From Polaribacter sp. (lineage in GTDB: Bacteria; Bacteroidota; Bacteroidia; Flavobacteriales; Flavobacteriaceae), in NCBI GenBank assembly GCA_029238315.1, contig JAQWGI010000025.1, positions 30,664 through 94,663 of the forward strand: a DNA stretch of 64,000 nt, given 5' to 3'. Below the pieces are notes generated by a model. That model saw nothing but the letters and a program-made list of their open reading frames with translations. It was not told the origin of the DNA and did not search any database. Made by a program: the position numbers and the translations under genes. Shown piece by piece: positions 1 to 64,000 of this stretch. How positions within the stretch are numbered: position 1 is the first letter of the stretch; each line of letters opens with the position of its first letter.

Positions 1-370
1 CATTAATTTTAGAGGTCATTTTTTCTTTATCCTTCCAACCAGTTGCTCTTAATACAAATAATAAATTATCAAAAACAGTTCTATCGTTTAACAATTTAAA
101 ATCTTGAAAAACAATCCCTATTTTTCTACGTAAAAACGGAATGTCATTTTCTTTTAATTTCTTTAAATCAAATCCAACAATATTTCCTTCTCCTTTATTT
201 AAATGTAAATCACCATAAAGGGTTTTCATCAAACTACTTTTTCCACTTCCTGTTTTGCCTATTAAATAGAAAAAATCTCCTTTTTCAATTTTTAAATTGA
301 CCTGTGATAGCACCAAATTATCTCTTTGATAAATATCTGCGTCTTCTAAATGTAAAATTGCATCTGTCAT
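1..370 (-). CDS. ftsE: Cell-division ABC transporter ATP-binding protein FtsE (3' part cut by window edge)
   Basis: Reading leftward from the ATG at 370, about 123 residues are visible before the window ends. The start reads MTDAILHLEDADIYQR. The Walker A motif GKTGSGKSS lies near residues 38-46, followed by LMKTLYGDLHLNKGEG and a Q-loop-like IGIVFQDFKIL. This is the layout of FtsE, the ATPase partner of FtsX, which controls cell-wall hydrolysis at the division site. Walker B and the signature motif lie beyond the edge. Lipoprotein-export ATPases of the LolD type are close relatives and cannot be fully excluded, but the short linker and the phrase FQDFKILNDRTVFDN are typical of FtsE. The gene is divergent from the TPR gene at 551. 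Confidence 0.85.
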   Translation of the reverse strand, partial: MTDAILHLEDADIYQRDNLVLSQVNLKIEKGDFFYLIGKTGSGKSSLMKTLYGDLHLNKGEGNIVGFDLKKLKENDIPFLRRKIGIVFQDFKLLNDRTVFDNLLFVLRATGWKDKEKMTSKIN

Positions 371-550
371 AAAAAAGTAGTTTTTACAAACTTATCATTT
401 TCTTGTGAGTTTAAAGAAATATTAAGAGAATTAATCTACAACAATCTTTATATTTGATTTTTTATTGTGCGATATTTTTTCGGATTGCATATCAAACAAA
501 AATAAAAAAAATGCGTTATAGTTTTCAAACAGCAAAAACCTTTTATAAAA

Positions 551-3500
551 ATGAACATTCGCTTTGATATAAAAATTGCATTATTAATTGTTTTTACGTT
601 AAATTTTAATGTTGTTTTTGGGCAACAAAGTAAAGCTTTCACCAATGAGTTTGCGAAGTACAACAATGCTTTAGAATTTTACAATAACAAGGCATATGCT
701 GTGGCACAGAAAAAATTTAACAAACTAACAAACAAAAAAAACACTACCACAATAATAAAGGCTGATGCTACTTATTACGCAGCAATGAGTGCTATAAAAC
801 TGAATCAATCTGAGGCAGAGCAACTTGTTTTAAGTTTTATTCAAAACCATCCAAATAGCAATAAAAAAGAAGCTGCCTTTTTTAATGTTGGCACACACTA
901 CTTTGCACATAACAAAATGAGTTCTGCTTTAAAATGGTACACAAAGGTAAATCGAAATTTACTTCAAAGGGCACAACAAAAAGAGTTGGATTTTAAAATG
1001 GGCTACGCACTATTTGCTTCAGGAAAACTAACATTAGCCCAAGATAAATTTTTAGCATTAATTACAGATAGCACTTATGGAGATGATGCAAAATATTACT
1101 ATGGATATATTGCATACAAACAAGCAGACTACAAAACTGCAGAATCCTATTTAACAGAAGTTGCTCAAAAGAATTCATATAAAAATGAAACTACTTACTA
1201 CTTATTAGACATTAATTTTAAAGCTGGTAAATTTGAAAAAAGTATTGAAATTGGTAAAAACTTATTGCAAAGTAAAAAGCAAAAACAACATTCTGATATT
1301 TCTAAAATTATTGGAGAAAGTTATTTTAACTTAAAAAATTACAAAGAAGCTTTACCATATTTACAAGCATATAAAGGAAAACGTGGTAAATGGAATAATA
1401 CCGATTATTATCAATTAGGATATGCTTTTTACAAGCAAAATGATTTTGAAAATGCAGTAAAAAACTTTAATAAAATTATAAGCCTAAAAAATGCGGTTTC
1501 TCAAAATGCATCTTATCATTTAGCAGAATGCTACTTATATTTAGACAAAAAAACTGAAGCTTTAAATGCGTTTAAAAATGCCAGTGAAATGGAATTTGAT
1601 CCTAAAATTAAAGAGGATGCATTTTTAAATTACGCCAAATTAAGTTACGAACTAGGTAACCCTTACAAAAGTGTTGCAGCTGTATTGCAAGATTTTTTAA
1701 AGGAATATCCAACATCAAAATTTTATCAAGAAATAAATCAATTAGTTGTAACCTCATACTTACATCAACGAGATTTCAAAGGCGCATTAGAGTATTTAGC
1801 TAAAAAGAAAAGTAGCGAAAACAATAAATTCACAAAAGACGTTTCGTATTACAGAGGTGTACAATTATTTAATCTTAAAAAATTACAAGAAGCCTATCCT
1901 TATTTTTTAACTGCATCAAAATCTTCAGATACTACAATTAAAGTTTCTGCACTGTATTGGAAAGCAGAAACAGACTTTCAACTAAATAATTACAAAAAGT
2001 CTTTAGAAGGATTTATATCTTTTAAGAATACACTAGGTGCATCAAGAATTAATGAGTTTAAATCAATTGATTACAATGTTGCTTACTGCTATTTTAAGTT
2101 AAAGGAATATGAGAACGCAGCAAACGCATTCAATAATTTCATTAAAAAAATAGACGCTAAAAATGCATTATTTGATGATGCTAATATTAGATTAGCAGAC
2201 TGTTATTTTGTTACAAAAAAATATACAAATGCAATTTTAGCTTATGATAAGGTTATCAATAATAATGGTGTTGGTGCCGATTATGCAACTTATCAAAAAG
2301 CAATAAGTTTCGGTTTTTTAGGAGATAATATTAAAAAAATAACCTATTTAAAAAATTTAGTTTCTAATTTTGAATTGACAACGCTACAAGACGATGGATT
2401 ATTTCAATTAGCAAATACTTATGTTTCCACAAAAAACATAACAAAAGCACACGAGACCTTCAATACATTAATTCAAAAACACACAAAAAGTGCATATCTT
2501 TCTAAAGCGCTACTGAGACAAGGGTTGGTATATTACAACAATAATGAAAGCGAAAAAGCTTTGCTTAAATTTAAGAGAATTGTAAGCGCATACCCAAATT
2601 CTAACGAAGCAAAAGAAGCAGTTTCTAACGTAAGAAATGTATATGTAGATTTAGGTCAGGTTGAAGCATATGCTGCTTGGGTAAAAAATATTTCTTTTGT
2701 AAATGTAACTGATGCAGATTTAGATAACACAACTTTTGAAGCTGCAGAAAACAAGTTTTTAGAAAACAACACTGCAAAAGCTATTAATGGTTTTACTAAA
2801 TATATTGCAACATTCCCTAATGGACTGCATGCTTTAAAGGCAAATTTTTACTTAGCTCAATCCTTGTCTAAAATAAATCAGCAAGAAAAATCCTTACCTT
2901 ATTACGAGTATGTGGTTGCTCAAAATTTTAGCGAATTTAGCGAGGAATCTTTAAGCAAACTAGCACAAATATATCTCGAAAAAGAAGATTGGAAAAACGC
3001 AACTCCGCTATTAATTAGGCTAGAACAAGAAGCAAATTACCCTCAAAATATTTTATTTGCACAAAGCAACTTAATGAAAAACTATTACCAAGAAAATGAG
3101 TTTACAAATGCTGTTGCCTATGCAGAGAAAATTCTCCAAACAGAAAAGCTAGAAGAAAACTTGGTGTTTGAGGCTAAAATAATTATTGCACGAGCTGCCT
3201 TCAAAACAGATGATTTAAAAACTGCAGAAAAATTTTACAAAGAAATAGCAACAAAAACGAGTGGTGAATTAAAGGCTGAAGCCTTGTATTTTGATGCCTA
3301 TTTTAAAAATATGGATAAAAAATATACTGCATCCAATAAATTAATACAAATATTAATTGCAGAAAATGCTTCATACAAGTATTGGGGTGTAAAAAGTTAT
3401 GTAATTATGGCGAAAAACTATTATGGATTAAAAGATGCCTATCAAGCAACTTATATTTTAGAAAATATAATTAAAAATTTCAAACAGTTTGATGATGTAA

Positions 3501-3583
3501 TTTTAGAAGCAAAAAAAGAACTTGCTACCATAAAAGAAAATGAAGCAAAAACAAACGAATCTGTTACTCCAAACAACAATTAA
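551..3583 (+). CDS. Large tetratricopeptide-repeat protein, probably periplasmic
   Basis: This 1010-residue protein begins with a Sec-type signal (hydrophobic stretch near residues 9-24 ending VVFGQQ) and is then almost entirely helical TPR-type repeats. Recurring patterns such as YYLGYxxYKQxDYxxAxxYF and ALLRQGLVYYNNNESEKAL occur from about residue 40 to 990. No catalytic motif is visible. Such proteins usually act as scaffolds in the periplasm or at the outer membrane. It lies 13 bp upstream of an outer-membrane-barrel gene in the same orientation, and this pairing suggests the two act together. A -7-like TATATTTG at 449-456 may drive it, without a good -33 partner. The exact function is not recognisable. 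Confidence 0.8.
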   Translation: MNIRFDIKIALLIVFTLNFNVVFGQQSKAFTNEFAKYNNALEFYNNKAYAVAQKKFNKLTNKKNTTTIIKADATYYAAMSAIKLNQSEAEQLVLSFIQNHPNSNKKEAAFFNVGTHYFAHNKMSSALKWYTKVNRNLLQRAQQKELDFKMGYALFASGKLTLAQDKFLALITDSTYGDDAKYYYGYIAYKQADYKTAESYLTEVAQKNSYKNETTYYLLDINFKAGKFEKSIEIGKNLLQSKKQKQHSDISKIIGESYFNLKNYKEALPYLQAYKGKRGKWNNTDYYQLGYAFYKQNDFENAVKNFNKIISLKNAVSQNASYHLAECYLYLDKKTEALNAFKNASEMEFDPKIKEDAFLNYAKLSYELGNPYKSVAAVLQDFLKEYPTSKFYQEINQLVVTSYLHQRDFKGALEYLAKKKSSENNKFTKDVSYYRGVQLFNLKKLQEAYPYFLTASKSSDTTIKVSALYWKAETDFQLNNYKKSLEGFISFKNTLGASRINEFKSIDYNVAYCYFKLKEYENAANAFNNFIKKIDAKNALFDDANIRLADCYFVTKKYTNAILAYDKVINNNGVGADYATYQKAISFGFLGDNIKKITYLKNLVSNFELTTLQDDGLFQLANTYVSTKNITKAHETFNTLIQKHTKSAYLSKALLRQGLVYYNNNESEKALLKFKRIVSAYPNSNEAKEAVSNVRNVYVDLGQVEAYAAWVKNISFVNVTDADLDNTTFEAAENKFLENNTAKAINGFTKYIATFPNGLHALKANFYLAQSLSKINQQEKSLPYYEYVVAQNFSEFSEESLSKLAQIYLEKEDWKNATPLLIRLEQEANYPQNILFAQSNLMKNYYQENEFTNAVAYAEKILQTEKLEENLVFEAKIIIARAAFKTDDLKTAEKFYKEIATKTSGELKAEALYFDAYFKNMDKKYTASNKLIQILIAENASYKYWGVKSYVIMAKNYYGLKDAYQATYILENIIKNFKQFDDVILEAKKELATIKENEAKTNESVTPNNN

Positions 3584-3596
3584 AAGAGATTAAATA

Positions 3597-5348
3597 ATGC
3601 GAAAAATTGTATTCACACTTTGCGCCTGCACTTTGAGTAGTTTCTTAAATGCTCAAACAAACAAAGCGAAAGACACTATAAAAACAGAAGTTATAAATGT
3701 AATTACTTCTTACACACCAACAATTTCAGATGCGTTTAAAATAAGGAAGAATCCAAAAATAAAACTTGGGGTAAATTCACAAAGGAAACAATTGAAGTAC
3801 CAAATATTCTCTGCGCCAGTTGCTTCTACTTTTACACCAAAAACAGGCATTGCAAAAAGCCTTAATATTGGAGCTAGAGATCAAATATTTAAAAACTATA
3901 TTGCTGCTGGTTTTGGAAATAACTCAACCCCTTTTCTCGAAGCATTTTTAAATCATTCAATCAAACCTAAAAATAACATTGGTGTTTACACAAAATACAT
4001 TTCATCAGAAAACAGTATTGATGCGACCCTTTTAAATAGTAATTATTCTCAAATGTATTTTGGCGCTTTTTACAAGCAAGAAGAACAAGATTACACATGG
4101 AAAGTTAATACAAACTATCAACAAAACACATATAACTGGTATGGTTTACCAAGCACAATTACTTATTTACCAACTACAATTGCAACAATTGAAGAAGCAC
4201 AAACTTATACCAACTTTAACACTAATGCAGAAATTATTTTAGAAGATTCATTTCTAAAATCAACTCAAATAAAGCTCTCTCTATTCAGTGATGCATTTTC
4301 TAGCAAGGAACTACGTTTTGTAGCAAAACCTAAGTTTAAAATATCACTTAAAAATATTGGTAAAAATTTTAACGAGCTTGTTTTAAATACTTCTTTAGAT
4401 TATCTAAATGGGCATTCGCAACAATCCTATAGCGCTCCAACAAAATTAGAACACAGCTTTTTTACGCTTGGAGTTTTTCCAAAATATAATTTTGAGCACA
4501 AGAAATTCAACTTTAGTGTTGGAACAAAAATATATTTCACATCCGATATAGAAAACAAAGCACATCAATTCTATGCATATCCAGATATCAACATAAATTA
4601 TCCAATAGTTGAAAATCATATGTATTTGTATGTTGGTGCTAGCGGGGATTTAAACACCAATACAATTCAAAATTTAACAGAGCTAAATCCATACATTTCT
4701 CCAACACAATTTATTACACAAACGAATCAGAAATATGATTTTTTTAGTGGATTGCATGGAAAACTATTATCTAACATAAGTTATAACTTGAAAGTAAGTT
4801 ATAGTGATGAAGACGACAAAGCCTTGTTTGTTCAAAACAACTCAAAAACTGATGGAATAACAAGTGCCGGATTGTTGGGATATGAATACGGAAACTCTTT
4901 TTCTGTGATTTATGATGATGTACAAACACTTTCTTTTTCCGGGAAAATTAGTATGGATATTGACAAAAACTTAGTTGTTGGAGCATACGGAGAGTTCAAT
5001 TCGTTTACATTAGCAAATCAAACAGAAGCTTGGAATTTACCATCAATAAATACTGAAATATTCGCAAATTACAAAACATCAAAATGGTATGCTGGTGCAA
5101 CTATTTTTGCTGTTTCTCAAAGAAAAGACGTAACTTTTAACACAACATACCCATCTTCAATTAACGGAACACAAACCTTAAAATCTTTTCTAGATTTGAA
5201 CATTAATGGAGGATATCACATAAACAATCAATTTACAGTTTTTTTAAAAATAAATAATATTACAAACTCAAAGTATCAGCAGTTTAGTAATTTTAATGTT
5301 CAAGGGCTTCAGGTTCTAGGTGGCGTGAGTTATCAATTTGACTTTTAA
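3597..5348 (+). CDS. TonB-dependent-receptor-like outer-membrane beta-barrel protein without a full plug
   Basis: The protein has 583 residues and an N-terminal signal peptide ending near residue 19 (SSFLNAQ). The mature start TEVINVITSYTPTISDAF resembles the first plug strand of TonB-dependent receptors. The normal plug domain of about 120 residues is missing. Residues 100-583 alternate aromatic and polar residues in barrel style, and the protein ends with an aromatic strand, VLGGVSYQFDF, as expected for insertion by BAM. It follows the TPR gene by 13 bp and is probably co-transcribed. In this family such reduced barrels are often annotated simply as TonB-dependent receptor. Substrate and energy coupling are unknown. 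Confidence 0.75.
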   Translation: MRKIVFTLCACTLSSFLNAQTNKAKDTIKTEVINVITSYTPTISDAFKIRKNPKIKLGVNSQRKQLKYQIFSAPVASTFTPKTGIAKSLNIGARDQIFKNYIAAGFGNNSTPFLEAFLNHSIKPKNNIGVYTKYISSENSIDATLLNSNYSQMYFGAFYKQEEQDYTWKVNTNYQQNTYNWYGLPSTITYLPTTIATIEEAQTYTNFNTNAEIILEDSFLKSTQIKLSLFSDAFSSKELRFVAKPKFKISLKNIGKNFNELVLNTSLDYLNGHSQQSYSAPTKLEHSFFTLGVFPKYNFEHKKFNFSVGTKIYFTSDIENKAHQFYAYPDININYPIVENHMYLYVGASGDLNTNTIQNLTELNPYISPTQFITQTNQKYDFFSGLHGKLLSNISYNLKVSYSDEDDKALFVQNNSKTDGITSAGLLGYEYGNSFSVIYDDVQTLSFSGKISMDIDKNLVVGAYGEFNSFTLANQTEAWNLPSINTEIFANYKTSKWYAGATIFAVSQRKDVTFNTTYPSSINGTQTLKSFLDLNINGGYHINNQFTVFLKINNITNSKYQQFSNFNVQGLQVLGGVSYQFDF

Positions 5349-5389
5349 CATAACCTTACGCTCAATTAGATGTAACTCCCTAAAACACA

Positions 5390-5422
5390 AAAGAAAGCTT
5401 ATCTTTAAGTTAAGCTTTCTTT
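5390..5422. terminator. Rho-independent terminator after the barrel gene
   Basis: A perfect 12-bp stem (5390-5401 with 5411-5422) with a 9-nt loop is followed by a T-rich run. It separates the TPR/barrel pair from the M28 peptidase gene. Confidence 0.85.
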
Positions 5423-5471
5423 TTGTCATTGATTTTATGTAGATTTATACACTATTATAAAACAACAACTA

Positions 5472-6905
5472 ATGAAAAAACTATCCATCCTTTTTCTATT
5501 CGCAATATTTATAATTGCTTGCAATGAAAAGAAAGACACAGAACAAGCAATCAAGGAATTAACTGCAGAAGAAAAAATTGACAAAACCAATATCAAATCT
5601 ATCTTTGACACTGCTTTAACTAAGGGAAAATCTTACGAATGGCTTCGCGATTTAACCACAAATATTGGCGGAAGATTATCGGGATCTCCTGAAGCAGCAA
5701 TGGCAGTAAAATGGGGAGAGAAAGTAATGAGAGAAGCTGGCTTAGATTCTGTTTGGCTACAACCAGCAATGGTTCCACATTGGGTTAGAGGAGAAAAAGA
5801 AGTTTCTTATTTTGTGTCTAACGGAAAAAAAGTTGACATGGCAGTTTGTGCTTTAGGAAGCTCAATAAGTACACCAACAAACGGGGTTTTTGCAGAGGTA
5901 ATTGAAGTTTTTAGCTTAAAAGAAGCTGAAGCTTTAGGTGATAAAGCAAAAGGGAAAATTATCTTTTACAACAGACCTTTTGACAATACAATTATAAATA
6001 CATTTAGCGCATACGGCGGTTGTGTAGATCAACGAGGAAGTGGCGCTGCAACTGTTGGTAAATTTGGAGCTTTGGCAGTAATTGTACGTTCAATGACAAA
6101 TAATATTGACAATTATCCACACACAGGAACGATGCGTTATGGAAATATTCCAGAAAGCGAATACATTCCTGGAGCAGCAATTAGCACATTAGCTGCTGAA
6201 ACATTAAGTAAACAATTAAAAAAAGATCCAAACTTAAAAGTATATTTAAAACAGAGCAGTAAAAACTTACCAAAAGAAAAATCGTTTAATGTGATTGGTG
6301 AAATTAAAGGTTCAGAAAATCCTGAAAAAATTATTGTTGTCGGTGGTCATTTAGATTCTTGGGATTTAGGTGATGGAGCACATGATGATGGAACAGGAAT
6401 TGTACAGTCTTTAGAAGTTTTACACATTTTAAAGACAAATAATATTAAACCAAAAAACACCATTCGTGTGGTTTTCTTTATGGATGAAGAACAAGGCGGT
6501 GGTGGTGCAGATGCATATGCAGATGCTGTAAAAACCACAAAAGAAATTCATATTGGAGGTTTAGAATCTGATGCTGGCGGGCACACGCCAAGAGGATTTA
6601 CAATAGATGCAAATGCTGCAAATACAGAGATGTTAAAGAGTTGGAAAAAACTTTTAGCTCCTTATGGATTACACGATATTATGAAAGGTGGAAGTGGCGC
6701 AGATATTAGTCCATTAAAGTCTGATGGTGTTACCCTTGTTGGGTATCGTCCAGATCCGCAGCGTTATTTTGATTATCATCATGCAGCAACAGATACTTTT
6801 GATAAAGTAAACAAAAGAGAACTTGAGCTAGGAAGTGCTTCTATGGCAAGTATGATTTATTTAATGGATAAATATTTATACAATAACACGCCAATTATAC
6901 CCTAG
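5472..6905 (+). CDS. M28-family zinc aminopeptidase lipoprotein with PA domain
   Basis: The 477-residue protein has a lipobox (FIIACNEK, Cys near residue 17), so it is probably an envelope lipoprotein. A PA-type insert lies near residues 120-260. The M28 catalytic part starts near residue 280. The visible metal-site motifs are GGHLDSWDLGDGAHDDGTG (His, Asp, Asp), FFMDEEQGGGG (catalytic Glu and Glu ligand), GGLESDAGG, and a late YHHAATDTFDKV carrying the last His ligand. The family removes N-terminal residues or cleaves small peptides exported to or taken into the periplasm. It lies 5 bp before the DoxX-like gene and probably heads a three-gene operon with that gene and the broken amidohydrolase. 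Confidence 0.9.
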   Translation: MKKLSILFLFAIFIIACNEKKDTEQAIKELTAEEKIDKTNIKSIFDTALTKGKSYEWLRDLTTNIGGRLSGSPEAAMAVKWGEKVMREAGLDSVWLQPAMVPHWVRGEKEVSYFVSNGKKVDMAVCALGSSISTPTNGVFAEVIEVFSLKEAEALGDKAKGKIIFYNRPFDNTIINTFSAYGGCVDQRGSGAATVGKFGALAVIVRSMTNNIDNYPHTGTMRYGNIPESEYIPGAAISTLAAETLSKQLKKDPNLKVYLKQSSKNLPKEKSFNVIGEIKGSENPEKIIVVGGHLDSWDLGDGAHDDGTGIVQSLEVLHILKTNNIKPKNTIRVVFFMDEEQGGGGADAYADAVKTTKEIHIGGLESDAGGHTPRGFTIDANAANTEMLKSWKKLLAPYGLHDIMKGGSGADISPLKSDGVTLVGYRPDPQRYFDYHHAATDTFDKVNKRELELGSASMASMIYLMDKYLYNNTPIIP

Positions 6906-6910
6906 TTAGT

Positions 6911-7273
6911 ATGACAATTACAGTTCAAATCATTAAAATTGTTTTTGGTATATTTTTTATGTTTGCAGGCATTATGCACATTATAAAACCATCTTTTTTC
7001 AAACATTTTATTCCAAATTCATTGCCAAAAAAAACAGTAAATTATGTAGTTGGCGTAATTGAATTCAGTTTAGGATTGGGCTTGTTTTTTAATGAAACTA
7101 CTCAAAAATCTGCCATTGGTATTTTTGTTTTAATGATCGTATTTTTGCCCATTCATGTTTGGGATGCAACCAAAGAACGTCCTGCAATAGGATCAAAACG
7201 AACAGCAATTATTAGAATTCCTTTGCAATTTTTATTAATGTATTGCGCTTATTTAATTTACACAACACCATGA
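6911..7273 (+). CDS. DoxX-like small membrane protein
   Basis: This 120-residue protein has about four predicted membrane helices: the N-terminal IIKIVFGIFFMFAGIMHI, VVGVIEFSLGLGLFF, IGIFVLMIVFLPIHVW and LQFLLMYCAYLIYT. The GIMHIIKPSFFKHFIP segment after helix 1 is typical of DoxX/DoxD-related inner-membrane proteins of Bacteroidota. The biochemical role is not established for this branch. Its stop codon overlaps the ATG of the next gene in an ATGA arrangement (7270-7273), indicating translational coupling. Confidence 0.75.
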   Translation: MTITVQIIKIVFGIFFMFAGIMHIIKPSFFKHFIPNSLPKKTVNYVVGVIEFSLGLGLFFNETTQKSAIGIFVLMIVFLPIHVWDATKERPAIGSKRTAIIRIPLQFLLMYCAYLIYTTP

Positions 7274-8892
7274 AAAAATTTATTTTAACACTTAGTATTA
7301 TCGGTTTGTTTACCGCTTGTCAACAACAAGAAAAAGCAGATTTTATTGTTATCAATGCAAATGCATATACAGTTAACGAAGGATTTGACAAAGCAGAAAG
7401 TTTTGCTGTAAAAGACGGAAAATTTATTGGAGTTGGCTCTAATGACGCCATCCAAAATAGTTTTATATCAACAGAAACAATTGACGCAAAAAATCAAACT
7501 ATTGTTCCTGGATTAATTGACGCACACTGTCATTTCTACGGATTGGGATTAAGTCTCCAAAAAGTAGATTTACGTGGCACAAAAAGCTATGACGAAATTT
7601 TAGAAAAATTAAAAGCATTTAAAGAAGAAAAAAAGGCAGATTACATTACGGGTCGTGGCTGGGATCAAAATGATTGGGATGTAAAAGTATTTCCAACAAA
7701 AGAAAAATTAGACAAGTTATTTCCAAATACACCTGTTGCCATTACTCGTGTTGATGGACATGCTTTATTTGTAAATGAAGCTGCTTTGAAATACTCAGGA
7801 TTGTCAAGCACCAAATTTCCAAAGAAAATTACTGGCGGTGAATTCATTACAAAAAACGGAAAATTAACAGGTGTTTTAATTGATGCTGCAATGGGTTATA
7901 TTAAAACTCCTAGTACCACAAAAAAGGAAGAAATTCAAGGATTATTAGATGCTCAAAAAGTAACTTTTAGCTACGGATTAACAACTGTAAATGATGCAGG
8001 AGTTAGCAAATCTACCATCGACTTAATGGATAGCTTGCAAAAAACTGGAGATTTAAAAATGCGTATTTACGCAATGGTTTCTGTAAGTCAGAAAAACTTA
8101 GATTACTATTTGCCTAAGGGAATTATTAAAACAAATCGTTTAAATGTGCGTTCTTTTAAAGTCTACGGAGATGGCGCATTAGGCTCTCGTGGTGCTGCAA
8201 TGCGTAAATCGTACAGCGATAGAAATAATCATTTTGGTGCATTGATTTTTGAACCAAAGAGATATACAGAAATTGCAGCACAAATCGCAAAATCTGACTA
8301 CCAAATGAACACACACGCAATTGGAGATTCTGCAAACACACATATTTTAAAAACGTATAAATCAGCTTTAAAAGGTCAGAATGATAGACGTTGGAAAATT
8401 GAGCACTCTCAAATAGTATCTCCAGAAGATTTTGACATGTTTGACAATATTGTTCCTTAAATTCAACCAACAAACGCAACTTCTGATATGTATTGGGCTG
8501 GTGATAGAATTGGAAAAGAACGTTTAAAAGGGGCATACGCTTTTAAAGATTTATTAAACAAATACGGAAGTGTTGCTTTAGGTACAGATTTCCCAGTAGA
8601 ACAAGTAAGTCCATTTTTAACATTTTCTGCAGCAGCAACACGCCAAGATATTGAAGGGTATCCTGAAGGCGGATTTCAAATGGAAAACGTTTTAAGTAGA
8701 GAAGAAACTTTACGCGGAATGACTATTTGGGCTGCACATTCTAACTTTGAAGAAAACGAGAAAGGTAGTATTGAAGTTGGTAAGTTTGCAGATTTTGTAA
8801 TTCTAAACCAAAACATAATGGAGGTTGAAGGCAATAAAATTCATAAAACTAAAGTAATCGCAACCTATTTAAACGGAGAGAAAGTGTATTAA
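7270..8892 (+). pseudogene. YtcJ-like amidohydrolase lipoprotein interrupted by one in-frame TAA stop
   Basis: The frame from 7270 encodes a lipoprotein signal (LFTACQQQ) and a metal-dependent amidohydrolase, with the HxH motif DAHCHF near residue 86 and later DGHALF, THAIGDSAN and WKIEHSQIV. Translation stops at a TAA at 8458-8460 after 396 codons. The same frame then continues without interruption to 8892 with IQPTNATSDMYWAGDRIG and GSVALGTDFPVE. In this family the stop position is normally Ser (SIQPTHATSDM). A single C-to-A change in TCA would give the TAA. The full frame would be about 540 residues, the usual family length. The gene is either recently inactivated, read through, or affected by a sequencing error. 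The truncated product would lack the C-terminal part of the barrel and a likely metal-site Asp. Confidence 0.9.
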
Positions 8893-8947
8893 AGCAAGTA
8901 ATAATTTCTTGCTTAACAAAACAAACTACATATCTAAGGTGTAGACT

Positions 8948-8979
8948 AAAAAAAGCGAACGGTATTGTTCGCTTTTTTT
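8948..8979. terminator. Strong hairpin terminator
   Basis: A 13-bp stem (8948-8960 with 8967-8979) with a 6-nt loop and A/T runs on both sides. It ends the M28/DoxX/amidohydrolase unit. Confidence 0.88.
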
Positions 8980-9081
8980 ATTTTCAAAATTTAGATTCCA
9001 AAAAACATGTCCTTTATTTTTATTATTAAGTATCCTAAAAATCATATATATTCGCCATTCAAAATACAAATATCCAAAAGC

Positions 9082-9522
9082 ATGAAACCATATTTAGTTT
9101 TATTTTTAATGATTTTTTTTATTTCTTGCAGTAACGATGAAGATAATTACAGCACAGAAAATGATTTAGAAATTCAAGAATACATTAAAAGGAACAACTT
9201 AAACGCCACCAAAACTGCAAGTGGATTATACATTGTGATAACTGATCAAGGAAATGGCGCAAAACCAACTTCTAGCTCTTCTGTAACAGTAAATTATAAA
9301 GGTTATTTTACTGATGGAAGCCGTTTTGATCAAGGGCAAAATGTAACATTTAATTTAAATCAAGTGATTACAGGTTGGTCTGAAGGATTAACACATTTTA
9401 ATGAAGACACTCAAGGTTGGCTCTTGGTCCCGTCTCATTTAGGCTACGGAAGCAACGGATCTAATTCAATTCCTGGTGGATCTGTATTAATTTTTAGTAT
9501 TCATTTATTAAAAATTAATTAA
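9082..9522 (+). CDS. FKBP-type peptidyl-prolyl isomerase lipoprotein
   Basis: The start at 9082 is chosen because it gives a clean lipoprotein signal, MKPYLVLFLMIFFISCSNDE. An upstream in-frame ATG at 9007 would add 25 unlikely residues. The mature part, about 125 residues, carries one FKBP domain (VTVNYKGYFTDGSRFDQG, QVITGWSEGL, PSHLGYGSNG, IPGGSVLIFSIHLLKI). It should catalyse proline isomerisation of exported proteins at the cell envelope. Gliding-associated GldI is a related lipoprotein FKBP, but nothing here shows that it is GldI. Its stop overlaps the stop of convergent trpA by two bases. Confidence 0.9.
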   Translation: MKPYLVLFLMIFFISCSNDEDNYSTENDLEIQEYIKRNNLNATKTASGLYIVITDQGNGAKPTSSSSVTVNYKGYFTDGSRFDQGQNVTFNLNQVITGWSEGLTHFNEDTQGWLLVPSHLGYGSNGSNSIPGGSVLIFSIHLLKIN

Positions 9523-10280
9523 CGAATCGATGTTATAAAATCACTTATTTTATCAGTACCGTTTATAGCTAATTCCTTAATAAAAGCAGAACCAATAATG
9601 GCTCCACCTGCATATTTACAAGCTGTTTTAAATGTTTTATTATCAGAAATTCCAAATCCAATAATTAAACTACTCTTTAAATTCATTGCTTTGACACGCT
9701 CAAAATAAGCAATCTGATTGTTAGAAATATCTCCTTTTGCCCCAGTAATTGAAGCAGATGCAACAACATAAATAAAAGCATCTGTTAACGCATCAATTTT
9801 TCTAATTCTTTCTTCAGATGTATGTGGCGTAATTAAAAACACATTTGTCAATCCATATTTATTAAATAATTGTTGGTAATGACTTTCATATTCAACCATT
9901 GGTAAATCTGGAAAAATAACTGTTTCAATTCCGCAATCTACACATGCTTGACAAAATTTATCCTCTCCATACTTTAATAACTGATTCAAATAACCCATTA
10001 AAACTAACGGTGTAGAGTTTGTTTCTTTAATTGATTTTAATTGCTCAAAAACAACATCTAAATTCATACCGTTTTGTAAAGCAACTTGACTACTATCTTG
10101 TATTGTTGGTCCATCGGCTAAAGGATCTGAATAAGGCAAACCAACCTCAATAAAATCTACACTATTATCGCTTAATTTTTCAATAATTTTTGTTGTGTCG
10201 TTTAATTTTGGATAACCAGCTGTAAAGAAAATCGACAATAAATCTTTCTTTTGTTGAAATATGTTTGTTAATGAATTCAT
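9519..10280 (-). CDS. trpA: Tryptophan synthase alpha chain
   Basis: The 253-residue TIM barrel cleaves indole-3-glycerol phosphate to indole and glyceraldehyde 3-phosphate. The catalytic Glu lies in FIEVGLPYSDPLADGPT (E45) and the catalytic Asp in FPDLPMVEY (D125). The phosphate site is near IIGFGISDN and GAIIGSAF. It is the last gene of the minus-strand trp operon. A 67-bp palindromic repeat separates it from trpB. It converges on the FKBP gene with overlapping stops. Confidence 0.97.
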   Translation of the reverse strand: MNSLTNIFQQKKDLLSIFFTAGYPKLNDTTKIIEKLSDNSVDFIEVGLPYSDPLADGPTIQDSSQVALQNGMNLDVVFEQLKSIKETNSTPLVLMGYLNQLLKYGEDKFCQACVDCGIETVIFPDLPMVEYESHYQQLFNKYGLTNVFLITPHTSEERIRKIDALTDAFIYVVASASITGAKGDISNNQIAYFERVKAMNLKSSLIIGFGISDNKTFKTACKYAGGAIIGSAFIKELAINGTDKISDFITSIR

Positions 10281-10303
10281 TGTTTTGTCTTTTTTTTTGT
10301 TTT

Positions 10304-10370
10304 GTCATTCCCGAGAAATCGGGAATCTATTTTTATCGAAGTTTGGATTCCGCATCAAGTGCGAAATGAC
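10304..10370. repeat. Small palindromic dispersed repeat between trpB and trpA
   Basis: The 67-bp element is bounded by GTCATT and AATGAC. It holds two hairpins (TTCCCGAGAAATCGGGAA; TTCCGCA...TGCGAA) around a central AATCT/GGATT pair. It belongs with the similar elements at 11572-11631 and 17103-17169, which share the GTCATT ends. Confidence 0.75.
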
Positions 10371-10372
10371 AA

Positions 10373-11557
10373 TTAATCTTCTAAATGATTGATATACGTT
10401 TCTAGATCTTTATCGCCTCTTCCAGATAAATTTATAACTACCACTTGGTCTTTTTTTAGTTGCATCTTAGGCAATACTGCTAAGGCATGTGCTGTTTCTA
10501 AAGCAGGAATAATTCCTTCAATTTTTGTCAACTCATAAGCTGCAACAAGCGCTTCATTGTCTGTTGCGTTCATAAACTTTGCTCTTTTAGTTTCATATAA
10601 AAAAGCGTGTAAAGGTCCAACTCCTGGATAATCTAATCCAGCAGAAATTGAATAAGGCTCTACAATTTGTCCGTATGTATCTTGCATTAAAATGGTTTTA
10701 CTTCCATGAATTACACCCACTTCTCCTAATTGAGAAGTAGCTGCACTTTCTCCAGAATTAACTCCCAAACCAGCAGCTTCTACAGCAATTAGCTCTACAT
10801 CTTCATCATCTAAATAATTATAAAAAGCCCCAGCAGCATTTGAGCCACCACCAACACATGCAATAATTGTATCTGGGTTTTCTTTACCCGTTTTTTCTTT
10901 TAATTGCCATTTCATTTCTTCAGAAATAATTGCTTGTAAACGTGCAACCATATCTGGATGAGGCGCAGGGCCAACTACAGATCCAATTAAATAAAAAGTT
11001 TCTGGATGCTGAATCCAATATCTTATGGCTTCATTTGTAGCATCTTTTAACGTTTTAGAACCAGAGGTTGCTGCAACAACCTTGGCACCTAACATCTTCA
11101 TTCTAGCTACATTTGGCGCTTGTCTAACAATGTCTTTTTCACCCATAAAAACGGTACAATCTAAACCCATCAGAGCACAAACCGTAGCTGTAGCAACACC
11201 ATGTTGCCCCGCTCCTGTTTCTGCTATAATTTTTGTTTTACCTAATTTTTGGGCAATCAAAATTTGTCCAATTGTATTATTTACTTTGTGAGCTCCAGTA
11301 TGATTTAAATCTTCGCGTTTTAAATAAATAGTTGCTCCATACTTCTCAGACAAACGTTTTGCAAAGTACAAAGGCGTTGGTCTTCCAACATAATCTTTTA
11401 ACAACGATTTATATTCTGTTTGAAATGCTTCCGACTCTATAATTTGTATATAGTTATCCGCTAATTCTTGCACGTTTGGATGCAACAATTCAGGAATAAA
11501 TGCACCTCCAAATTGTCCGTAATATCCGTTTTTATCTGGTTGAAATTTTGATTTCAT
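10373..11557 (-). CDS. trpB: Tryptophan synthase beta chain
   Basis: The 394-residue PLP enzyme condenses indole with serine to make tryptophan. The PLP lysine is in [11 protein letters not shown] (K91). The phosphate-binding loop GGGSNAAG and the conserved [10 protein letters not shown] loop are present. Length and motifs are those of the standard TrpB1 type, which pairs with TrpA. It lies downstream of trpF in the operon, and repeat elements flank both of its ends. Confidence 0.98.
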
Positions 11558-11571
11558 ATGTATAATATTCT

Positions 11572-11631
11572 GTCATTGCGAGGAACGAAGCAATCTTTAT
11601 CTTGAAATTACTTCACTTTGTTTGTAATGAC
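11572..11631. repeat. Palindromic repeat that also encodes the TrpF C-terminus
   Basis: The 60-bp element starts GTCATTGCGAGGAACGAAGC and ends GTAATGAC. The trpF stop lies inside it, so the last eight or so TrpF residues (VITNKVK) and the stop codon come from the element. Read in reverse complement it closely matches the copy at 17103-17169. Confidence 0.8.
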
Positions 11632-12255
11632 GATTTTTTTAAATTTATTTATATTTTCTACTGATTTCAAACCAGCCTTTAATTCAAATTTACTGTTAAC
11701 ATCAAGGGCATAAATAGGCAAATTTGTTTTTGCAACTTGTTTTATTTCTTTTACTTGATCTAGACCAATTCCGCCACTTAAAAAAAAAGGTTTTTCAAAA
11801 AGATAATTTTCTAATACTTTCCAATCAAAAGTAATTCCATTACCTCCTCGTTCTTTACCCTTTGTATCAAATAAAAAATAATCAACAACTTCTATATAAG
11901 GTTGTAGCATATTAAAATCGAATTCGTCTTTTATGCTGAAAACTTTTATAATCTCTATCGAAATGTCATCTCGAGCACAGTCGAGAGATCTTAATTCCTC
12001 GATGTATTGCACACTTTCATCTCCATGTAATTGCACCGCCTTCAAATTGTATTTATTTACTTTTGAGGCAACTTCATCAATAGTTGCATTTACAAAAACA
12101 CCTGTTTTTTTTATTGATTTTGGAAGCTCCGGAATTATTCCATCAAAATTTCTTTTTGATTTATCGTAAAAAATAAACCCTAAATAATCAGGTTGTAAAT
12201 CAGCTACTTGCTGAATATTTTCTACATATTTCATTCCACAAACCTTCAGTTTCAT
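11608..12255 (-). CDS. trpF: Phosphoribosylanthranilate isomerase
   Basis: The 215-residue TIM barrel converts phosphoribosyl-anthranilate to the carboxyphenylamino-deoxyribulose phosphate. The N-terminal KVCGMKY carries the catalytic Cys. LHGDE, FDTKGKERGGNG with the catalytic Asp, and FFLSGGIGLD with ALDVNSKFE form the phosphate site. Two parts look repeat-derived. Residues 89-97, RSLDCARDD, are encoded by a small palindrome at 11965-11991. The C-terminal VITNKVK is encoded by the element at 11572-11631. Both are tolerated in frame. The gene begins one base after the trpC stop. Confidence 0.95.
   Translation of the reverse strand: MKLKVCGMKYVENIQQVADLQPDYLGFIFYDKSKRNFDGIIPELPKSIKKTGVFVNATIDEVASKVNKYNLKAVQLHGDESVQYIEELRSLDCARDDISIEIIKVFSIKDEFDFNMLQPYIEVVDYFLFDTKGKERGGNGITFDWKVLENYLFEKPFFLSGGIGLDQVKEIKQVAKTNLPIYALDVNSKFELKAGLKSVENINKFKKIVITNKVK
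11965..11991. repeat. Palindromic repeat inserted in frame inside trpF
   Basis: The core TCTCGAGCACAGTCGAGAGA is an imperfect palindrome related in style to those at 44071-44200. On the minus strand it is read as RSLDCARDD within TrpF, between YIEEL and ISIEIIKVF, a loop region between barrel elements. Confidence 0.7.
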
Positions 12256-12256
12256 C

Positions 12257-13045
12257 TTATCGTATTTGACTAATAAATTCTTGACAAGCTTCTCCCGGGT
12301 TTTCTGTCTTCATAAATGTTTCACCTATTAAAAAACCTTGAAAACCATATTCTTTTAATCCAGTAATAATTCTCGGATCTGAAATTCCGCTCTCAGAAAC
12401 CTTTATACAAGAAGCAGGAATTTGATTTGCCAATAACATAGAGTGTTCTAAATCTACTTCAAACGTTTTTAAATTACGGTTATTAATTCCGATAATTTTA
12501 TTATCTAAATCATTAATTTTATCTAAATCTTCTTGCGTATGCACTTCATATAAAACCTCTAAACCTAAATCGTTTGCAAGGTTTCCATAGTTTTTTAATT
12601 CTATTGATGTTAAACAAGATGCGATTAACAAAATAACATCAGCTCCAATTGCTTTTGCTTCTACAATTTGAAATCCATCAACAACAAAATCTTTTCTTAA
12701 AATAGGTTTTTGTTGATTTACAATTCTTGCTTCCATCAAATCTGCCATCGTTCCACCAAAAAAAGAAGTATCTGTTAAAATAGATTGCGCAGCTACATTA
12801 GCGTCTAAATAACCATTAGTTACTTCTTCAATTGTTGCCTTATCATTAATTATTCCTTTGGATGGAGACTGGCGTTTAAATTCAGCAATAATTCCTGTTG
12901 AACCCACTTCTAATAAAGAAGATTTTAATGAAATTCCTGTTCTTTTAAATTTCGGACTTTCCACTAATTTTTTAACAGGAACTTCTGCTTTTATCTTTGC
13001 AATTTCCTTCTTTTTAAATGCGATTATTTTATCTAAAATTGTCAT
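12257..13045 (-). CDS. trpC: Indole-3-glycerol phosphate synthase
   Basis: The 262-residue TIM barrel closes the indole ring to form indole-3-glycerol phosphate. FKRQSPSKG carries the catalytic Lys and Ser. ILRKDF and GINNRNLKTFEVD are the conserved phosphate and substrate loops, and SESGI is near the C-terminus. It stands between the inserted four-helix-bundle gene and trpF. Confidence 0.97.
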   Translation of the reverse strand: MTILDKIIAFKKKEIAKIKAEVPVKKLVESPKFKRTGISLKSSLLEVGSTGIIAEFKRQSPSKGIINDKATIEEVTNGYLDANVAAQSILTDTSFFGGTMADLMEARIVNQQKPILRKDFVVDGFQIVEAKAIGADVILLIASCLTSIELKNYGNLANDLGLEVLYEVHTQEDLDKINDLDNKIIGINNRNLKTFEVDLEHSMLLANQIPASCIKVSESGISDPRIITGLKEYGFQGFLIGETFMKTENPGEACQEFISQIR

Positions 13046-13074
13046 ATAAATAATTACTAATTTTTAATTATGAA

Positions 13075-13434
13075 TTACGAGTTTGAATTTCTAATTGTCT
13101 TTTGAATACTTCCGATAATCTTTAATATTTCTTCAATATCTTTTAATAAGGATTCTGATTCTTTTTCCGACAAATAATCAGTGTCTTTTAAAAGTCGAAT
13201 CCAATAATGAGATTCTCTAGCTTCTTTATAAGCAATTGTTAACTTTGCGAAGAAATCTTTTCTGCTTTGATTTCCAATTGCTTCTTCTACATTTGCTCCA
13301 ATAGATGTTCCTGATCGTAATAACTGTTTACTTAAAACAAATTCTTTTTTTTCTTGAGATAAATGCTTGTATAATTTCACAACTCTAACAGCAAAATCAT
13401 AACTTTTTATCTGAATTATATTATCTTTTTTCAT
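13075..13434 (-). CDS. Four-helix-bundle protein of the 23S intervening-sequence family, inserted in the trp operon
   Basis: The 119-residue all-helical protein reads IKSYDFAVRVVKLYKHL near the N-terminus. It continues with LLRSGTSIGANVEEAIGNQSRKDF and KEARESHYWIRLL, the classic signature of the four-helix-bundle family found in 23S rRNA intervening sequences and scattered through Bacteroidota genomes. The fold is related to Avd of diversity-generating retroelements. No role in tryptophan synthesis is known. It sits between trpD and trpC with similar AT-rich flanks containing TCGTAATT on both sides, which suggests insertion as a unit. The RNSNS tail is typical of such dispersed copies. Confidence 0.88.
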   Translation of the reverse strand: MKKDNIIQIKSYDFAVRVVKLYKHLSQEKKEFVLSKQLLRSGTSIGANVEEAIGNQSRKDFFAKLTIAYKEARESHYWIRLLKDTDYLSEKESESLLKDIEEILKIIGSIQKTIRNSNS

Positions 13435-13457
13435 AACTAAAAATTTATAATTCGTAA

Positions 13458-14450
13458 TTACGAACTCGCAATTAACTTTTCTAAACTTTGTTTTGCTTTT
13501 CCTGAAAACAATGATTCTTTAGCTTCTGCAAAAGTATCATGAAAAGATTTCTTTTCATCAACAATTTTCAAAGCAAATGCGGCATTAGTTAACACTACAT
13601 TATTTTGTGCTTCGCTTCCATTTCCTTCTAAAATATTTTTGAAAATTTTTGCTGCATCAGCAACAAAATTGCCTCCAAAAATTTCTGATTGTTGAATTCT
13701 TTTTTGACCTAAATCTTCTGGATTTATGAATTGCTCTCCATTTTTTGTAAATAATTTAAATCCGCTTGTTAAAGAGATTTCATCATAACCATCTAATGCG
13801 TGTACAATACCGTAATTGGTCTTTTCCTCTTGTAAAATATAATTATACAAACGTGCAACCTCAACATTAAAAGTTCCTAATAATTGATTTTGCGGCGAAC
13901 TCGGATTGACCAAAGGACCTAACATATTAAAGAACGTTTTTAACTTTAACGCTTTTCTGGTTGGTCCAACTGCTTTCATTGCAGGATGAAATTTTGGCGC
14001 ATGTAAAAAACAAATATTCGCTTTTTCTAAATGTTCTTTTAAAATATTTTCGTCATTTGTGAATTCGTAACCAAAACTGGCTAACATATCTGAAGAACCA
14101 GATTGTGAAGACACAGAATAATTTCCGTGTTTTGCAACTTTCTGACCAGTTCCTGCAACAATAAATGATGTTAATGTAGAAATGTTAAACGTATCTTTTC
14201 CGTCACCGCCAGTTCCAACAATATCAATGGTATTATAATCTGAAAAATCTACTTTAATTGCCAATTCTTTTAATGCATTTCTAAAACCAGAAAGCTCATC
14301 TACCGTAATTGGACGCATCATAAAAACCGTCATAAACGAAGCTAAATGTGCATCGTTATATTTCTCTGCCGCAATGTTAATCAAAACCTCTTTTGCTTGA
14401 GATTGTGTTAATCTTTTATGCTGATATAAATCGTTTAAAATATCTTTCAT
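13458..14450 (-). CDS. trpD: Anthranilate phosphoribosyltransferase
   Basis: The 330-residue enzyme transfers the phosphoribosyl group of PRPP to anthranilate. The PRPP-binding loop is GTGGDGKDTFNIST. KHGNYSVSSQSGSSD and GPLVNPSSP are the conserved anthranilate-site motifs. TrpD is separate from TrpG here. It is separated from trpG by a repeat-filled gap of 55 bp. Confidence 0.97.
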   Translation of the reverse strand: MKDILNDLYQHKRLTQSQAKEVLINIAAEKYNDAHLASFMTVFMMRPITVDELSGFRNALKELAIKVDFSDYNTIDIVGTGGDGKDTFNISTLTSFIVAGTGQKVAKHGNYSVSSQSGSSDMLASFGYEFTNDENILKEHLEKANICFLHAPKFHPAMKAVGPTRKALKLKTFFNMLGPLVNPSSPQNQLLGTFNVEVARLYNYILQEEKTNYGIVHALDGYDEISLTSGFKLFTKNGEQFINPEDLGQKRIQQSEIFGGNFVADAAKIFKNILEGNGSEAQNNVVLTNAAFALKIVDEKKSFHDTFAEAKESLFSGKAKQSLEKLIASS

Positions 14451-14454
14451 TTTA

Positions 14455-14534
14455 TGCTGAATTTACTTGTACTGAACTTGGTTCAGTATTTCAGTATCTT
14501 TTCTATTATTTAGATGCTGAATCAAGTTCAGCAT
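14455..14534. repeat. TGCTGAA-type dispersed palindromes between trpD and trpG, encoding the TrpG tail
   Basis: Three imperfect palindromes of the form TGCTGAA...TTCAG(C/T)A lie in this stretch, including TACTGAACTTGGTTCAGTA and ATGCTGAATCAAGTTCAGCA. The last one is read on the minus strand as NAELDSAS, the C-terminus of TrpG. Related copies occur at 16583-16653, 25978-25996 and 28219-28242. Confidence 0.75.
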
Positions 14535-15111
14535 TCAACTCTACCGAGTTGATAAAATTTCTTACAATTTGCTCTCCAACTTCTGTTAAAATACTTTCTG
14601 GATGAAATTGTACAGCAGAAATTGGAAATGCTTTATGTTCTATGGCTTGAATTCCGCCTTTTTCATCTCTTGCAGTAACAATTAATTCTGAAGGAAAACC
14701 TTCATCGGAAGCCAACCAAGAATGATAACGTGCTGCTAGAAATGTTTTAGGAATATCTTTAAAGATAACGCAGTCGTCATTTATTACCTTCATTTCTGTT
14801 GCAACTCCGTGAAAAACTTCTTCTAAGTTGATAATTGTTCCACCAAAAACCTCTGTAATTGCTTGTAGCCCCAAACAAACACCAAATATGGGTTTTTTAT
14901 CTGAATACGTTTTAATAACGTCTTTTAAAATGCCCGCTTCATCAGGAATTCCAGGGCCTGGAGAAAGCATAATTAAATCGAACTTCCCTACTTCTTCGAG
15001 GCTAATTTCATCGTTTCTAAAAACTGCAGGAGATACTCCTGTTATTTTTTCAACCATGTGAACCAAATTATAAGTAAACGAGTCGTAATTATCTAATATT
15101 AATATGTTCAT
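14506..15111 (-). CDS. trpG: Anthranilate synthase glutamine amidotransferase subunit
   Basis: The 201-residue class I amidotransferase supplies ammonia to TrpE. The nucleophile Cys lies in FGVCLGLQAI (near residue 79), with SPGPGIPDEAG forming the oxyanion region and VQFHPESI giving the catalytic His and Glu. The C-terminal tail NAELDSASK is encoded by a dispersed palindrome, so the native end was probably around FINSVEL. It may also serve p-aminobenzoate synthesis. The next gene upstream is trpE. Confidence 0.96.
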   Translation of the reverse strand: MNILILDNYDSFTYNLVHMVEKITGVSPAVFRNDEISLEEVGKFDLIMLSPGPGIPDEAGILKDVIKTYSDKKPIFGVCLGLQAITEVFGGTIINLEEVFHGVATEMKVINDDCVIFKDIPKTFLAARYHSWLASDEGFPSELIVTARDEKGGIQAIEHKAFPISAVQFHPESILTEVGEQIVRNFINSVELNAELDSASK

Positions 15112-15188
15112 TTTTTATTTATTCAAAAATTGAATGATTAAATAATTTAAAAATCCTTGAATCTTTAAATTTTCAATCTTTTAATAAC

Positions 15189-16580
15189 TTATATCTTTTC
15201 TGCTAAAAGCAACGCTTTCTTTAACGCTGCTAATTTATTATTTACTTCTTGCAATTCCTTTTCTTCATCAGAATGAATTACAATCCCTGCTCCTGCTTGA
15301 GAATACAATACATTATTTTTACTCACAAAAGAACGAATTGCAATCGCCAAATTTACTGAGCCATTTAGTCCGATAATCCCGACTGCACCACCATAAAATC
15401 CGCGAGTTTGATTTTCATATTTATTAATCAATTCCATTGCTTTGTATTTGGGTGCGCCACTTAAGGTTCCTGCTGGAAAAGTATCTCCAACAATTTCAAT
15501 CGGATTTCCTTTTATTTTTCCACGAACTGTAGAAACTAAATGAATTACATGGCTAAAATACTGCACTTCTTTAAACACCTCAACAGTTACATTATCTGCA
15601 TGTTTACTCAGATCATTTCTAGCTAAATCTACCAACATTACATGTTCTGCAGTTTCTTTTTTATCTTCAGAAAGTTTCTTACCTAACTGAATATCTTTGG
15701 TCATATCTCCTGTTCTTCTAAAAGTTCCGGCAATAGGATTTATAGTTGCTTTTCCTTCAGAAATTTTAATTTGCGCCTCTGGGGAAGAGCCCATTAACTT
15801 AAAACTTCCGTAGTCAAAATAAAATAAATATGGTGACGGATTTATAGAACGCAAAGCTCTGTATACATTAAATTCGTCTCCTTTAAACTTTTGTTGAAAT
15901 TGGCGCGATAACACTAACTGAAACACATCTCCTCTTTTACAATGCTCTTTTGCTTTTACTACATACTCTTTAAAATCTTCATCCGAGCAATTTGACGTTT
16001 CACTACCAACAATATCAAATTTTTGCGTATTAAAAGTTTGTGCTTCAATAATGGTTTCAATTTCTGAAATTCTTGATTCGGTTCCTTCTTCTATATTTTC
16101 AATTAAGGTCATTTCATCATTAAAATGATTGATGGCAATAATAAATCGATAAAAACTATACTGCATTTCTGGAATTGCAGAAGGCGCATCTTGATTGTCA
16201 AATTTGATGGTTTCAAAATACTGAACAGCATCAAAAGTTGTGTACCCATACAAGCCATTAAACGATTTAATTTCTTCATCACACTCTAAAGCTACCTTGT
16301 TAGAAAAGTGATCAAATAACTGATAGAAATTACCATCAATTTTCTGGCTATCAATATCTTTTCCTTTATAGTTTGTAGCAAAATTATTTTTATTCACTTT
16401 CATAGAAAACACAGGTTCTATCGCAATAAAAGAAAAACTTTCTTCTTTACTGTGATAGTCTGAACTTTCTAACAATAATGTATTAGAGAATTGATCTCTA
16501 AAACGCAAATACAAACCAACGGGCGTAATGGTGTCTGAAATTCGTTTTTTAGTTATTGTATTAAATTTAATTTTCTTCAT
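15189..16580 (-). CDS. trpE: Anthranilate synthase component I
   Basis: The 463-residue chorismate-utilising enzyme has the LLLESSDYHS segment near residues 35-45, corresponding to the LLES feedback site for Trp. Catalytic motifs include INPIAGTFRRTG, DLARNDLSKHA, GTLSGAPKYKAME and FYGGAVG. It is the first structural gene of the operon and lies 136 bp downstream of the leader peptide stop and just past the attenuator. The LLES motif implies feedback inhibition by Trp in addition to attenuation. Confidence 0.97.
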   Translation of the reverse strand: MKKIKFNTITKKRISDTITPVGLYLRFRDQFSNTLLLESSDYHSKEESFSFIAIEPVFSMKVNKNNFATNYKGKDIDSQKIDGNFYQLFDHFSNKVALECDEEIKSFNGLYGYTTFDAVQYFETIKFDNQDAPSAIPEMQYSFYRFIIAINHFNDEMTLIENIEEGTESRISEIETIIEAQTFNTQKFDIVGSETSNCSDEDFKEYVVKAKEHCKRGDVFQLVLSRQFQQKFKGDEFNVYRALRSINPSPYLFYFDYGSFKLMGSSPEAQIKISEGKATINPIAGTFRRTGDMTKDIQLGKKLSEDKKETAEHVMLVDLARNDLSKHADNVTVEVFKEVQYFSHVIHLVSTVRGKIKGNPIEIVGDTFPAGTLSGAPKYKAMELINKYENQTRGFYGGAVGIIGLNGSVNLAIAIRSFVSKNNVLYSQAGAGIVIHSDEEKELQEVNNKLAALKKALLLAEKI

Positions 16581-16582
16581 GT

Positions 16583-16653
16583 ATGCTGAACTTATTTCAG
16601 TATCCTAATATCTTATTATTTAATTCTAAATGATGCTGAAATAAATTCAGCAT
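16583..16653. repeat. Pair of TGCTGAA palindromes between attenuator and trpE
   Basis: ATGCTGAACTTATTTCAGTA at 16583 and ATGCTGAAATAAATTCAGCA at 16633 are two copies of the dispersed palindrome. They lie in the trp transcript after the attenuator terminator and directly before the trpE start codon. Confidence 0.75.
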
Positions 16654-16680
16654 AAAAAAAGGCTTATCGTGAGATAAGCC
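16654..16680 (-). terminator. trp attenuator terminator
   Basis: On the minus strand the perfect 8-bp stem GGCTTATC/GATAAGCC with loop TCAC is followed by seven U. Upstream, TAAGTGAGA (16711-16719) overlaps the leader stop codon and can pair either with CTCTCTTA (16725-16732) or, through GTGAGA, with TCTCAC inside the terminator. That is the 1:2, 2:3 and 3:4 logic of classical attenuation. A strong A-tract on the other side means it could also end transcripts on the plus strand. Confidence 0.85.
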
Positions 16681-16716
16681 TTTTTTTTATATTTTACATA
16701 TAGGTTTTCTTCTCAC

Positions 16717-16764
16717 TTATTGATTAAGAGAGTTCCACCACCATATATTTTGTTGTTTCATCAT
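16717..16764 (-). CDS. trpL: trp operon leader peptide with three consecutive Trp codons
   Basis: The 15-residue peptide is MMKQQNIWWWNSLNQ; the second Met at 16761 is an alternative start. Three TGG codons lie at 16735-16743, about 25 bases before the region able to form the antiterminator. Ribosome stalling there during Trp shortage would free TAAGTGAGA to pair with the terminator arm and allow read-through into trpE. Three Trp in 15 residues, followed by a terminator and then trpE, is strong evidence by itself. The predicted transcription start is only a few bases before the ATG. Confidence 0.92.
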   Translation of the reverse strand: MMKQQNIWWWNSLNQ

Positions 16765-16771
16765 TGAATTA

Positions 16772-16802
16772 CAAATGTATGATAGATTTTTATTCTGACA
16801 AA
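16772..16802 (-). promoter_or_regulatory. Consensus Bacteroidota promoter of the trp operon
   Basis: On the minus strand TTTG (16799-16802) and TACATTTG (16772-16779) are separated by exactly 19 bases, matching the TTTG-N19-TAnnTTTG consensus completely. The predicted start point near 16766 lies immediately before the leader ATG at 16764, so the leader mRNA should be nearly leaderless. Confidence 0.85.
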
Positions 16803-17102
16803 TATTATTTCGTTTTTTTCTAAAAAAGCAGAAATCTCTTTTTAATTTAAAAAACAACATGGATAAAACATCGCTTTTGAGAGGTTTTTTTGATTTATTA
16901 AAAAACAACACAAAATCAAAACCTGTAAATTAAAAAATAACGTAGTTTTTAAGCGATTTAAGAGACTTTTGCGCAATTAACAAATGTTGATAAATACAAC
17001 AAAAATCAATCGTTTCTCTTTTAAAAAAAGCCATAATTGATTAAATTTGTTTTATTAAATTTCGTTTTTTGATAAGCGATTTTTATAGACAAAAAATCAA
17101 TC

Positions 17103-17169
17103 GTCATTGCAAACAAAGTGAAGCAATCTCTCATTAAAAGATTACTTTATCATTTTTCCTCGCAATGAC
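17103..17169. repeat. GTCATT-bounded palindromic repeat upstream of gyrB
   Basis: The 67-bp element runs from GTCATTGCAAACAAAGTGAA to CTCGCAATGAC and resembles, in inverted order, the copy at 11572-11631. It ends 17 bp before the gyrB ATG. The rest of the 606-bp trpE-gyrB gap holds the trp leader region; between about 16805 and 17100 I see only AT-rich sequence without a clear feature. Confidence 0.78.
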
Positions 17170-17177
17170 CTAATTAA

Positions 17178-19124
<1,947 letters not shown>

Positions 19125-19146
19125 CTCAATTGATCTATAATTAGTT

Positions 19147-19180
19147 AAAAAATACAGTTCGTAATTGAACTGTATTTTTT
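19147..19180 (+). terminator. gyrB terminator
   Basis: A 14-bp stem (19147-19160 with 19167-19180) with loop GTAATT is followed by a T-run. Confidence 0.88.
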
Positions 19181-19295
19181 TTTGATTTATTAGCATTCAG
19201 TTTTTAATATAAAAAAGCATAAGACGAGTTTAAAAACATTTAAAAAAATAAAAAACAGTCTTATTTTGATTTCGTTAATTATGAATAATTTATAG

Positions 19296-19303
19296 TACTT
19301 TTG
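19296..19303 (+). promoter_or_regulatory. Probable -7 element of mdh
   Basis: TACTTTTG matches TAnnTTTG and lies 38 bases before the mdh ATG. No good TTTG is found 19 bases upstream, so only the -7 box is supported. Confidence 0.5.
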
Positions 19304-19341
19304 TGGAACAAAATTTATTATCACAATTAAAAAAAATAAAA

Positions 19342-20268
19342 ATGAAAGTAACAGTTGTAGGCGCTGGTGCAGTTGGCGCAAGTTGTGCAGAGTACATCGC
19401 TATTAAAAATTTCGCATCAGAAGTTGTAGTTTTAGATATTAAAGAAGGCTTCGCAGAAGGTAAAGCTATGGATTTAATGCAAACCGCTTCTTTAAACGGT
19501 TTTGACACAAAAATTACCGGTTCTACGAACGACTATACAAAAACAGCAAATTCTGATATTTGTGTAATTACATCTGGGATTCCTAGAAAACCAGGGATGA
19601 CCCGTGAAGAATTAATTGGTATTAATGCAGGAATTGTAAAAATGGTTTCCGCAAGCTTAATTGAACATTCTCCGAATACAATTATCATTGTAGTTTCTAA
19701 CCCAATGGACACAATGACTTACTTAGTACACAAAACAACTGGCTTACCAAAAAATAGAATTATAGGAATGGGTGGAGCTCTAGATTCTGCTCGTTTTAAA
19801 TACCGTTTAGCGGAAGCATTAGATGCTCCAATTTCTGATATTGACGGAATGGTAATTGGAGGACATTCTGACAAAGGAATGGTGCCTTTAACACGTTTAG
19901 CTACAAGAAATTCTGTTCCGGCTTCTCAATTTATCTCTGAAGAAAGATTAGCCCAAGTTTTACAAGACACTAAAGTTGGTGGCGCAACATTAACTGGATT
20001 ACTAGGAACTTCTGCCTGGTATGCACCAGGTGCAGCAGTTTCTGGATTAGTACAAGCAATTGCTTGTGATCAAAAGAAAATTTTCCCTTGCTCTGCTTTA
20101 TTAGACGGAGAATATGGATTGAACGATTTATGTATCGGAGTTCCTGTTGTTTTAGGGAAAAACGGAATTGAAAGTATTGTAGAAATTGAACTAAGCGATG
20201 CTGAAAAAGCACAAATGCAAGAATCTGCTACTGGAGTTAAAGCTACAAACGGATTACTAGAACTATAA
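19342..20268 (+). CDS. mdh: Malate dehydrogenase
   Basis: The start at 19342 gives 308 residues beginning MKVTVVGAGAVGASCAEYIA, the standard length. The in-frame upstream extension is not supported. The NAD site is GAGAVGASCA. The substrate loop ITSGIPRKPGMTREELI carries two active-site Arg, VSNPMDTMTYL is the conserved Asn motif, and GGHSDKGMVPLTR has the catalytic His. This is the LDH-like malate dehydrogenase of the TCA cycle, oxidising malate to oxaloacetate with NAD. The Arg in the substrate loop favours malate over lactate. Confidence 0.95.
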   Translation: MKVTVVGAGAVGASCAEYIAIKNFASEVVVLDIKEGFAEGKAMDLMQTASLNGFDTKITGSTNDYTKTANSDICVITSGIPRKPGMTREELIGINAGIVKMVSASLIEHSPNTIIIVVSNPMDTMTYLVHKTTGLPKNRIIGMGGALDSARFKYRLAEALDAPISDIDGMVIGGHSDKGMVPLTRLATRNSVPASQFISEERLAQVLQDTKVGGATLTGLLGTSAWYAPGAAVSGLVQAIACDQKKIFPCSALLDGEYGLNDLCIGVPVVLGKNGIESIVEIELSDAEKAQMQESATGVKATNGLLEL

Positions 20269-20275
20269 CAAAAAT

Positions 20276-20307
20276 AAAACCTCACTCGTTTTTTCTTGTG
20301 AGGTTTT
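20276..20307 (+). terminator. mdh terminator
   Basis: Stem AAAACCTCAC/GTGAGGTTTT with a 12-nt loop and following T-run. Confidence 0.85.
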
Positions 20308-20337
20308 TTTTATAAAAAAACAAAACCCTAAAAAACA

Positions 20338-20988
20338 ATGAAAAGAGCATTAATTTTATTAGCATTATCTTTAACAGTAGTAGTCTCTGCACAAAAAAAA
20401 ATAAGTCAAGGAGTTATTATTTCTAAACAAACAATGACAAGTGATAACGATCAAGCAAACCAACAATTTGCAATGATGGGAGATGTAAAATCTACAACCT
20501 TTTTTAAAGGAGCCAAATCTAGATCAGAAATATCAAATCCAATGTCTGGTGATGTTACAACTATTACTGATCAAAAAACAGGAAGCATACTTGTTTTAAT
20601 GGAAAACCCAATGCTTGGTAAAGTATACATGTTACAGAATAATGATGTTACTGAAGAAGATTTAAAAAACATAAAAATTACAGCTACCGGCAAAACTAAA
20701 GTTGTTTTAGGACACACGTGTAAACAATACATTATCACTGGAGAAACGCAAGGTCAAAGTATTGACATGGAGCTATTTACAACGGAAGCAATTAATATTG
20801 CATCGCAACAAACAGCAATGCTCGGTAATAAACTAAAAGGTTTTCCATTGTATTCTATAATGAAAATGAACCAAATGGGTGTTAATATGACCATCACAAC
20901 TGAAGTTACAGAAATACAAAAAGAGGTTGATGTGAAAGATAAAAGCTTTAGCTTAACACCACCTGAAGGTTACGAAAAAATGAATTAA
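20338..20988 (+). CDS. DUF4412-type exported protein
   Basis: The 216-residue protein has a signal peptide cleaved near VVSAQ and then one domain resembling DUF4412 of Bacteroidota. Features are a repeated beta pattern, SKQTMTSDN, KSTTFFKGAKSRSE, TITDQKTGSILVLMEN and LGHTCKQYIITGETQGQSI, and a C-terminal FSLTPPEGYEKMN. Proteins of this group are periplasmic or secreted and have no assigned activity. It has terminators on both sides, so it is transcribed alone. The family assignment is from memory of the motif style. Confidence 0.7.
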   Translation: MKRALILLALSLTVVVSAQKKISQGVIISKQTMTSDNDQANQQFAMMGDVKSTTFFKGAKSRSEISNPMSGDVTTITDQKTGSILVLMENPMLGKVYMLQNNDVTEEDLKNIKITATGKTKVVLGHTCKQYIITGETQGQSIDMELFTTEAINIASQQTAMLGNKLKGFPLYSIMKMNQMGVNMTITTEVTEIQKEVDVKDKSFSLTPPEGYEKMN

Positions 20989-21015
20989 AAAGTTTTATAA
21001 AAACATTTTAACGTA

Positions 21016-21045
21016 AAAAAATCCAGCCTAAAGGCTGGATTTTTT
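21016..21045. terminator. Bidirectional terminator between DUF4412 gene and fhs
   Basis: Stem AAAAATCCAGCC/GGCTGGATTTTT with loop TAAA and A/T tracts on both sides serves both convergent genes. Confidence 0.88.
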
Positions 21046-21076
21046 CTTTTCTCTATTTTACATTTTACACCAATAA

Positions 21077-22753
21077 TTAAGACAACCCCGAAATTACTCC
21101 GTTATTATCTATCGTCATGTTTTCAGAAGCTGGTTTTCCAGGCAAACCTGGCATACGCATCATCTTTCCTAAAATCGGAATTATAAATTGTGCTCCTGCC
21201 GCTATTTCAATTTCTCTTACAGTAACTGAAAATCCAGTTGGTCTTCCAATTAATTTATCATCATCAGAAAAAGATTTTTGTGTTTTTGCCATACAAATAG
21301 CAAAATCATTAAATCCTAAACGATCAATTCTTCGTAAATTTAATTCGGCTTTTTTATCATAAATAACAGCATCAGCACCATAAATTTCTTTTGCAATGGT
21401 TGCTATTTTATCTTTTACAGGGCTTTTCCAATCATATAAAGGCTTAAATTGCGTAGCTTTATTTTCAACAACATTTACAACTGCAGTTGCTAAATTGCTT
21501 GTTCCCTCTCCTCCTTTTGCCCATCCCTCAGACAATACAGCTTCCACTCCTATACTAGCACAAGTATCTTTTATAAACTGTACTTCTTCATCAGAATCTG
21601 ATACAAAAGAATTAATTGCTACAACAGGCTCAATATTAAATTTACGAATGTTTTCGATGTGTTTTTCAAGGTTTTTAAATCCTTCTCTAACTTTATCTAA
21701 ACTTGGCGTATTGTATGCATCTGGTTTTGCTCCTCCGTGATGGCGCAATGCTCTTATTGTAGCAACCAGCACAACACACTTTGGGTTTAAACCAGCAAAT
21801 GCTGATTTGATATTCAAGAATTTTTCCGCCCCCAAGTCTGCACCAAAACCTGCTTCTGTAACCACATAATTAGACAAAGACAATCCCATTTTTGTTGCCA
21901 AAACCGTGTTTGTTCCTTGTGCAATATTTGCAAAAGGACCGCCATGAATAATTGCTGGATTTTCTTCTAAAGTCTGCACTAAATTTGGCTTTATGGCATC
22001 TTTTAATAAAATTGCCATGGCGTTTTCTGCATTTAAATCGCGTGCAAAAACTGGTTCTTTATCAAATGTAAATCCGATAAAAATATCCCCTAAACGTTTT
22101 TTTAAATTTTCAAAATTAGTAGCCATACATAAAATCGCCATCACCTCAGAAGCTGGTGTAATATTGAATCCGTCTTGCCTTGGTATTCCGTTTGCTGTTC
22201 CGCCTAAACCAATAGTAATATCTCGCAAAGCTCTATCATTCATGTCAATAACACGTTTCCATAAAATAGTACGCGGATCAATATTTAAATTTCCAACTTT
22301 GCTTTGTAAATTATTATCAATTAAAGCAGACAATAAATTATTTGCTTTTTCAACCGCATTAAAATCGCCCGTAAAGTGCAAATTAATATCTTCCATTGGC
22401 ACAACTTGTGAGTGACCTCCTCCAGCAGCTCCTCCTTTTATTCCAAAAACTGGACCTAAAGATGGCTCTCTTAAAACTACAGTTGCCTGCTTTCCGATTT
22501 TATTTAAACCCTCTGTTAAACCAATAGAAACTGTTGTTTTTCCTTCGCCAGCAGGTGTTGGCGTTAAAGCAGTTACCAACACTAAATTATTTTGCTTAAT
22601 ATCTTCTTCATTAATTAAATCTAACGGTAACTTGGCTTTGTATTTTCCATACATTTCCATACTGTCTTCATCAATATTTAATTTTGCTGCAATTTCTTTA
22701 ATGTGCACTAGATTTTTAGCTTGTGCAATTTCAATATCAGTTTGATAAGCCAT
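21077..22753 (-). CDS. fhs: Formate-tetrahydrofolate ligase
   Basis: The 558-residue enzyme makes 10-formyl-THF from formate, THF and ATP. The P-loop TPTPAGEGKTTVSIGL starts near residue 66. VLREPSLGPVFGIKGGAAGGG, DINLHFTGD and FGADLGAEKFLNIK are hallmark motifs, with FKPLYDW and MPGLPGKPASENMTID toward the end. Length and motifs are standard. An 18-bp dyad, TACTTAT-TTTG-ATAAGTA, at 22779-22796 lies 26 bp upstream and could be an operator, but this is weak. Confidence 0.97.
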   Translation of the reverse strand: MAYQTDIEIAQAKNLVHIKEIAAKLNIDEDSMEMYGKYKAKLPLDLINEEDIKQNNLVLVTALTPTPAGEGKTTVSIGLTEGLNKIGKQATVVLREPSLGPVFGIKGGAAGGGHSQVVPMEDINLHFTGDFNAVEKANNLLSALIDNNLQSKVGNLNIDPRTILWKRVIDMNDRALRDITIGLGGTANGIPRQDGFNITPASEVMAILCMATNFENLKKRLGDIFIGFTFDKEPVFARDLNAENAMAILLKDAIKPNLVQTLEENPAIIHGGPFANIAQGTNTVLATKMGLSLSNYVVTEAGFGADLGAEKFLNIKSAFAGLNPKCVVLVATIRALRHHGGAKPDAYNTPSLDKVREGFKNLEKHIENIRKFNIEPVVAINSFVSDSDEEVQFIKDTCASIGVEAVLSEGWAKGGEGTSNLATAVVNVVENKATQFKPLYDWKSPVKDKIATIAKEIYGADAVIYDKKAELNLRRIDRLGFNDFAICMAKTQKSFSDDDKLIGRPTGFSVTVREIEIAAGAQFIIPILGKMMRMPGLPGKPASENMTIDNNGVISGLS

Positions 22754-22884
22754 TCTATTATAGTTTAAGTTGTGTATCTACTTATTTTGATAAGTAAATA
22801 TATAAAAAATTAATATGCAATTTTAATCAATTGTATTAATGAATTGAAAAACAAGAATCTTATGATACAAATATGAGAAAACAA

Positions 22885-22915
22885 TTGGTTACTCTTTTTT
22901 GAAATACTATATTTG
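22885..22915 (+). promoter_or_regulatory. Probable secDF promoter
   Basis: TTGG (22885-22888), 19 bases, then TATATTTG (22908-22915) matches the Bacteroidota consensus except for one base in the -33 box. It lies 41 bases before the secDF ATG. Confidence 0.6.
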
Positions 22916-22956
22916 CACGTTTTTACAAAGAAGTCGATTAATATATACATAAGAAG

Positions 22957-25941
22957 ATGCAAAACAAAGGACTTATCAGATTATTCGCAATCCTTTTTGG
23001 GTTAGTGAGTTTATATCAATTATCATTTACCTATTTCGCAGGAAATATTGAAGATGCTGCTAAAGTGTATTCAAAAAAGAAAGCAACCGATAATAACGGT
23101 AGAGCTCTAGCTAATTTCGAGAATAAATACTTAGACAGTGTTGGGAATATCAAATCTATAAACTTAGGATTTACTGAGTATAGCTATAATGATATTAAAG
23201 ACAAAGAAATGAATCTTGGCCTTGATTTAAAAGGTGGAATTAACGCTATTTTACAAGTTTCCGTAAAAGACATCTTAGTTGGATTGTCTAACGAATCTAG
23301 CAATACAGTTTTTAATGAGGCTCTAGTTGCAGCGGATGCAGCACAAAAAAATAGTTCTGATACGTATTTAAATTTGTTCTTCGCTGAATTTGAAAGATTA
23401 AGCAACGGAACAATTAAGTTAAGTGATCCTTCTATATTTGGAACAAAAAATTTAGCTGAGAAAGGCATCGACTTTAACAAAACAAATGTAGAAGTTAAGC
23501 CAATTATACAAACTGAAATAGACAGTTCTATTGATACTGCTTTCGAAGTATTACGTAGTAGAATTGATAAATTCGGGGTAACACAACCAAGCATTCAACG
23601 TGTTGGAAACTCTGGAAGAATTCAAATTGAATTGCCAGGAGCAAAAGATATTGAGCGTGTTAGAAAATTATTAGAAAGTACTGCAAAATTACAATTCTGG
23701 GAAGTTTTTACAAATACAGAAGTTCAAAATTTCTTTTTTGAAGCGAACTCAAAAGTAACTGAGCTTTTAAAAGTTGAGATAACTACTGAAAAGGAAGCTG
23801 TAAAAAAAGATAACATTGATAATTTATTAGGAGAAAGTGACTCTACCGAAGTAAACAACCAAAAAACATTATTTACGTATTTATATCCAAACGTTGCTCA
23901 AAATCAACAGCAAGTTAGCTCTTTAGTTGCACAAGCAAAAGTATCTGATACAGCAACTGTAAATAGTTTATTAAACAGAAAAGAAGTAAGAGCTCTATTG
24001 CCTAATAATTTAAGGTATGTGAAATTCTTATGGGATTACAAAGCACAACCAAACGCAGATAAAACTGCTGAAGTTATTAGCTTATATGCAATCAAATCAA
24101 ACAGAAAAGATGTTGCTACCATAGAAGGAGATGTTATTATAGATGCTGCACAGGTTTTTGACCAATTAGGAAACAAACCAGAAGTAAGTATGACGATGAA
24201 CAGTTCTGGTTCTAAGCAATGGGAAAAAATGACTACAGAAAATGCTGGTAAATTTGTTGCTGTGGTTTTAGATGATTATGTGTATACCGCACCTTCTGTA
24301 AACCAACCAATTTCTGGAGGTAGAACTTCAATTTCTGGTGGATTAATGACTATTACAGAAGCACAAGATATTGCAACGGTTTTAAAAGCCGGTAAATTAC
24401 CTGCTGCTGCAAGAATTATTCAAGCAGAAGTGGTTGGACCCTCTTTAGGTCAAGAATCTATTGATCGTAGTTTTAGTTCTTTCGGATTAGCAATACTTTT
24501 AGTATTAGTATGGATGATGTTCTATTACGGTAAAGCTGGAGCATATGCAAATGTTGCTTTATTAGTAAACATCTTATTTATCTTCGGAATCTTAGCGTCT
24601 TTTAGCGCCGTGTTAACATTACCTGGAATTGCAGGTATTATCTTAACAATTGGTATGTCTGTAGATGCAAACGTTATTATATTTGAAAGAATTAAAGAAG
24701 GTTTAAGAGGCGGAAAAGGCTTAAAACTAGCCGTTGAAGAAGGCTTTAGTGTAAAAGGTGCTTTATCTGCAATTATTGATGCAAATATTACGACTCTATT
24801 AACAGGTATTATTTTATATGTTTTTGGAACAGGACCAATTAAAGGTTTTGCTTTAACATTAATGATTGGTATTGCAACATCATTATTTACTGCTGTATTT
24901 ATTACAAGAATGTTAATTGATGGTGCTGTAAATAAAAATAGTAAATTAACGTTTAATACTTCTATTTCTAAAAACTGGTTCCAAAACATCAATATAGAGT
25001 TCTTAAGAAAACGTAAAATTGCTTACGTAATTTCTGGAGCTATTATTTTGGGAGGAATTGCTTCTATGGCAACACTTGGATTAAAACAAGGAGTAGATTT
25101 TAAAGGAGGACGTTCTTATGTTGTTCGTTTTGATCAACCAATGAACTCAACTGAAGTTGCTGAAGATTTAAAAGCTGTATTTGGTTCTGCTCCAGAAGTA
25201 AAAACGTATGGTTCTTCTAATCAATTAAAAATAACAACTGTTTTTAAAATTGATGATGAAGGTGTAACAGCTGATGAAGATGTACAAAACGCATTATTTA
25301 CAGGGTTAAAAGCTCATTTAGGAAACACAACATACGAAAACTTTAAACCAGGTTTTGAAAAAGCAGAAAATGCTAGCGGAATTATGAGTTACATGAAAGT
25401 TGACCCAACCATTGCCGATGATATTAAAACATCTGCATTATGGGCAGTTTTAGGTTCTTTAATCGTAGTTTTCTTATACATCTTATTACGTTTTAGAAAA
25501 ATATCATTTAGTGTTGGTGCTGTAATTGCGGTATTCCACGATGTATTAATTGTACTAGGAGTTTTCTCAATATTATACAAATTTATGCCGTTTGATATGG
25601 AAGTAGGACAATCATTTATTGCAGCCATATTAACAGTAGTTGGTTACTCTCTAAATGATACCGTGGTAATTTTTGATAGAATTAGAGAATTCGCTGGAAT
25701 TCACACAAAGTGGAAATATTCTGAAGTTGTAGACAAAGCATTAAGCTCTACCTTAGGAAGAACAATAAATACTTCTTTAACAACATTATTAGTAATGTTA
25801 GCAATCTTCTTTTTCGGAGGAGATTCTATTAAAGGATTTATGTTTGCATTAATTGTTGGTGTTGTAGTTGGAACATACTCTTCATTATTCGTAGCAACAC
25901 CAATTATGTTTGATTCTTCTAAGAAAGAAGAAAAGGCATAA
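22957..25941 (+). CDS. secDF: Fused protein translocase subunit SecDF
   Basis: The 994-residue protein is a single-chain SecD-SecF. SecD occupies about 1-640, with MNLGLDLKGGINAILQV after the first helix, the large periplasmic P1 domain, and TM segments bearing GMSVDANVIIFERIKEGLRGG. SecF begins near KRKIAYVISGAIIL and has KQGVDFKGGRSYVVRF and VGYSLNDTVVIFDRIRE. The conserved Asp and Arg of the transmembrane proton path are present. It pulls translocated proteins across the inner membrane using the proton gradient. Fusion is usual in Bacteroidota. Confidence 0.97.
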   Translation: MQNKGLIRLFAILFGLVSLYQLSFTYFAGNIEDAAKVYSKKKATDNNGRALANFENKYLDSVGNIKSINLGFTEYSYNDIKDKEMNLGLDLKGGINAILQVSVKDILVGLSNESSNTVFNEALVAADAAQKNSSDTYLNLFFAEFERLSNGTIKLSDPSIFGTKNLAEKGIDFNKTNVEVKPIIQTEIDSSIDTAFEVLRSRIDKFGVTQPSIQRVGNSGRIQIELPGAKDIERVRKLLESTAKLQFWEVFTNTEVQNFFFEANSKVTELLKVEITTEKEAVKKDNIDNLLGESDSTEVNNQKTLFTYLYPNVAQNQQQVSSLVAQAKVSDTATVNSLLNRKEVRALLPNNLRYVKFLWDYKAQPNADKTAEVISLYAIKSNRKDVATIEGDVIIDAAQVFDQLGNKPEVSMTMNSSGSKQWEKMTTENAGKFVAVVLDDYVYTAPSVNQPISGGRTSISGGLMTITEAQDIATVLKAGKLPAAARIIQAEVVGPSLGQESIDRSFSSFGLAILLVLVWMMFYYGKAGAYANVALLVNILFIFGILASFSAVLTLPGIAGIILTIGMSVDANVIIFERIKEGLRGGKGLKLAVEEGFSVKGALSAIIDANITTLLTGIILYVFGTGPIKGFALTLMIGIATSLFTAVFITRMLIDGAVNKNSKLTFNTSISKNWFQNINIEFLRKRKIAYVISGAIILGGIASMATLGLKQGVDFKGGRSYVVRFDQPMNSTEVAEDLKAVFGSAPEVKTYGSSNQLKITTVFKIDDEGVTADEDVQNALFTGLKAHLGNTTYENFKPGFEKAENASGIMSYMKVDPTIADDIKTSALWAVLGSLIVVFLYILLRFRKISFSVGAVIAVFHDVLIVLGVFSILYKFMPFDMEVGQSFIAAILTVVGYSLNDTVVIFDRIREFAGIHTKWKYSEVVDKALSSTLGRTINTSLTTLLVMLAIFFFGGDSIKGFMFALIVGVVVGTYSSLFVATPIMFDSSKKEEKA

Positions 25942-25962
25942 TTTAAAAAATAAACAATAAAG

Positions 25963-26011
25963 AAACCGTTTTGCATGTGCTGAATTTATTTCAGTAAATT
26001 CAAAACGGTTT
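25963..26011 (+). terminator. secDF terminator with a dispersed palindrome in its loop
   Basis: Stem AAACCGTTTTG (25963-25973) pairs with CAAAACGGTTT (26001-26011), followed by T. The 27-nt loop contains TGCTGAATTTATTTCAGTA (25978-25996), a copy of the repeat found in the trp operon. Confidence 0.82.
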
Positions 26012-26040
26012 TTTCATTCAATAACAAGCGCGTATCTTTG
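26010..26040 (+). promoter_or_regulatory. Promoter of hpt-adk, predicted to give a leaderless mRNA
   Basis: TTTT (26010-26013), 19 bases, TATCTTTG (26033-26040). The ATG at 26045 starts four bases after the -7 box, so the predicted start point coincides with the start codon. Confidence 0.55.
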
Positions 26041-26044
26041 CAAA

Positions 26045-27169
26045 ATGAACACCGTTAAACTACACGATTTAAGTTTCAACTCTTTTATAGAAGAAGAAGA
26101 GATTAGTAACATCGTACAATCATTAGCTACTCAAATAGCAAAAGATTGCGAGGGAGAAACGCCATTGTTTATTGGTATTCTTAACGGCTCGTTTATGTTT
26201 GTTTCTGACTTTGTAAAGAAATACAAAGGAGATTGCGAAATTTCTTTTGTAAAATTAGCTTCTTACGAAGGCACCTCTTCTACAGAAAATGTAAAACAAC
26301 TTGTTGGAATTAACGAAGACTTAGAAGGAAGAACTGTAATAATTTTAGAAGATATTATTGATACAGGAAACACACTTCAAGAAATATATAACATCTTTGA
26401 AAACAAAAAAGTGAAACAATTAAAAATTGCAACACTATTTTTTAAACCAGATGTATTTAAAAAAGAATTACCTATAGATTATATTGGCAAAAGCATTCCA
26501 GACAAATTTATTGTTGGTTATGGCTTAGATTACAATGGCCTTGGAAGAAATTTACCAAAAGTTTATCAACTAACAGCGCAACACAATACTAAAAAAATGA
26601 AAAACATTGTATTATTCGGTCCTCCAGGAGCAGGAAAAGGTACACAAGCAGATTTATTAAAAGAGAAATATAACTTAGTTCATATTTCTACAGGAGATGT
26701 TTTTAGATTCAATATCAAAAATGAAACAGATTTAGGTTTATTAGCTAAAAAATATATGGATGAAGGAGATTTAGTTCCGGATGAAGTAACAATTAACATG
26801 CTAAAAGCAGAAGTAAATAAAAATACTGATGCCAACGGATTTATCTTTGACGGTTTCCCTAGAACAGAATCTCAAGCAAAAGCATTGGATGCTTTTTTAG
26901 CTGAAAAAGGAGAAAAAATAAACGGAATGGTAGCTTTAGAAGTTTCTGAAGATTTATTAGTAGAACGTTTATTAGAAAGAGGAAAAACAAGCGGAAGAAC
27001 AGACGATACTGATGAAAGTAAAATTAGAAATCGTTTTAACGAATACAATACAAAAACTGCCATTTTAAAAGATTTTTATCAGGCACAAGGAAACTACTAT
27101 GGAGTAAACGGAGTTGGTTCTATTGATGCTATTACAAATCGTTTGGCAGCAATTTTTGACAAACTATAA
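26045..27169 (+). CDS. Bifunctional hypoxanthine phosphoribosyltransferase / adenylate kinase fusion
   Basis: Residues 1-178 are a complete HPRT: PRPP loop VIILEDIIDTGNT at 98-110, substrate region ILNGSFMFVSDF, and end VGYGLDYNGLGRNLPKVYQL. Residues 185-374 are a complete short adenylate kinase beginning MKNIVLFGPPGAGKGTQAD, with the P-loop at 192-199, FIFDGFPRTESQA and RTDDTDESKIRNRF. The join is the short linker TAQHNTKK. The two activities belong to purine salvage and AMP/ADP balance. The same fusion is familiar in Flavobacteriaceae. An internal ATG at residue 185 might also yield free kinase. obgE follows after 42 bp. Confidence 0.95.
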   Translation: MNTVKLHDLSFNSFIEEEEISNIVQSLATQIAKDCEGETPLFIGILNGSFMFVSDFVKKYKGDCEISFVKLASYEGTSSTENVKQLVGINEDLEGRTVIILEDIIDTGNTLQEIYNIFENKKVKQLKIATLFFKPDVFKKELPIDYIGKSIPDKFIVGYGLDYNGLGRNLPKVYQLTAQHNTKKMKNIVLFGPPGAGKGTQADLLKEKYNLVHISTGDVFRFNIKNETDLGLLAKKYMDEGDLVPDEVTINMLKAEVNKNTDANGFIFDGFPRTESQAKALDAFLAEKGEKINGMVALEVSEDLLVERLLERGKTSGRTDDTDESKIRNRFNEYNTKTAILKDFYQAQGNYYGVNGVGSIDAITNRLAAIFDKL

Positions 27170-27211
27170 AACTGTTAGTTTTTAAACAAATTAACATAAA
27201 TAATAGAAATA

Positions 27212-28201
27212 ATGACTGAAGGAAATTTTGTTGACTACATAAAAGTATATGCTTCTTCTGGTAACGGAGGTAGTGGATCTATGCATTTGCATAGAGAGAA
27301 ATTTATTACAAAAGGTGGTCCAGATGGTGGAGATGGCGGTCGTGGCGGACATATTATTATTCGTGGTAATAAAAATATGTGGACATTATTTCACTTAAAA
27401 TTTAAAAAACACTTTAGAGCAGAACAAGGTGGTTCTGGATCTAAAAGTAGAAGTACTGGACATGATGGAGATGATGTTTATGTAGATGTACCTTTAGGAA
27501 CAATTATTAGAGATGCAGATACTAATAATATTCTTTTTGAAATAACAGATGATCAGCAAGAAATAGTTTTGCTAAGAGGCGGAAAAGGGGGGTTAGGTAA
27601 CTGGCATTTTAAATCTTCAACAAATCAAACACCGCGTTATGCACAACCAGGAATGGAAGGACATGAAGGTTGGTTTTTATTAGAATTAAAGTTGTTGGCA
27701 GATGTTGGTTTGGTTGGATTTCCAAACGCAGGAAAATCTACGTTATTATCAGTAGTTACTTCTGCAAAACCAAAAATTGCAGATTATGCTTTTACTACCT
27801 TAAAACCCAACTTAGGTATTGTAGAATACCGAGATTTTAAAAGTTTTGTAATTGCAGATATTCCAGGAATTATAGAAGGAGCTGCTGAAGGAAAAGGATT
27901 AGGACATCGTTTTTTACGTCATATAGAGCGTAATTCAACATTATTATTTCTAGTTCCTGCAGATAGTGAAGATATCAATAAAGAATATGAAATCTTATTG
28001 AACGAGCTAAAAACACACAACCCAGAGTTGTTAGATAAACAACGCTTATTAGCAATTTCAAAAGACGATATGTTAGATGATGAATTAAGAGCAGAAATTA
28101 CAAAAGAATTGCCTGACGGAATTCCACATATATTTTTCTCTTCAATAGCTAACACGGGTCTCGTTGAATTAAAAGATCAACTTTGGAAAATGTTAAACTA
28201 G
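27212..28201 (+). CDS. obgE: GTPase ObgE/CgtA
   Basis: The 329-residue protein has the glycine-rich Obg domain (residues 1-158; [34 protein letters not shown]). A G domain follows with P-loop [10 protein letters not shown] near residue 169, [22 protein letters not shown] and ISKDD. The C-terminal OCT domain is absent, as in other Bacteroidota. It acts in large-subunit ribosome assembly and the stringent response. The stop codon lies inside a perfect 34-bp palindrome (28189-28222). Confidence 0.97.
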
Positions 28202-28222
28202 AAAATTTTCTAGTTTAACATT
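28189..28222. repeat. Perfect 34-bp palindrome spanning the obgE stop codon
   Basis: AATGTTAAACTAGAAAA is followed directly by its exact reverse complement with no spacer. The left arm encodes the last residues MLN and the TAG stop; the right arm is non-coding. It directly abuts another repeat, TTCTGAACTTGTTTCAGAA. Confidence 0.9.
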
Positions 28223-28290
28223 CTGAACTTGTTTCAGAATCTTATCAATGAGATTTCTCGTCTCTCATTCTTCGTTCTTTCGAAATGACG
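28219..28290. repeat. Dispersed repeat downstream of obgE
   Basis: The stretch has ATTCTGAACTTGTTTCAGAA followed by GAGATTTCTCG and TTCGAAATGACGAGG. It combines the TGCTGAA-type palindrome with an AATGAC end as in the other dispersed elements. Confidence 0.65.
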
Positions 28291-28311
28291 AGGAACTTTA
28301 AATAACAATAT

Positions 28312-28342
28312 AAAATAGATTTTCGTTTCGGAAATCTATTTT
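28312..28342. terminator. Hairpin between obgE and the convergent TonB-like gene
   Basis: Stem AAAATAGATTT/AAATCTATTTT with a 9-nt loop. It touches the stop of the minus-strand gene and can end both transcripts. Confidence 0.75.
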
Positions 28343-28815
28343 TAGTTTGCGTTAATTTGAATCGGAATTTGATATTGAGTAGTAACTGGAATTCCTCTTT
28401 TTGTTGCAGGAAAAAGTTTTGGTAAATTTTGCAAACTCGCAGTTATCAAACTATCAATTTCAGGAATTTCTGTTTTTAAAACAGTTGAAGTTGTAATTTT
28501 TTGAATTGACACATTTCCTTTGTTGTTAATCAACACCACAACATTTACCGTTTCGTTTACTGGGTTTTTAACTTCAATCTTGGTTTTGGCTAAATTTTTA
28601 GAAATATGTTGATGAATGGTTTCTATAAAACAATCGGTCTTTTTTTCTTTATCAATAAAGCTTTTGCAAGCATCAAAAGTTGGAAAAACATCTACAGAAG
28701 AAAAATCTATAATGGTATCAATTTCTTGTAATTGCGATTTATTTTTCAAACTGAAAAACTCACAAGATGTACCAATTAAAATGATTAAAAAAAGAGAAAG
28801 TACTCGAAATCGCAT
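28342..28815 (-). CDS. Small TonB-C-terminal-like lipoprotein
   Basis: The 157-residue protein has a lipobox (LIGTSCEF, Cys near 18). Its C-terminal half, NVVVLINNKGNVSIQKITTS and LITASLQNLPKLFPATKRGIPVTTQYQIPIQI, resembles the TonB C-terminal fold found in many Bacteroidota M56-associated proteins. A similar domain ends the neighbouring M56 protein (MVPGKQRSKTVGMMYTLPISFNVE), so this may be a duplicated partner. It lacks the TonB membrane helix and Pro-rich region and probably does not energise receptors. It is separated from the M56 gene by a terminator. Confidence 0.7.
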   Translation of the reverse strand: MRFRVLSLFLIILIGTSCEFFSLKNKSQLQEIDTIIDFSSVDVFPTFDACKSFIDKEKKTDCFIETIHQHISKNLAKTKIEVKNPVNETVNVVVLINNKGNVSIQKITTSTVLKTEIPEIDSLITASLQNLPKLFPATKRGIPVTTQYQIPIQINAN

Positions 28816-28880
28816 TGTATAAATTTACTAGGTAAAAGTACAATTTATAAACTATTCTAAAAAACAAACTAGATGTAAAG

Positions 28881-28914
28881 AACAAAAGACAGAAATTGAC
28901 TTCTGTCTTTTGTT
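28881..28914. terminator. Terminator of the BlaI/M56 operon
   Basis: A perfect 14-bp stem (28881-28894 with 28901-28914) with loop ATTGAC lies just past the M56 stop. Confidence 0.85.
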
Positions 28915-28936
28915 ATAATTCTTCTAATTTTAAATA

Positions 28937-30250
28937 TTATTCTACGTTAAAAGAAATTGGTAAGGTGTACATCATTCCTACAGTTTTACTACGCTGTTTT
29001 CCAGGAACCATTTTTGGCAATAATTTAATCACTCTTTTTACTTCTTCACCAAGTTTGGTGTTTGGAGATTTAATAACTTTAACATCTTCAACACTTCCTT
29101 TTTCGTCAATTCTGAATTGCGCCCAAATTTTTTTCTTTCCTTTAGACAAACCAGTTGTTTTAGCTAAATCTCCATTAAAGTTTATAACAACAAATTTTCT
29201 AATACCACTATTTAAACATTTTATTTTTTCTTCTCTTGTACCATTACAACCTGGGAAAACTGGAGGATGTTCAATAACAGCCATAGGGATATCATTTACT
29301 GTTTCCTCAACTATTTCAACCTCTTTAATTTCATCTAAGTTGTTAATTTTTGGTAACTTTTCATTAACAACTTCTATTTCTTCTATTGTTTCTTCATTTT
29401 TAACACAAGAAGTATAAATTAACATACTTGCTAATAACGGTAATAGCAATAAATACTTTGCTTTTCTGATTTGATTTGATTTGTTTTTTGTCATCATAAT
29501 AATTCTTTTTTTAATTAATGAATGTTTGTAAAATTGATTGACAAACGAAATGTTTTCAACCTGAAAAGTTTGGTTTAGTAAGGTGTTGAAATATGATTGT
29601 TTTTGGGTAGTTTTTATAATTGCTGCGTCAGAAATATACTCGTGCAACAACGTAATTCTTCGTTGATAGAAATAAATCATTGGATTAAACCACATCACAA
29701 TTTTTAACAATTCAAAGAATAATAAATCTACAGAATGCTTTTGTTTAGCGTGAATTAATTCGTGCTCAATAATTTCATCTTTTTTGTTTGACGGAATTTC
29801 TTTTCCTAAAAAAATGTAATTAAAAAACGAAAATGCATTGTTTCGTTTTGGCAATAAAACCAATTTATAAAAGTGTGTTTTTATCGTTTCGTTTTGCACA
29901 ATTAATTGCACAATTTTAAACAGTTTTACTAAAAATACAATTGTAAAAATTGACACACCAATCCAGAAGAATAAACTTACGTAACTGATAGATCCATCCG
30001 TATAATAAGTAGTTTCTTCAATTACTTTTTGCGGAGACAACATAACTTCTGGTAATAAAACCATAATTTCTTGCGGCATCGCTTTTTGAAAAGTTGGAAT
30101 TTTTATCAACGGCAACACGAAAGATAAAATAGGTGTTCCTAATAAATACCAACGGTTGTATTTATGAAACGTTTCTTTGCTTAAAAAGAAATCATAAACT
30201 GCTAAAAACAGTACTTGAAAAATGATGATTTGTAATATATACGTAAACAT
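28937..30250 (-). CDS. BlaR1-like M56 membrane metallopeptidase with TonB-like C-terminus
   Basis: The 437-residue protein starts with membrane helices (YILQIIIFQVLFLAVYDFFL and others). The zinc-protease motif HELIHAKQKH lies near residue 163 with the downstream Glu region LLHEYISDAAII. A further helix, KYLLLLPLLASMLIYTS, near residue 280 precedes an exported C-terminal domain with PVFPGCNGTREEKIKCLNSG and a TonB-C-like end. In the BlaR1/MecR1 scheme the protease senses a signal and causes cleavage of the repressor encoded by the preceding gene. The exported sensor here is TonB-like rather than a penicillin-binding domain, so the ligand is unlikely to be a beta-lactam. Confidence 0.88.
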   Translation of the reverse strand: MFTYILQIIIFQVLFLAVYDFFLSKETFHKYNRWYLLGTPILSFVLPLIKIPTFQKAMPQEIMVLLPEVMLSPQKVIEETTYYTDGSISYVSLFFWIGVSIFTIVFLVKLFKIVQLIVQNETIKTHFYKLVLLPKRNNAFSFFNYIFLGKEIPSNKKDEIIEHELIHAKQKHSVDLLFFELLKIVMWFNPMIYFYQRRITLLHEYISDAAIIKTTQKQSYFNTLLNQTFQVENISFVNQFYKHSLIKKRIIMMTKNKSNQIRKAKYLLLLPLLASMLIYTSCVKNEETIEEIEVVNEKLPKINNLDEIKEVEIVEETVNDIPMAVIEHPPVFPGCNGTREEKIKCLNSGIRKFVVINFNGDLAKTTGLSKGKKKIWAQFRIDEKGSVEDVKVIKSPNTKLGEEVKRVIKLLPKMVPGKQRSKTVGMMYTLPISFNVE

Positions 30251-30252
30251 AA

Positions 30253-30615
30253 CTATTTCTTTTTCTTATTAATTTCCTTTAAAATAGTTTCCAATTCAGA
30301 AATATCCATATCGTTCTTTTTTACAAAAAACGAAACCATACTTTTAAATGATCCATCAAAATAACCATCCATTACTTTATGCAAAGTTTGATTACTATAC
30401 ACATCTTTATCCACAATCGGAAAATACACATAACCTCTTCCTTTGGGTCTGTGGCTTACAAACTTTTTAGTTTCTAAAATCCTAATAATTGTAGAAACCG
30501 TATTGTAAGCAGGTTTCGGATTTGGTAATTGTGCTATAATTTCTTTCACAGAAGCTTCTTCCAAACCCCATAAAACTTGCATAAACTGCTCTTCTGCTTT
30601 TGTTAATTGTTTCAT
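30253..30615 (-). CDS. BlaI/MecI-family repressor
   Basis: The 120-residue winged-helix repressor reads LTKAEEQFMQVLWGLEEASVKEIIAQLP, then the recognition helix PAYNTVSTIIRILETK, the wing FVSHRPKGRGYVYFPIV, and a C-terminal helix for dimerisation. It lies 2 bp before the M56 gene in the same direction. A tandem dyad (30622-30655) immediately upstream is the likely operator for autoregulation. Confidence 0.92.
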   Translation of the reverse strand: MKQLTKAEEQFMQVLWGLEEASVKEIIAQLPNPKPAYNTVSTIIRILETKKFVSHRPKGRGYVYFPIVDKDVYSNQTLHKVMDGYFDGSFKSMVSFFVKKNDMDISELETILKEINKKKK

Positions 30616-30621
30616 ATTTTT

Positions 30622-30655
30622 AACTAAATTTTTAGTTTAAACTAATTTTTTAGTT
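30622..30655. promoter_or_regulatory. Tandem operator dyads upstream of the BlaI-type gene
   Basis: Two copies of AACTAA-N4-TTAGTT (30622-30637 and 30640-30655) have centres 18 bp apart and end 7-40 bases before the repressor start codon. BlaI-family proteins bind such dyads as dimers. No other gene in the window shows this motif. Confidence 0.75.
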
Positions 30656-30786
30656 AAAAAATTTCGTAACAAAGTTGTTGTGTTTTCGTCTTACAATATA
30701 AATAACGTCATTAGCAAAAAGAATGACGAAGAAAACTAAAAATAAGATTGCCACAAGTAATTTAATTTGGGCAATGAGATTAATAT

Positions 30787-31287
30787 ATGGACATACTATT
30801 ACTTTTTCTAGGTTTAATTTGCATGATTTTAGGAGTAATCGGAGCTTTTTTACCAATTTTACCAGGCCCTATAACTGGATGGCTTGGATTGTTATTATTA
30901 AGTTTTACATCTGTAGTTCCGAAAGATTGGACTTTTCTAGGAGTTACTTTAGCAGTTGCAACCTTAGTTTGGATTCTCGATTATTTTATTCCTGCGATGG
31001 GAACAAAACGTTTTGGAGGAAGTAAATACGGTGTTTATGGTACTACTGTAGGGTTAATAATTGGGTTGCTCTCTCCCATTCCGTTTGGAATGTTAATCGG
31101 TGCATTTGTTGGTGCTTTTATAGGAGAAACTGTCTTTGATAAAAAGAGATCAGACAGAGCTTTAAAGGCTTCTTTTGGTTCTTTATTAGGTTTTTTTGTA
31201 TCAACAGGCTTAAAGTTTGGTGTTGGATTGGTCTATTTTTGGTTTTTTATTAGCACTTTTTGGGACTATAAATCGAGCTTTTTTTAA
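30787..31287 (+). CDS. DUF456 membrane protein
   Basis: The 166-residue hydrophobic protein has about four membrane segments. Its pattern LLLFLGLICMILGVIGAFLP, ILPGPITGWLGLLLLS, GMLIGAFVGAFIGE and KASFGSLLGFFVSTGLKFGVG is that of DUF456 proteins, which have glycine-zipper-like helices. Function is unknown. It is divergent from the BlaI/M56 pair, about 170 bp away; whether the tandem operator also affects it is open. Confidence 0.8.
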   Translation: MDILLLFLGLICMILGVIGAFLPILPGPITGWLGLLLLSFTSVVPKDWTFLGVTLAVATLVWILDYFIPAMGTKRFGGSKYGVYGTTVGLIIGLLSPIPFGMLIGAFVGAFIGETVFDKKRSDRALKASFGSLLGFFVSTGLKFGVGLVYFWFFISTFWDYKSSFF

Positions 31288-31422
31288 TTATCTCTTCCTT
31301 AATGCAGAGGTAAAATTCTAAAATTTATTCGTTAAAGTTTTCCTGTTGTAAAATAACAAGATAATAGTTATTGTTAAGAAATCAATAATCTTAATTGCTA
31401 TTAATAAAACTAACAAATAAAC

Positions 31423-31500
31423 TTAGCCCTGATTGCAGCTATTTTTTGAGCTCTAACGCTTTTTTGCGTTAAGCGAGTGCGAAAAGCAGGAAATGCTTCA
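31423..31500. other. Structured non-coding stretch of unknown identity
   Basis: In the 479-bp gap before lysS, the segment starting TTAGCCCTGATTGCAGCT contains a TAACGC-TTTTTT-GCGTTA hairpin (31454-31471). It then has AGCAGG, which can pair with CCTG near its start. No coding frame is visible. It resembles non-coding elements I associate with flavobacterial intergenic regions, but I cannot name it. Confidence 0.3.
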
Positions 31501-31515
31501 AAAAAGTTTAAAGCA

Positions 31516-31625
31516 AAAAAAAAGCGTCCCATCTCAGGGAAGCTTTCCATTGGTTAACAAAACCACGACACTTTTATGAAAGTGCCAAAACAACACAACT
31601 AAATGCTACCTTTAAAAAAAGCAGC
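31516..31625 (-). ncRNA. Candidate small RNA of about 105 nt with own promoter and terminator
   Basis: On the minus strand a promoter GTTG-N19-TATATTTG (31656-31659 and 31629-31636) predicts a start near 31624. The transcript can fold into a 5' hairpin (GCTGCTTTT with AAAGGTAGC), a central hairpin (GGCACTTT-CATA-AAAGTGTC) and a terminator stem (AAAGC-TCCC with GGGA-GCTTT around one mismatch) followed by nine U. No reading frame fits. Length and layout would suit a 6S-type regulatory RNA, such as the family Rfam calls 6S-Flavo, but this is only a suggestion. Confidence 0.6.
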
Positions 31626-31698
31626 CTGCAAATATACAAGGTTTTTTAAATCTGGCAACTTATTTTTAAGTTTTCAATTAAAATCTACATACATGCAA

Positions 31699-31730
31699 AT
31701 TGTTTAATCATTTTATTGATTGTATCTTTG
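31699..31730 (+). promoter_or_regulatory. Probable lysS promoter
   Basis: ATTG (31699-31702), 20 bases, TATCTTTG (31723-31730), 36 bases before the lysS ATG. The -7 box matches the consensus exactly. Confidence 0.55.
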
Positions 31731-31766
31731 CGCCTTTGTTAAATATCCTATAAAGAATACCGCAAT

Positions 31767-33464
31767 ATGCAATTATCAGAACAAGAAATTGTCCGTAGAG
31801 AAAAACTATCAAAATTACGCGCATTAGGCATTAATCCTTACCCAGCAGATTTATTTCCTGTAAATCATACTTCTAAACAAATTAAGGAGCATTTTGCCGA
31901 AGATAAACAGGTAGTTATTGCTGGTAGATTAATGGCTATTAACATTCAAGGAAAAGCTTCTTTTGCACAATTACAAGATGCAGAGGGTAAAATTCAAGTC
32001 TATTTTAATAGAGACGAAATTTGTGCTGGAGAAGACAAGACAAAGTACAATGATGTCTTTAAGAAATTATTAGATTTAGGAGATTTTGTTGGTATTGAAG
32101 GAGAATTATTTATCACAAAAGTAGGTGAAAAAACAGTTAAAGTTAAAGATTTTACATTGTTAAGTAAAGCTTTAAAACCTTTACCGCTACCAAAAGAAAA
32201 AGATGGCGTTGTGTTTGATGCGTTTACAGATCCAGAAATGAGATACAGACAACGTTATGCAGATTTAGCTGTAAATCCGCATGTAAAAGAAGTTTTTATC
32301 AAACGAACAAAATTATTCAATGCCATGCGTAATTTCTTTAATGATGCTGGATATTTTGAAGTTGAAACTCCGGTTTTACAACCAATTCCTGGAGGCGCAG
32401 CAGCAAGACCTTTTGTTACGCATCATAATTCGTTAGATATTCCGTTATACATGAGAATTGCTAATGAGCTGTACTTAAAAAGATTAATTGTTGGTGGTTT
32501 TGATGGTGTGTATGAGTTTTCTAAAAACTTTAGAAACGAAGGAATGGACAGAACACACAATCCAGAATTTACAGCAATGGAAATTTATGTTGCCTACAAA
32601 GATTATAATTGGATGATGGAGTTCTGCGAGCGTTTGTTAGAGCATTGTGCAATTGCTGTAAACGGAACTACAAAAGCAACCTTTGGGGCACACGAAATTG
32701 ATTTTAAAGCGCCTTATGCAAGAGTAACAATGGCAGACTCTATTAAACATTTTACTGGTTTTGATATTACCAATAAAACAGAGGAAGAAATTTTTGCAGC
32801 TGCAAAAGGAATGGGTATTGAGGTAGATGCAACCATGGGAAAAGGAAAATTAATTGATGAAATTTTCGGAGAAAAATGTGAAGGAAACTACATTCAGCCA
32901 ACATACATAACAGATTATCCAAAAGAAATGTCTCCACTTTGTAAAGAACACAGAGACAACCCTGAACTAACAGAGCGTTTTGAGCTAATGGTATGTGGGA
33001 AAGAAATTGCAAATGCTTATTCAGAATTAAATGATCCAATTGATCAAAGAGAACGTTTTGAGCATCAATTAAAACTAGCCGCTAAGGGAGATGATGAAGC
33101 TACAGAATTTATTGATCATGATTTCTTAAGAGCTTTAGAATACGGAATGCCTCCTACATCTGGAATGGGAATTGGTATGGATCGATTAATTATGTTCTTA
33201 ACCAATAACCAATCTATACAAGAAGTGTTGTTTTTTCCGCAAATGAGACCAGAGCAGCGAATCGCTGCAGACGTTATACTTACTGATGAGGAGAAATCTT
33301 TGTTAGATATCATTACCAAAGCAGAAAAAATAGCGTTAAATGATTTAAAAGCACAAGCTGGTTTATCTAATAAAAAATGGGATAAAACCATAAAAGGCTT
33401 AGCTAAAAAAGAAGTTGCAAAAGTTTCTAAAACAGACGAAGGTTTGTTTGTTGAAGCTCTCTAA
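31767..33464 (+). CDS. lysS: Lysine-tRNA ligase (class II)
   Basis: The 565-residue enzyme has an N-terminal OB anticodon-binding domain (residues about 50-150; [23 protein letters not shown]) and a class II catalytic domain. Motif 1 is near [18 protein letters not shown], motif 2 is [15 protein letters not shown], and motif 3 is [13 protein letters not shown]. It charges tRNA-Lys. The C-terminal stretch of about 65 residues after motif 3 ([19 protein letters not shown]) is an extra tail common in Bacteroidota. Confidence 0.97.
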
Positions 33465-33482
33465 AAAATAAAAAACGAAATC

Positions 33483-33512
33483 AAAGGAACTACAGAACTA
33501 TGAAGTTCCTTT
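33483..33512 (+). terminator. lysS terminator
   Basis: Stem AAAGGAACT/AGTTCCTTT with a 12-nt loop and a T-run. Confidence 0.82.
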
Positions 33513-33576
33513 TTTTGCGTTTTTAAGAAATACCAAATCAAAAAATAATTTAATTTTGATTGAATCTTCAACCTCT

Positions 33577-34527
33577 ATGAATTGCAAAGTACTGTTTTTT
33601 AGTTTTTCTATACTCCTCTTAATTTCTTGTGCAGAAACTGAAATTAACTATACAAATCAAGCAGATAATTTGCAGCGTTACAATAGTCAAATATTTCAAA
33701 CAGCTGAAGTTGTAGAAGATGTGCGTTATGGTGCAAATGTTACATTAGGTGGAGTTACAACAGGTTTATCCATGGATGTATATCAGCCAGAAAATGACAC
33801 AGAAATACATAGACCTCTGGTTGTTTTAGCCCATGGTGGAAGTTATACATCTGGAGACAAAAAAGACTTGTCTGAACTCGCTATTTTTCTTGCAAAAGCA
33901 GGCTATGTTGTTGCATCCATAAACTACAGATTGTTAGATGTTGCTCCAACACAATTAGATTTCAAAAAAGTAGTCATCAATTCTGTAGCAGATATGAAAG
34001 CTTCAGTTCGTTATTTCACAAAAGATGCTGCAAGTACTAATTTGTATAAAACTGATTCTACAAAAGTATTTATTGGCGGATATTCTGCTGGAGCAATTAC
34101 TGCATTACATACTGCATATGTTAATAATGAAAGTGAATTAACTACAATTGGCGGACAAACATTTGTAGATTATGTAAACTCAAATGGTGGCTTGGAAGGC
34201 ATGAGCGGGAATGAAAAGCACTCTTCAGATATTAAAGGGGTTATTAATATTTCTGGCGCATTATTTAATTCGAATTTCATAAACTCTAACGAAGCTAATT
34301 TGTACAGCTATCATGGTACTGATGATTTGGTTGTGCCTTATTTACAAGGAAACGTTAACGGTACAGGAATTATAGTAGAGGGGTCTGGAATATTACATCC
34401 GTATGCAACTTCTATTGGATTAACGAGCGAATTAAATACAGTTCAAGATGGCAAACACGATGCGTTTGTAAATTGCAATTCTTGTTCAGTAGAAATTAGA
34501 ACATTTTTGTTTTCTCAACTTCAATAA
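33577..34527 (+). CDS. Alpha/beta-hydrolase (carboxylesterase-like) lipoprotein
   Basis: The ATG at 33577 gives 316 residues starting MNCKVLFFSFSILLLISCAE, a clear lipoprotein signal; the upstream TTG at 33556 is less likely. The fold shows VVLAHGGSYTSGDKKD (oxyanion HGG), a nucleophile elbow GGYSAGA, an Asp near YSYHGTDDLVVPY, and a His in DGKHDAFVNC. This matches lipase/BD-FAE-type esterases at the cell surface or periplasm. The substrate cannot be told. It precedes a DUF5916 gene by 51 bp. Confidence 0.85.
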   Translation: MNCKVLFFSFSILLLISCAETEINYTNQADNLQRYNSQIFQTAEVVEDVRYGANVTLGGVTTGLSMDVYQPENDTEIHRPLVVLAHGGSYTSGDKKDLSELAIFLAKAGYVVASINYRLLDVAPTQLDFKKVVINSVADMKASVRYFTKDAASTNLYKTDSTKVFIGGYSAGAITALHTAYVNNESELTTIGGQTFVDYVNSNGGLEGMSGNEKHSSDIKGVINISGALFNSNFINSNEANLYSYHGTDDLVVPYLQGNVNGTGIIVEGSGILHPYATSIGLTSELNTVQDGKHDAFVNCNSCSVEIRTFLFSQLQ

Positions 34528-34578
34528 GTTATCTATCAATATTTTTTTTATCTTTCGAAACGCTAATCAACTACCGTT

Positions 34579-36780
34579 TTGAAAAAAAAAATATTTCTAA
34601 TTTTTATAATTAGTTGCACTACATTATATGCTCAAGAAAAAAAACAAGTTTTCGTAAAACACATCAATACTACCGTACAAGAAATAGCCATAGATGGCCA
34701 GCTAAATGAAACCGCTTGGTCTTTAGCGAAATCGGCTACAAATTTTTGGCAATATTTCCCTACAGATTCTTTAAAAGCAAAAAATCAAACAACCATAAAA
34801 ATGATGTTTGATGATAAAAACTTATATGTTGGAATTGTTGTAAAAGCCAAAGCAAATAATTTTATTATCCCTTCTTTACGAAGAGATTTTAGAGCTTCTG
34901 GAAATGACAATGTCACGCTAATTTTTGACACTTTTAACGATGGTTCTAATGCTTTTTTCTTTGGAACAAACCCTGCAGGAGTTAAAAGAGAAGCATTACT
35001 TTCTGGTGGTGGTAGAGATTTAAGTGGATTTAATTTAGCTTGGGATACTAAGTGGGTTTGCAAAACGCAAATCTTAGACGATGCTTATGTTGCAGAAATT
35101 GCAATTCCGTTAACTGCCTTTAAATTTAGAGAAGGAGAAACTAAATGGCGCTTTAACAGTTATCAATTTGATACACAAAGTAATGAGAGAAATACCTGGA
35201 TGAACATCCCTCAAAATCAATCTATTTTTAGTTTGGCTTACATGGGCGAAATGATTTTTGAAAAATCTTTAGGTAAATCTCGTGCACCTATTGCAATTGT
35301 TCCGTATATCAATACTTTTTCTGGAAAAAATTTTGAAAACAACACTGCCTTAAATGACATAAAAATTGGAGGTGATGCAAAGTTTGCAATAGGCAATAGT
35401 ATGAATTTAGATGCCACCATAAATCCAGATTTTTCTCAAGTAGAGGTAGATCAACAAACAACTAATTTAACCAGATTTGAGATTTCATTACCAGAACGCA
35501 GACAGTTTTTTATTGAAAATAGCGATCTCTTTGGCGATTTTGGTGACTCAAGAGACGGAAATCCGTTCTTTTCTAGACGAATAGGTATTGCAAAAAACAA
35601 AGATGACGAATCTATAGAAAATGGAATTATAGCTGGTGCAAGACTTAGCGGAAAATTAAGTAGTAATTTACGATTGGGAATTTTAAGTGTTCAAACTGAA
35701 GAAGATGTTGCAAACGAAATTCCTGCTACAAATAATGCCGTAGTTGCTGTGCAACAAAAACTATTTAGCAGGTCTAACCTTAGTTTTTTATTCATTAATA
35801 AGCAAGCAACAAAATCTTATAGTTTCTTAGCTAAAGAAGATACCTACAACCGTGTTATTGGTATTGACTACAATTTAGCTTCTAAAAACAATACTTGGAA
35901 CGGAAGGTATTTTTTACACAAATCGTTCTCACCAACTACTGATGGAAAAGATATTTCTGCTGGTATTTCTACAGAATATAATACGCGTGATTTTAAAATT
36001 AGATTAAGTGGTATCTATATTGAAGACGATTTTAGATCAGATTTAGGTTTTATAAGAAGAACAGATATTTTAAAAATCAATCCGAATATTGAGCGCACAT
36101 TTTACCCATCTTCAGGCAATATACAAAAGCATGCAATCTCTCTGACGCCTATTTTTATTTGGAAACCAGAATTGAGCTACCAAAATTCTGATTACACAAT
36201 AATTAGCAGGTGGAATATTGATTTTAAAAACACCACCTCTCTAGAGTTCTCTATGAACAACCGCTACACTTATTTGTATGACGGGTTTGATCCAACTAGA
36301 ACAGATGCTATAGAATTACCTGCAAATACGGGTTATACTTACACCAGTTTTGAAGCAAAATATAGATCAGATATTAGAAAGCAATTTTCTTTTGATGTTT
36401 CGCCTTCATTTGGGCAATTCTACAATGGAAAAAAATACACTTTAGAAGGAAATCTAAATTGGAGACTAGAACCTAATTTTCAAACAAAAATTCAAGTTAA
36501 CTACAACTATGTTCGTTTACCACAACCTTATGCAACGGCAACAATTTGGTTGGTTGGCCCAAGATTTGACGTTACTTTCAATAAGAATTTATTCTGGAAC
36601 ACATTAATTCAATACAATAACCAAGAAGACAATCTTAGTATAAACACAAGATTACAATGGCGATTTGCTCCGCTATCAGATTTATTCATTGCTTACAACG
36701 ATAATTACAATACCCATGTACCAATAAGCCCAAGATTTAGATCTATTAATCTAAAATTAAGTTATTGGCTAAATTTATAA
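34579..36780 (+). CDS. DUF5916 outer-membrane protein with N-terminal CBM9-like domain
   Basis: The 733-residue protein begins at a TTG codon. That start gives a good signal peptide (KKKIFLIFIISCTTLYAQ), and no ATG allows one. Residues about 35-220 (IDGQLNETAWSLAKSATNFWQ, MMFDDKNLYVGIVV, RRDFRASGNDNVTLIFDTFND, GTNPAGVKREALL) form the CBM9-like part of DUF5916. The rest alternates as a beta barrel and ends in LKLSYWLNL. Function is unknown; it is common in Bacteroidota and suspected to be a surface carbohydrate- or metal-related barrel. Confidence 0.85.
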   Translation: MKKKIFLIFIISCTTLYAQEKKQVFVKHINTTVQEIAIDGQLNETAWSLAKSATNFWQYFPTDSLKAKNQTTIKMMFDDKNLYVGIVVKAKANNFIIPSLRRDFRASGNDNVTLIFDTFNDGSNAFFFGTNPAGVKREALLSGGGRDLSGFNLAWDTKWVCKTQILDDAYVAEIAIPLTAFKFREGETKWRFNSYQFDTQSNERNTWMNIPQNQSIFSLAYMGEMIFEKSLGKSRAPIAIVPYINTFSGKNFENNTALNDIKIGGDAKFAIGNSMNLDATINPDFSQVEVDQQTTNLTRFEISLPERRQFFIENSDLFGDFGDSRDGNPFFSRRIGIAKNKDDESIENGIIAGARLSGKLSSNLRLGILSVQTEEDVANEIPATNNAVVAVQQKLFSRSNLSFLFINKQATKSYSFLAKEDTYNRVIGIDYNLASKNNTWNGRYFLHKSFSPTTDGKDISAGISTEYNTRDFKIRLSGIYIEDDFRSDLGFIRRTDILKINPNIERTFYPSSGNIQKHAISLTPIFIWKPELSYQNSDYTIISRWNIDFKNTTSLEFSMNNRYTYLYDGFDPTRTDAIELPANTGYTYTSFEAKYRSDIRKQFSFDVSPSFGQFYNGKKYTLEGNLNWRLEPNFQTKIQVNYNYVRLPQPYATATIWLVGPRFDVTFNKNLFWNTLIQYNNQEDNLSINTRLQWRFAPLSDLFIAYNDNYNTHVPISPRFRSINLKLSYWLNL

Positions 36781-36906
36781 CAATAAAAATACATTTAGTT
36801 TAGACTATAACACAAAAAAGTCTTTAACATTTTTTTAAGATTTTTCTTCTATTTTAGTATTAAATTCGGAAAATTAATTTTTACACTAACCTTTAAATAT
36901 AAATTT

Positions 36907-39399
36907 ATGATACAAAAAGTAATTTCAAGATTATTAGTTGTTTTATTTGTTTTTGGTTTTTCCGTTGATGCAGATGCACAACGCAAAAAGAAAAAAAGCA
37001 AAAAAAATGCTAAAGAAACCGTAAAACCAGCTCCAAAACCAAAACCAAAAAAAGGAGCCATTCAACCATATGCTTCAGTAGTTACAAAAGATGTAAAAAC
37101 TGATACTGGTTTATTTAATGTTCACAAAAAAGAGGAAGCTTATCTTTTTGAAATCCCAGATTCTTTATTAGGAAGAGAAATGTTAATGGTCACAAGAATT
37201 GCTAAAACTGCAAACGGACTTGGATTTGGTGGAGGAAAACAAAACACACAAGTTTTGAGATGGGAAAAGAATAATAAAAACATATTACTTCGAGTAGTAT
37301 CTCATGATGTTGTTGCAGACAAAGATTTACCTGTTCACGAGGCCGTTGTTAACTCTAACTTTGAGCCCGTTTTATTTTCTTTTCCAATTAAAGCATTTAA
37401 CAAAGAAACAAAAAGTACAGTAATTGATGCAACTACTTTATTTTCTACAGATGTTGCTGCTTTAGGATATCCACAAGCAAGAAGAAGAGCTTACCAAATT
37501 ACAAGAATGGATGCAAAACGTTCATTTATAGAAAGAGTAAGTAGTTACCCGCAAAACATTGAAGTAAGACACGTAAAAACGTATGCAGCCAATAAAGCTC
37601 CATCTAACGGAAGTGTTGGTTCTATTTCATTAGAAATGAGTAACTCAATGATTTTATTACCAAAAGTACCAATGAAGCGTCGTTATTTTGACGAAAGAGT
37701 TGGATGGTTTGCAAGATCTCAAGTAGATTATGGATTAGATGCTCAAAAAAGTAAATCTGTTAGATATTTAGACAGATACCGTTTAGAAGTTAAAGACGAA
37801 GACATCGAAAAATTTAAAAGAGGTGAATTGGTTGAACCAAAAAAGCAAATTGTGTATTATGTAGATAGAGCTACGCCAAAAGAATGGGTTCCTTTTATTA
37901 TGCAAGGAGTAAACGATTGGCAAGTTGCTTTTGAAGCTGCAGGATTTAAAAATGCAATTGTTGCTAAAATGGCGCCAACAGAAGAAGAAGATCCAGAGTA
38001 TAGCCCAGAAGATGTGCGTTATTCTGTAATTCGTTATTTAGCATCTCCAATTCCGAATGCAAATGGTCCTCACGTGAGTGACCCTCGTTCTGGAGAAATT
38101 TTAGAATCAGACATTAACTGGTATCATAACGTAATGACATTATTACACAATTGGTTCTTTGTTCAAACTGCAGCAATCAACCCTGATGCAAGAAAAAATC
38201 AATTTAAAACTGAGGTTATGGGGCGTTTAATTCGTTTTGTTTCTTCACATGAGTTAGGACATACTATAGGATTACCTCATAACATGGGAAGTTCTGCTGC
38301 ATATCCAGTAGACTCATTACGTTCTGCTTCTTTTACTAAAAAGTACGGAACAGCACCTTCTATTATGGATTATGCTCGTTTTAATTATGTTGCACAACCT
38401 GGTGATGAAGGAGTTGCATTAATGCCAAACATTGGCGTATATGACAAGTATTCTGTTTCTTGGGGTTACCGTCCTATTTTAGGAAAAACAGCTGAAGAAG
38501 AAAAAGAAACTTTAGATAGCTGGATTTTAAAGCATGCTGGAGATCCAATGTATAGATTTGGATCACAACAATTTGGTGTGATTGATCCGAGTTCACAAAC
38601 AGAAGATTTAGGTGATGATGCAATAAAAGCTAGTGACTATGGTATTAAAAATTTAAAAAGAATTTTACCAAGATTGCAAGAGTGGACAAATGAAAAAGGT
38701 GAAAACTATACAGAGTTAAGCACAATGCTTGGACAAGTTACAGGACAATTTAACCGTTACATGGGACATGTTGGATCTAATATTGGAGGAGTAATTGAAA
38801 CGTATAAAACATCAGATCAAGAAGGTGCTGTTTACGAGCATGTTTCAAAAGAACACCAAAGAAATGCATTTAAATTTATCAATAAGCAATTATTTACAAC
38901 ACCAACTTGGATGATTGATAAAGACATTATTGGTAAAACACAATTTTCTGGTCATTCAGATCAAATTATGGGAATGCAGTCTGGCGCTTTACGTAATATG
39001 TTAGATGCAGGAAGATTAACAAGGATGATTGAAAATCAAACATTAAACGGTAGCAAAGCATACACTATTTTAACTTTAATGGGAGATTTAAGAAGAGGTG
39101 TATGGTCTGAATTATATGCTAAAAAATCTATTGATGTGTATAGAAGATCTTTACAAAGAGCACACGTTGATCAATTAGCTGCGTTAATGAATCTTAAAAA
39201 TGTAAGAGGATCTAACGGCTTCTATAAAAGAACAAATGTAAACGCAAGTTTATCTGATATTAAACCAATTGTAAGAGGAGAATTATCTAGATTAAGACGT
39301 GATGCTAAGAACGCAATTGGTTCTGCTGCAAACACCATTACTAGATATCACTTACAAGATGTTGTAGAAAGAATTGACATGATTTTAGATCCTAAATAA
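36907..39399 (+). CDS. Zinc-dependent metalloprotease of the DUF5117/DUF5118 family
   Basis: The 830-residue exported protein has a signal peptide ending near VDADAQ and a Lys/Pro-rich linker (residues 25-50). A DUF5118-like region (VVTKDVKTDTGLFNVHKKEEAYLFEIP) and a DUF5117 region follow. The protease core has HELGHTIGLPHNMGSS, the HExxHxxGxxH zinc motif, near residue 448, and a Met-turn-like SIMDYARFNY. It is a periplasmic or surface metzincin-like peptidase of unknown substrate. It ends at a bidirectional terminator. Confidence 0.92.
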   Translation: MIQKVISRLLVVLFVFGFSVDADAQRKKKKSKKNAKETVKPAPKPKPKKGAIQPYASVVTKDVKTDTGLFNVHKKEEAYLFEIPDSLLGREMLMVTRIAKTANGLGFGGGKQNTQVLRWEKNNKNILLRVVSHDVVADKDLPVHEAVVNSNFEPVLFSFPIKAFNKETKSTVIDATTLFSTDVAALGYPQARRRAYQITRMDAKRSFIERVSSYPQNIEVRHVKTYAANKAPSNGSVGSISLEMSNSMILLPKVPMKRRYFDERVGWFARSQVDYGLDAQKSKSVRYLDRYRLEVKDEDIEKFKRGELVEPKKQIVYYVDRATPKEWVPFIMQGVNDWQVAFEAAGFKNAIVAKMAPTEEEDPEYSPEDVRYSVIRYLASPIPNANGPHVSDPRSGEILESDINWYHNVMTLLHNWFFVQTAAINPDARKNQFKTEVMGRLIRFVSSHELGHTIGLPHNMGSSAAYPVDSLRSASFTKKYGTAPSIMDYARFNYVAQPGDEGVALMPNIGVYDKYSVSWGYRPILGKTAEEEKETLDSWILKHAGDPMYRFGSQQFGVIDPSSQTEDLGDDAIKASDYGIKNLKRILPRLQEWTNEKGENYTELSTMLGQVTGQFNRYMGHVGSNIGGVIETYKTSDQEGAVYEHVSKEHQRNAFKFINKQLFTTPTWMIDKDIIGKTQFSGHSDQIMGMQSGALRNMLDAGRLTRMIENQTLNGSKAYTILTLMGDLRRGVWSELYAKKSIDVYRRSLQRAHVDQLAALMNLKNVRGSNGFYKRTNVNASLSDIKPIVRGELSRLRRDAKNAIGSAANTITRYHLQDVVERIDMILDPK

Positions 39400-39420
39400 G
39401 GAGCATAAATAATTAATTTA

Positions 39421-39447
39421 AAAAGCCTCTCAAAATGAGAGGCTTTT
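39421..39447. terminator. Bidirectional terminator
   Basis: Stem AAAAGCCTCTC/GAGAGGCTTTT with loop AAAAT and T/A tracts on both sides, shared by the convergent metalloprotease and MscS genes. Confidence 0.9.
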
Positions 39448-39449
39448 TT

Positions 39450-41072
39450 TTATGATTTGTTTTTATTAAAATCTTCAAGTTGATTTTTGATCACACCGTC
39501 TATTCGTTCTTGATCTATATTGTATTTTAAATCTAGAGATTGTTTCTCTGGAAACTGTTCAATCATCACGGTAGATGAAGGAAATGCAAAATCTACACCC
39601 AATTCTTTAGCTAATTTAACAATAGCAATGTGTAATTTATGCTTAGAAGATTGCTCTACCCCCCAAGCTAAACTTTTAAAATATACATTGATTAATATCA
39701 ATAAAGAAGAGTCGCCAAAACCTGTAAATTCAACATTATACGAATCTGATTCTGAACGCGTTTCTGGATGTGCAATAATAATTTCTCTAACGCCTTTCAC
39801 AAATGCTTCAATTAACTCTGGTGGCGTATCATAACGCAATCCAACATTGGTGTTGTATCGTCTGAACAAACGCAGTCCTTTGTTATTAATGACAATTTCT
39901 GACAGTTTGCTATTTGGGATTTGAAAAATAGAAGTATCAGCTGCTCTAATTCTAGAAGATCTAAATCCAACTTCTTCTACAGAACCTTCTACGCCTCCAG
40001 CTTCAATCCAATCACCAATATGAAAAGGTTTGTCTAGAAAAATCATAAACGTTCCCAATAAATTCTTTACAGTGTCTTGGGATGCTAATGCAACTGCCAA
40101 ACCACCAATAGATGCTCCCGCTATTACAGCTGTTGTATCAATTCCAAAAACAGTTAACATTTTTAAAATCCCGAAGAAAATCACCAATCCTGTTAAAAAA
40201 TTATTTAAAATTGGCACTAATTGATCATCTAACTTACTATGTGTTTTTGCTGTAAACTCGGCATACACATACATAATTACCTTTACTAATTTTAAAAATA
40301 CATAGATCCAAAAAACGGTTTGTGTAATGTGTAAGCCCAGAAAAACCCATTTATTAATTGTCAACCCAAATTGTAAAGAAGGATATATTTTATCAAAGAA
40401 ACGCAGCGCAACCAAAAGACTAATTGGATGTGCTAACTTCTTTAAAACTTGTGCAATGGCAGTGCCATCATTTTTTAAAAAATAATTATGCGTTTTTTGT
40501 AAAATAAAAAAAGTAAAACGTTTAAAAACTACATGCAATACAAATGCTAGTAATAATAACATTAACAACCCAACATACTTCCAAAGTGCAATGTTAAAAA
40601 TTTTCTTTTGCCCAAATTCAGGTAAAAAGTCTTCTAATTTTGAAATATACCAAGGAAAAACATCATTATAAATCTGATTTAAGTTGGCGATGGTTTCTCT
40701 AGAGTAATACCAATTGTTTCCTAATTTTTCTACAGAAATGAAAGGCATATCATACGGAAATAACACATATTTATTAGGGTTTTCAACTCCTGTTGTATCT
40801 TTGTAGTTTGTGCTTTTTGGCACCTGTTTAAAGTCAACAAACAACCCTTTCCCGTCTAAAATCTTTTTTAATTTAATCGCCGCATTTTTAGGGTTTTTTG
40901 TAGCATTCGGATAAATTGTTCTTGCAGCTTTTTCTGGTTGATACGAATCTGACTGTAAAAAATACAAGTGCGTATATATGGTCGCATTAGGATTTGTAAG
41001 ATTTACTTTGGTAGCATCTTGCGCAGAAACCACGGCTGTAAATAGCAAAAAAACAAGTAGTAATCTTTTCAT
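39450..41072 (-). CDS. MscS-type mechanosensitive channel with long N-terminal extension
   Basis: From the ATG at 41072 the protein has 540 residues with signal MKRLLLVFLLFTAVVSA. The longer frame would need a TTG at 41087. After a periplasmic region there are about five membrane helices. The MscS pore helix and beta domain follow (TAVIAGASIGGLAVALASQDTVKNL, then LDKPFHIGDWIEAGGVEGSVEEVGFRSSRIRA and TSIFQIPNSKLSE). The C-terminal cytoplasmic domain is present. It should release osmolytes on hypo-osmotic shock. Confidence 0.92.
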   Translation of the reverse strand: MKRLLLVFLLFTAVVSAQDATKVNLTNPNATIYTHLYFLQSDSYQPEKAARTIYPNATKNPKNAAIKLKKILDGKGLFVDFKQVPKSTNYKDTTGVENPNKYVLFPYDMPFISVEKLGNNWYYSRETIANLNQIYNDVFPWYISKLEDFLPEFGQKKIFNIALWKYVGLLMLLLLAFVLHVVFKRFTFFILQKTHNYFLKNDGTAIAQVLKKLAHPISLLVALRFFDKIYPSLQFGLTINKWVFLGLHITQTVFWIYVFLKLVKVIMYVYAEFTAKTHSKLDDQLVPILNNFLTGLVIFFGILKMLTVFGIDTTAVIAGASIGGLAVALASQDTVKNLLGTFMIFLDKPFHIGDWIEAGGVEGSVEEVGFRSSRIRAADTSIFQIPNSKLSEIVINNKGLRLFRRYNTNVGLRYDTPPELIEAFVKGVREIIIAHPETRSESDSYNVEFTGFGDSSLLILINVYFKSLAWGVEQSSKHKLHIAIVKLAKELGVDFAFPSSTVMIEQFPEKQSLDLKYNIDQERIDGVIKNQLEDFNKNKS

Positions 41073-41185
41073 TTTTAAGGATTTCAAAATTTGTTAATCG
41101 TATGTTAAAAAAACAGTCAAAGTTAAACCTTTTGATTCTTCTAAAGTCAAAGAAGCAATATAAATAATCATTAAAATTTTAAAAC

Positions 41186-41686
41186 ATGAAAAAAGTAGCA
41201 CTCGCATTCGCATTTATACTGACAGTTTCAGCAGGTTTTTCTCAGCAAAGAAAACGCATAGCAAAAGCTAATAATATCACTGCAGAACAACAAGCAACCC
41301 TAACTGCAAAAAAGTTAACATTGCAATTAGAACTTTCTAAAGAGCAAACAAAAAAAATAATTGCTTTGTATACAGAAGTAGCAAAACAAAGAAAAGCCCA
41401 AGGTACTCAAATGAAAAAAGAGAGAGAAGCTTCAGTAAAAAACAATAAAGAGCAAGCAAGAAAGCAACGAAGACCTAGACCTAATTTTGAAACTGCAAAT
41501 ACCAGGTTGGATCAGAGGATTGAGTTTAAAGTTCAAATGAAAAAGATCTTAACTCCAGAGCAATTTGAAAAGTTTACAAAATTACAAAAGCGAAAAGTTG
41601 GAGTAGCAAAAAAAAGAATGGCTGGCAAAAAGCAGCAAATGATTAAAAACAAAAAAATGAGAAAAAGATCAAAAGGAAAATTTTAA
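41186..41686 (+). CDS. Exported basic helical protein (Spy/CpxP-like, LTxxQ type)
   Basis: The 166-residue protein has a signal peptide (ILTVSAGFSQ) and then a very Lys/Arg-rich helical body. Two LTxxQ-like motifs are spaced through it: TAEQQATLTAKKLTLQLELSKEQTKKI and MKKILTPEQFEKFTKLQ. This resembles Spy/CpxP periplasmic chaperone-like proteins and DUF4890. The tail (KKQQMIKNKKMRKRSKGKF) is strikingly basic. It might bind nucleic acid, anionic polymers or unfolded outer-membrane proteins. Transcribed alone. Confidence 0.65.
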   Translation: MKKVALAFAFILTVSAGFSQQRKRIAKANNITAEQQATLTAKKLTLQLELSKEQTKKIIALYTEVAKQRKAQGTQMKKEREASVKNNKEQARKQRRPRPNFETANTRLDQRIEFKVQMKKILTPEQFEKFTKLQKRKVGVAKKRMAGKKQQMIKNKKMRKRSKGKF

Positions 41687-41718
41687 GAGTACGTGTAATT
41701 GTTTGATTGATTAATACA

Positions 41719-41753
41719 AAAACTCGATGCGAAATGAGAGCGCATCGGGTTTT
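41719..41753. terminator. Bidirectional terminator
   Basis: A stem of about 13 bp around CGATGCG/CGCATCG with a 9-nt loop between two convergent genes. Confidence 0.85.
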
Positions 41754-42270
41754 ATTTTTCCCGAAACCAACTCGCATATGCTACATAATTATTGGCAATT
41801 CTGTCAATTTCTTCAGAAATCAATTCTTTAGAAATATCTTTTATTTTTTTAGCAGGAATTCCGGCATAAATACTACCGCTTTCTACAACCGTATTTTTAG
41901 AAACTACAGCTCCAGCAGCAATAATAGAGTTACTTTCAATCACACAGTCATCCATTACAATACTTCCCATACCAATTAAAACGTTGTCTTTAATAGTACA
42001 ACCATGCACAATAGCATTGTGCCCAATAGAAACATTATTGCCAATTGTAGTGGGTGATTTTTGATAAGTAGCATGAATTACAGCTCCGTCTTGTACATTA
42101 ACTTTGTTACCCATTTTAATGTAATGAACATCGCCCCTAATGACAGCATTAAACCAAACACTACAGTTTTCACCCATCGACACTTCTCCAACAATGGTTG
42201 CATTTTCTGCCACATAACAATCTTCTGGTATATTGGGAGTTTTTCCTTTTACTGCTTTAATTATTTTCAT
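41752..42270 (-). CDS. Gamma-carbonic-anhydrase-like left-handed beta-helix protein
   Basis: The 172-residue protein is built of hexapeptide repeats (ATIVGEVSMGENCSVWFNAVIRGD, VNVQDGAVIHATYQ, IGNNVSIGHNAIVHGCTI, VLIGMGSIVMDDCVI). His ligands lie in VIHA, IGHNAIVHG as in the gamma-class trimeric zinc/iron enzymes of the YrdA/PaaY type. Many relatives lack proven carbonic anhydrase activity. It follows the glucosaminidase gene by 10 bp and is probably in that operon. Confidence 0.9.
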   Translation of the reverse strand: MKIIKAVKGKTPNIPEDCYVAENATIVGEVSMGENCSVWFNAVIRGDVHYIKMGNKVNVQDGAVIHATYQKSPTTIGNNVSIGHNAIVHGCTIKDNVLIGMGSIVMDDCVIESNSIIAAGAVVSKNTVVESGSIYAGIPAKKIKDISKELISEEIDRIANNYVAYASWFREK

Positions 42271-42280
42271 AATAAATGAT

Positions 42281-43144
42281 TTATTTGATTCTTAATTGCT
42301 GCCCAATACTTAGTGTAGTGCCTTGTAAATTATTGAGTTTTTGTAATTGCAAAACTGAAACAGTATACTTCTTAGAAATAGCATAAAGCGTTTCACCTTT
42401 TTTTACTGTATGAATTTTACCTTTGCGCAAAGACTTGTTTTCTTGATTTTTTTTATCAGATTCAGCTTCTTTTCGCTTTTTTTTATCTGCTTTTTTATCC
42501 CTTTTTAGGTCGCTTTTTTTAACTTTATCAAACTCGTATAATTGGTAATTCTGAATAATACCAATTAGTTTTGAAGGATATTTTTTGTCTGTAGCGTATC
42601 CTGCTTTTTTTAAGCCTTTTGCCCATTTTTTGTAATCTGACGTCTTGTATTTAAACAAAAAGGCATACCGTTTTCTTCCTGTTAAAAACTGAGAATGATC
42701 ATTATAAGAACGCTCTACATATTTGTACTTTCTAAAACAATCATCTTTTTTATCATCATCATGATATACTCTTTTACCTGTCCATCCTTTATGGCACTTA
42801 ATACCAAAATGATTATTAGATTTAGAGGCTAAGACACTTCTACCGTTACCAGATTCTAAAATTCCTTGTGCCAAAGTAATACTTGCAGGAATTTTATATT
42901 CATGCATTTTAATAACCGCCAAAGGTGCATATTTTTTAATATACGTTAACGTGTATTTGTTTAATTTTTTGTTTTTTTTGACAAGCTTTTTTACGTGTGC
43001 ATTTTGTTTTACAGAAGGTAACTTCTTAAAGGCTTGAGATTCTTTCTGAGCCTTATTTTTAGGCTTTACGATACTTTTTTTTGCGCCACAACTCACAAAA
43101 AATAGAGTTACAAATGCAATAATGATATACGTTTTAAAATTCAT
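42281..43144 (-). CDS. Glucosaminidase-LysM cell-wall hydrolase lipoprotein
   Basis: The 287-residue protein has a lipobox (LFFVSCGA). A glucosaminidase domain spans about 60-210 (ITLAQGILESGNGRSVLASKSNNHFGIKCHKGW with the catalytic Glu, then DDCFRKYKYVERSYNDHSQFL and YATDKKYPSKLIGII). A Lys-rich linker and one C-terminal LysM repeat follow (HTVKKGETLYAISKKYTVSVLQLQKLNNL). It should cut peptidoglycan glycan chains. Its ATG overlaps the upstream stop in an ATGA arrangement (43141-43144), so it is translationally coupled to the GIY-YIG/PLP fusion. Confidence 0.93.
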   Translation of the reverse strand: MNFKTYIIIAFVTLFFVSCGAKKSIVKPKNKAQKESQAFKKLPSVKQNAHVKKLVKKNKKLNKYTLTYIKKYAPLAVIKMHEYKIPASITLAQGILESGNGRSVLASKSNNHFGIKCHKGWTGKRVYHDDDKKDDCFRKYKYVERSYNDHSQFLTGRKRYAFLFKYKTSDYKKWAKGLKKAGYATDKKYPSKLIGIIQNYQLYEFDKVKKSDLKRDKKADKKKRKEAESDKKNQENKSLRKGKIHTVKKGETLYAISKKYTVSVLQLQKLNNLQGTTLSIGQQLRIK

Positions 43145-44520
43145 GAAAAAGAAATTAACGCTAAATTTTTATTTGATAATTTTTGATTTACACCTTCAAT
43201 TCCTTGTATACCTCCAGTATGAATTATCAAAATTTTACTATTTTCTGAAAAATAATCCTTTTTGATTACATCTACAATTCCAAAGAGCATTTTTCCTGTA
43301 TAAATTGGATCTAACTTAATTTTTGTTGCTGCATAAAACTGATTGATAAACGAAATTAACACTTCATTGTATTTTGCATAGCCACCAAAATGATACTCGT
43401 TTAGTAAACTCCAATTTTCTCTTCTTGTTGTTAGTTTTTCAATTTCTTGTTGCAGAAAATCACCTTTTAAAGCTGGAAATCCAATAACTTTTTGATGACT
43501 TTTAGCTGAATTTATCAATCCAGAAATAGTTCCTCCTGTACCAACAGCAACACAAATAGCATCAAATTCTGAATCTTCTTTTGTTAAAATTTCTTCGCAA
43601 CCTTTTATTGCCAAATCGTTTGTTCCTCCTTCAGGAATTAAATAAAAATCTCCAAACTGTTCTTTTAACGAATTGATAAAAGAAACTGATGTTTTGTCTC
43701 GATAACTCGCTCTTGACACAAAATGAAAATCCATTCCGTTTTCATGTGCTTTTTTTAAGGTCGAATTATTTGCTAATGTTTTTTGTAAATTATTTCTTAA
43801 CTCGTCTCCTCTAATAACGCCAATTGTTTTTAAACCTGCTAACTTGCCTGCAACTGCAGTTGCGACAATATGATTAGAAAAAGCACCGCCAAAAGTCAAC
43901 AAGGTATCTTGTTGCATTTTTTTAGCTTCTAAAATATTGTATTTGAGTTTTCTGAATTTATTACCAGAAACAAACGGATGAATTTTATCTTCTCTTTTGA
44001 TGTACAAATCCACTTTTTTTTCTTGTAAAATTGGAAGAAAAATTTGTTGATTAATTGATTGTTGTATGTCAGGTCGAGCGGAGTCGAGACCTCTTTTAGT
44101 TGAAGGTTTATTTTCTACTTCTTGACTTCTCGACTCCGCACGAAGTGATAGTACTTTAGAATTCTCTTCTTCTTTACTTTTCGACTCCACTGGAAGAGAC
44201 AATTTTGTGACTTTATAATTTTTAGAATGACTTTGATTATTACATTCTGATAAAATTTGAAGCGTGTCAAAATCTTCATTTCCCAAAGCCAACTTTTTAC
44301 TTCTACGCCATTTTTTTATTTTCTTCTCAAAAAATATTGCTTGATTTACATCATTAAATTCTTGATAAAAAATTAATTCTAAAGGTCTTCTTTTAAAAGT
44401 AAAACACGTTTTATTTAACCCTTTTTGATGTTCTACAAATCTTCTTGTTATATTAGTTGTAATTCCTGTGTAGAAGAATTTGTCAGCGCATTCTAAAATG
44501 TACACATAATATAACTTCAT
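43141..44520 (-). CDS. Fusion of GIY-YIG nuclease and ACC-deaminase/D-cysteine-desulfhydrase-type PLP enzyme
   Basis: Residues 1-95 are a UPF0213-type GIY-YIG domain (YYVYILECADKFFYTGITTNITRRFVEH). Residues about 159-459 are a PLP enzyme with LYIKREDKIHPFVSGNKFRKLKYN (PLP Lys), TFGGAFSNHIVATA and PEGGTNDLA, like ACC deaminase or D-cysteine desulfhydrase. Between them, residues 96-158 carry repeat-encoded stretches: SLPVESKSKEEE, SLRAESRSQEVE and RGLDSARPD. The linker has no Met, so the PLP enzyme has no ATG of its own. It is either translated as a fusion or from a non-ATG start. Each part alone is a normal complete protein. Confidence 0.88.
   Translation of the reverse strand: MKLYYVYILECADKFFYTGITTNITRRFVEHQKGLNKTCFTFKRRPLELIFYQEFNDVNQAIFFEKKIKKWRRSKKLALGNEDFDTLQILSECNNQSHSKNYKVTKLSLPVESKSKEEENSKVLSLRAESRSQEVENKPSTKRGLDSARPDIQQSINQQIFLPILQEKKVDLYIKREDKIHPFVSGNKFRKLKYNILEAKKMQQDTLLTFGGAFSNHIVATAVAGKLAGLKTIGVIRGDELRNNLQKTLANNSTLKKAHENGMDFHFVSRASYRDKTSVSFINSLKEQFGDFYLIPEGGTNDLAIKGCEEILTKEDSEFDAICVAVGTGGTISGLINSAKSHQKVIGFPALKGDFLQQEIEKLTTRRENWSLLNEYHFGGYAKYNEVLISFINQFYAATKIKLDPIYTGKMLFGIVDVIKKDYFSENSKILIIHTGGIQGIEGVNQKLSNKNLALISFS
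44071..44200. repeat. Cluster of TCGACTCCGC-type palindromic repeats forming the fusion linker
   Basis: Three related imperfect palindromes (44071-44092 with AGGTCGAGCGGAGTCGAGAC; 44121-44148; 44174-44200) lie in the linker of the fused gene. A further related copy sits upstream at 44551-44575 (CCTCTCGAGTCCGCTTCGTG). All contain CGACTCC or its complement. Confidence 0.75.
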
Positions 44521-44743
44521 TTTAATTTCGTTTCAATTTGTATTTCTAAACCTCTCGAGTCCGCTTCGTGGAGACATGGAATAATAATTTTGCTTTTACA
44601 AAAATACAGAAAGTTACTTTAGTTTGATTCTAAATGTATTTTTAACTAAATTTCGGTTTTTATATTAAAATTATTTCAATAACAAAAAAGTGTTGTTCTT
44701 TGAAAAAATAAACCCTAACTAAAAACAAATAAAACTCAGAAAC

Positions 44744-45454
44744 ATGAAAAAAACTATTACCCTATTTGCCTTAGCATTGCTATCAATCATCAATATAAAT
44801 GCTCAAAGAAAATTAGATTCCTTAACCTATGAAAACACTCAAGATATCAATTTTTTTAAAAATGTAAAAAACAGAACATTGATTCAAAAATACAAGACAA
44901 TTAATGAAAATATTATTCAAGTTGGAGATACAGTTATCTTGGGAAACCCTACAAATCAAGAACTAAGCTCAAAAACTTATACTGGTAGTTATGGTAATAA
45001 GGCTCGAGGAGGGATTTCACAGACAAGAAGCACAACAAAAAAAACCTATGAGTTTATAAAAATGGGAAGACCTTCTGGAATTGGAAGTATTATGTCTTCT
45101 ATGGATGGAGACTCTCAAGTAATGGCAAGTAATAGTTTAAAAAACACTAAAGTTATTGTCAAAGAAATAAAAGCTTATCATAGAGGAAGTAAGAAAAAAC
45201 CATTATACCTTATTATGGTTTTGGGAGAAATGAACGGAAAGGCATTTGGGTTTAATAAATACCTTAGTGTTATGGATACTGAATTAGCTATTGAATCTGG
45301 TGAAATATTGTTGCAAAACAGAAAAATGACTAGAGAAGAGGCTATTTCAAAATTAAAAGAAGCAAAAGAATTAATGGAAATCGATATGATGACCAAAGAG
45401 GAATTTGAAAAATTAAAGAAAAAACTACGTCCAATAATAATGAAAAAAGAATAA
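44744..45454 (+). CDS. Exported protein with SHOCT-like C-terminal helix
   Basis: The 236-residue protein has a signal peptide (ALLSIININAQ). The N-terminal two thirds (GDTVILGNPTNQELSS and a Gly/Ser-rich MGRPSGIGSIMSSMDGDS) match no family I know. The C-terminus, MTREEAISKLKEAKELMEIDMMTKEEFEKLKKKLRP, looks like a SHOCT-type short helical motif, usually found at the end of other domains. The flanking intergenic regions hold repeats, and the gene stands alone between two minus-strand genes. Confidence 0.6.
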   Translation: MKKTITLFALALLSIININAQRKLDSLTYENTQDINFFKNVKNRTLIQKYKTINENIIQVGDTVILGNPTNQELSSKTYTGSYGNKARGGISQTRSTTKKTYEFIKMGRPSGIGSIMSSMDGDSQVMASNSLKNTKVIVKEIKAYHRGSKKKPLYLIMVLGEMNGKAFGFNKYLSVMDTELAIESGEILLQNRKMTREEAISKLKEAKELMEIDMMTKEEFEKLKKKLRPIIMKKE

Positions 45455-45500
45455 TTAACGTAAAAAAAAAGAATTACTAATAAAAGAGCTTCTTTTACAA

Positions 45501-45573
45501 CTTATCTCTGAATTACTATCTACTTAAAAAATCTTTTCGCAATTTCTAAGTAGATAGTAATTCAGTTAATAAG
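45501..45573. repeat. Long inverted repeat with perfect 19-bp arms
   Basis: CTGAATTACTATCTACTTA (45508-45526) recurs as an exact reverse complement at 45547-45565 across a 20-nt spacer. An outer CTTAT/ATAAG pair extends it. It is not followed by a clear T-run on either strand. It lies downstream of the ABC-F gene (minus) and of the SHOCT-like gene (plus). A separate small palindrome, TAAAAGAGCTTCTTTTA, lies at 45481-45497. Confidence 0.85.
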
Positions 45574-45607
45574 AAGAAAAAACCACCACAAACTCTCAAG
45601 AAAATAA

Positions 45608-47524
45608 TTAAAAACTAGCTACCTGCCCTTCTACTCTTTCCCAATCAGACATTAAAGCATCTACTTTTGCTTTTTTAGCTTTGTATTTTTCAAAGAAGTT
45701 TGGCCTAGTTGCAACCTCATCATAATTATTGGCTAGTTCTAAATCTATTTTTTCAATTTCAGCTTCTAATACTGCTATTTCAGCTTCAATTTTAGACAAT
45801 TTATTTTTTAATTTTTTCAGTTCTTTTTCTTCTTCTCTACTTAATTGATAGGCTTCTTTTTTCTTCGTTTCCTTTACTTCTTTCACAACCGTTTTCTTTT
45901 CGGCTTCACGCATGTTCTCCATCTTATGCTGCTCCAAGAAATAATCAATATCGCCTAAATATTCTTTAATTACTTTGTCTTTAAATCCATAAACCGTAGC
46001 AGTTAAACCTTGTAAGAAATCTCTATCATGCGAAACCAAAATCAATGTTCCATTAAAACTTCTCAATGCTTCTTTCAATACATTTTTAGATGCTATATCT
46101 AAGTGATTCGTTGGCTCATCCATGATTAAAACGTTAAACGGAGACAACAATAATTTACACAAAGCCAAACGATTACGCTCTCCTCCAGAAAGCACTTTTG
46201 CTTTTTTATCAACAGCATCGCCACCAAATAAAAACGCACCCAACATATCTCTAACTCTTGCTCTGTTAGAATCTGTTGCGGCATCTTCCATAATTTGCAA
46301 CACTGTTTTTTCTGGCGGTAAATGTTCAGATTGATTTTGCGCAAAATATCCGATTTGCACATTATGCCCTAACTTTAAATGACCATCAAAAGGAATGTCT
46401 CCTACCATCATTTTTGCCAAGGTAGATTTTCCTTGTCCGTTTTGACCAACAAAAGCAATTCTACTGTTACGCTCAATCAATAAATCAACATTTTCTAGCA
46501 CTTGATTGTCGCCATAACTTTTACTCATATTTTCTGCTTCGACAATAATTTTTCCTGGCTCAATAGATTTTGCAAAACGAATGTTCATAGTTGCATTATC
46601 ATCCTGATCAACCTCAATACGCTCTACTTTATCTAATTGTTTCATTAAAGACTGCGCCATAGAAGCTTTACTTGCTTTGGCCTTAAACTTATCAATTAGC
46701 AGTTGTTTCTGTTTAATTTCTCTGTCTTGATTTTTCTGAGCTTGCAATTGTTTTTCTTTAATTTCTCCTCTTAAAAGAAGAAACTCAGAATATGGTTTTT
46801 TGTAATCGTAAATCTGTCCTAAAGAAATTTCTATCGTACGATTTGTTACATTATCTAAAAACATTTTATCATGCGACACCAACACAATTGCTCCAGAATA
46901 TCCTTTTAAAAAGTTTTCTAACCAAATAATAGACTCAATATCTAAGTGATTTGTAGGTTCATCTAACAGTAATATGTCATTGTCTTGCAATAATAGTTTT
47001 GCCAACTCGATTCGCATTCTCCAACCTCCTGAAAAAGTATCAGTAAGCTTGTCAAAATCCTCTCTTTTAAAGCCTAAGCCTTGTAATATTTTTTCTGTAT
47101 TTCCTTGATAGTTGTATCCACCAAGTAACTCATAACGCTCTGTTTTCTCTGTTAAATCTACAATTAATTGACTGTATGCTTCACTTTCATAATCGGTTCT
47201 TGTTGCTAATTGATTATTAATAGCATCAAGTTCTAATTCTATTTTTTTAATTTCTTCAAATGCTTGATATGCTTCTTCTAAAATAGTTCTCCCCGCTACA
47301 AAATCGATATCTTGTCGTAAAAAACCCATACGAACATCTTTATCAAAAGCCATGGTTCCTCCGCTGGTTTCAACATCTTTTGATAAAACTTTTAATAAGG
47401 TAGACTTTCCTGCTCCATTTTTTCCTATTAACCCTATTCGATCTCCTTTATTTAATTTGAAAGTAATTCCAGAAAATAAATCAGTTCCCATAAATGAAAC
47501 TGTTAAATTATGTACGTTTAGCAT
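45608..47524 (-). CDS. ABC-F family ATPase (translation factor type)
   Basis: The 638-residue protein has two ABC cassettes and no membrane segments. Cassette 1 has GLIGKNGAGKSTLLKVL, FSGGWRMRIELAKLLL and ILLLDEPTNHLD. Cassette 2 has GQNGQGKSTLAKM, VLSGGERNRLALCKLLL and VLIMDEPTNHLD. The linker is long and charged (REIKQKQLLIDKFKAKASKA), and a C-terminal coiled coil follows (ELKKLKNKLSKIEAEIAVLEAEIEKI). This is the Uup/EttA-like arrangement acting on ribosomes. Which subfamily cannot be fixed here. Confidence 0.93.
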   Translation of the reverse strand: MLNVHNLTVSFMGTDLFSGITFKLNKGDRIGLIGKNGAGKSTLLKVLSKDVETSGGTMAFDKDVRMGFLRQDIDFVAGRTILEEAYQAFEEIKKIELELDAINNQLATRTDYESEAYSQLIVDLTEKTERYELLGGYNYQGNTEKILQGLGFKREDFDKLTDTFSGGWRMRIELAKLLLQDNDILLLDEPTNHLDIESIIWLENFLKGYSGAIVLVSHDKMFLDNVTNRTIEISLGQIYDYKKPYSEFLLLRGEIKEKQLQAQKNQDREIKQKQLLIDKFKAKASKASMAQSLMKQLDKVERIEVDQDDNATMNIRFAKSIEPGKIIVEAENMSKSYGDNQVLENVDLLIERNSRIAFVGQNGQGKSTLAKMMVGDIPFDGHLKLGHNVQIGYFAQNQSEHLPPEKTVLQIMEDAATDSNRARVRDMLGAFLFGGDAVDKKAKVLSGGERNRLALCKLLLSPFNVLIMDEPTNHLDIASKNVLKEALRSFNGTLILVSHDRDFLQGLTATVYGFKDKVIKEYLGDIDYFLEQHKMENMREAEKKTVVKEVKETKKKEAYQLSREEEKELKKLKNKLSKIEAEIAVLEAEIEKIDLELANNYDEVATRPNFFEKYKAKKAKVDALMSDWERVEGQVASF

Positions 47525-47602
47525 GAAATGTGATGATTGTTACAGAGTTAGAATTGTAAAAATTTTTTATATTTGCAAAAGTATATAATTTTTAAGGTTC
47601 AG

Positions 47603-48004
47603 ATGTTTAAAAAAGGAACAAAAATCTACAGTATCGCAAAAGGAAAATGCCCGAAATGTCATGAAGGAGAATTTTTCAAACATAAATTTACATACCATCC
47701 AAGCAGGATAACTAAACTACATGATAATTGTCCAAATTGTAATTTAAAATACATGCTAGAACCGTCATTTTTTTATGGCGCCATGTACGTAAGCTACGGA
47801 ATTACAGTGGCTATTTTTGTGTCTGTATTTATTATTGCAAAGGTTTTTATTGGACTGGAAATCTTAGAAGCTTTTGCTGCAATTTTAATTACTTCCATAC
47901 TATTAATGCCTTTAAACATGAGGCTTTCTAGAATTTTATGGATCAATATGTTTGTTTCTTTTGAAGAAAAGAAAGAAAGCGAAACAACTACTGAAACCTC
48001 TTAA
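47603..48004 (+). CDS. DUF983 zinc-ribbon membrane protein
   Basis: The start at 47603 gives 133 residues, MFKKGTKIYSIAKGKCPKCHEG. The earlier TTG lies in a -7-like box (TATATTTG, 47568-47575) and is rejected. Two CxxC pairs (CPKC and CPNC) suggest a zinc ribbon, followed by two membrane helices (FYGAMYVSYGITVAIFVSVFII and the FAAILITSILLMPLN region). This is the DUF983 layout; its role is unknown. Its 3' end overlaps the convergent oxidoreductase gene by 17 bp. Confidence 0.85.
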   Translation: MFKKGTKIYSIAKGKCPKCHEGEFFKHKFTYHPSRITKLHDNCPNCNLKYMLEPSFFYGAMYVSYGITVAIFVSVFIIAKVFIGLEILEAFAAILITSILLMPLNMRLSRILWINMFVSFEEKKESETTTETS

Positions 48005-49028
48005 TATCTATTTCTGTATCTAACAGCTCTCCTTTTTCTAAATGATTAAAAAGGTTTTTAGCCATTGTTGGAGCAATCATTACACCACGTGTGCCTAACC
48101 CATTTAAAACCACTAATTCTGGTTTTTTCGGATGTACACCAACCATGGGCCTTCTATCTTTTACTGTAGGTCTAATGCCTGCATATTGCTTAACGATTGT
48201 ATAAGGAACTTTAATTACTTTTTTTAACTTGTCTATCAATTCTTCTTTTCCTGCTTTGGTTAAAGCTAAGGTTTTATCTTTCCAATTAAAAGTTGCTCCT
48301 ACTTTATAATAATGATTTCCTAGAGGCATAACAAACAACGTAGATTTTAATAAAAAATCAATCTCTAATTCTGGTGCATGAATGGTAAACAACTCGCCCT
48401 TTACTTCATTTAAAGGTAAATCATTAAAGAAAGGATTTTTCTTGATTCCAAAACCTTCGCAAAAAACAATTCGGGTCGCTTCAATATTCTTATAAGAAAC
48501 ACTATTGTTGTTGAATATTATAGAATCATAATTGAAGTTTTCAAAAATGATTTGAGATGATTCTTGTAGATAATTTCTATAAGCAGTAACTAGTTTTTCT
48601 GTATCAATTCTTCCTGTATTTTGAACTTCTCCAAAACCGTAATCTGCTACAACAGCCGCTATTCTGTCGTTCAAAATATTTGGATTCATAAAACTAGCAA
48701 GCATTGGTTTGTCTGCAGCCTCATACCAATTATTTTGATCTTCAATAGATTTAAACGCTTTTCTAATTGTAAACTTAATATCTACTTTTAAGCCTAGCCT
48801 CTCTTCTATTTTTTTATAAAAAGGAAGTGCAATATTTAATTGTTGTTGAGCATTCCAAACTGGGGTAAAGCGTTTTAATATTACTGGATTATAGACACCT
48901 CCAGCAACTAATGATGATGTTTGAGAATGGTCTTCAAAAACTATAAATGTTTTTTTAGCGGCAAGTAGTTCTTCTACAAAAGCCAAACCCGCTAAGCCTA
49001 AACCTACAACAATATAATCTACTTTCAT
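47988..49028 (-). CDS. FAD-dependent oxidoreductase (DAO type)
   Basis: The ATG at 49028 puts the dinucleotide motif at the N-terminus (MKVDYIVVGLGLAGLAFVEEL) and gives 346 residues; a longer frame exists but adds nine unlikely residues. Further features are SLVAGGVYNPVILKRFTPVWN, RIVFCEGFGIKKNPFF and a C-terminal NGLGTRGVMIAPTMAKNL that closes the FAD site. It belongs to the D-amino-acid-oxidase/glycine-oxidase-like superfamily. The substrate is unknown. It follows the gld cluster but is separated from it by a terminator. Confidence 0.85.
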   Translation of the reverse strand: MKVDYIVVGLGLAGLAFVEELLAAKKTFIVFEDHSQTSSLVAGGVYNPVILKRFTPVWNAQQQLNIALPFYKKIEERLGLKVDIKFTIRKAFKSIEDQNNWYEAADKPMLASFMNPNILNDRIAAVVADYGFGEVQNTGRIDTEKLVTAYRNYLQESSQIIFENFNYDSIIFNNNSVSYKNIEATRIVFCEGFGIKKNPFFNDLPLNEVKGELFTIHAPELEIDFLLKSTLFVMPLGNHYYKVGATFNWKDKTLALTKAGKEELIDKLKKVIKVPYTIVKQYAGIRPTVKDRRPMVGVHPKKPELVVLNGLGTRGVMIAPTMAKNLFNHLEKGELLDTEIDIKRFQ

Positions 49029-49053
49029 GGGGTAAAAATACGCTATTAAACGC

Positions 49054-49086
49054 AAAAAAGCGTCCTGAAATTCAAAACGCTTTTTT
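49054..49086 (-). terminator. Terminator of the gld operon
   Basis: Stem AAAAAAGCGT/ACGCTTTTTT with a 13-nt loop directly after gldN; on the minus strand a U-run follows. Confidence 0.85.
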
Positions 49087-49107
49087 TTAATATGTATCCG
49101 ATAGTAA

Positions 49108-49968
49108 TTAGTAATTCCACATATCCATTTCTCTATTTCTAATGTCTTCTTTAATTTTATCTGCCTCTAATAACTGAAACAAAGAATTACCTCTTATATA
49201 GTCAGAAATTTTTCTGTTTCCGTATATGTTTTGTGTTTGTACTACAACAGATGCAAAACGCCTTGCATTTAACAAGTGATCAAAAGAAATAGGGTGTGAA
49301 GAGTTTTTAGGATTAAAAACTTTTGCTTTGTGTAACACATCTCTAGCTGATGGATAAAAAACCCAAAATAACGGATATAAATTTTCATCATCTATCTCAG
49401 AAACACCTAATGTTTTTACATCCGGACCCAAAGGCGCAATTGCCAATAAACGGTACTTTAATTCTCCTTGCCTTTTATCAAAATACCACATTCCTTTAAT
49501 CTTATAGGCAGTAATATCTTGTGAGCTTACTCTAAATGTATCAATATTATTTCCGTTAGATCTCACATTGATTAAAAGAGAAGAAATTTCTTGTCTGGTA
49601 ATTTTAGTATTGAAAAAATCATCTGCATACGCTTCTTTAATTTCCCCTGTTCTAATCCCTTTATAGAGCGTATCAAATAAAGATCTACGAGTGTTTGACA
49701 CATTGGTTGTATCTATTGGGAAATAATAGGGAAGATTTATTTTTTGATTTAAATCTATAACTTCCCAAACCACCTTAGACCACAAGATATCTCTATCATT
49801 AATGTAACCATACGGTAAAGGTTTATCATTTACGGCTAACTTTTGCTCTGCTGTTTTTTCAACAATTTCATCAACAGATTTAGAGTTTAGTAAGTTGGCT
49901 TGAGCATTGATTACACTAGTTGTAACCATTGCAAAAAGAACTAGAAAAAAACGTTTCTTATGCATCAT
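49108..49968 (-). CDS. gldN: Type IX secretion/gliding protein GldN
   Basis: The 286-residue periplasmic protein has a signal peptide (TTSVINAQ). Typical GldN phrases are PYGYINDRDILWSKVVWEVIDLNQKINLPYYFP, LFDTLYKGIRTGEI, and a C-terminal region with HPISFDHLLNARRFASVV and YGNRKISDYI. GldN associates with GldK in the periplasmic ring of the T9SS. It is the last gene of gldK-L-M-N and lies 11 bp from gldM. Confidence 0.96.
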   Translation of the reverse strand: MMHKKRFFLVLFAMVTTSVINAQANLLNSKSVDEIVEKTAEQKLAVNDKPLPYGYINDRDILWSKVVWEVIDLNQKINLPYYFPIDTTNVSNTRRSLFDTLYKGIRTGEIKEAYADDFFNTKITRQEISSLLINVRSNGNNIDTFRVSSQDITAYKIKGMWYFDKRQGELKYRLLAIAPLGPDVKTLGVSEIDDENLYPLFWVFYPSARDVLHKAKVFNPKNSSHPISFDHLLNARRFASVVVQTQNIYGNRKISDYIRGNSLFQLLEADKIKEDIRNREMDMWNY

Positions 49969-49979
49969 ACTTATGAATC

Positions 49980-51512
49980 TTAATTAGAAATTTCAATAAT
50001 TACAGGCATTACTTTTTTAAGTTTATATGAAGTATTATTTTCTATAACTGCTTCAATATCAAAAATTGTAATCTGTTGCCCTCTTCTTGCTTTTGCAATC
50101 GCTTGTTTTGCAGCTGCATTAAAAGTGGTTCCATTTACGGTTACGGCTAATTGACCAGGAACTTTTACTGTAAATTTTGTTACTCTTAGTTTTAAATCGA
50201 AAACAAAATCTTGCAGTCCTGCTCCAATAGTTATTCTTCCAACACTTGTTTTTGGCATTTTTACAATACCAAAATCTCCTCTTGCAGTTCCCATTGCAGG
50301 CGGAATGTCTTTTATTCTAAATGTTTTTGGGGTTCTTATAGGAGTTCCGTCAGGTAATTTACCAGAAACATTTATTGTAACCTCATTACCTCCTTTAGGA
50401 CTTAACATATAAGAACTTCCTTTTAGCTGTTTTAAACCTGGCGCAGTAGCTTTTACTAAATTTGCTGGAATTCCAGGTATAGATATTGTTAACGGATTCT
50501 CAACACCTCTGTACACTACATTCATTTTATCTGCAGAAACAACCGCAGAATTTGGTTTTGAAATAACTGAATAACTTGATTTAAATGGCACTGGAACTTC
50601 TTCTCCATTTTCCATAAAATAAATTGTTCCTTTTATTTCCTTATCACCAACACCAATTGCTCTTAAATCTAGGTTTACTGCACCATCTTTATAATTCGTG
50701 TATGGTTTTCCATCTAAAACTACTCTACTTGGACTTAAACTTGGGTCTTCTCTACCTAAAACAACAGTTCCTGTTACTTTGTCTCCAGGATAAAAAGCGT
50801 TTTTATCAAGCTTAACTATTCCATTATAATTAGACATTGATACTTCACTTTCTAATTGTCCGCCTAACAATGAACTTACAATATCAGCTTCTGTATTTTT
50901 TATATCAGCTTGCATTTGTGTTAAATTAGTTAAAGAAGCTACTAAAGGAAAGCCTTTGTAGCGATAATCTAACCATTTAACTTTTTTACCATCTCTATTA
51001 ACAACATCGTCTGTATTAAATCTTGTATTTAGGGTTGATACAAATTTGTTATTTGATCCTAAAGCAGTGTTTACGTCTGTTCTATAGCCATTAATTTTAT
51101 CTAAAAACTCTTGACCTGCAGGTGTAAAACCATCTCCTTTAAAAAAATACTCATCTAAAAAAGCGGTTTTATCCATCGTTTCATAATCTTTTTTGTCTTC
51201 AATATCTGAAGTCATTTTAGATTTTAAATCTGCAATGAAGTCATAAAAGCTTGCAGATGATTTTTCAATCTTATCTGCCTGTACTTTTAAAGGACCAAAT
51301 TTCGCTACTTGCTCTGAAGCTTTGGTTGCTAAATTTGCATATGCTGCTTTATTTTTAATTGTTGTTGACTCATTATTTTCTGTCAACTTTTCATTCATGA
51401 AACCAAATGCAGACAATACTTCTTTACTCATATTCATTGCAAGCATTGCAATAAATACAAGATACATTAAGTTGATCATTTTTTGTCTTGGAGACATCTT
51501 TCCTCCTGCCAT
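49980..51512 (-). CDS. gldM: Type IX secretion/gliding motor protein GldM
   Basis: The 510-residue inner-membrane protein begins MAGGKMSPRQKMINLMYLVFIAMLAMNMSKEVL, a single N-terminal helix. A long periplasmic part follows with repeated beta domains (NAFYPGDKVTGTVVLGRED; VVSADKMNVVYRGVENPLTISIPG; FRIKDIPPAMGTARG). With GldL it forms the proton-driven motor that powers secretion and gliding. Standard length, standard position. Confidence 0.97.
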   Translation of the reverse strand: MAGGKMSPRQKMINLMYLVFIAMLAMNMSKEVLSAFGFMNEKLTENNESTTIKNKAAYANLATKASEQVAKFGPLKVQADKIEKSSASFYDFIADLKSKMTSDIEDKKDYETMDKTAFLDEYFFKGDGFTPAGQEFLDKINGYRTDVNTALGSNNKFVSTLNTRFNTDDVVNRDGKKVKWLDYRYKGFPLVASLTNLTQMQADIKNTEADIVSSLLGGQLESEVSMSNYNGIVKLDKNAFYPGDKVTGTVVLGREDPSLSPSRVVLDGKPYTNYKDGAVNLDLRAIGVGDKEIKGTIYFMENGEEVPVPFKSSYSVISKPNSAVVSADKMNVVYRGVENPLTISIPGIPANLVKATAPGLKQLKGSSYMLSPKGGNEVTINVSGKLPDGTPIRTPKTFRIKDIPPAMGTARGDFGIVKMPKTSVGRITIGAGLQDFVFDLKLRVTKFTVKVPGQLAVTVNGTTFNAAAKQAIAKARRGQQITIFDIEAVIENNTSYKLKKVMPVIIEISN

Positions 51513-51547
51513 ATCTAATTAGTTTTTAGTGCTTTAATTAATACTAA

Positions 51548-52174
51548 TTATTTACTAGACATTGCAGTAAGCATTCCTCCATAAACTCCATTTAAAGAAG
51601 ACATATTCTCAGCTAATGATTCCATTTGCTGCTTTAGTTTCTCAGAATGCTCTACTAATGACGTATTTATATCTGCTTGCTTGTTGGCATTTTGAACCTG
51701 AACTTGATACAATCCATTTAAAGATTCCATTTGAGAAACTGCCTTAGTCATTTCTTCATTATAACTATTTGTTGCAGAAATAGTTGCTGTAGTTGCATTT
51801 AAACCTTGAGCTGCACCTTTAAAATCTTTGATACTATCTCCCAAACTTTTAATAAGCACACTGTCTAATTCTGCTTCTTTTAATAAGTTGTCTAATTTTT
51901 GAGAAAGCATTCCTTGAGCATTTTTTGATTCTGTTTCGTTACTACCCAATTCTGGATATACTTTACTCCAATCTAAATCTTCTTCAACAGGTTCAAAAGC
52001 AGAGATTGCAAATACAATTGCTTCTACAACTAATCCAATTGTTAACATTACACCACCAGTTAAAAAACCGTAATTTATATGTTGTATTTTAAAAAGTGCA
52101 CCAATAATTACAATAGCAGCTCCTAAACCGTATACCATATTCATTATTTTTTTACTTCTCATTGATTGTGCCAT
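51548..52174 (-). CDS. gldL: Type IX secretion/gliding motor protein GldL
   Basis: The 208-residue protein has two membrane helices: MNMVYGLGAAIVIIGALFKI and FLTGGVMLTIGLVVEAIVFAISAFEP. The second carries the conserved Glu that probably handles protons. A cytoplasmic coiled-coil tail ends SSLNGVYGGMLTAMSS. It partners GldM in the motor. Confidence 0.96.
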   Translation of the reverse strand: MAQSMRSKKIMNMVYGLGAAIVIIGALFKIQHINYGFLTGGVMLTIGLVVEAIVFAISAFEPVEEDLDWSKVYPELGSNETESKNAQGMLSQKLDNLLKEAELDSVLIKSLGDSIKDFKGAAQGLNATTATISATNSYNEEMTKAVSQMESLNGLYQVQVQNANKQADINTSLVEHSEKLKQQMESLAENMSSLNGVYGGMLTAMSSK

Positions 52175-52210
52175 AATTTTATGTTTTTAGGGGATTGATA
52201 AATTGAAATA

Positions 52211-53587
52211 TTAATTGTTATCGTAAATTTTACCTAAGTAATTTTGTACGGTTCTAAAACCTATATAACTTCTTGCTGTATCTCCATATTCGTAATCTCT
52301 GGAGCTAACTTCTAAAAAGTAAGCAACATCTTTCCAAGAACCACCACGAATTATTTTTCTGTTGTTATTTTTATCTTCTACATTCGGGTTCATTGTAGAA
52401 CCTATGTAATAAGATGAAGGATCGTAAGAAGAATTTGTCCATTCAGAAACATTTCCAGCCATATTATACAAACCATAGTCATTTGTATTAAAAGATTTTG
52501 CTTCCACTGTATACAAAGCTCCATCTACTGCATAATCTCCTCTTACAGGTTTAAAGTTCGCTAAAAAACAACCTCTATCGCTTGTTGTACTTGGGCCTCC
52601 CCAAGGATATTTTGCGAAATCAAGACCACCTCTGGCTGCATATTCCCATTCTGCTTCTGTTGGAAGCCTATAATCAGGAGCAATAACCTTATTTTTACTT
52701 GCTTTTAAATAATCATTTTTATTTTTAGTTCTCCAATTACAAAATGCTTGTGCTTGATACCAGTCTACTCCAACTACTGGATAATCTGCATATGCATCAT
52801 GATAAAAGTAATCTTGGTGCATTGGATCGTTGTAAGAATAATTAAAATCTTTTACCCAAACTGCAGTATCTGGATAAACATTTACAATTTCTGAGCGTAA
52901 AAAATCTTTTGCATTACCTCCTTTTTTAATGGCAGCATCTTTATCAAACCAAAAGTACTTATAGTTCAAAAACTTTTTATTAAAAGTTCTATTGCCATCA
53001 TATGTTTCATCTTTTTTAAGGTAAAGAGAATCCATTACTTCAACGTAATGTTCGTCTGGATAATTATTTTTATCCCAAATAATATCAACGTCTTTATTTA
53101 AAGGCCTTAAAGAATCTAGAGCACCACCAAAACCATAATAATTTTCTAGCATGTATTTATCATAGGGTGTTGCATTATCGGAGTCAAGAGAAGGAAAAGC
53201 AAAATCCTGAATCCCTCCTGTTGAAGGAGTACCAGCAGGTGCGTTAGAAAGAAGCGTAACCTCTTCTGCTTTGTATGCTAATTTAGTTCTTACAATAGAA
53301 TCTTTAACTGCAAAAACAAATTGCTTATACTCACTGTTCGTAATTTCTGTTTCATCCATGTAAAATGGACGAACAGTAACAGTTCTTGTTGGCGCACTTA
53401 AATTCCCTATAACATCTTCTTCTTGTTTACCCATTGTAAACGAACCACCAGGAACTAACGTCATTCCTAAAGGTTTTTCTGCAAACCATTTTCTTTTAGA
53501 ATTAACGCCTGTTAACTCGCCCCTGTCGTTAGAACCACAGCTATAAATAGTGGTTATTATCAGTGCAAATAATGCTACTCTCTTCAT
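52211..53587 (-). CDS. gldK: Type IX secretion/gliding lipoprotein GldK
   Basis: The ATG at 53587 gives 458 residues with lipoprotein signal MKRVALFALIITTIYSCGSN. The upstream in-frame extension to 53686 would mask it and is rejected. The body is an FGE-sulfatase-like (SUMF1) fold: LVPGGSFTMGKQ, PFYMDETEITNSEYKQFV, YPVVGVDWYQAQAFCNWR, YRLPTEAEWEYAARGG, NMAGNVSEWTNSSY and RKIIRGGSWKD. It forms the outer-membrane-linked ring with GldN. It starts the gldK-L-M-N unit. Confidence 0.97.
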   Translation of the reverse strand: MKRVALFALIITTIYSCGSNDRGELTGVNSKRKWFAEKPLGMTLVPGGSFTMGKQEEDVIGNLSAPTRTVTVRPFYMDETEITNSEYKQFVFAVKDSIVRTKLAYKAEEVTLLSNAPAGTPSTGGIQDFAFPSLDSDNATPYDKYMLENYYGFGGALDSLRPLNKDVDIIWDKNNYPDEHYVEVMDSLYLKKDETYDGNRTFNKKFLNYKYFWFDKDAAIKKGGNAKDFLRSEIVNVYPDTAVWVKDFNYSYNDPMHQDYFYHDAYADYPVVGVDWYQAQAFCNWRTKNKNDYLKASKNKVIAPDYRLPTEAEWEYAARGGLDFAKYPWGGPSTTSDRGCFLANFKPVRGDYAVDGALYTVEAKSFNTNDYGLYNMAGNVSEWTNSSYDPSSYYIGSTMNPNVEDKNNNRKIIRGGSWKDVAYFLEVSSRDYEYGDTARSYIGFRTVQNYLGKIYDNN

Positions 53588-53699
53588 ATATATATATTCT
53601 TTCCTCAAAAAGTTCGTAAACCTATTCTTTTTTTTTAAAAAAACCAACCGTTTTAATACTTTATGTGTCAAATAAGTAAGAATCAATTAACTTTAATTT

Positions 53700-54860
53700 T
53701 TACCTTAGTTTTCTCAGTGCCTTGTACCATTTTTCAGGGATTTTTTGATCAATGGCTTCTTGATAGTCTTGATATGTACATGGTATTAACGCATGTCTTT
53801 TGTATTTATTATTTGTGGAAATATTTATCTCCATCCACCATCTTCCACTTTTATCGCTCTTATAGAAATTGATAGGATCATCATTCTCTACTAAAACTAT
53901 AAATTTCTGATAGGATTCTTTGGTGCTATATGGATAATCTTTAGCTCTGTAATTAACACCTTCTATAAAATACCAAATCATTTGAGAAATTAAATGTGCT
54001 GTTTGATGGTTGTTATCAAATTTCGGATTGAATTCATAAACTCCAAAAGAAGTTACTTTATCACTAATCCCCGCATATCTTGCAATTGCACAAATTTCCT
54101 CCCCATTGAATCCGTTCGGAGAGCAGTTATTATTTGCTGGCGCCTCGCTCTGACGAATTGCTCCGATATCTATACTTACCAAATCTGCATCTCTCATAAC
54201 CGGTTCAACCTTTGTTAAATCCTTAACTTCTCCTAATCGATAGGCGTCAAAAAACAAACTGTTTAACAAATCTAATTCTTCTTGAGAGTTGTAATACGTT
54301 TGATACCCAATATTACTAAAATTGAATAAATTATTGGGCTGATTCATTACTATTTTACTTAGATAAGAACGAGAACTTAAATCATTTTCTATTGAGCCAA
54401 TATCGAACTTACTATCTACAGAAACTAAATTTACCGTTTGTTCTAAGGTGTCATATGCTCTATAATTTGCATACGTTATGTCTTGACTACCGCCAATGAT
54501 TATTGGTATGATATTCTTTTTTAATAAATAACTAGTAATGCTTGTTACTGCAAAATAAGTATCTTCTACAGTATTTCCTTTGATAATATTTCCTAAATCT
54601 GCAATGTTTGTATGCCAATTCCCTGGAAATAATTGATACAAGTGCTTTCGAATAGCTTGGATATTTTCTCCGCAACCTAGGTTGTCTTCTGCATTTCTAT
54701 CTTCTAATACTCCAAAAATAGCTACCTGTACATTTTGCAACTCAGGAAAACCGTGCTGCTTGGAATGTATTGCAAGGTTTCTACCCAAACTTTGACCAGA
54801 ATGCAACATCAGATGTGCAATAACAGTATCATTTATAGGGGTTAAAAAATTAAAATCCAT
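53700..54860 (-). CDS. Arginase/formimidoylglutamase-fold protein lacking canonical metal ligands
   Basis: The 386-residue protein aligns in outline with the arginase family, but the metal-site motifs are changed. The usual GGxH is GGSQDIT, the usual DAHxD is VDSKFDIG, and the usual SxDxDxxDP is SIDIGAIRQSEAP. At least the first His, the motif-2 His and two later Asp ligands are absent. It is therefore probably not a hydrolytic arginase. It lies between topA and gldK in the same orientation, a neighbourhood I associate with T9SS genes in Flavobacteriaceae. It may have a structural or regulatory role, which is inference. Confidence 0.85.
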   Translation of the reverse strand: MDFNFLTPINDTVIAHLMLHSGQSLGRNLAIHSKQHGFPELQNVQVAIFGVLEDRNAEDNLGCGENIQAIRKHLYQLFPGNWHTNIADLGNIIKGNTVEDTYFAVTSITSYLLKKNIIPIIIGGSQDITYANYRAYDTLEQTVNLVSVDSKFDIGSIENDLSSRSYLSKIVMNQPNNLFNFSNIGYQTYYNSQEELDLLNSLFFDAYRLGEVKDLTKVEPVMRDADLVSIDIGAIRQSEAPANNNCSPNGFNGEEICAIARYAGISDKVTSFGVYEFNPKFDNNHQTAHLISQMIWYFIEGVNYRAKDYPYSTKESYQKFIVLVENDDPINFYKSDKSGRWWMEINISTNNKYKRHALIPCTYQDYQEAIDQKIPEKWYKALRKLR

Positions 54861-54901
54861 GTACTTATTTATTGCTTAGGCGAGTGCAAGATACTCAATT
54901 G

Positions 54902-57385
54902 TTATTTCTTTTTTGCTGTTTTTTTTCTGGTTGCTTTTTTCTTTGGTGCTTTTGCTTCAATTATTTGCTCTACTTCTTCTAACGTTAACTCTTTAGCGTT
55001 GGTAGTTTTAGGCATTTCAATTTTAATTTTTCCTTTTAAAATATGAAACCTACCCCAACGCGCTTTTTCAACCCTAATACCTGCTTCTTCCCAATTATGA
55101 ATTACTTTATCAATTTCTTTTTGCTTTTTAAGCTCAATCAATTCAACAATATTATCATAGGTTAAATGATCAAAATCGTACTTTTTATTTACGTTGATAA
55201 ACATAGAATTCCATTTAATAAATGGTCCAAATCTACCTACACCTTTTTGAACAGGCAAGTTTTCATATTCTGCAATTGGCGCATCCGCTTTTTGTTTTGC
55301 AACAATTAATTCAGTAGCTCTTTCCAAATCTACATCCATAGGATTTTCTCCTCTATCTAGAGAAACATACATCGCTCCAAACTTAATGTAAGGACCAAAC
55401 CTACCATTAGAAACAATTACTTCTTCATTTTCATAAGTACCTAAATTTTTAGGCAATAAAAATAAGTCTAAAGCTTCTTTGAGTGATATTGTTCCTAAGT
55501 TTTGATCTTTTTGCAAACTTGCAAATTGTTTGTCTTCATCATCTCTATCACCAATTTGAGCCATCGCTCCAAATTTCCCTAAACGCACTAAAACCGTTTT
55601 TCCAGATTCTGGATGCTTTCCTAAAACACGTTCTCCACTTTCTCTTTCTGCATTTTCAGAAACAAAAGTTACTGTTGGATGAAATTCGTTATAAAAACCT
55701 TTGATCATTTCTGTCCAATTTTCAATACCTTCAGAAATATCATCAAAAGAAGATTCTACTTTTGCCGTAAAACCAAAATCTAAAATATTAGAGAAATTTG
55801 CAACTAAAAAGTCCGTTACGATGTTTCCAATATCTGTCGGAATTAATTTTCCTTTATCAGAACCTGTTTTCTCAGATAATGAAGCACTAGAAACTGTTCC
55901 GGCTTTTAACGTAAATTGTTCGTATCCTCTCTCTAATCCTTCTGTTTCTCCTTTCTCTACATAACCTCTTCGTTGAACTGTAGAAATTGTTGGTGCATAT
56001 GTTGATGGTCTTCCAATCCCTAATTCTTCTAGTTGTTTTACCAAAGAAGCCTCTGTAAATCTGTATGGCGGGCTCGTAAAACGCTCTGTTGCTGTAATAA
56101 ATTCGTAAGACAATGCTTCGCCAATCTTTAAATTCGGCAACATTCCTGCTTGCTCTTCTTCATCATTATCAACGCCTTCTAAATATACTTTTAAAAATCC
56201 ATCAAACTGAATCATTTCTCCATTTGAAGTAAAGATTTTATTATTTTCAGAATTTTCTATTTTTACATTTGTACGTTCTAATTTAGCATCGCTCATTTGA
56301 GAAGCAATAGTTCTTTTCCAAATTAAATCGTACAATCTGTTTTGATCGTACTCAACATCTACAGAATGTAATTTCATGTCTGTTGGACGAATCGCTTCGT
56401 GCGCTTCTTGCGCGCCTTTATTTTTTGTTTTAAATACTCTTGGCTTACTATATTCAGCTCCATAACTTCCTGTAATTGCTTCTTTAGCTGCAGTTCTTGC
56501 ATCTTCAGACAGATTTAAACTATCTGTTCTCATATAGGTAATTAAACCTGCTTCATACAAACGTTGCGCAACTTGCATCGTTTTCCCAACAGGATAACCT
56601 AACTTTCTTGAAGCCTCTTGCTGTAAAGTAGATGTTGTAAAGGGTGCTGCTGGAGATTTTTTTGCTGGTTTTTTTGTTAAATCTGCTATAGAAAAATCTG
56701 CAGTTGCAGATGATTTTAAAAATGCTTCTGCGGCTTTTCTTGTATCAAAACTCTTTGGAATTGCCGCTTTAAATGTTTTTCCGTCTGTGTTGGAAAACTG
56801 AGCAACAACTTTATAACTTGCTGTTGTTTTAAATTCTTGAATACTTCTTTCTCTCTCTACAATTAAACGCACCGCAACAGATTGAACTCTTCCTGCAGAT
56901 AAACCTCCTTTTACTTTTCTCCATAAAATTGGAGACAACTCATACCCAACCAACCTATCTAAAACTCTACGCGCTTGTTGTGCGTTAACCATATTGTAAT
57001 TGATATCTCTTGGGTTTTCTACAGCTTTTAAAATTGCTTTTTTTGTAATTTCATGAAAAACAATTCGTTTTGTATTCGCATCTGTAAGACTTAACTGTTC
57101 TTTTAAATGCCAAGCAATAGCTTCTCCCTCTCGATCCTCATCACTTGCCAACCAAACAGTATCTGCTTTTTTTGCCAATGCTTTTAACTTTTTTACCACT
57201 GCTTTTTTATCTTCAGAAACAATATATTCTGGCATAAAATCGCCATCAACATTAATTCCTAATTCTTTAGAGGGTAAATCTGCAATATGGCCAAAACTAG
57301 ATGCTACTTGAAAATCTTTACCAAGAAACTTCTCGATCGTTTTTGCTTTTGCTGGTGACTCTACTATTACTAAATTCTTTGCCAT
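54902..57385 (-). CDS. topA: DNA topoisomerase I
   Basis: The ATG at 57385 gives 827 residues starting MAKNLVIVESPAKAKTIEKFLG; the upstream TTG frame is not needed. The Toprim acidic motif is LASDEDREGEAIAWHL and the active Tyr is in GLITYMRTDS. No Cys4 zinc fingers are present. The C-terminus instead has repeated modules (GKTVLVRLGKFGAMAQIG; NGRFGPYIKFG; GRFGPFIKWN) and a KKKATRKKTAKKK tail. It relaxes negative supercoils. Its promoter faces the miaB start. Confidence 0.97.
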   Translation of the reverse strand: MAKNLVIVESPAKAKTIEKFLGKDFQVASSFGHIADLPSKELGINVDGDFMPEYIVSEDKKAVVKKLKALAKKADTVWLASDEDREGEAIAWHLKEQLSLTDANTKRIVFHEITKKAILKAVENPRDINYNMVNAQQARRVLDRLVGYELSPILWRKVKGGLSAGRVQSVAVRLIVERERSIQEFKTTASYKVVAQFSNTDGKTFKAAIPKSFDTRKAAEAFLKSSATADFSIADLTKKPAKKSPAAPFTTSTLQQEASRKLGYPVGKTMQVAQRLYEAGLITYMRTDSLNLSEDARTAAKEAITGSYGAEYSKPRVFKTKNKGAQEAHEAIRPTDMKLHSVDVEYDQNRLYDLIWKRTIASQMSDAKLERTNVKIENSENNKIFTSNGEMIQFDGFLKVYLEGVDNDEEEQAGMLPNLKIGEALSYEFITATERFTSPPYRFTEASLVKQLEELGIGRPSTYAPTISTVQRRGYVEKGETEGLERGYEQFTLKAGTVSSASLSEKTGSDKGKLIPTDIGNIVTDFLVANFSNILDFGFTAKVESSFDDISEGIENWTEMIKGFYNEFHPTVTFVSENAERESGERVLGKHPESGKTVLVRLGKFGAMAQIGDRDDEDKQFASLQKDQNLGTISLKEALDLFLLPKNLGTYENEEVIVSNGRFGPYIKFGAMYVSLDRGENPMDVDLERATELIVAKQKADAPIAEYENLPVQKGVGRFGPFIKWNSMFINVNKKYDFDHLTYDNIVELIELKKQKEIDKVIHNWEEAGIRVEKARWGRFHILKGKIKIEMPKTTNAKELTLEEVEQIIEAKAPKKKATRKKTAKKK

Positions 57386-57439
57386 AAATCTTCTCAATTG
57401 AAATAATTACTCCTTATATATGTATGTAATTTCGGATTG

Positions 57440-57469
57440 CAAAAGTAGGAAGTTTTTTTTTATAACAAA
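57440..57469 (-). promoter_or_regulatory. topA promoter
   Basis: On the minus strand TTTG (57466-57469), 18 bases, TACTTTTG (57440-57447), about 55 bases before the topA ATG. Both boxes match the consensus; the spacer is one base short. Confidence 0.65.
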
Positions 57470-57554
57470 TTATTGAGTCATTATTTGATGAATTTAAATA
57501 CATATATCGACGTTAAATTTCTGCCAATATGTCATAAAATATAGAATTTGGTTG

Positions 57555-57562
57555 TATATTTG
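57555..57562 (+). promoter_or_regulatory. -7 element of the truncated miaB
   Basis: TATATTTG matches TAnnTTTG and lies 16 bases before the ATG at 57578. No clear TTTG at the right distance. Confidence 0.5.
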
Positions 57563-57577
57563 CCGTTCATTTTGATT

Positions 57578-57697
57578 ATGAATATGGAACAAATAGAGAA
57601 GGTAATAGATGAAAATTTACAAGGAAAAGCACTTGTAAAAGAGCGCAATCCTAAAAACTCAAAAAAACTTTATATAGAAAGTTATGTTCGTACATAA
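57578..57697 (+). pseudogene. miaB: 5' fragment of miaB (tRNA methylthiotransferase) cut by the integrated element
   Basis: The 39-residue frame reads MNMEQIEKVIDENLQGKALV and continues to KKLYIESYVRT before a stop. In flavobacterial MiaB the same start continues IESYGC, where Cys is the first Fe-S ligand. Identity is lost exactly after the Tyr codon plus one G. The remaining 430 or so residues are not in this window. A promoter box precedes it, and its position divergent from topA is the usual place of miaB. I infer that a recombinase-mobilised element inserted here; the rest of miaB may lie beyond the far end of the array. Confidence 0.75.
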
Positions 57698-57699
57698 CT
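57680..57699. other. Junction site: 7-bp inverted arms around 6 bp (left attachment site)
   Basis: AGTTATG-TTCGTA-CATAACT is a perfect inverted repeat around a 6-base centre, the usual geometry of a tyrosine-recombinase core site. The left arm is also miaB coding sequence (codons for Ser-Tyr), and it equals the first bases of the first cassette core, GTTATGCAC. Confidence 0.7.
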
Positions 57700-57734
57700 A
57701 CTTTATTTTCAATACTTTACATTTGTTTAATATT

Positions 57735-57755
57735 AAGTTATACCCAAGTTATACC
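57735..57755 (+). repeat. Tandem direct repeats AAGTTATACC upstream of the recombinase gene
   Basis: AAGTTATACC occurs at 57735-57744 and 57746-57755. Both contain GTTATAC, close to the GTTATG core. They could be accessory recombinase-binding sites or an operator, because they lie 36-56 bp before the recombinase ATG. Confidence 0.6.
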
Positions 57756-57790
57756 TAAAATAAGATTTTTTTTAATACCTTTCCGTTTGA

Positions 57791-59509
57791 ATGGAAAGAA
57801 GTAAAAAAAGATTAGAGGTTTTAAGGGAATATGGTTGGAGTGAATCTAACCAAGAACAATTCTTCCAATTTGCTAATAAGATTATAGGAGAAACCTTCAA
57901 GGGAACTTTCACCATCAAACAAGTTAAAAATCGTTGGTTTTGGTATTATAAATTCAGTAATAACAAAATTAGCCCAAGAACAAAATATCTATGTTCTTGT
58001 GATGTTGAATTAGAAAAATCAGAAACATCTTTTCAATTTGCAACTCAAATCTTTTTAGAGAAAATAAATCATAATTTTTCCAACAAGAATGTAATTGAAC
58101 CTTTACTATCAAAATATGTGAAAGAATACATTTCAATTTGCATGGAAGATGGTGGTTTAGAATACAAAAAAAGAGGTTCTTCTCATGTTTTAACTTATAA
58201 TTCAGAAATAGAAACCAAACGAAATATATCAACAATGAAAAGAAGAGTTATTACTCTTACTGAATTTGATTTGTTCTGTTTGGAAAAAAAGATAAAAACA
58301 ATTGATGCGGGAAAAAGTGAAGATTTTAGAGTTGTGATTAAAGAATATCTTTTGAAACTCAAATCAAGGAATAAAAAAGGGAGAAATGGTGATGAGGTTG
58401 GAAAAAATAAATTATCAAGAGCAACTCTAAAATTACATCTCCAATCAGTTCGTATGTTTCTAAATTGGATTTGTAAACCGGTAAGTGAGTTTGGAAAAGG
58501 TATTCTTAAACAACATCACATTACAGTTGGTTATCAAAATTTACTTCTAAATACAGTAATGGGTGAGGTAAAAAATGAACAAAGAATATTTGAGGATTTC
58601 AGTAGAAAAAATTATGAGAAGGTTTTAACAGATTGTCAAAATTATATTGCTGAAACTTGGAGATTGTATTGTAAGTATAATGGTGATAGAGAGAGAATAC
58701 GAGAAGAAAGATTTAGTTATAATAAAAAACTAAAAGATGGCACACTAAACGGAAATAAACATAAAAATCAACCAAAGGAAATGATTGTAATGAGTGATAT
58801 TGTTTTCTTTGTTAGTTTCATTCAATTAGGATATGGAACAAGAATTACAGAAATATTACAAAGTTTTAGAAATTTTGATGCATGGAAAAAAAATGCTAAA
58901 AATGTAAAAACCCAAGTAAGTTCTTATTTGAGTAAAGATGATGGAGATGAAGAAAACTCACACCACTACAACCTTGTAATTAATAATTCAAAAAAGAAGA
59001 GTAGAACTATTCCTATTACAGATGTAATATTCTCTTGGAACGAACCACCAAAAGGAGTTCCATTTCAAAAGAGGAAAAGAAATAAAGAAGAAAGATATGA
59101 TGTATGGGAAACTAATATTATTGATGTAATATTTGAATTGTTTTATCCAAAAGAACATCCTAAAACTTTTCCTTCACCTAACCTCAACGAAAAACCTTAT
59201 GAGGGATATTCTACTAATTGGTATATGAATATATTCAAAAAGAGATTGGTAAATAGTGAAGATTTGAATTGGAAAAAATATGGTATTTCAACCTCTCATC
59301 ACCTTCGTTCATACTTTGTATCATATATGTTTTTGCAAGATGTGAGAATTGAAGATGTGATTGAAATAACAGGTCATTCATATACAACTGCTATTTCTTA
59401 TTACAGAAGAATTAATACACAAATGATGAGGGATACTTTATCACATAGAGATTTGAAATCTATTTTACAGAAGAATAAGATTAACAATAAAAAGAGTTAT
59501 GCACAATAA
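57791..59509 (+). CDS. Large tyrosine recombinase at the head of the cassette array
   Basis: The 572-residue protein carries the complete catalytic set: R351 in LGYGTRITEIL, H503-R506 in SHHLRSYF, H529 in ITGHSY, and Y538 in SYYRRI. NNSKKKSRTIPI may give the beta-hairpin Lys. A core-binding helix region with RATLKLHLQSVRMFLNWI lies near residue 212. It is much longer than Xer or IntI proteins (about 300-340). The Arg-to-His interval is 152 residues, against about 96 in XerD and 131 in IntI1 as I recall them, leaving room for an insertion. Its last codons (Tyr-Ala-Gln-stop) overlap the first cassette core at 59496-59504. It is transcribed toward the array. Confidence 0.93.
   Translation: MERSKKRLEVLREYGWSESNQEQFFQFANKIIGETFKGTFTIKQVKNRWFWYYKFSNNKISPRTKYLCSCDVELEKSETSFQFATQIFLEKINHNFSNKNVIEPLLSKYVKEYISICMEDGGLEYKKRGSSHVLTYNSEIETKRNISTMKRRVITLTEFDLFCLEKKIKTIDAGKSEDFRVVIKEYLLKLKSRNKKGRNGDEVGKNKLSRATLKLHLQSVRMFLNWICKPVSEFGKGILKQHHITVGYQNLLLNTVMGEVKNEQRIFEDFSRKNYEKVLTDCQNYIAETWRLYCKYNGDRERIREERFSYNKKLKDGTLNGNKHKNQPKEMIVMSDIVFFVSFIQLGYGTRITEILQSFRNFDAWKKNAKNVKTQVSSYLSKDDGDEENSHHYNLVINNSKKKSRTIPITDVIFSWNEPPKGVPFQKRKRNKEERYDVWETNIIDVIFELFYPKEHPKTFPSPNLNEKPYEGYSTNWYMNIFKKRLVNSEDLNWKKYGISTSHHLRSYFVSYMFLQDVRIEDVIEITGHSYTTAISYYRRINTQMMRDTLSHRDLKSILQKNKINNKKSYAQ
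59496..59504 (+). other. First cassette boundary (attI-like) inside the recombinase 3' end
   Basis: GTTATGCAC lies in the last codons of the recombinase gene, and its exact reverse complement GTGCATAAC stands at 60459-60467, the end of the first cassette. The crossover point is expected after the G, so the first cassette supplies the end of the recombinase frame. Confidence 0.75.
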
Positions 59510-59559
59510 GGAAAAGTAATAGTCGTTTCTAAAAATAATATAATTTAAACACAATACGA

Positions 59560-60450
59560 ATGAAAAAATCAATTTTACTATTTACTATCTTATTAACAAT
59601 TCTTAGTAGTTGTGATAAAGATGATGTAAACGCCAATTCAGAATCCTGTTATACAAATTCAAACGCCCAATCAATCGTTCATGATGGCATAAATAGAGAA
59701 TATGTGTTGTATATGCCTAACTCTTATGACGGTGCAACCGCAGTTCCCGTGTTGTTTAATTTTCATGGTTTTGGAGGAAGTGCAAGTGAATTTATGCAAG
59801 AAGCAGATATGCGCTCATTGGCAGAAGCTGACACTTTTATTTTAATCTATCCTCAAGGAAGTTGTTTAGACGGTTCTTCTCACTGGAATGCTTGTCCTGC
59901 TGGTGGAGACAATAAAAGTAATGCTGATGATTTTGGTTTTGTCGAAGCCATAATAAATGAGCTTTCATCTCAATATAATGTTGATGTGGAGAGAATTTAT
60001 GCCGCTGGATATTCAAATGGTGGTATGATGGCATATGGACTTGCGAATTATAAAAGTGATTTAATTGCTGCGGTAGCATCTGTTTCTGGAGCAATGTTAG
60101 ATTGTACGGGACCTACAAATCATCCTATGCCTGTAGTACATCTTCATGGAACTTCTGATGGAGTTCTCCCCTATAATGGAGGCAATGGTTGGAACTCTGC
60201 GCAAAGTACCTTAGACCATTGGATTGATTTTAATAATACAACAACAAATCCAACTGTAAGCACTGACAATAGCGGAGGTATGACAATTGAGCATTATGCC
60301 TATGACCAAGGAGATAGCTCAGTTTCTGTTGAGCATTATAAATACATTGGAGGAGACCATGTTTGGTTTAACGCAACTTTTCAAGGTCAGAACACATCTG
60401 AAATCGTTTGGGGTTTTGTATCACAGTATGATATAAATGGATTGAGATAA
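59560..60450 (+). CDS. Cassette 1: LpqC/polyhydroxybutyrate-depolymerase-like esterase lipoprotein
   Basis: The 296-residue protein has a lipobox (TILSSCDKD). Its alpha/beta-hydrolase fold shows VLFNFHGFGGSASEFMQ, FILIYPQGSC, CPAGGDNKSNADDFGFVEAII, the nucleophile elbow AAGYSNGGMMAYGLA, HLHGTSDGVLPY with the likely Asp, and GGDHVW with the likely His. It resembles feruloyl esterase and PHB depolymerase families. It lies 51 bp after the recombinase and is the sole gene of the first unit (59497-60585). Confidence 0.85.
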   Translation: MKKSILLFTILLTILSSCDKDDVNANSESCYTNSNAQSIVHDGINREYVLYMPNSYDGATAVPVLFNFHGFGGSASEFMQEADMRSLAEADTFILIYPQGSCLDGSSHWNACPAGGDNKSNADDFGFVEAIINELSSQYNVDVERIYAAGYSNGGMMAYGLANYKSDLIAAVASVSGAMLDCTGPTNHPMPVVHLHGTSDGVLPYNGGNGWNSAQSTLDHWIDFNNTTTNPTVSTDNSGGMTIEHYAYDQGDSSVSVEHYKYIGGDHVWFNATFQGQNTSEIVWGFVSQYDINGLR

Positions 60451-60458
60451 AGAATAAA

Positions 60459-60593
60459 GTGCATAACAATGTATATAAAAAATAGGCGAAACAGTAATAA
60501 ATTCAAGGCTTTTGGTTCTTATCAAAGTTTGTACTTAACTGAAAGTTCTGTGCTTAGAAATCGCCTACTTTTCATATACTAAACGTTACCTGC
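60459..60593 (+). repeat. attC-like site A (ends cassette 1)
   Basis: The 135-bp imperfect palindrome has GTGCATAAC, a 3-nt spacer (AAT) and GTATATAAAAAATAGGCGA on the left. On the right it has TCGCCTACTTTTCATATAC, a 5-nt spacer (TAAAC) and GTTACCTGC. The unequal spacers mimic the unpaired bases of integron attC sites. Confidence 0.8.
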
Positions 60594-60628
60594 AAGTTGA
60601 ACAAAAAAACGTCACATAGAAGAAAATT

Positions 60629-61186
60629 ATGAAAAAAACTATAATATATTTCCTCTTTACAGCCATATTAGTTGGATGTAATATGAATCCAAATAAAGAA
60701 GAAAGGATAAAAAAACTCGAAACCGATAATGAAATATTATTGAAAAAAATAGGTAACCTTGAGAATAAAATTGAATCAAACCAAACTAATAAAACAGTTA
60801 CAAAAGAAAACAATATGGATTTAGGAGCATTTTCAGTTAGTCTTAGTGTTAAAGACTTAAAAGTATCAAAGAAGTTTTATGAAAATCTTGGGTTTATACA
60901 ACTCGGAGGAGATTTGGAAAAAAACTATCTAATAATGAAAAATCAAAATTCAGTAATTGGGTTATTCCAAGGTATGTTTGAGGGTAATATATTAACTTTT
61001 AACCCAGGTTGGGATGAAAACGCAAAAGAAATTGAAACTTTTGTCGATGTTAGAAAAATTCAGGAAGAATTAAAAAGTAATGGAATTAATATTGGAACTG
61101 AAATCGATAAAAGTACTTCAGGACCTGCGAGTTTTATGACAACTGACCCAGACGGAAATGTAATCTTAATTGACCAACATAGATAA
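60629..61186 (+). CDS. Cassette 2: VOC/glyoxalase-fold lipoprotein
   Basis: The 185-residue protein has a lipobox (ILVGCNMN). A short coiled coil follows at residues 22-55 (ERIKKLETDNEILLKKIGNLENKI). One VOC domain begins near residue 66 (GAFSVSLSVKDLKVSKKFYENLGF) and ends PASFMTTDPDGNVILIDQH. VOC proteins bind metal and small molecules in glyoxalases, dioxygenases and resistance proteins. A single VOC module tethered to the envelope is unusual, and no function can be given. Unit limits are 60586-61404. Confidence 0.85.
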   Translation: MKKTIIYFLFTAILVGCNMNPNKEERIKKLETDNEILLKKIGNLENKIESNQTNKTVTKENNMDLGAFSVSLSVKDLKVSKKFYENLGFIQLGGDLEKNYLIMKNQNSVIGLFQGMFEGNILTFNPGWDENAKEIETFVDVRKIQEELKSNGINIGTEIDKSTSGPASFMTTDPDGNVILIDQHR

Positions 61187-61213
61187 TAGAATTATACAGG
61201 TTAAAAAAAGCCA

Positions 61214-61413
61214 GCAGGTAACAATGTATATAAAACATAGCTATTACAGGCTTTCCGAGAGGTTTGTGTATATTTTCGAAGTCCGCCAAATTTTTTAATT
61301 TGGCTTTTTGATAAAATAAGATAAAAAGAAAATTAAAAAATTCGGCTCGTGCATAATCCGAAAGGTAAGTGTCTATTTACACGCTACGTTTCATATACGA
61401 GACGTTGTGGCAC
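61214..61413 (+). repeat. attC-like site B (ends cassette 2)
   Basis: The 200-bp site runs from GCAGGTAAC (reverse complement of GTTACCTGC at 60585) to GTTGTGGCAC. Outer arms are GTATATAAAACATAGC and GCTACGTTTCATATAC. Inside is a perfect hairpin, GCCAAATT-TTTT-AATTTGGC, and TTCGG...CCGAA. It is nearly identical to site D (about eight differences over 180 bp by eye). Confidence 0.82.
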
Positions 61414-61428
61414 ATTTAAGAAAACCCT

Positions 61429-61962
61429 ATGAAAACATTAATATTTCTCATTTATTTACCAATTCTAATCGGATTTAGTACGTCTGAAACTGATAATTTC
61501 GAGATTGAAAACGGCAAATTAATATGGCAAAAAGTTTATGAAACTGAATTGACAAAGGAGCAGTTAACTGACAAAATTAAAAATTCAGGTAATTTCAAAA
61601 ATGTGGAATTAAACGAGAGCGGAATAATTGCGGAAATCACAAATCTTACACTTGACTACAAAGGATATGGTTTGTCCGAAATGTCAACGCCAATTTATAT
61701 TGCAAGAAATAGCGTAAATTCTTTCGTGCAAATTGAGTTTAAAGAGAGTAAATATCGTGTGTCTATCAAAAATATAAAATTGAAACAAAATTATGATGAT
61801 GCTTTATCAAATCAAGGTGAAATGACTGATTTAGAAGTTTTCGCACTCAAGAAAAGAAACACAGAATTTAAATCAAGTTTTCTAGAAAAATCATCTAAAA
61901 TTATAAACTTTACATTCGAAAATATAACTGAATTTAAAGTAAAAGAAAAAGACAAGTGGTAA
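61429..61962 (+). CDS. Cassette 3: unknown exported protein (possibly DUF4468-like)
   Basis: The 177-residue protein starts MKTLIFLIYLPILIGFSTSE, a Sec signal with no lipobox Cys. The mature part (NGKLIWQKVYETELTKEQLTDKIKN, then a beta-rich middle FVQIEFKESKYRVSIKNIKL) recalls DUF4468, a TBP-like fold of exported Bacteroidota proteins, but I am not certain. The start codon is 24 bp from the unit boundary, the same distance as in cassette 4. Unit limits 61405-62100. Confidence 0.7.
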   Translation: MKTLIFLIYLPILIGFSTSETDNFEIENGKLIWQKVYETELTKEQLTDKIKNSGNFKNVELNESGIIAEITNLTLDYKGYGLSEMSTPIYIARNSVNSFVQIEFKESKYRVSIKNIKLKQNYDDALSNQGEMTDLEVFALKKRNTEFKSSFLEKSSKIINFTFENITEFKVKEKDKW

Positions 61963-61969
61963 GAAAAAC

Positions 61970-62109
61970 GTGCCACAACACCGTGTATAAAAAATTGCTA
62001 TTTTTAGCTTCACCAAAAGTTGTTGCTCTTTTGCCAACTTCAGAATTTCCGTTGGAAATTCCTCGTTGACAAAATCGCAACTTTTTATACACGTAGAACG
62101 TTGTGCGTA
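61970..62109 (+). repeat. attC-like site C (ends cassette 3)
   Basis: The 140-bp site begins GTGCCACAAC, reverse complement of GTTGTGGCAC at 61404, and ends GTTGTGCGTA. Arms are GTGTATAAAAAATTGC and GCAACTTTTTATACAC. The interior differs from sites B and D but has its own hairpin, GAATTTCC-GTT-GGAAATTC. The ends are conserved although the middle is not, as expected for attC sites. Confidence 0.8.
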
Positions 62110-62124
62110 ATTTGACCAAACCAT

Positions 62125-62874
62125 ATGAAAAAAACAACATTATTGATTTTTCTGATTTTAGGTACTTTAAATGTCTTTAGTCAAAACATAAAAACTGACT
62201 CTTTAAAACAGAAGGAAAATATTAAATTTAAATACGAAACTTTAATTGTACCAACTGTATTAATTGGTTATGGAATTGTTGGTCTTGAAAGTCACACACT
62301 TGAATCAATAAATACGAATACAAGAGATGAAATAATTGAAAACATTGACAATAAATTTACTATCGATGATTTTTCACAATATAGTCCATTCTTAACTGTG
62401 TACGGATTAAATGCAATCGGAATTAAAGGAAAAAACAATTTTAAGGATAGAACAATAATTTTAGGAACTGCTTATCTCATTATGGGAGGAACTGTGAATA
62501 TAATTAAGAGAACTGGTAATGTTGAAAGACCTGATGGTTCTTCTAAAAACTCTTTTCCTTCTGGTCATACTGCAACAGCATTTATGGGAGCTGAATTTTT
62601 GTATCAAGAATACAAAGATGTTTCTATTTGGTATGGCGTTGCTGGTTACGTTGTAGCAACAGGAACTGGAATGTTCAGAATGTATAATAATAGACATTGG
62701 CTGACTGATGTTGCAGCAGGTGCTGGGATTGGAATTTTAAGCACTAAAATCGCTTACTGGATTCATCCTTTAATAAAAAGAACGATATTTAAAGACAGAG
62801 AAAGTGCAAACGGAATTGTTATGCCTTTTTATAATGGACGAGAATATGGATTAGGATTATCAATGACATTCTGA
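62125..62874 (+). CDS. Cassette 4: PAP2-type membrane phosphatase
   Basis: The 249-residue protein has a signal peptide (GTLNVFSQN) and membrane segments. The three phosphatase motifs are KRTGNVERPDGSSKNSF, FPSGHTAT and RMYNNRHWLTDVAAGAGIG, so the catalytic His residues are present. Relatives remove phosphate from lipid phosphates such as undecaprenyl pyrophosphate or lipid A. It has a C-terminal extension, FYNGREYGLGLSMTF, that looks like an outer-membrane strand. Unit limits 62101-63075. Confidence 0.88.
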   Translation: MKKTTLLIFLILGTLNVFSQNIKTDSLKQKENIKFKYETLIVPTVLIGYGIVGLESHTLESINTNTRDEIIENIDNKFTIDDFSQYSPFLTVYGLNAIGIKGKNNFKDRTIILGTAYLIMGGTVNIIKRTGNVERPDGSSKNSFPSGHTATAFMGAEFLYQEYKDVSIWYGVAGYVVATGTGMFRMYNNRHWLTDVAAGAGIGILSTKIAYWIHPLIKRTIFKDRESANGIVMPFYNGREYGLGLSMTF

Positions 62875-62882
62875 AAAAAAAC

Positions 62883-63084
62883 TACGCACAACAACGTATA
62901 TAAAACATAGCTATTACGGGCTTTCCGAGAGGTTTGTGTGTATTTGCGAAGTCCGCCAAATTTTTTAATTTGGCTTTTTGAAAAAATAAGATAAAAAGAA
63001 AATTAAAAAATTCGGCTCGTGCATAATCCGAAAGTTTAGCGTCTATTTACACGCTACGTTTCATATACACGACCGTTGTAACAC
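62883..63084 (+). repeat. attC-like site D (ends cassette 4)
   Basis: The 202-bp site begins TACGCACAAC, the exact reverse complement of GTTGTGCGTA at 62100, and ends GTTGTAACAC. Outer arms and inner hairpins match site B, although the neighbouring genes are unrelated. Confidence 0.82.
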
Positions 63085-63104
63085 ATTTAAATAAAAACTA
63101 AACA

Positions 63105-63635
63105 ATGAAACACATTTTATTACTATTGACTATTTTAACATTTACTTTTTCTTGTTCAAGTGATGATTCTACAGAAACTGAACCTCAAAACCAATTTCCG
63201 ACAAATATCTCTATTGAAAATTCTCAATCCCTACAGGTTGGTGATATATTAACAATCAACGGAAATGGTTTTTCAATAAACGAAACTTATATCATAACTT
63301 TTAGCGATAACGAAGTTGCCACAATAACCGAAATAAATAGCAACTATCTCAAAGTAGAAGTGCCAGAAAATGCTGTGTCTGGTAACATAATATTGACTTA
63401 TGATAATCAAGATGAAGTTATAGGGAATATAACTATTGACCAATCAATTTCTGAATTTGAGTTGTTTGCCTCAATGAGAAATATAGTTGCAGCAATTGAA
63501 AAAGATACTGGGGTTCAGAATCAAATTGCGGATTTAGGGCAAGATATATCTATAAGTAGTTTAGTATTTGACAGTACATCAAATTCAATTTACGCAGTAG
63601 CTCCATTCGATGATAATGGTCCTGTAGAAGAAAAT
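63105..63635 (+). pseudogene. Cassette 5: IPT/TIG-domain lipoprotein truncated by an IS6-family element
   Basis: The protein has a lipobox (FTFSCSSDD) and one IPT/TIG domain near residues 30-105 (SLQVGDILTINGNGFSINETYIITFSDNEVATI). A second region follows (ASMRNIVAAIEKDTGVQNQ). About 177 native residues remain, to PVEEN. The frame continues into the IS terminal repeat and ends at 63755 with 39 foreign residues, so it is broken. The unit begins at GTTGTAACAC (63075); its end is outside the window. Confidence 0.8.
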
Positions 63636-64000
63636 GGTTCTGTCGCATCTAATGTAATGAAAAATTTTATTTTTTTATATTTACAACAAAAAAGATGTTC
63701 AAAGGTCACTGTTTTCCTAAAGCAATCATATTACAAGCTGTTTACTTCAAATTAAAGTTTAGTCTTAGCTATAGAGATGTAGAAGAACTTTTATCTATCA
63801 GAGGAGTCAAAGTGGATTATGCTACTATTCAACGCTGGGTATTCAAATTCACACCCCTTGTAGAACAACAATTCAGAAAGAGAAAAAAATTAGTTGGAAA
63901 AAGGTGGAGACTAGATGAAACCTATATTAAGGTAAAGGGTGAGTGGAGATATTTATACAGAGCAGTTGATAAAGAAGGGAATACTGTAGACTTTTTGTTA
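63636..64000 (+). mobile_element. IS6-family insertion sequence (left part)
   Basis: The terminal repeat GGTTCTGTCGCATCT at 63636-63650 resembles the GGTTCTGTTGCA ends of IS6/IS26-type elements. The transposase starts 44 bp inside. The element disrupts cassette 5 and continues past the window. The 8 bases before it (63628-63635, AAGAAAAT) are the candidate target duplication. Confidence 0.85.
63695..64000 (+). CDS. IS6-family DDE transposase (5' part)
   Basis: The visible 102 residues start MFKGHCFPKAIILQAVYFKL. They contain YRDVEELLSIRGVKVDYATIQRWV, the IS6 N-terminal helix-turn-helix, then RWRLDETYIKVKGEWRYLYRAVDKEGNTVDFLL, with the first catalytic Asp in WRLDETYI. It is cut by the window edge. 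It is the only transposase seen in the window. Confidence 0.95.
   Translation, partial: MFKGHCFPKAIILQAVYFKLKFSLSYRDVEELLSIRGVKVDYATIQRWVFKFTPLVEQQFRKRKKLVGKRWRLDETYIKVKGEWRYLYRAVDKEGNTVDFLL

What the first reader, a model, noticed from the sequence alone, without database searches (positions are those of the whole stretch)
57681..63636. Integron-like cassette array headed by a non-IntI tyrosine recombinase
After the 572-aa recombinase come five single-gene units in one orientation with unrelated products (esterase, VOC protein, unknown, PAP2 phosphatase, IPT/TIG protein). The first four are each closed by a 135-200 bp imperfect palindrome (A-D) that has conserved ends and a variable middle. 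This is integron logic, but the recombinase is far larger than IntI, points toward the array rather than away, and the core is about ACGTTRYNN rather than GTTRRRY. I know no named system with this combination.
Basis: partly seen in the sequence, partly recalled or inferred. Interest (0 to 1): 0.95.

Follow-up and report, generated by a model that had tools for sequence, protein, structure and literature searches.

The report
Bacteroidota integron cassettes without IntI
This is a row of gene cassettes, one of which also turns up, cut at the same ends, in two other bacteria, from an integron-like gene-capture system spread across the Bacteroidota whose likely integrase lacks the protein domain used to recognise integrons; here the cassettes sit next to the unrelated recombinase of what is likely a separate mobile element lodged in the gene miaB.

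Summary
In detail: sites A-D are folded recombination-type sites, and their arms follow cassette logic: the first bases of each cassette are the reverse complement of the bases before its own closing site (GTTACCTGC/GCAGGTAAC and so on). Cassette 1 begins inside the last codons of the 572-aa recombinase gene.

The 572-aa enzyme is probably not the array's integrase: it follows a miaB stub in 6 of 6 loci, and none of eight related loci has a chained site. It is most likely the integrase of a miaB-targeting element that carries the array.

The likely integrase is a ~385-aa tyrosine recombinase on another contig of this genome, heading its own attI-like site and array. It matches 243 of 397 genomes of the family; 37 of 42 loci examined have sites downstream (189, versus 3 upstream), as do 13 of 20 in other families. 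All 41 enzymes aligned lack the IntI-specific domain. Only 20 of 315 sites match GTTRRRY. A 3,879-bp cassette is 99.3% identical in two genera at different array positions.

No paper listed in ten searches describes this. Recombination itself is untested.

The parts
57578..57697 (+). 5' stub of miaB (about codons 1-36, then out of homology); the left end of the miaB-inserted element lies at about 57685
   Evidence: tblastn of MiaB of G131 matches 57578-57685; the rest of miaB (residues 23-434 of that query) is at the end of contig C25
57736..57763 (+). two direct repeats AGTTATACC; similar repeats at the right end of the element on C25 and before the recombinase in L010 and L012 (not in L011, L025, L026); possible arm-binding sites of the 572-aa integrase
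   Evidence: the role is inferred
57791..59509 (+). 572-aa tyrosine recombinase, likely integrase of the miaB element, not of the cassettes; its last codons (about SYAQ and the stop) come from cassette 1
59496..60584 (+). cassette 1 (esterase); starts GTTATGCAC, ends GTGCATAAC plus site A; found as a unit in G432 and G412
60465..60587 (+). site A (attC-like)
60585..61403 (+). cassette 2 (VOC/glyoxalase lipoprotein); GTTACCTGC / GCAGGTAAC
61220..61406 (+). site B (attC-like)
61404..62099 (+). cassette 3 (unknown protein); GTTGTGGCAC / GTGCCACAAC
61977..62102 (+). site C (attC-like)
62100..63074 (+). cassette 4 (PAP2 phosphatase); GTTGTGCGTA / TACGCACAAC
62890..63077 (+). site D (attC-like); 95% identical to B and 83% to a site in the C34 array of the same genome
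63075..63635 (+). cassette 5, incomplete (TIG-domain gene), cut by an insertion sequence
63636..64000 (+). start of an IS240-like insertion sequence; the contig ends here
   Evidence: PF13610; the left end at 63636 is read by eye

Best explanation
The stretch is a run of four complete gene cassettes and a broken fifth, belonging to an integron-like system found across the Bacteroidota; they were likely inserted at the 3' end of the 572-aa recombinase gene by a different, ~385-aa tyrosine recombinase encoded on another contig of the same genome. Each cassette is one gene (sometimes more) plus one attC-like site. The cassette starts with GTT and a short cassette-specific sequence and ends with the reverse complement of that sequence (including AAC) followed by the rest of the site, so a cut-out circle would carry one complete folded site (this geometry is shown by sequence). 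By analogy with integrons, one strand of the site would fold into the hairpin (6 bp, A.C mismatch, 4 bp, A.C mismatch, 4 bp), the ~385-aa recombinase would cut next to GTT, and the cassette would join at the attI-like site after that enzyme's gene (44-224 nt on, 18 of 23 between 87 and 139 nt), or now and then at a secondary GTT elsewhere (inferred). In the window the receiving GTT lies in the last codons of the 572-aa gene, which is itself likely the integrase of an element inserted in miaB; the cassettes would then be passengers of that element.
For: Site structure: 10 of 17 pairs show double changes, 0 of 500 shuffles reach the observed covariation score (17 sites with their middles left out). 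On 315 sites the unscored A.C mismatches are present in 263 and 278, and the unscored third helix pairs in 1,089 of 1,260 positions. Cassette logic: 190 of 266 adjacent pairs match over 6 nt versus mean 6.5, maximum 14 shuffled. Integrase: the recombinase matches 243 of 397 genomes of the family at E <= 1e-50; 37 of 42 loci examined have sites downstream, 189 sites in 476 kb versus 3 in 176 kb upstream. Eight of the 42 were known beforehand to have sites on the same contig; without them it is 29 of 34, and four of the five misses hold under 700 bases downstream. Other families: 13 of 20 loci. attI-like junction in 23 of 42 loci. Mobility: a 3,879-bp cassette 99.3% identical between two genera whose recombinases are 61% identical, at attI in one and second in the other; cassette 1 of the window with the same boundaries in G432 (other family) and G412. 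miaB: stub in 6 of 6 loci of the 572-aa family, restored miaB after a whole element in L011, missing miaB part on C25.
Against: No recombination was measured; the association is positional. 38 of 315 sites have no upstream 8-mer partner. One recombinase locus with 14 kb downstream has no site (L122); in other families 7 of 20 have none, four of them with about 14 kb downstream. In 19 of 42 loci no chained cassette start was found within 260 nt of the recombinase. The window array has no adjacent ~385-aa recombinase, so its use of the C34 enzyme is in trans and inferred. Sites were found with a scanner tuned on the first 17, so pair counts on the larger set lean towards the structure except at the unscored positions. 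In G432 a related esterase gene stands just before the cassette, so that single case could be read differently. The array and the right end of the element are separated by a contig break, so that the array lies inside the element rests on contig order. AGTTATACC repeats are missing before the recombinase in L011, L025 and L026.
Confidence: 0.88

Rival explanations
1. One reading: the 572-aa recombinase is the integrase of the array, and the array is its attI-side cargo.
For: It is directly upstream, in the same orientation, and cassette 1 begins inside its 3' end. In the ~385-aa systems the integrase also points toward its array, so orientation alone does not speak against it.
Against: None of the eight other loci of this family examined has a chained site (one unchained hit in L025), though L010 and L013 hold only 409 and 817 bases downstream. 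All 6 loci with a near-complete enzyme have a miaB stub just upstream, as expected of an element integrase. Its closest relative (P0001, 92%) has a different C-terminus, so cassette 1 is likely not at that place there. A different recombinase heads such arrays elsewhere.
Confidence: 0.06
2. A canonical integron whose IntI lies elsewhere in the genome or was missed, so that the array is an ordinary CALIN.
For: The architecture is that of a CALIN. One attC of the Polaribacter phage P12002L was recombined by IntI1 in published work (PMC9892861, passages read), and that phage carries sites of the present type; whether the tested one is among them I could not tell.
Against: No TIGR02249 match at E <= 1e-70 in 378 family genomes (its built-in controls rang in none, so weak alone). 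In one search a known IntI1 scored 508 bits while G000, G145, G409 and a Chryseobacterium plasmid gave only sub-threshold split matches. Only 20 of 315 sites carry GTTRRRY.
Confidence: 0.04
3. The repeats are terminators or dispersed palindromic repeats (BIME- or MITE-like) between ordinary genes, without cassette function.
For: They are palindromic, lie after stop codons, and B and D are near-identical copies.
Against: The flank complementarity runs across each cassette (190 of 266 versus 6.5); a terminator would not need it. Whole gene-plus-site units with the same boundaries occur in other genomes. The sites cluster on one side of one recombinase.
Confidence: 0.02

Closest known systems
Integrons (IntI, attI, attC cassette arrays; chromosomal superintegrons)
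   Same: Tyrosine recombinase next to an attI-like site, then an array of mostly one-orientation cassettes each with one imperfectly palindromic site; unpaired spacer between inner and outer boxes; GTT at the boundary; large arrays (68 sites in 59.7 kb in G409); a shared cassette at the integrase-proximal end in one genome.
   Different: The recombinase lacks the IntI-specific domain (17 versus 58 residues in that stretch, 41 of 41), has an extra N-terminal part, and points toward its array; the bases after GTT are mostly not RRRY; stem of 6-1-4-1-4 with two A.C mismatches.
CALIN (cluster of attC sites lacking an integrase)
   Same: The window array has sites and cassettes but no cognate integrase beside it.
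   Different: The sites are of the Bacteroidota type and the array follows the unrelated integrase of another element.
XerA/XerC/XerD and the 'integron-like' subgroup of simple tyrosine recombinases (PMC8138268, passages read)
   Same: Closest by sequence: NF040815 196 bits, XerD and XerC models matched; an archaeal Xer-like enzyme, XerA and IntI4 are the best PDB matches. [quoted passage not shown]
   Different: All curated NCBIfam cut-offs are missed (G145 enzyme), and these enzymes head cassette arrays.
Integrase-carrying islands in conserved genes, such as the dusA islands (PMC4482086, search listing only)
   Same: The 572-aa enzyme sits at one place near the 5' end of a conserved gene, and the element supplies a new 5' end of the gene (L011).
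   Different: The target is miaB, and the enzyme is barely recognisable by Pfam.

Membership tests
Integron (for the ~385-aa recombinase system) | Integrase of the IntI family with the IntI-specific extra domain | tested here: not met
   17 residues in 41 of 41 versus 58 in IntI1 and 25 in XerD (one of the 42 loci, L116, dropped for a stop); TIGR02249 matched four of these enzymes below cut-off in two pieces, with profile positions ~180-238 empty, versus 508 bits for IntI1
Integron (for the ~385-aa recombinase system) | attI next to the integrase gene, where new cassettes enter | tested here: met
   The first chained cassette start lies within 260 nt of the recombinase in 23 of 42 loci, 16 of these with ATATAA before it; a 99.3% identical cassette lies exactly there in G274 and second in G087. 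Entry at this point is inferred from the sequences.
Integron (for the ~385-aa recombinase system) | attC sites: palindromic, structure conserved rather than sequence, R box GTTRRRY | tested here: inconclusive
   Folded structure, unpaired spacer and covariation met; GTTRRRY in only 20 of 315
Integron (for the ~385-aa recombinase system) | Cassettes are mobile units with one site each | tested here: met
Integron (for the ~385-aa recombinase system) | Integrase-catalysed excision and insertion of a folded single strand | not testable with these tools
   Needs an experiment
Integron (for the ~385-aa recombinase system) | Promoter Pc reading into the array; SOS control of the integrase | not tested
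   No call made
CALIN (for the window array) | Two or more attC sites without a nearby integron integrase | tested here: met
   Four sites; the recombinase beside them is the 572-aa miaB-element enzyme; the contig ends after cassette 5, so one could lie beyond; the sites are not canonical attC by R box
IntI (for the 572-aa recombinase) | Match to IntI or integron integrase models | tested here: not met
   No NCBIfam match; PF00589 15.5 bits versus cut-off 27.1
Site-specific element integrase (for the 572-aa recombinase) | Fixed integration target and a defined element with both ends | tested here: met
   miaB stub upstream in 6 of 6 loci (window, L010 and L026 also by tblastn, L011, L012 and L025 by eye); whole element of about 9.1 kb with restored miaB in L011; both halves of miaB on two contigs in this genome. 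Integrase activity itself not testable here.
XerC/XerD (for the ~385-aa recombinase) | Curated XerC or XerD model over its cut-off | tested here: not met
   G145 enzyme: 171.6 versus 329.6 and 164.5 versus 335.15 bits

The most novel reading that the evidence does not exclude
A second lineage of integrons runs through the Bacteroidota: a Xer/IntI-like recombinase that does folded-hairpin cassette recombination without the IntI domain held to be needed for it, with its own attI and its own class of sites, present in most Flavobacteriaceae, reaching superintegron size, its parts carried also by a plasmid, a phage and a miaB-targeting element, and its integrase invisible to standard integron finders because they demand the IntI domain.
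Probability: 0.75. Interest if true: 0.93.

Novelty: new variant of a known kind. Interest (0 to 1): 0.88.

Why it matters
Integrons are defined and searched for by IntI and its extra domain, described as necessary or essential for integron recombination (PMC9668308 and PMC8138268, passages read); a large survey reported a complete integron in Bacteroidetes proper only in Salinibacter (PMC9024848, passages read). A phylum-wide system without that domain would show that cassette capture does not need it, would open a large unsurveyed pool of mobile genes in marine and other Bacteroidota, and would make the origin of folded-site recombination testable by comparing two lineages.

Tried and rejected
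Rejected: the 572-aa recombinase as array integrase; terminators or plain repeats; Rfam families (only two matches, both below their gathering scores, E 0.13 and 0.94).

Led nowhere or weak: a scan of genome contigs with the single 572-aa protein and of viral contigs with its alignment A1 found nothing; genome contigs with A1 gave four loci. The first site scanners were too permissive. The covariance model misses sites with long middles, so (77 of 397 genomes) undercounts and missed even this genome. The AlphaFold model of the ~385-aa recombinase is poor overall (mean pLDDT 61.6); its N-terminal half (about residues 1-180) is the better part, the catalytic part mostly under 55, and Foldseek gave no clear match for the N-terminal domain. 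TIGR02249 in 378 genomes found nothing, but its controls rang nowhere; a positive control was added. No tree of the recombinases with several IntI was built, so whether this family is a sister of IntI or an independent origin is open. The LexA paper PMC8565304 was searched for integron passages; those shown say nothing on Bacteroidetes integrons.
Full report
WHAT IS IN THE WINDOW. The window is the end of contig C3 of a 2.24-Mb, 37-contig genome. Sites A-D are at 60465-60587, 61220-61406, 61977-62102 and 62890-63077. Most of the sites folded (A and B among them) give directly AAC, 3 nt, 6 bp, a 1x1 mismatch, 4 bp, a 1x1 mismatch, 4 bp, a variable middle, the complementary arm, 5-7 nt, GTT; C has a longer unbroken stem, and for D the program prefers another fold although the same arms are present. 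A structural scanner at threshold 11 finds exactly these four on the + strand of the 64-kb window, and none on the - strand, in shuffles or in the reversed sequence; at threshold 10 the - strand has one and the reversed sequence three.

CASSETTE LOGIC. The bases after GTT at the start of each unit are the exact reverse complement of the bases up to AAC of that unit's own closing site: GTTACCTGC/GCAGGTAAC, GTTGTGGCAC/GTGCCACAAC, GTTGTGCGTA/TACGCACAAC; for unit 1, GTTATGCAC/GTGCATAAC, where the GTT (59496) lies in the last codons of the 572-aa gene. This is what excision as circles with one complete site predicts. Over 315 sites from the recombinase loci and arrays fetched, 277 have an upstream 8-mer partner within 6 kb (by my estimate about one in ten would by chance), and 190 of 266 neighbouring pairs match over 6 nt, against a mean of 6.5 and a maximum of 14 in 200 shuffles; a site's own two flanks match in only 15 of 315. 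In cassettes with an ORF of at least 60 aa the longest ORF is on the array strand in 214 and on the other in 9.

THE SITES ARE CONSERVED STRUCTURES. On 17 sites from the window, G145 and two other contigs of this genome, with their middles left out, 97.6% of cells pair, 10 of 17 pairs have double changes and no shuffle of 500 reaches the covariation score. On the 315 sites, features that the scanner did not score are conserved: A.C at the first mismatch in 263, A.C at the second in 278, and 1,089 of 1,260 pairs in the third helix. Only 20 of 315 carry GTTRRRY.

THE LIKELY INTEGRASE. A weak hit of the 572-aa query led to G145, where a 379-aa tyrosine recombinase stands before seven sites, six of them chained. 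Its homologue in this genome, ~385 aa, lies on contig C34 after a polA-like gene (named from recall) and before an attI-like junction GA|GTTGGGCGTA and its own sites. At E <= 1e-50 the family matches 243 of 397 genomes of the window's family; this threshold may include related enzymes with other roles. I picked 40 loci by hand from the listed matches, plus the two known ones. 37 of 42 have sites downstream (189 sites in 476,225 bases), and upstream there are 3 in 175,865 bases. Six of the 40 were picked knowing that a site lay on the same contig; without these and the two known ones it is 29 of 34. Four of the five misses hold under 700 bases of contig downstream; the fifth (L122) has 14 kb without a site. 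In other Bacteroidota families 13 of 20 loci have sites downstream (27 sites in 222 kb, against 2 in 74 kb upstream); of the seven misses three hold under 1.8 kb and four about 14 kb. In 23 of the 42 loci the first chained cassette start lies within 260 nt of the recombinase, 16 of these with ATATAA just before it. The largest array read has 68 sites, 66 chained, in three stretches of together 59.7 kb (G409), with the recombinase at its head.

NOT IntI. The stretch that holds the IntI-specific domain is 58 residues in IntI1, 25 in XerD and 17 in all 41 family members aligned (of the 42 loci L116 was dropped for a stop inside). TIGR02249 gives 508 bits to IntI1 and 89-116 bits per piece to four of these enzymes, with profile positions about 180-238 unmatched. 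Alignment to IntI4 (2a3v) shows the same gap. The family has an extra N-terminal part: the GKG motif is at a median of 258 in the 14 members with the exact motif, against 176-177 in IntI1 and XerD. The structure model is too poor to say what that part is. IntegronFinder demands the IntI-specific profile (PMC9668308, passages); PMC9024848 says the extra domain tells IntI from other integrases (passages).

MOBILITY. Cassette 1 of the window matches G432, a genome of another family, at 83% over the whole cassette, and G412 at 82%. The match begins at the starting GTT and ends at the closing GTT. In G412 it sits inside an array; in G432 the scanner finds no other site in 20 kb, as after insertion at a secondary GTT, though a related esterase gene stands just before it. 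G087 and G274, of different genera (recombinases 61% identical over 283 aa), share a 3,879-bp cassette at 99.3% identity; in G274 it is directly at the attI-like site, in G087 second in the array; the match runs only 16-17 nt past the boundaries, where the flanking sites are themselves alike. G145 and G306 share a cassette at 88% over its whole length with recombinases 39% identical. In all, 6 pairs of cassettes with at least 80% mutual coverage were found between genomes and 326 within, 325 of the latter in G409.

THE 572-aa RECOMBINASE. Its family (33 proteins; 23 sequences aligned) has invariant R351, H503, L505, R506, G528 and Y538 (reading these as the catalytic set is from recall). In all 6 loci with a near-complete enzyme a truncated start of miaB stands just upstream, ending near the same point (KKLYIESY, before GCQMN); window, L010 and L026 are supported by tblastn, L011, L012 and L025 by eye. 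L011 shows a whole element of about 9.1 kb: miaB stub, recombinase, resolvase-like and other genes, then miaB with a new 5' end. In this genome the stub is at 57578-57697 and the rest of miaB is at the end of contig C25; G131, with a 91% identical TopA, has miaB uninterrupted over the 434 codons held and divergent from topA. Repeats AGTTATACC stand before the enzyme in window, L010 and L012, not in L011, L025 and L026; similar ones are at the right end on C25. I conclude that it is likely the integrase of a miaB-targeting element and that the cassettes are cargo. The relative P0001 (92%) ends KNKISNQKR where the window has KNKINNKKSYAQ, so cassette 1 likely supplied the new C-terminus here. 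Eight other loci of the family have no chained site, but L010 and L013 hold under 1 kb downstream. That the array lies within the element rests on contig order, since C3 ends inside an insertion sequence.

OTHER CARRIERS. A Chryseobacterium plasmid carries a 347-aa recombinase of this type, a CATATAAACAA|GTT sequence after it (read by eye) and a site. Polaribacter phage P12002L carries nine sites at threshold 10 on one strand, six of them with an 8-mer partner, and three on the other strand, one with a partner. Published work reported two attC in that phage, one of which IntI1 recombined, with no recombinants from its top strand (PMC9892861, passages read); I could not map these to my sites. 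It suggests that sites of this kind, or near it, can be substrates of folded-strand recombination.

LITERATURE. Ten searches of the held library listed no paper that describes cassette arrays headed by a non-IntI recombinase in Bacteroidota; two of the lists were cut. The library holds open PubMed Central papers only and no preprints, so prior description elsewhere cannot be excluded. NCBI-derived names call some members 'site-specific tyrosine recombinase/integron integrase', a name also borne by the broad model NF040815. The attC taxon models of PMC8352920 (passages) include no Bacteroidota. [quoted passage not shown] the present family, if it works as proposed, would contradict the second half.

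SHOWN AND INFERRED. Shown by sequence: site structure, cassette geometry, association with the ~385-aa recombinase, absence of the IntI domain, whole cassettes shared between genomes, the miaB position of the 572-aa family. Inferred: catalysis by the ~385-aa enzyme, single-strand folding in the cell, action in trans on the window array, insertion at a secondary GTT, and the miaB element being mobile.

Noticed in passing
G000:C28:15851-16114 (L028 15911-16111): A fragment of the C-terminal part of a 572-aa-type recombinase with several stops, a possible relic of a second miaB-type element.
   Followed up: partly
G000:C27:233360-236951 (L029 9361-12952): A second array without a local ~385-aa recombinase: four sites (three found by the scanner, the first by eye); one cassette holds what look like a metal-response regulator and a transport gene, judged by eye.
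   Followed up: partly
L030 7171-12779: The C34 array of the same genome carries a regulator, DNA methyltransferase-like genes (one seems split) and a partner gene between two sites, and a Fic-like gene later; names judged by eye.
   Followed up: no
L243 (NZ_CP041688.1): A Chryseobacterium plasmid carries a recombinase of the ~385-aa type with an attI-like sequence and at least one site: a plasmid-borne version of the system.
   Followed up: partly
L242 (phage P12002L) 31118-40948: Nine sites of this type lie on the + strand of the phage although nearly all genes there are on the - strand.
   Followed up: partly
G409:C1:2995000-3054900 (L161-L163): An array of 68 sites with many identical or near-identical non-adjacent cassettes.
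   Followed up: partly
L158 (G432): A related but different esterase gene stands about 50 nt before the lone copy of cassette 1.
   Followed up: no
P0033: A protein with type I methylase Pfam domains shares 31% of the 572-aa query at 81% identity, as if a recombinase fragment were fused to it.
   Followed up: no
window 63636-64000: An IS240-like insertion sequence cuts cassette 5, and the contig ends inside it.
   Followed up: partly
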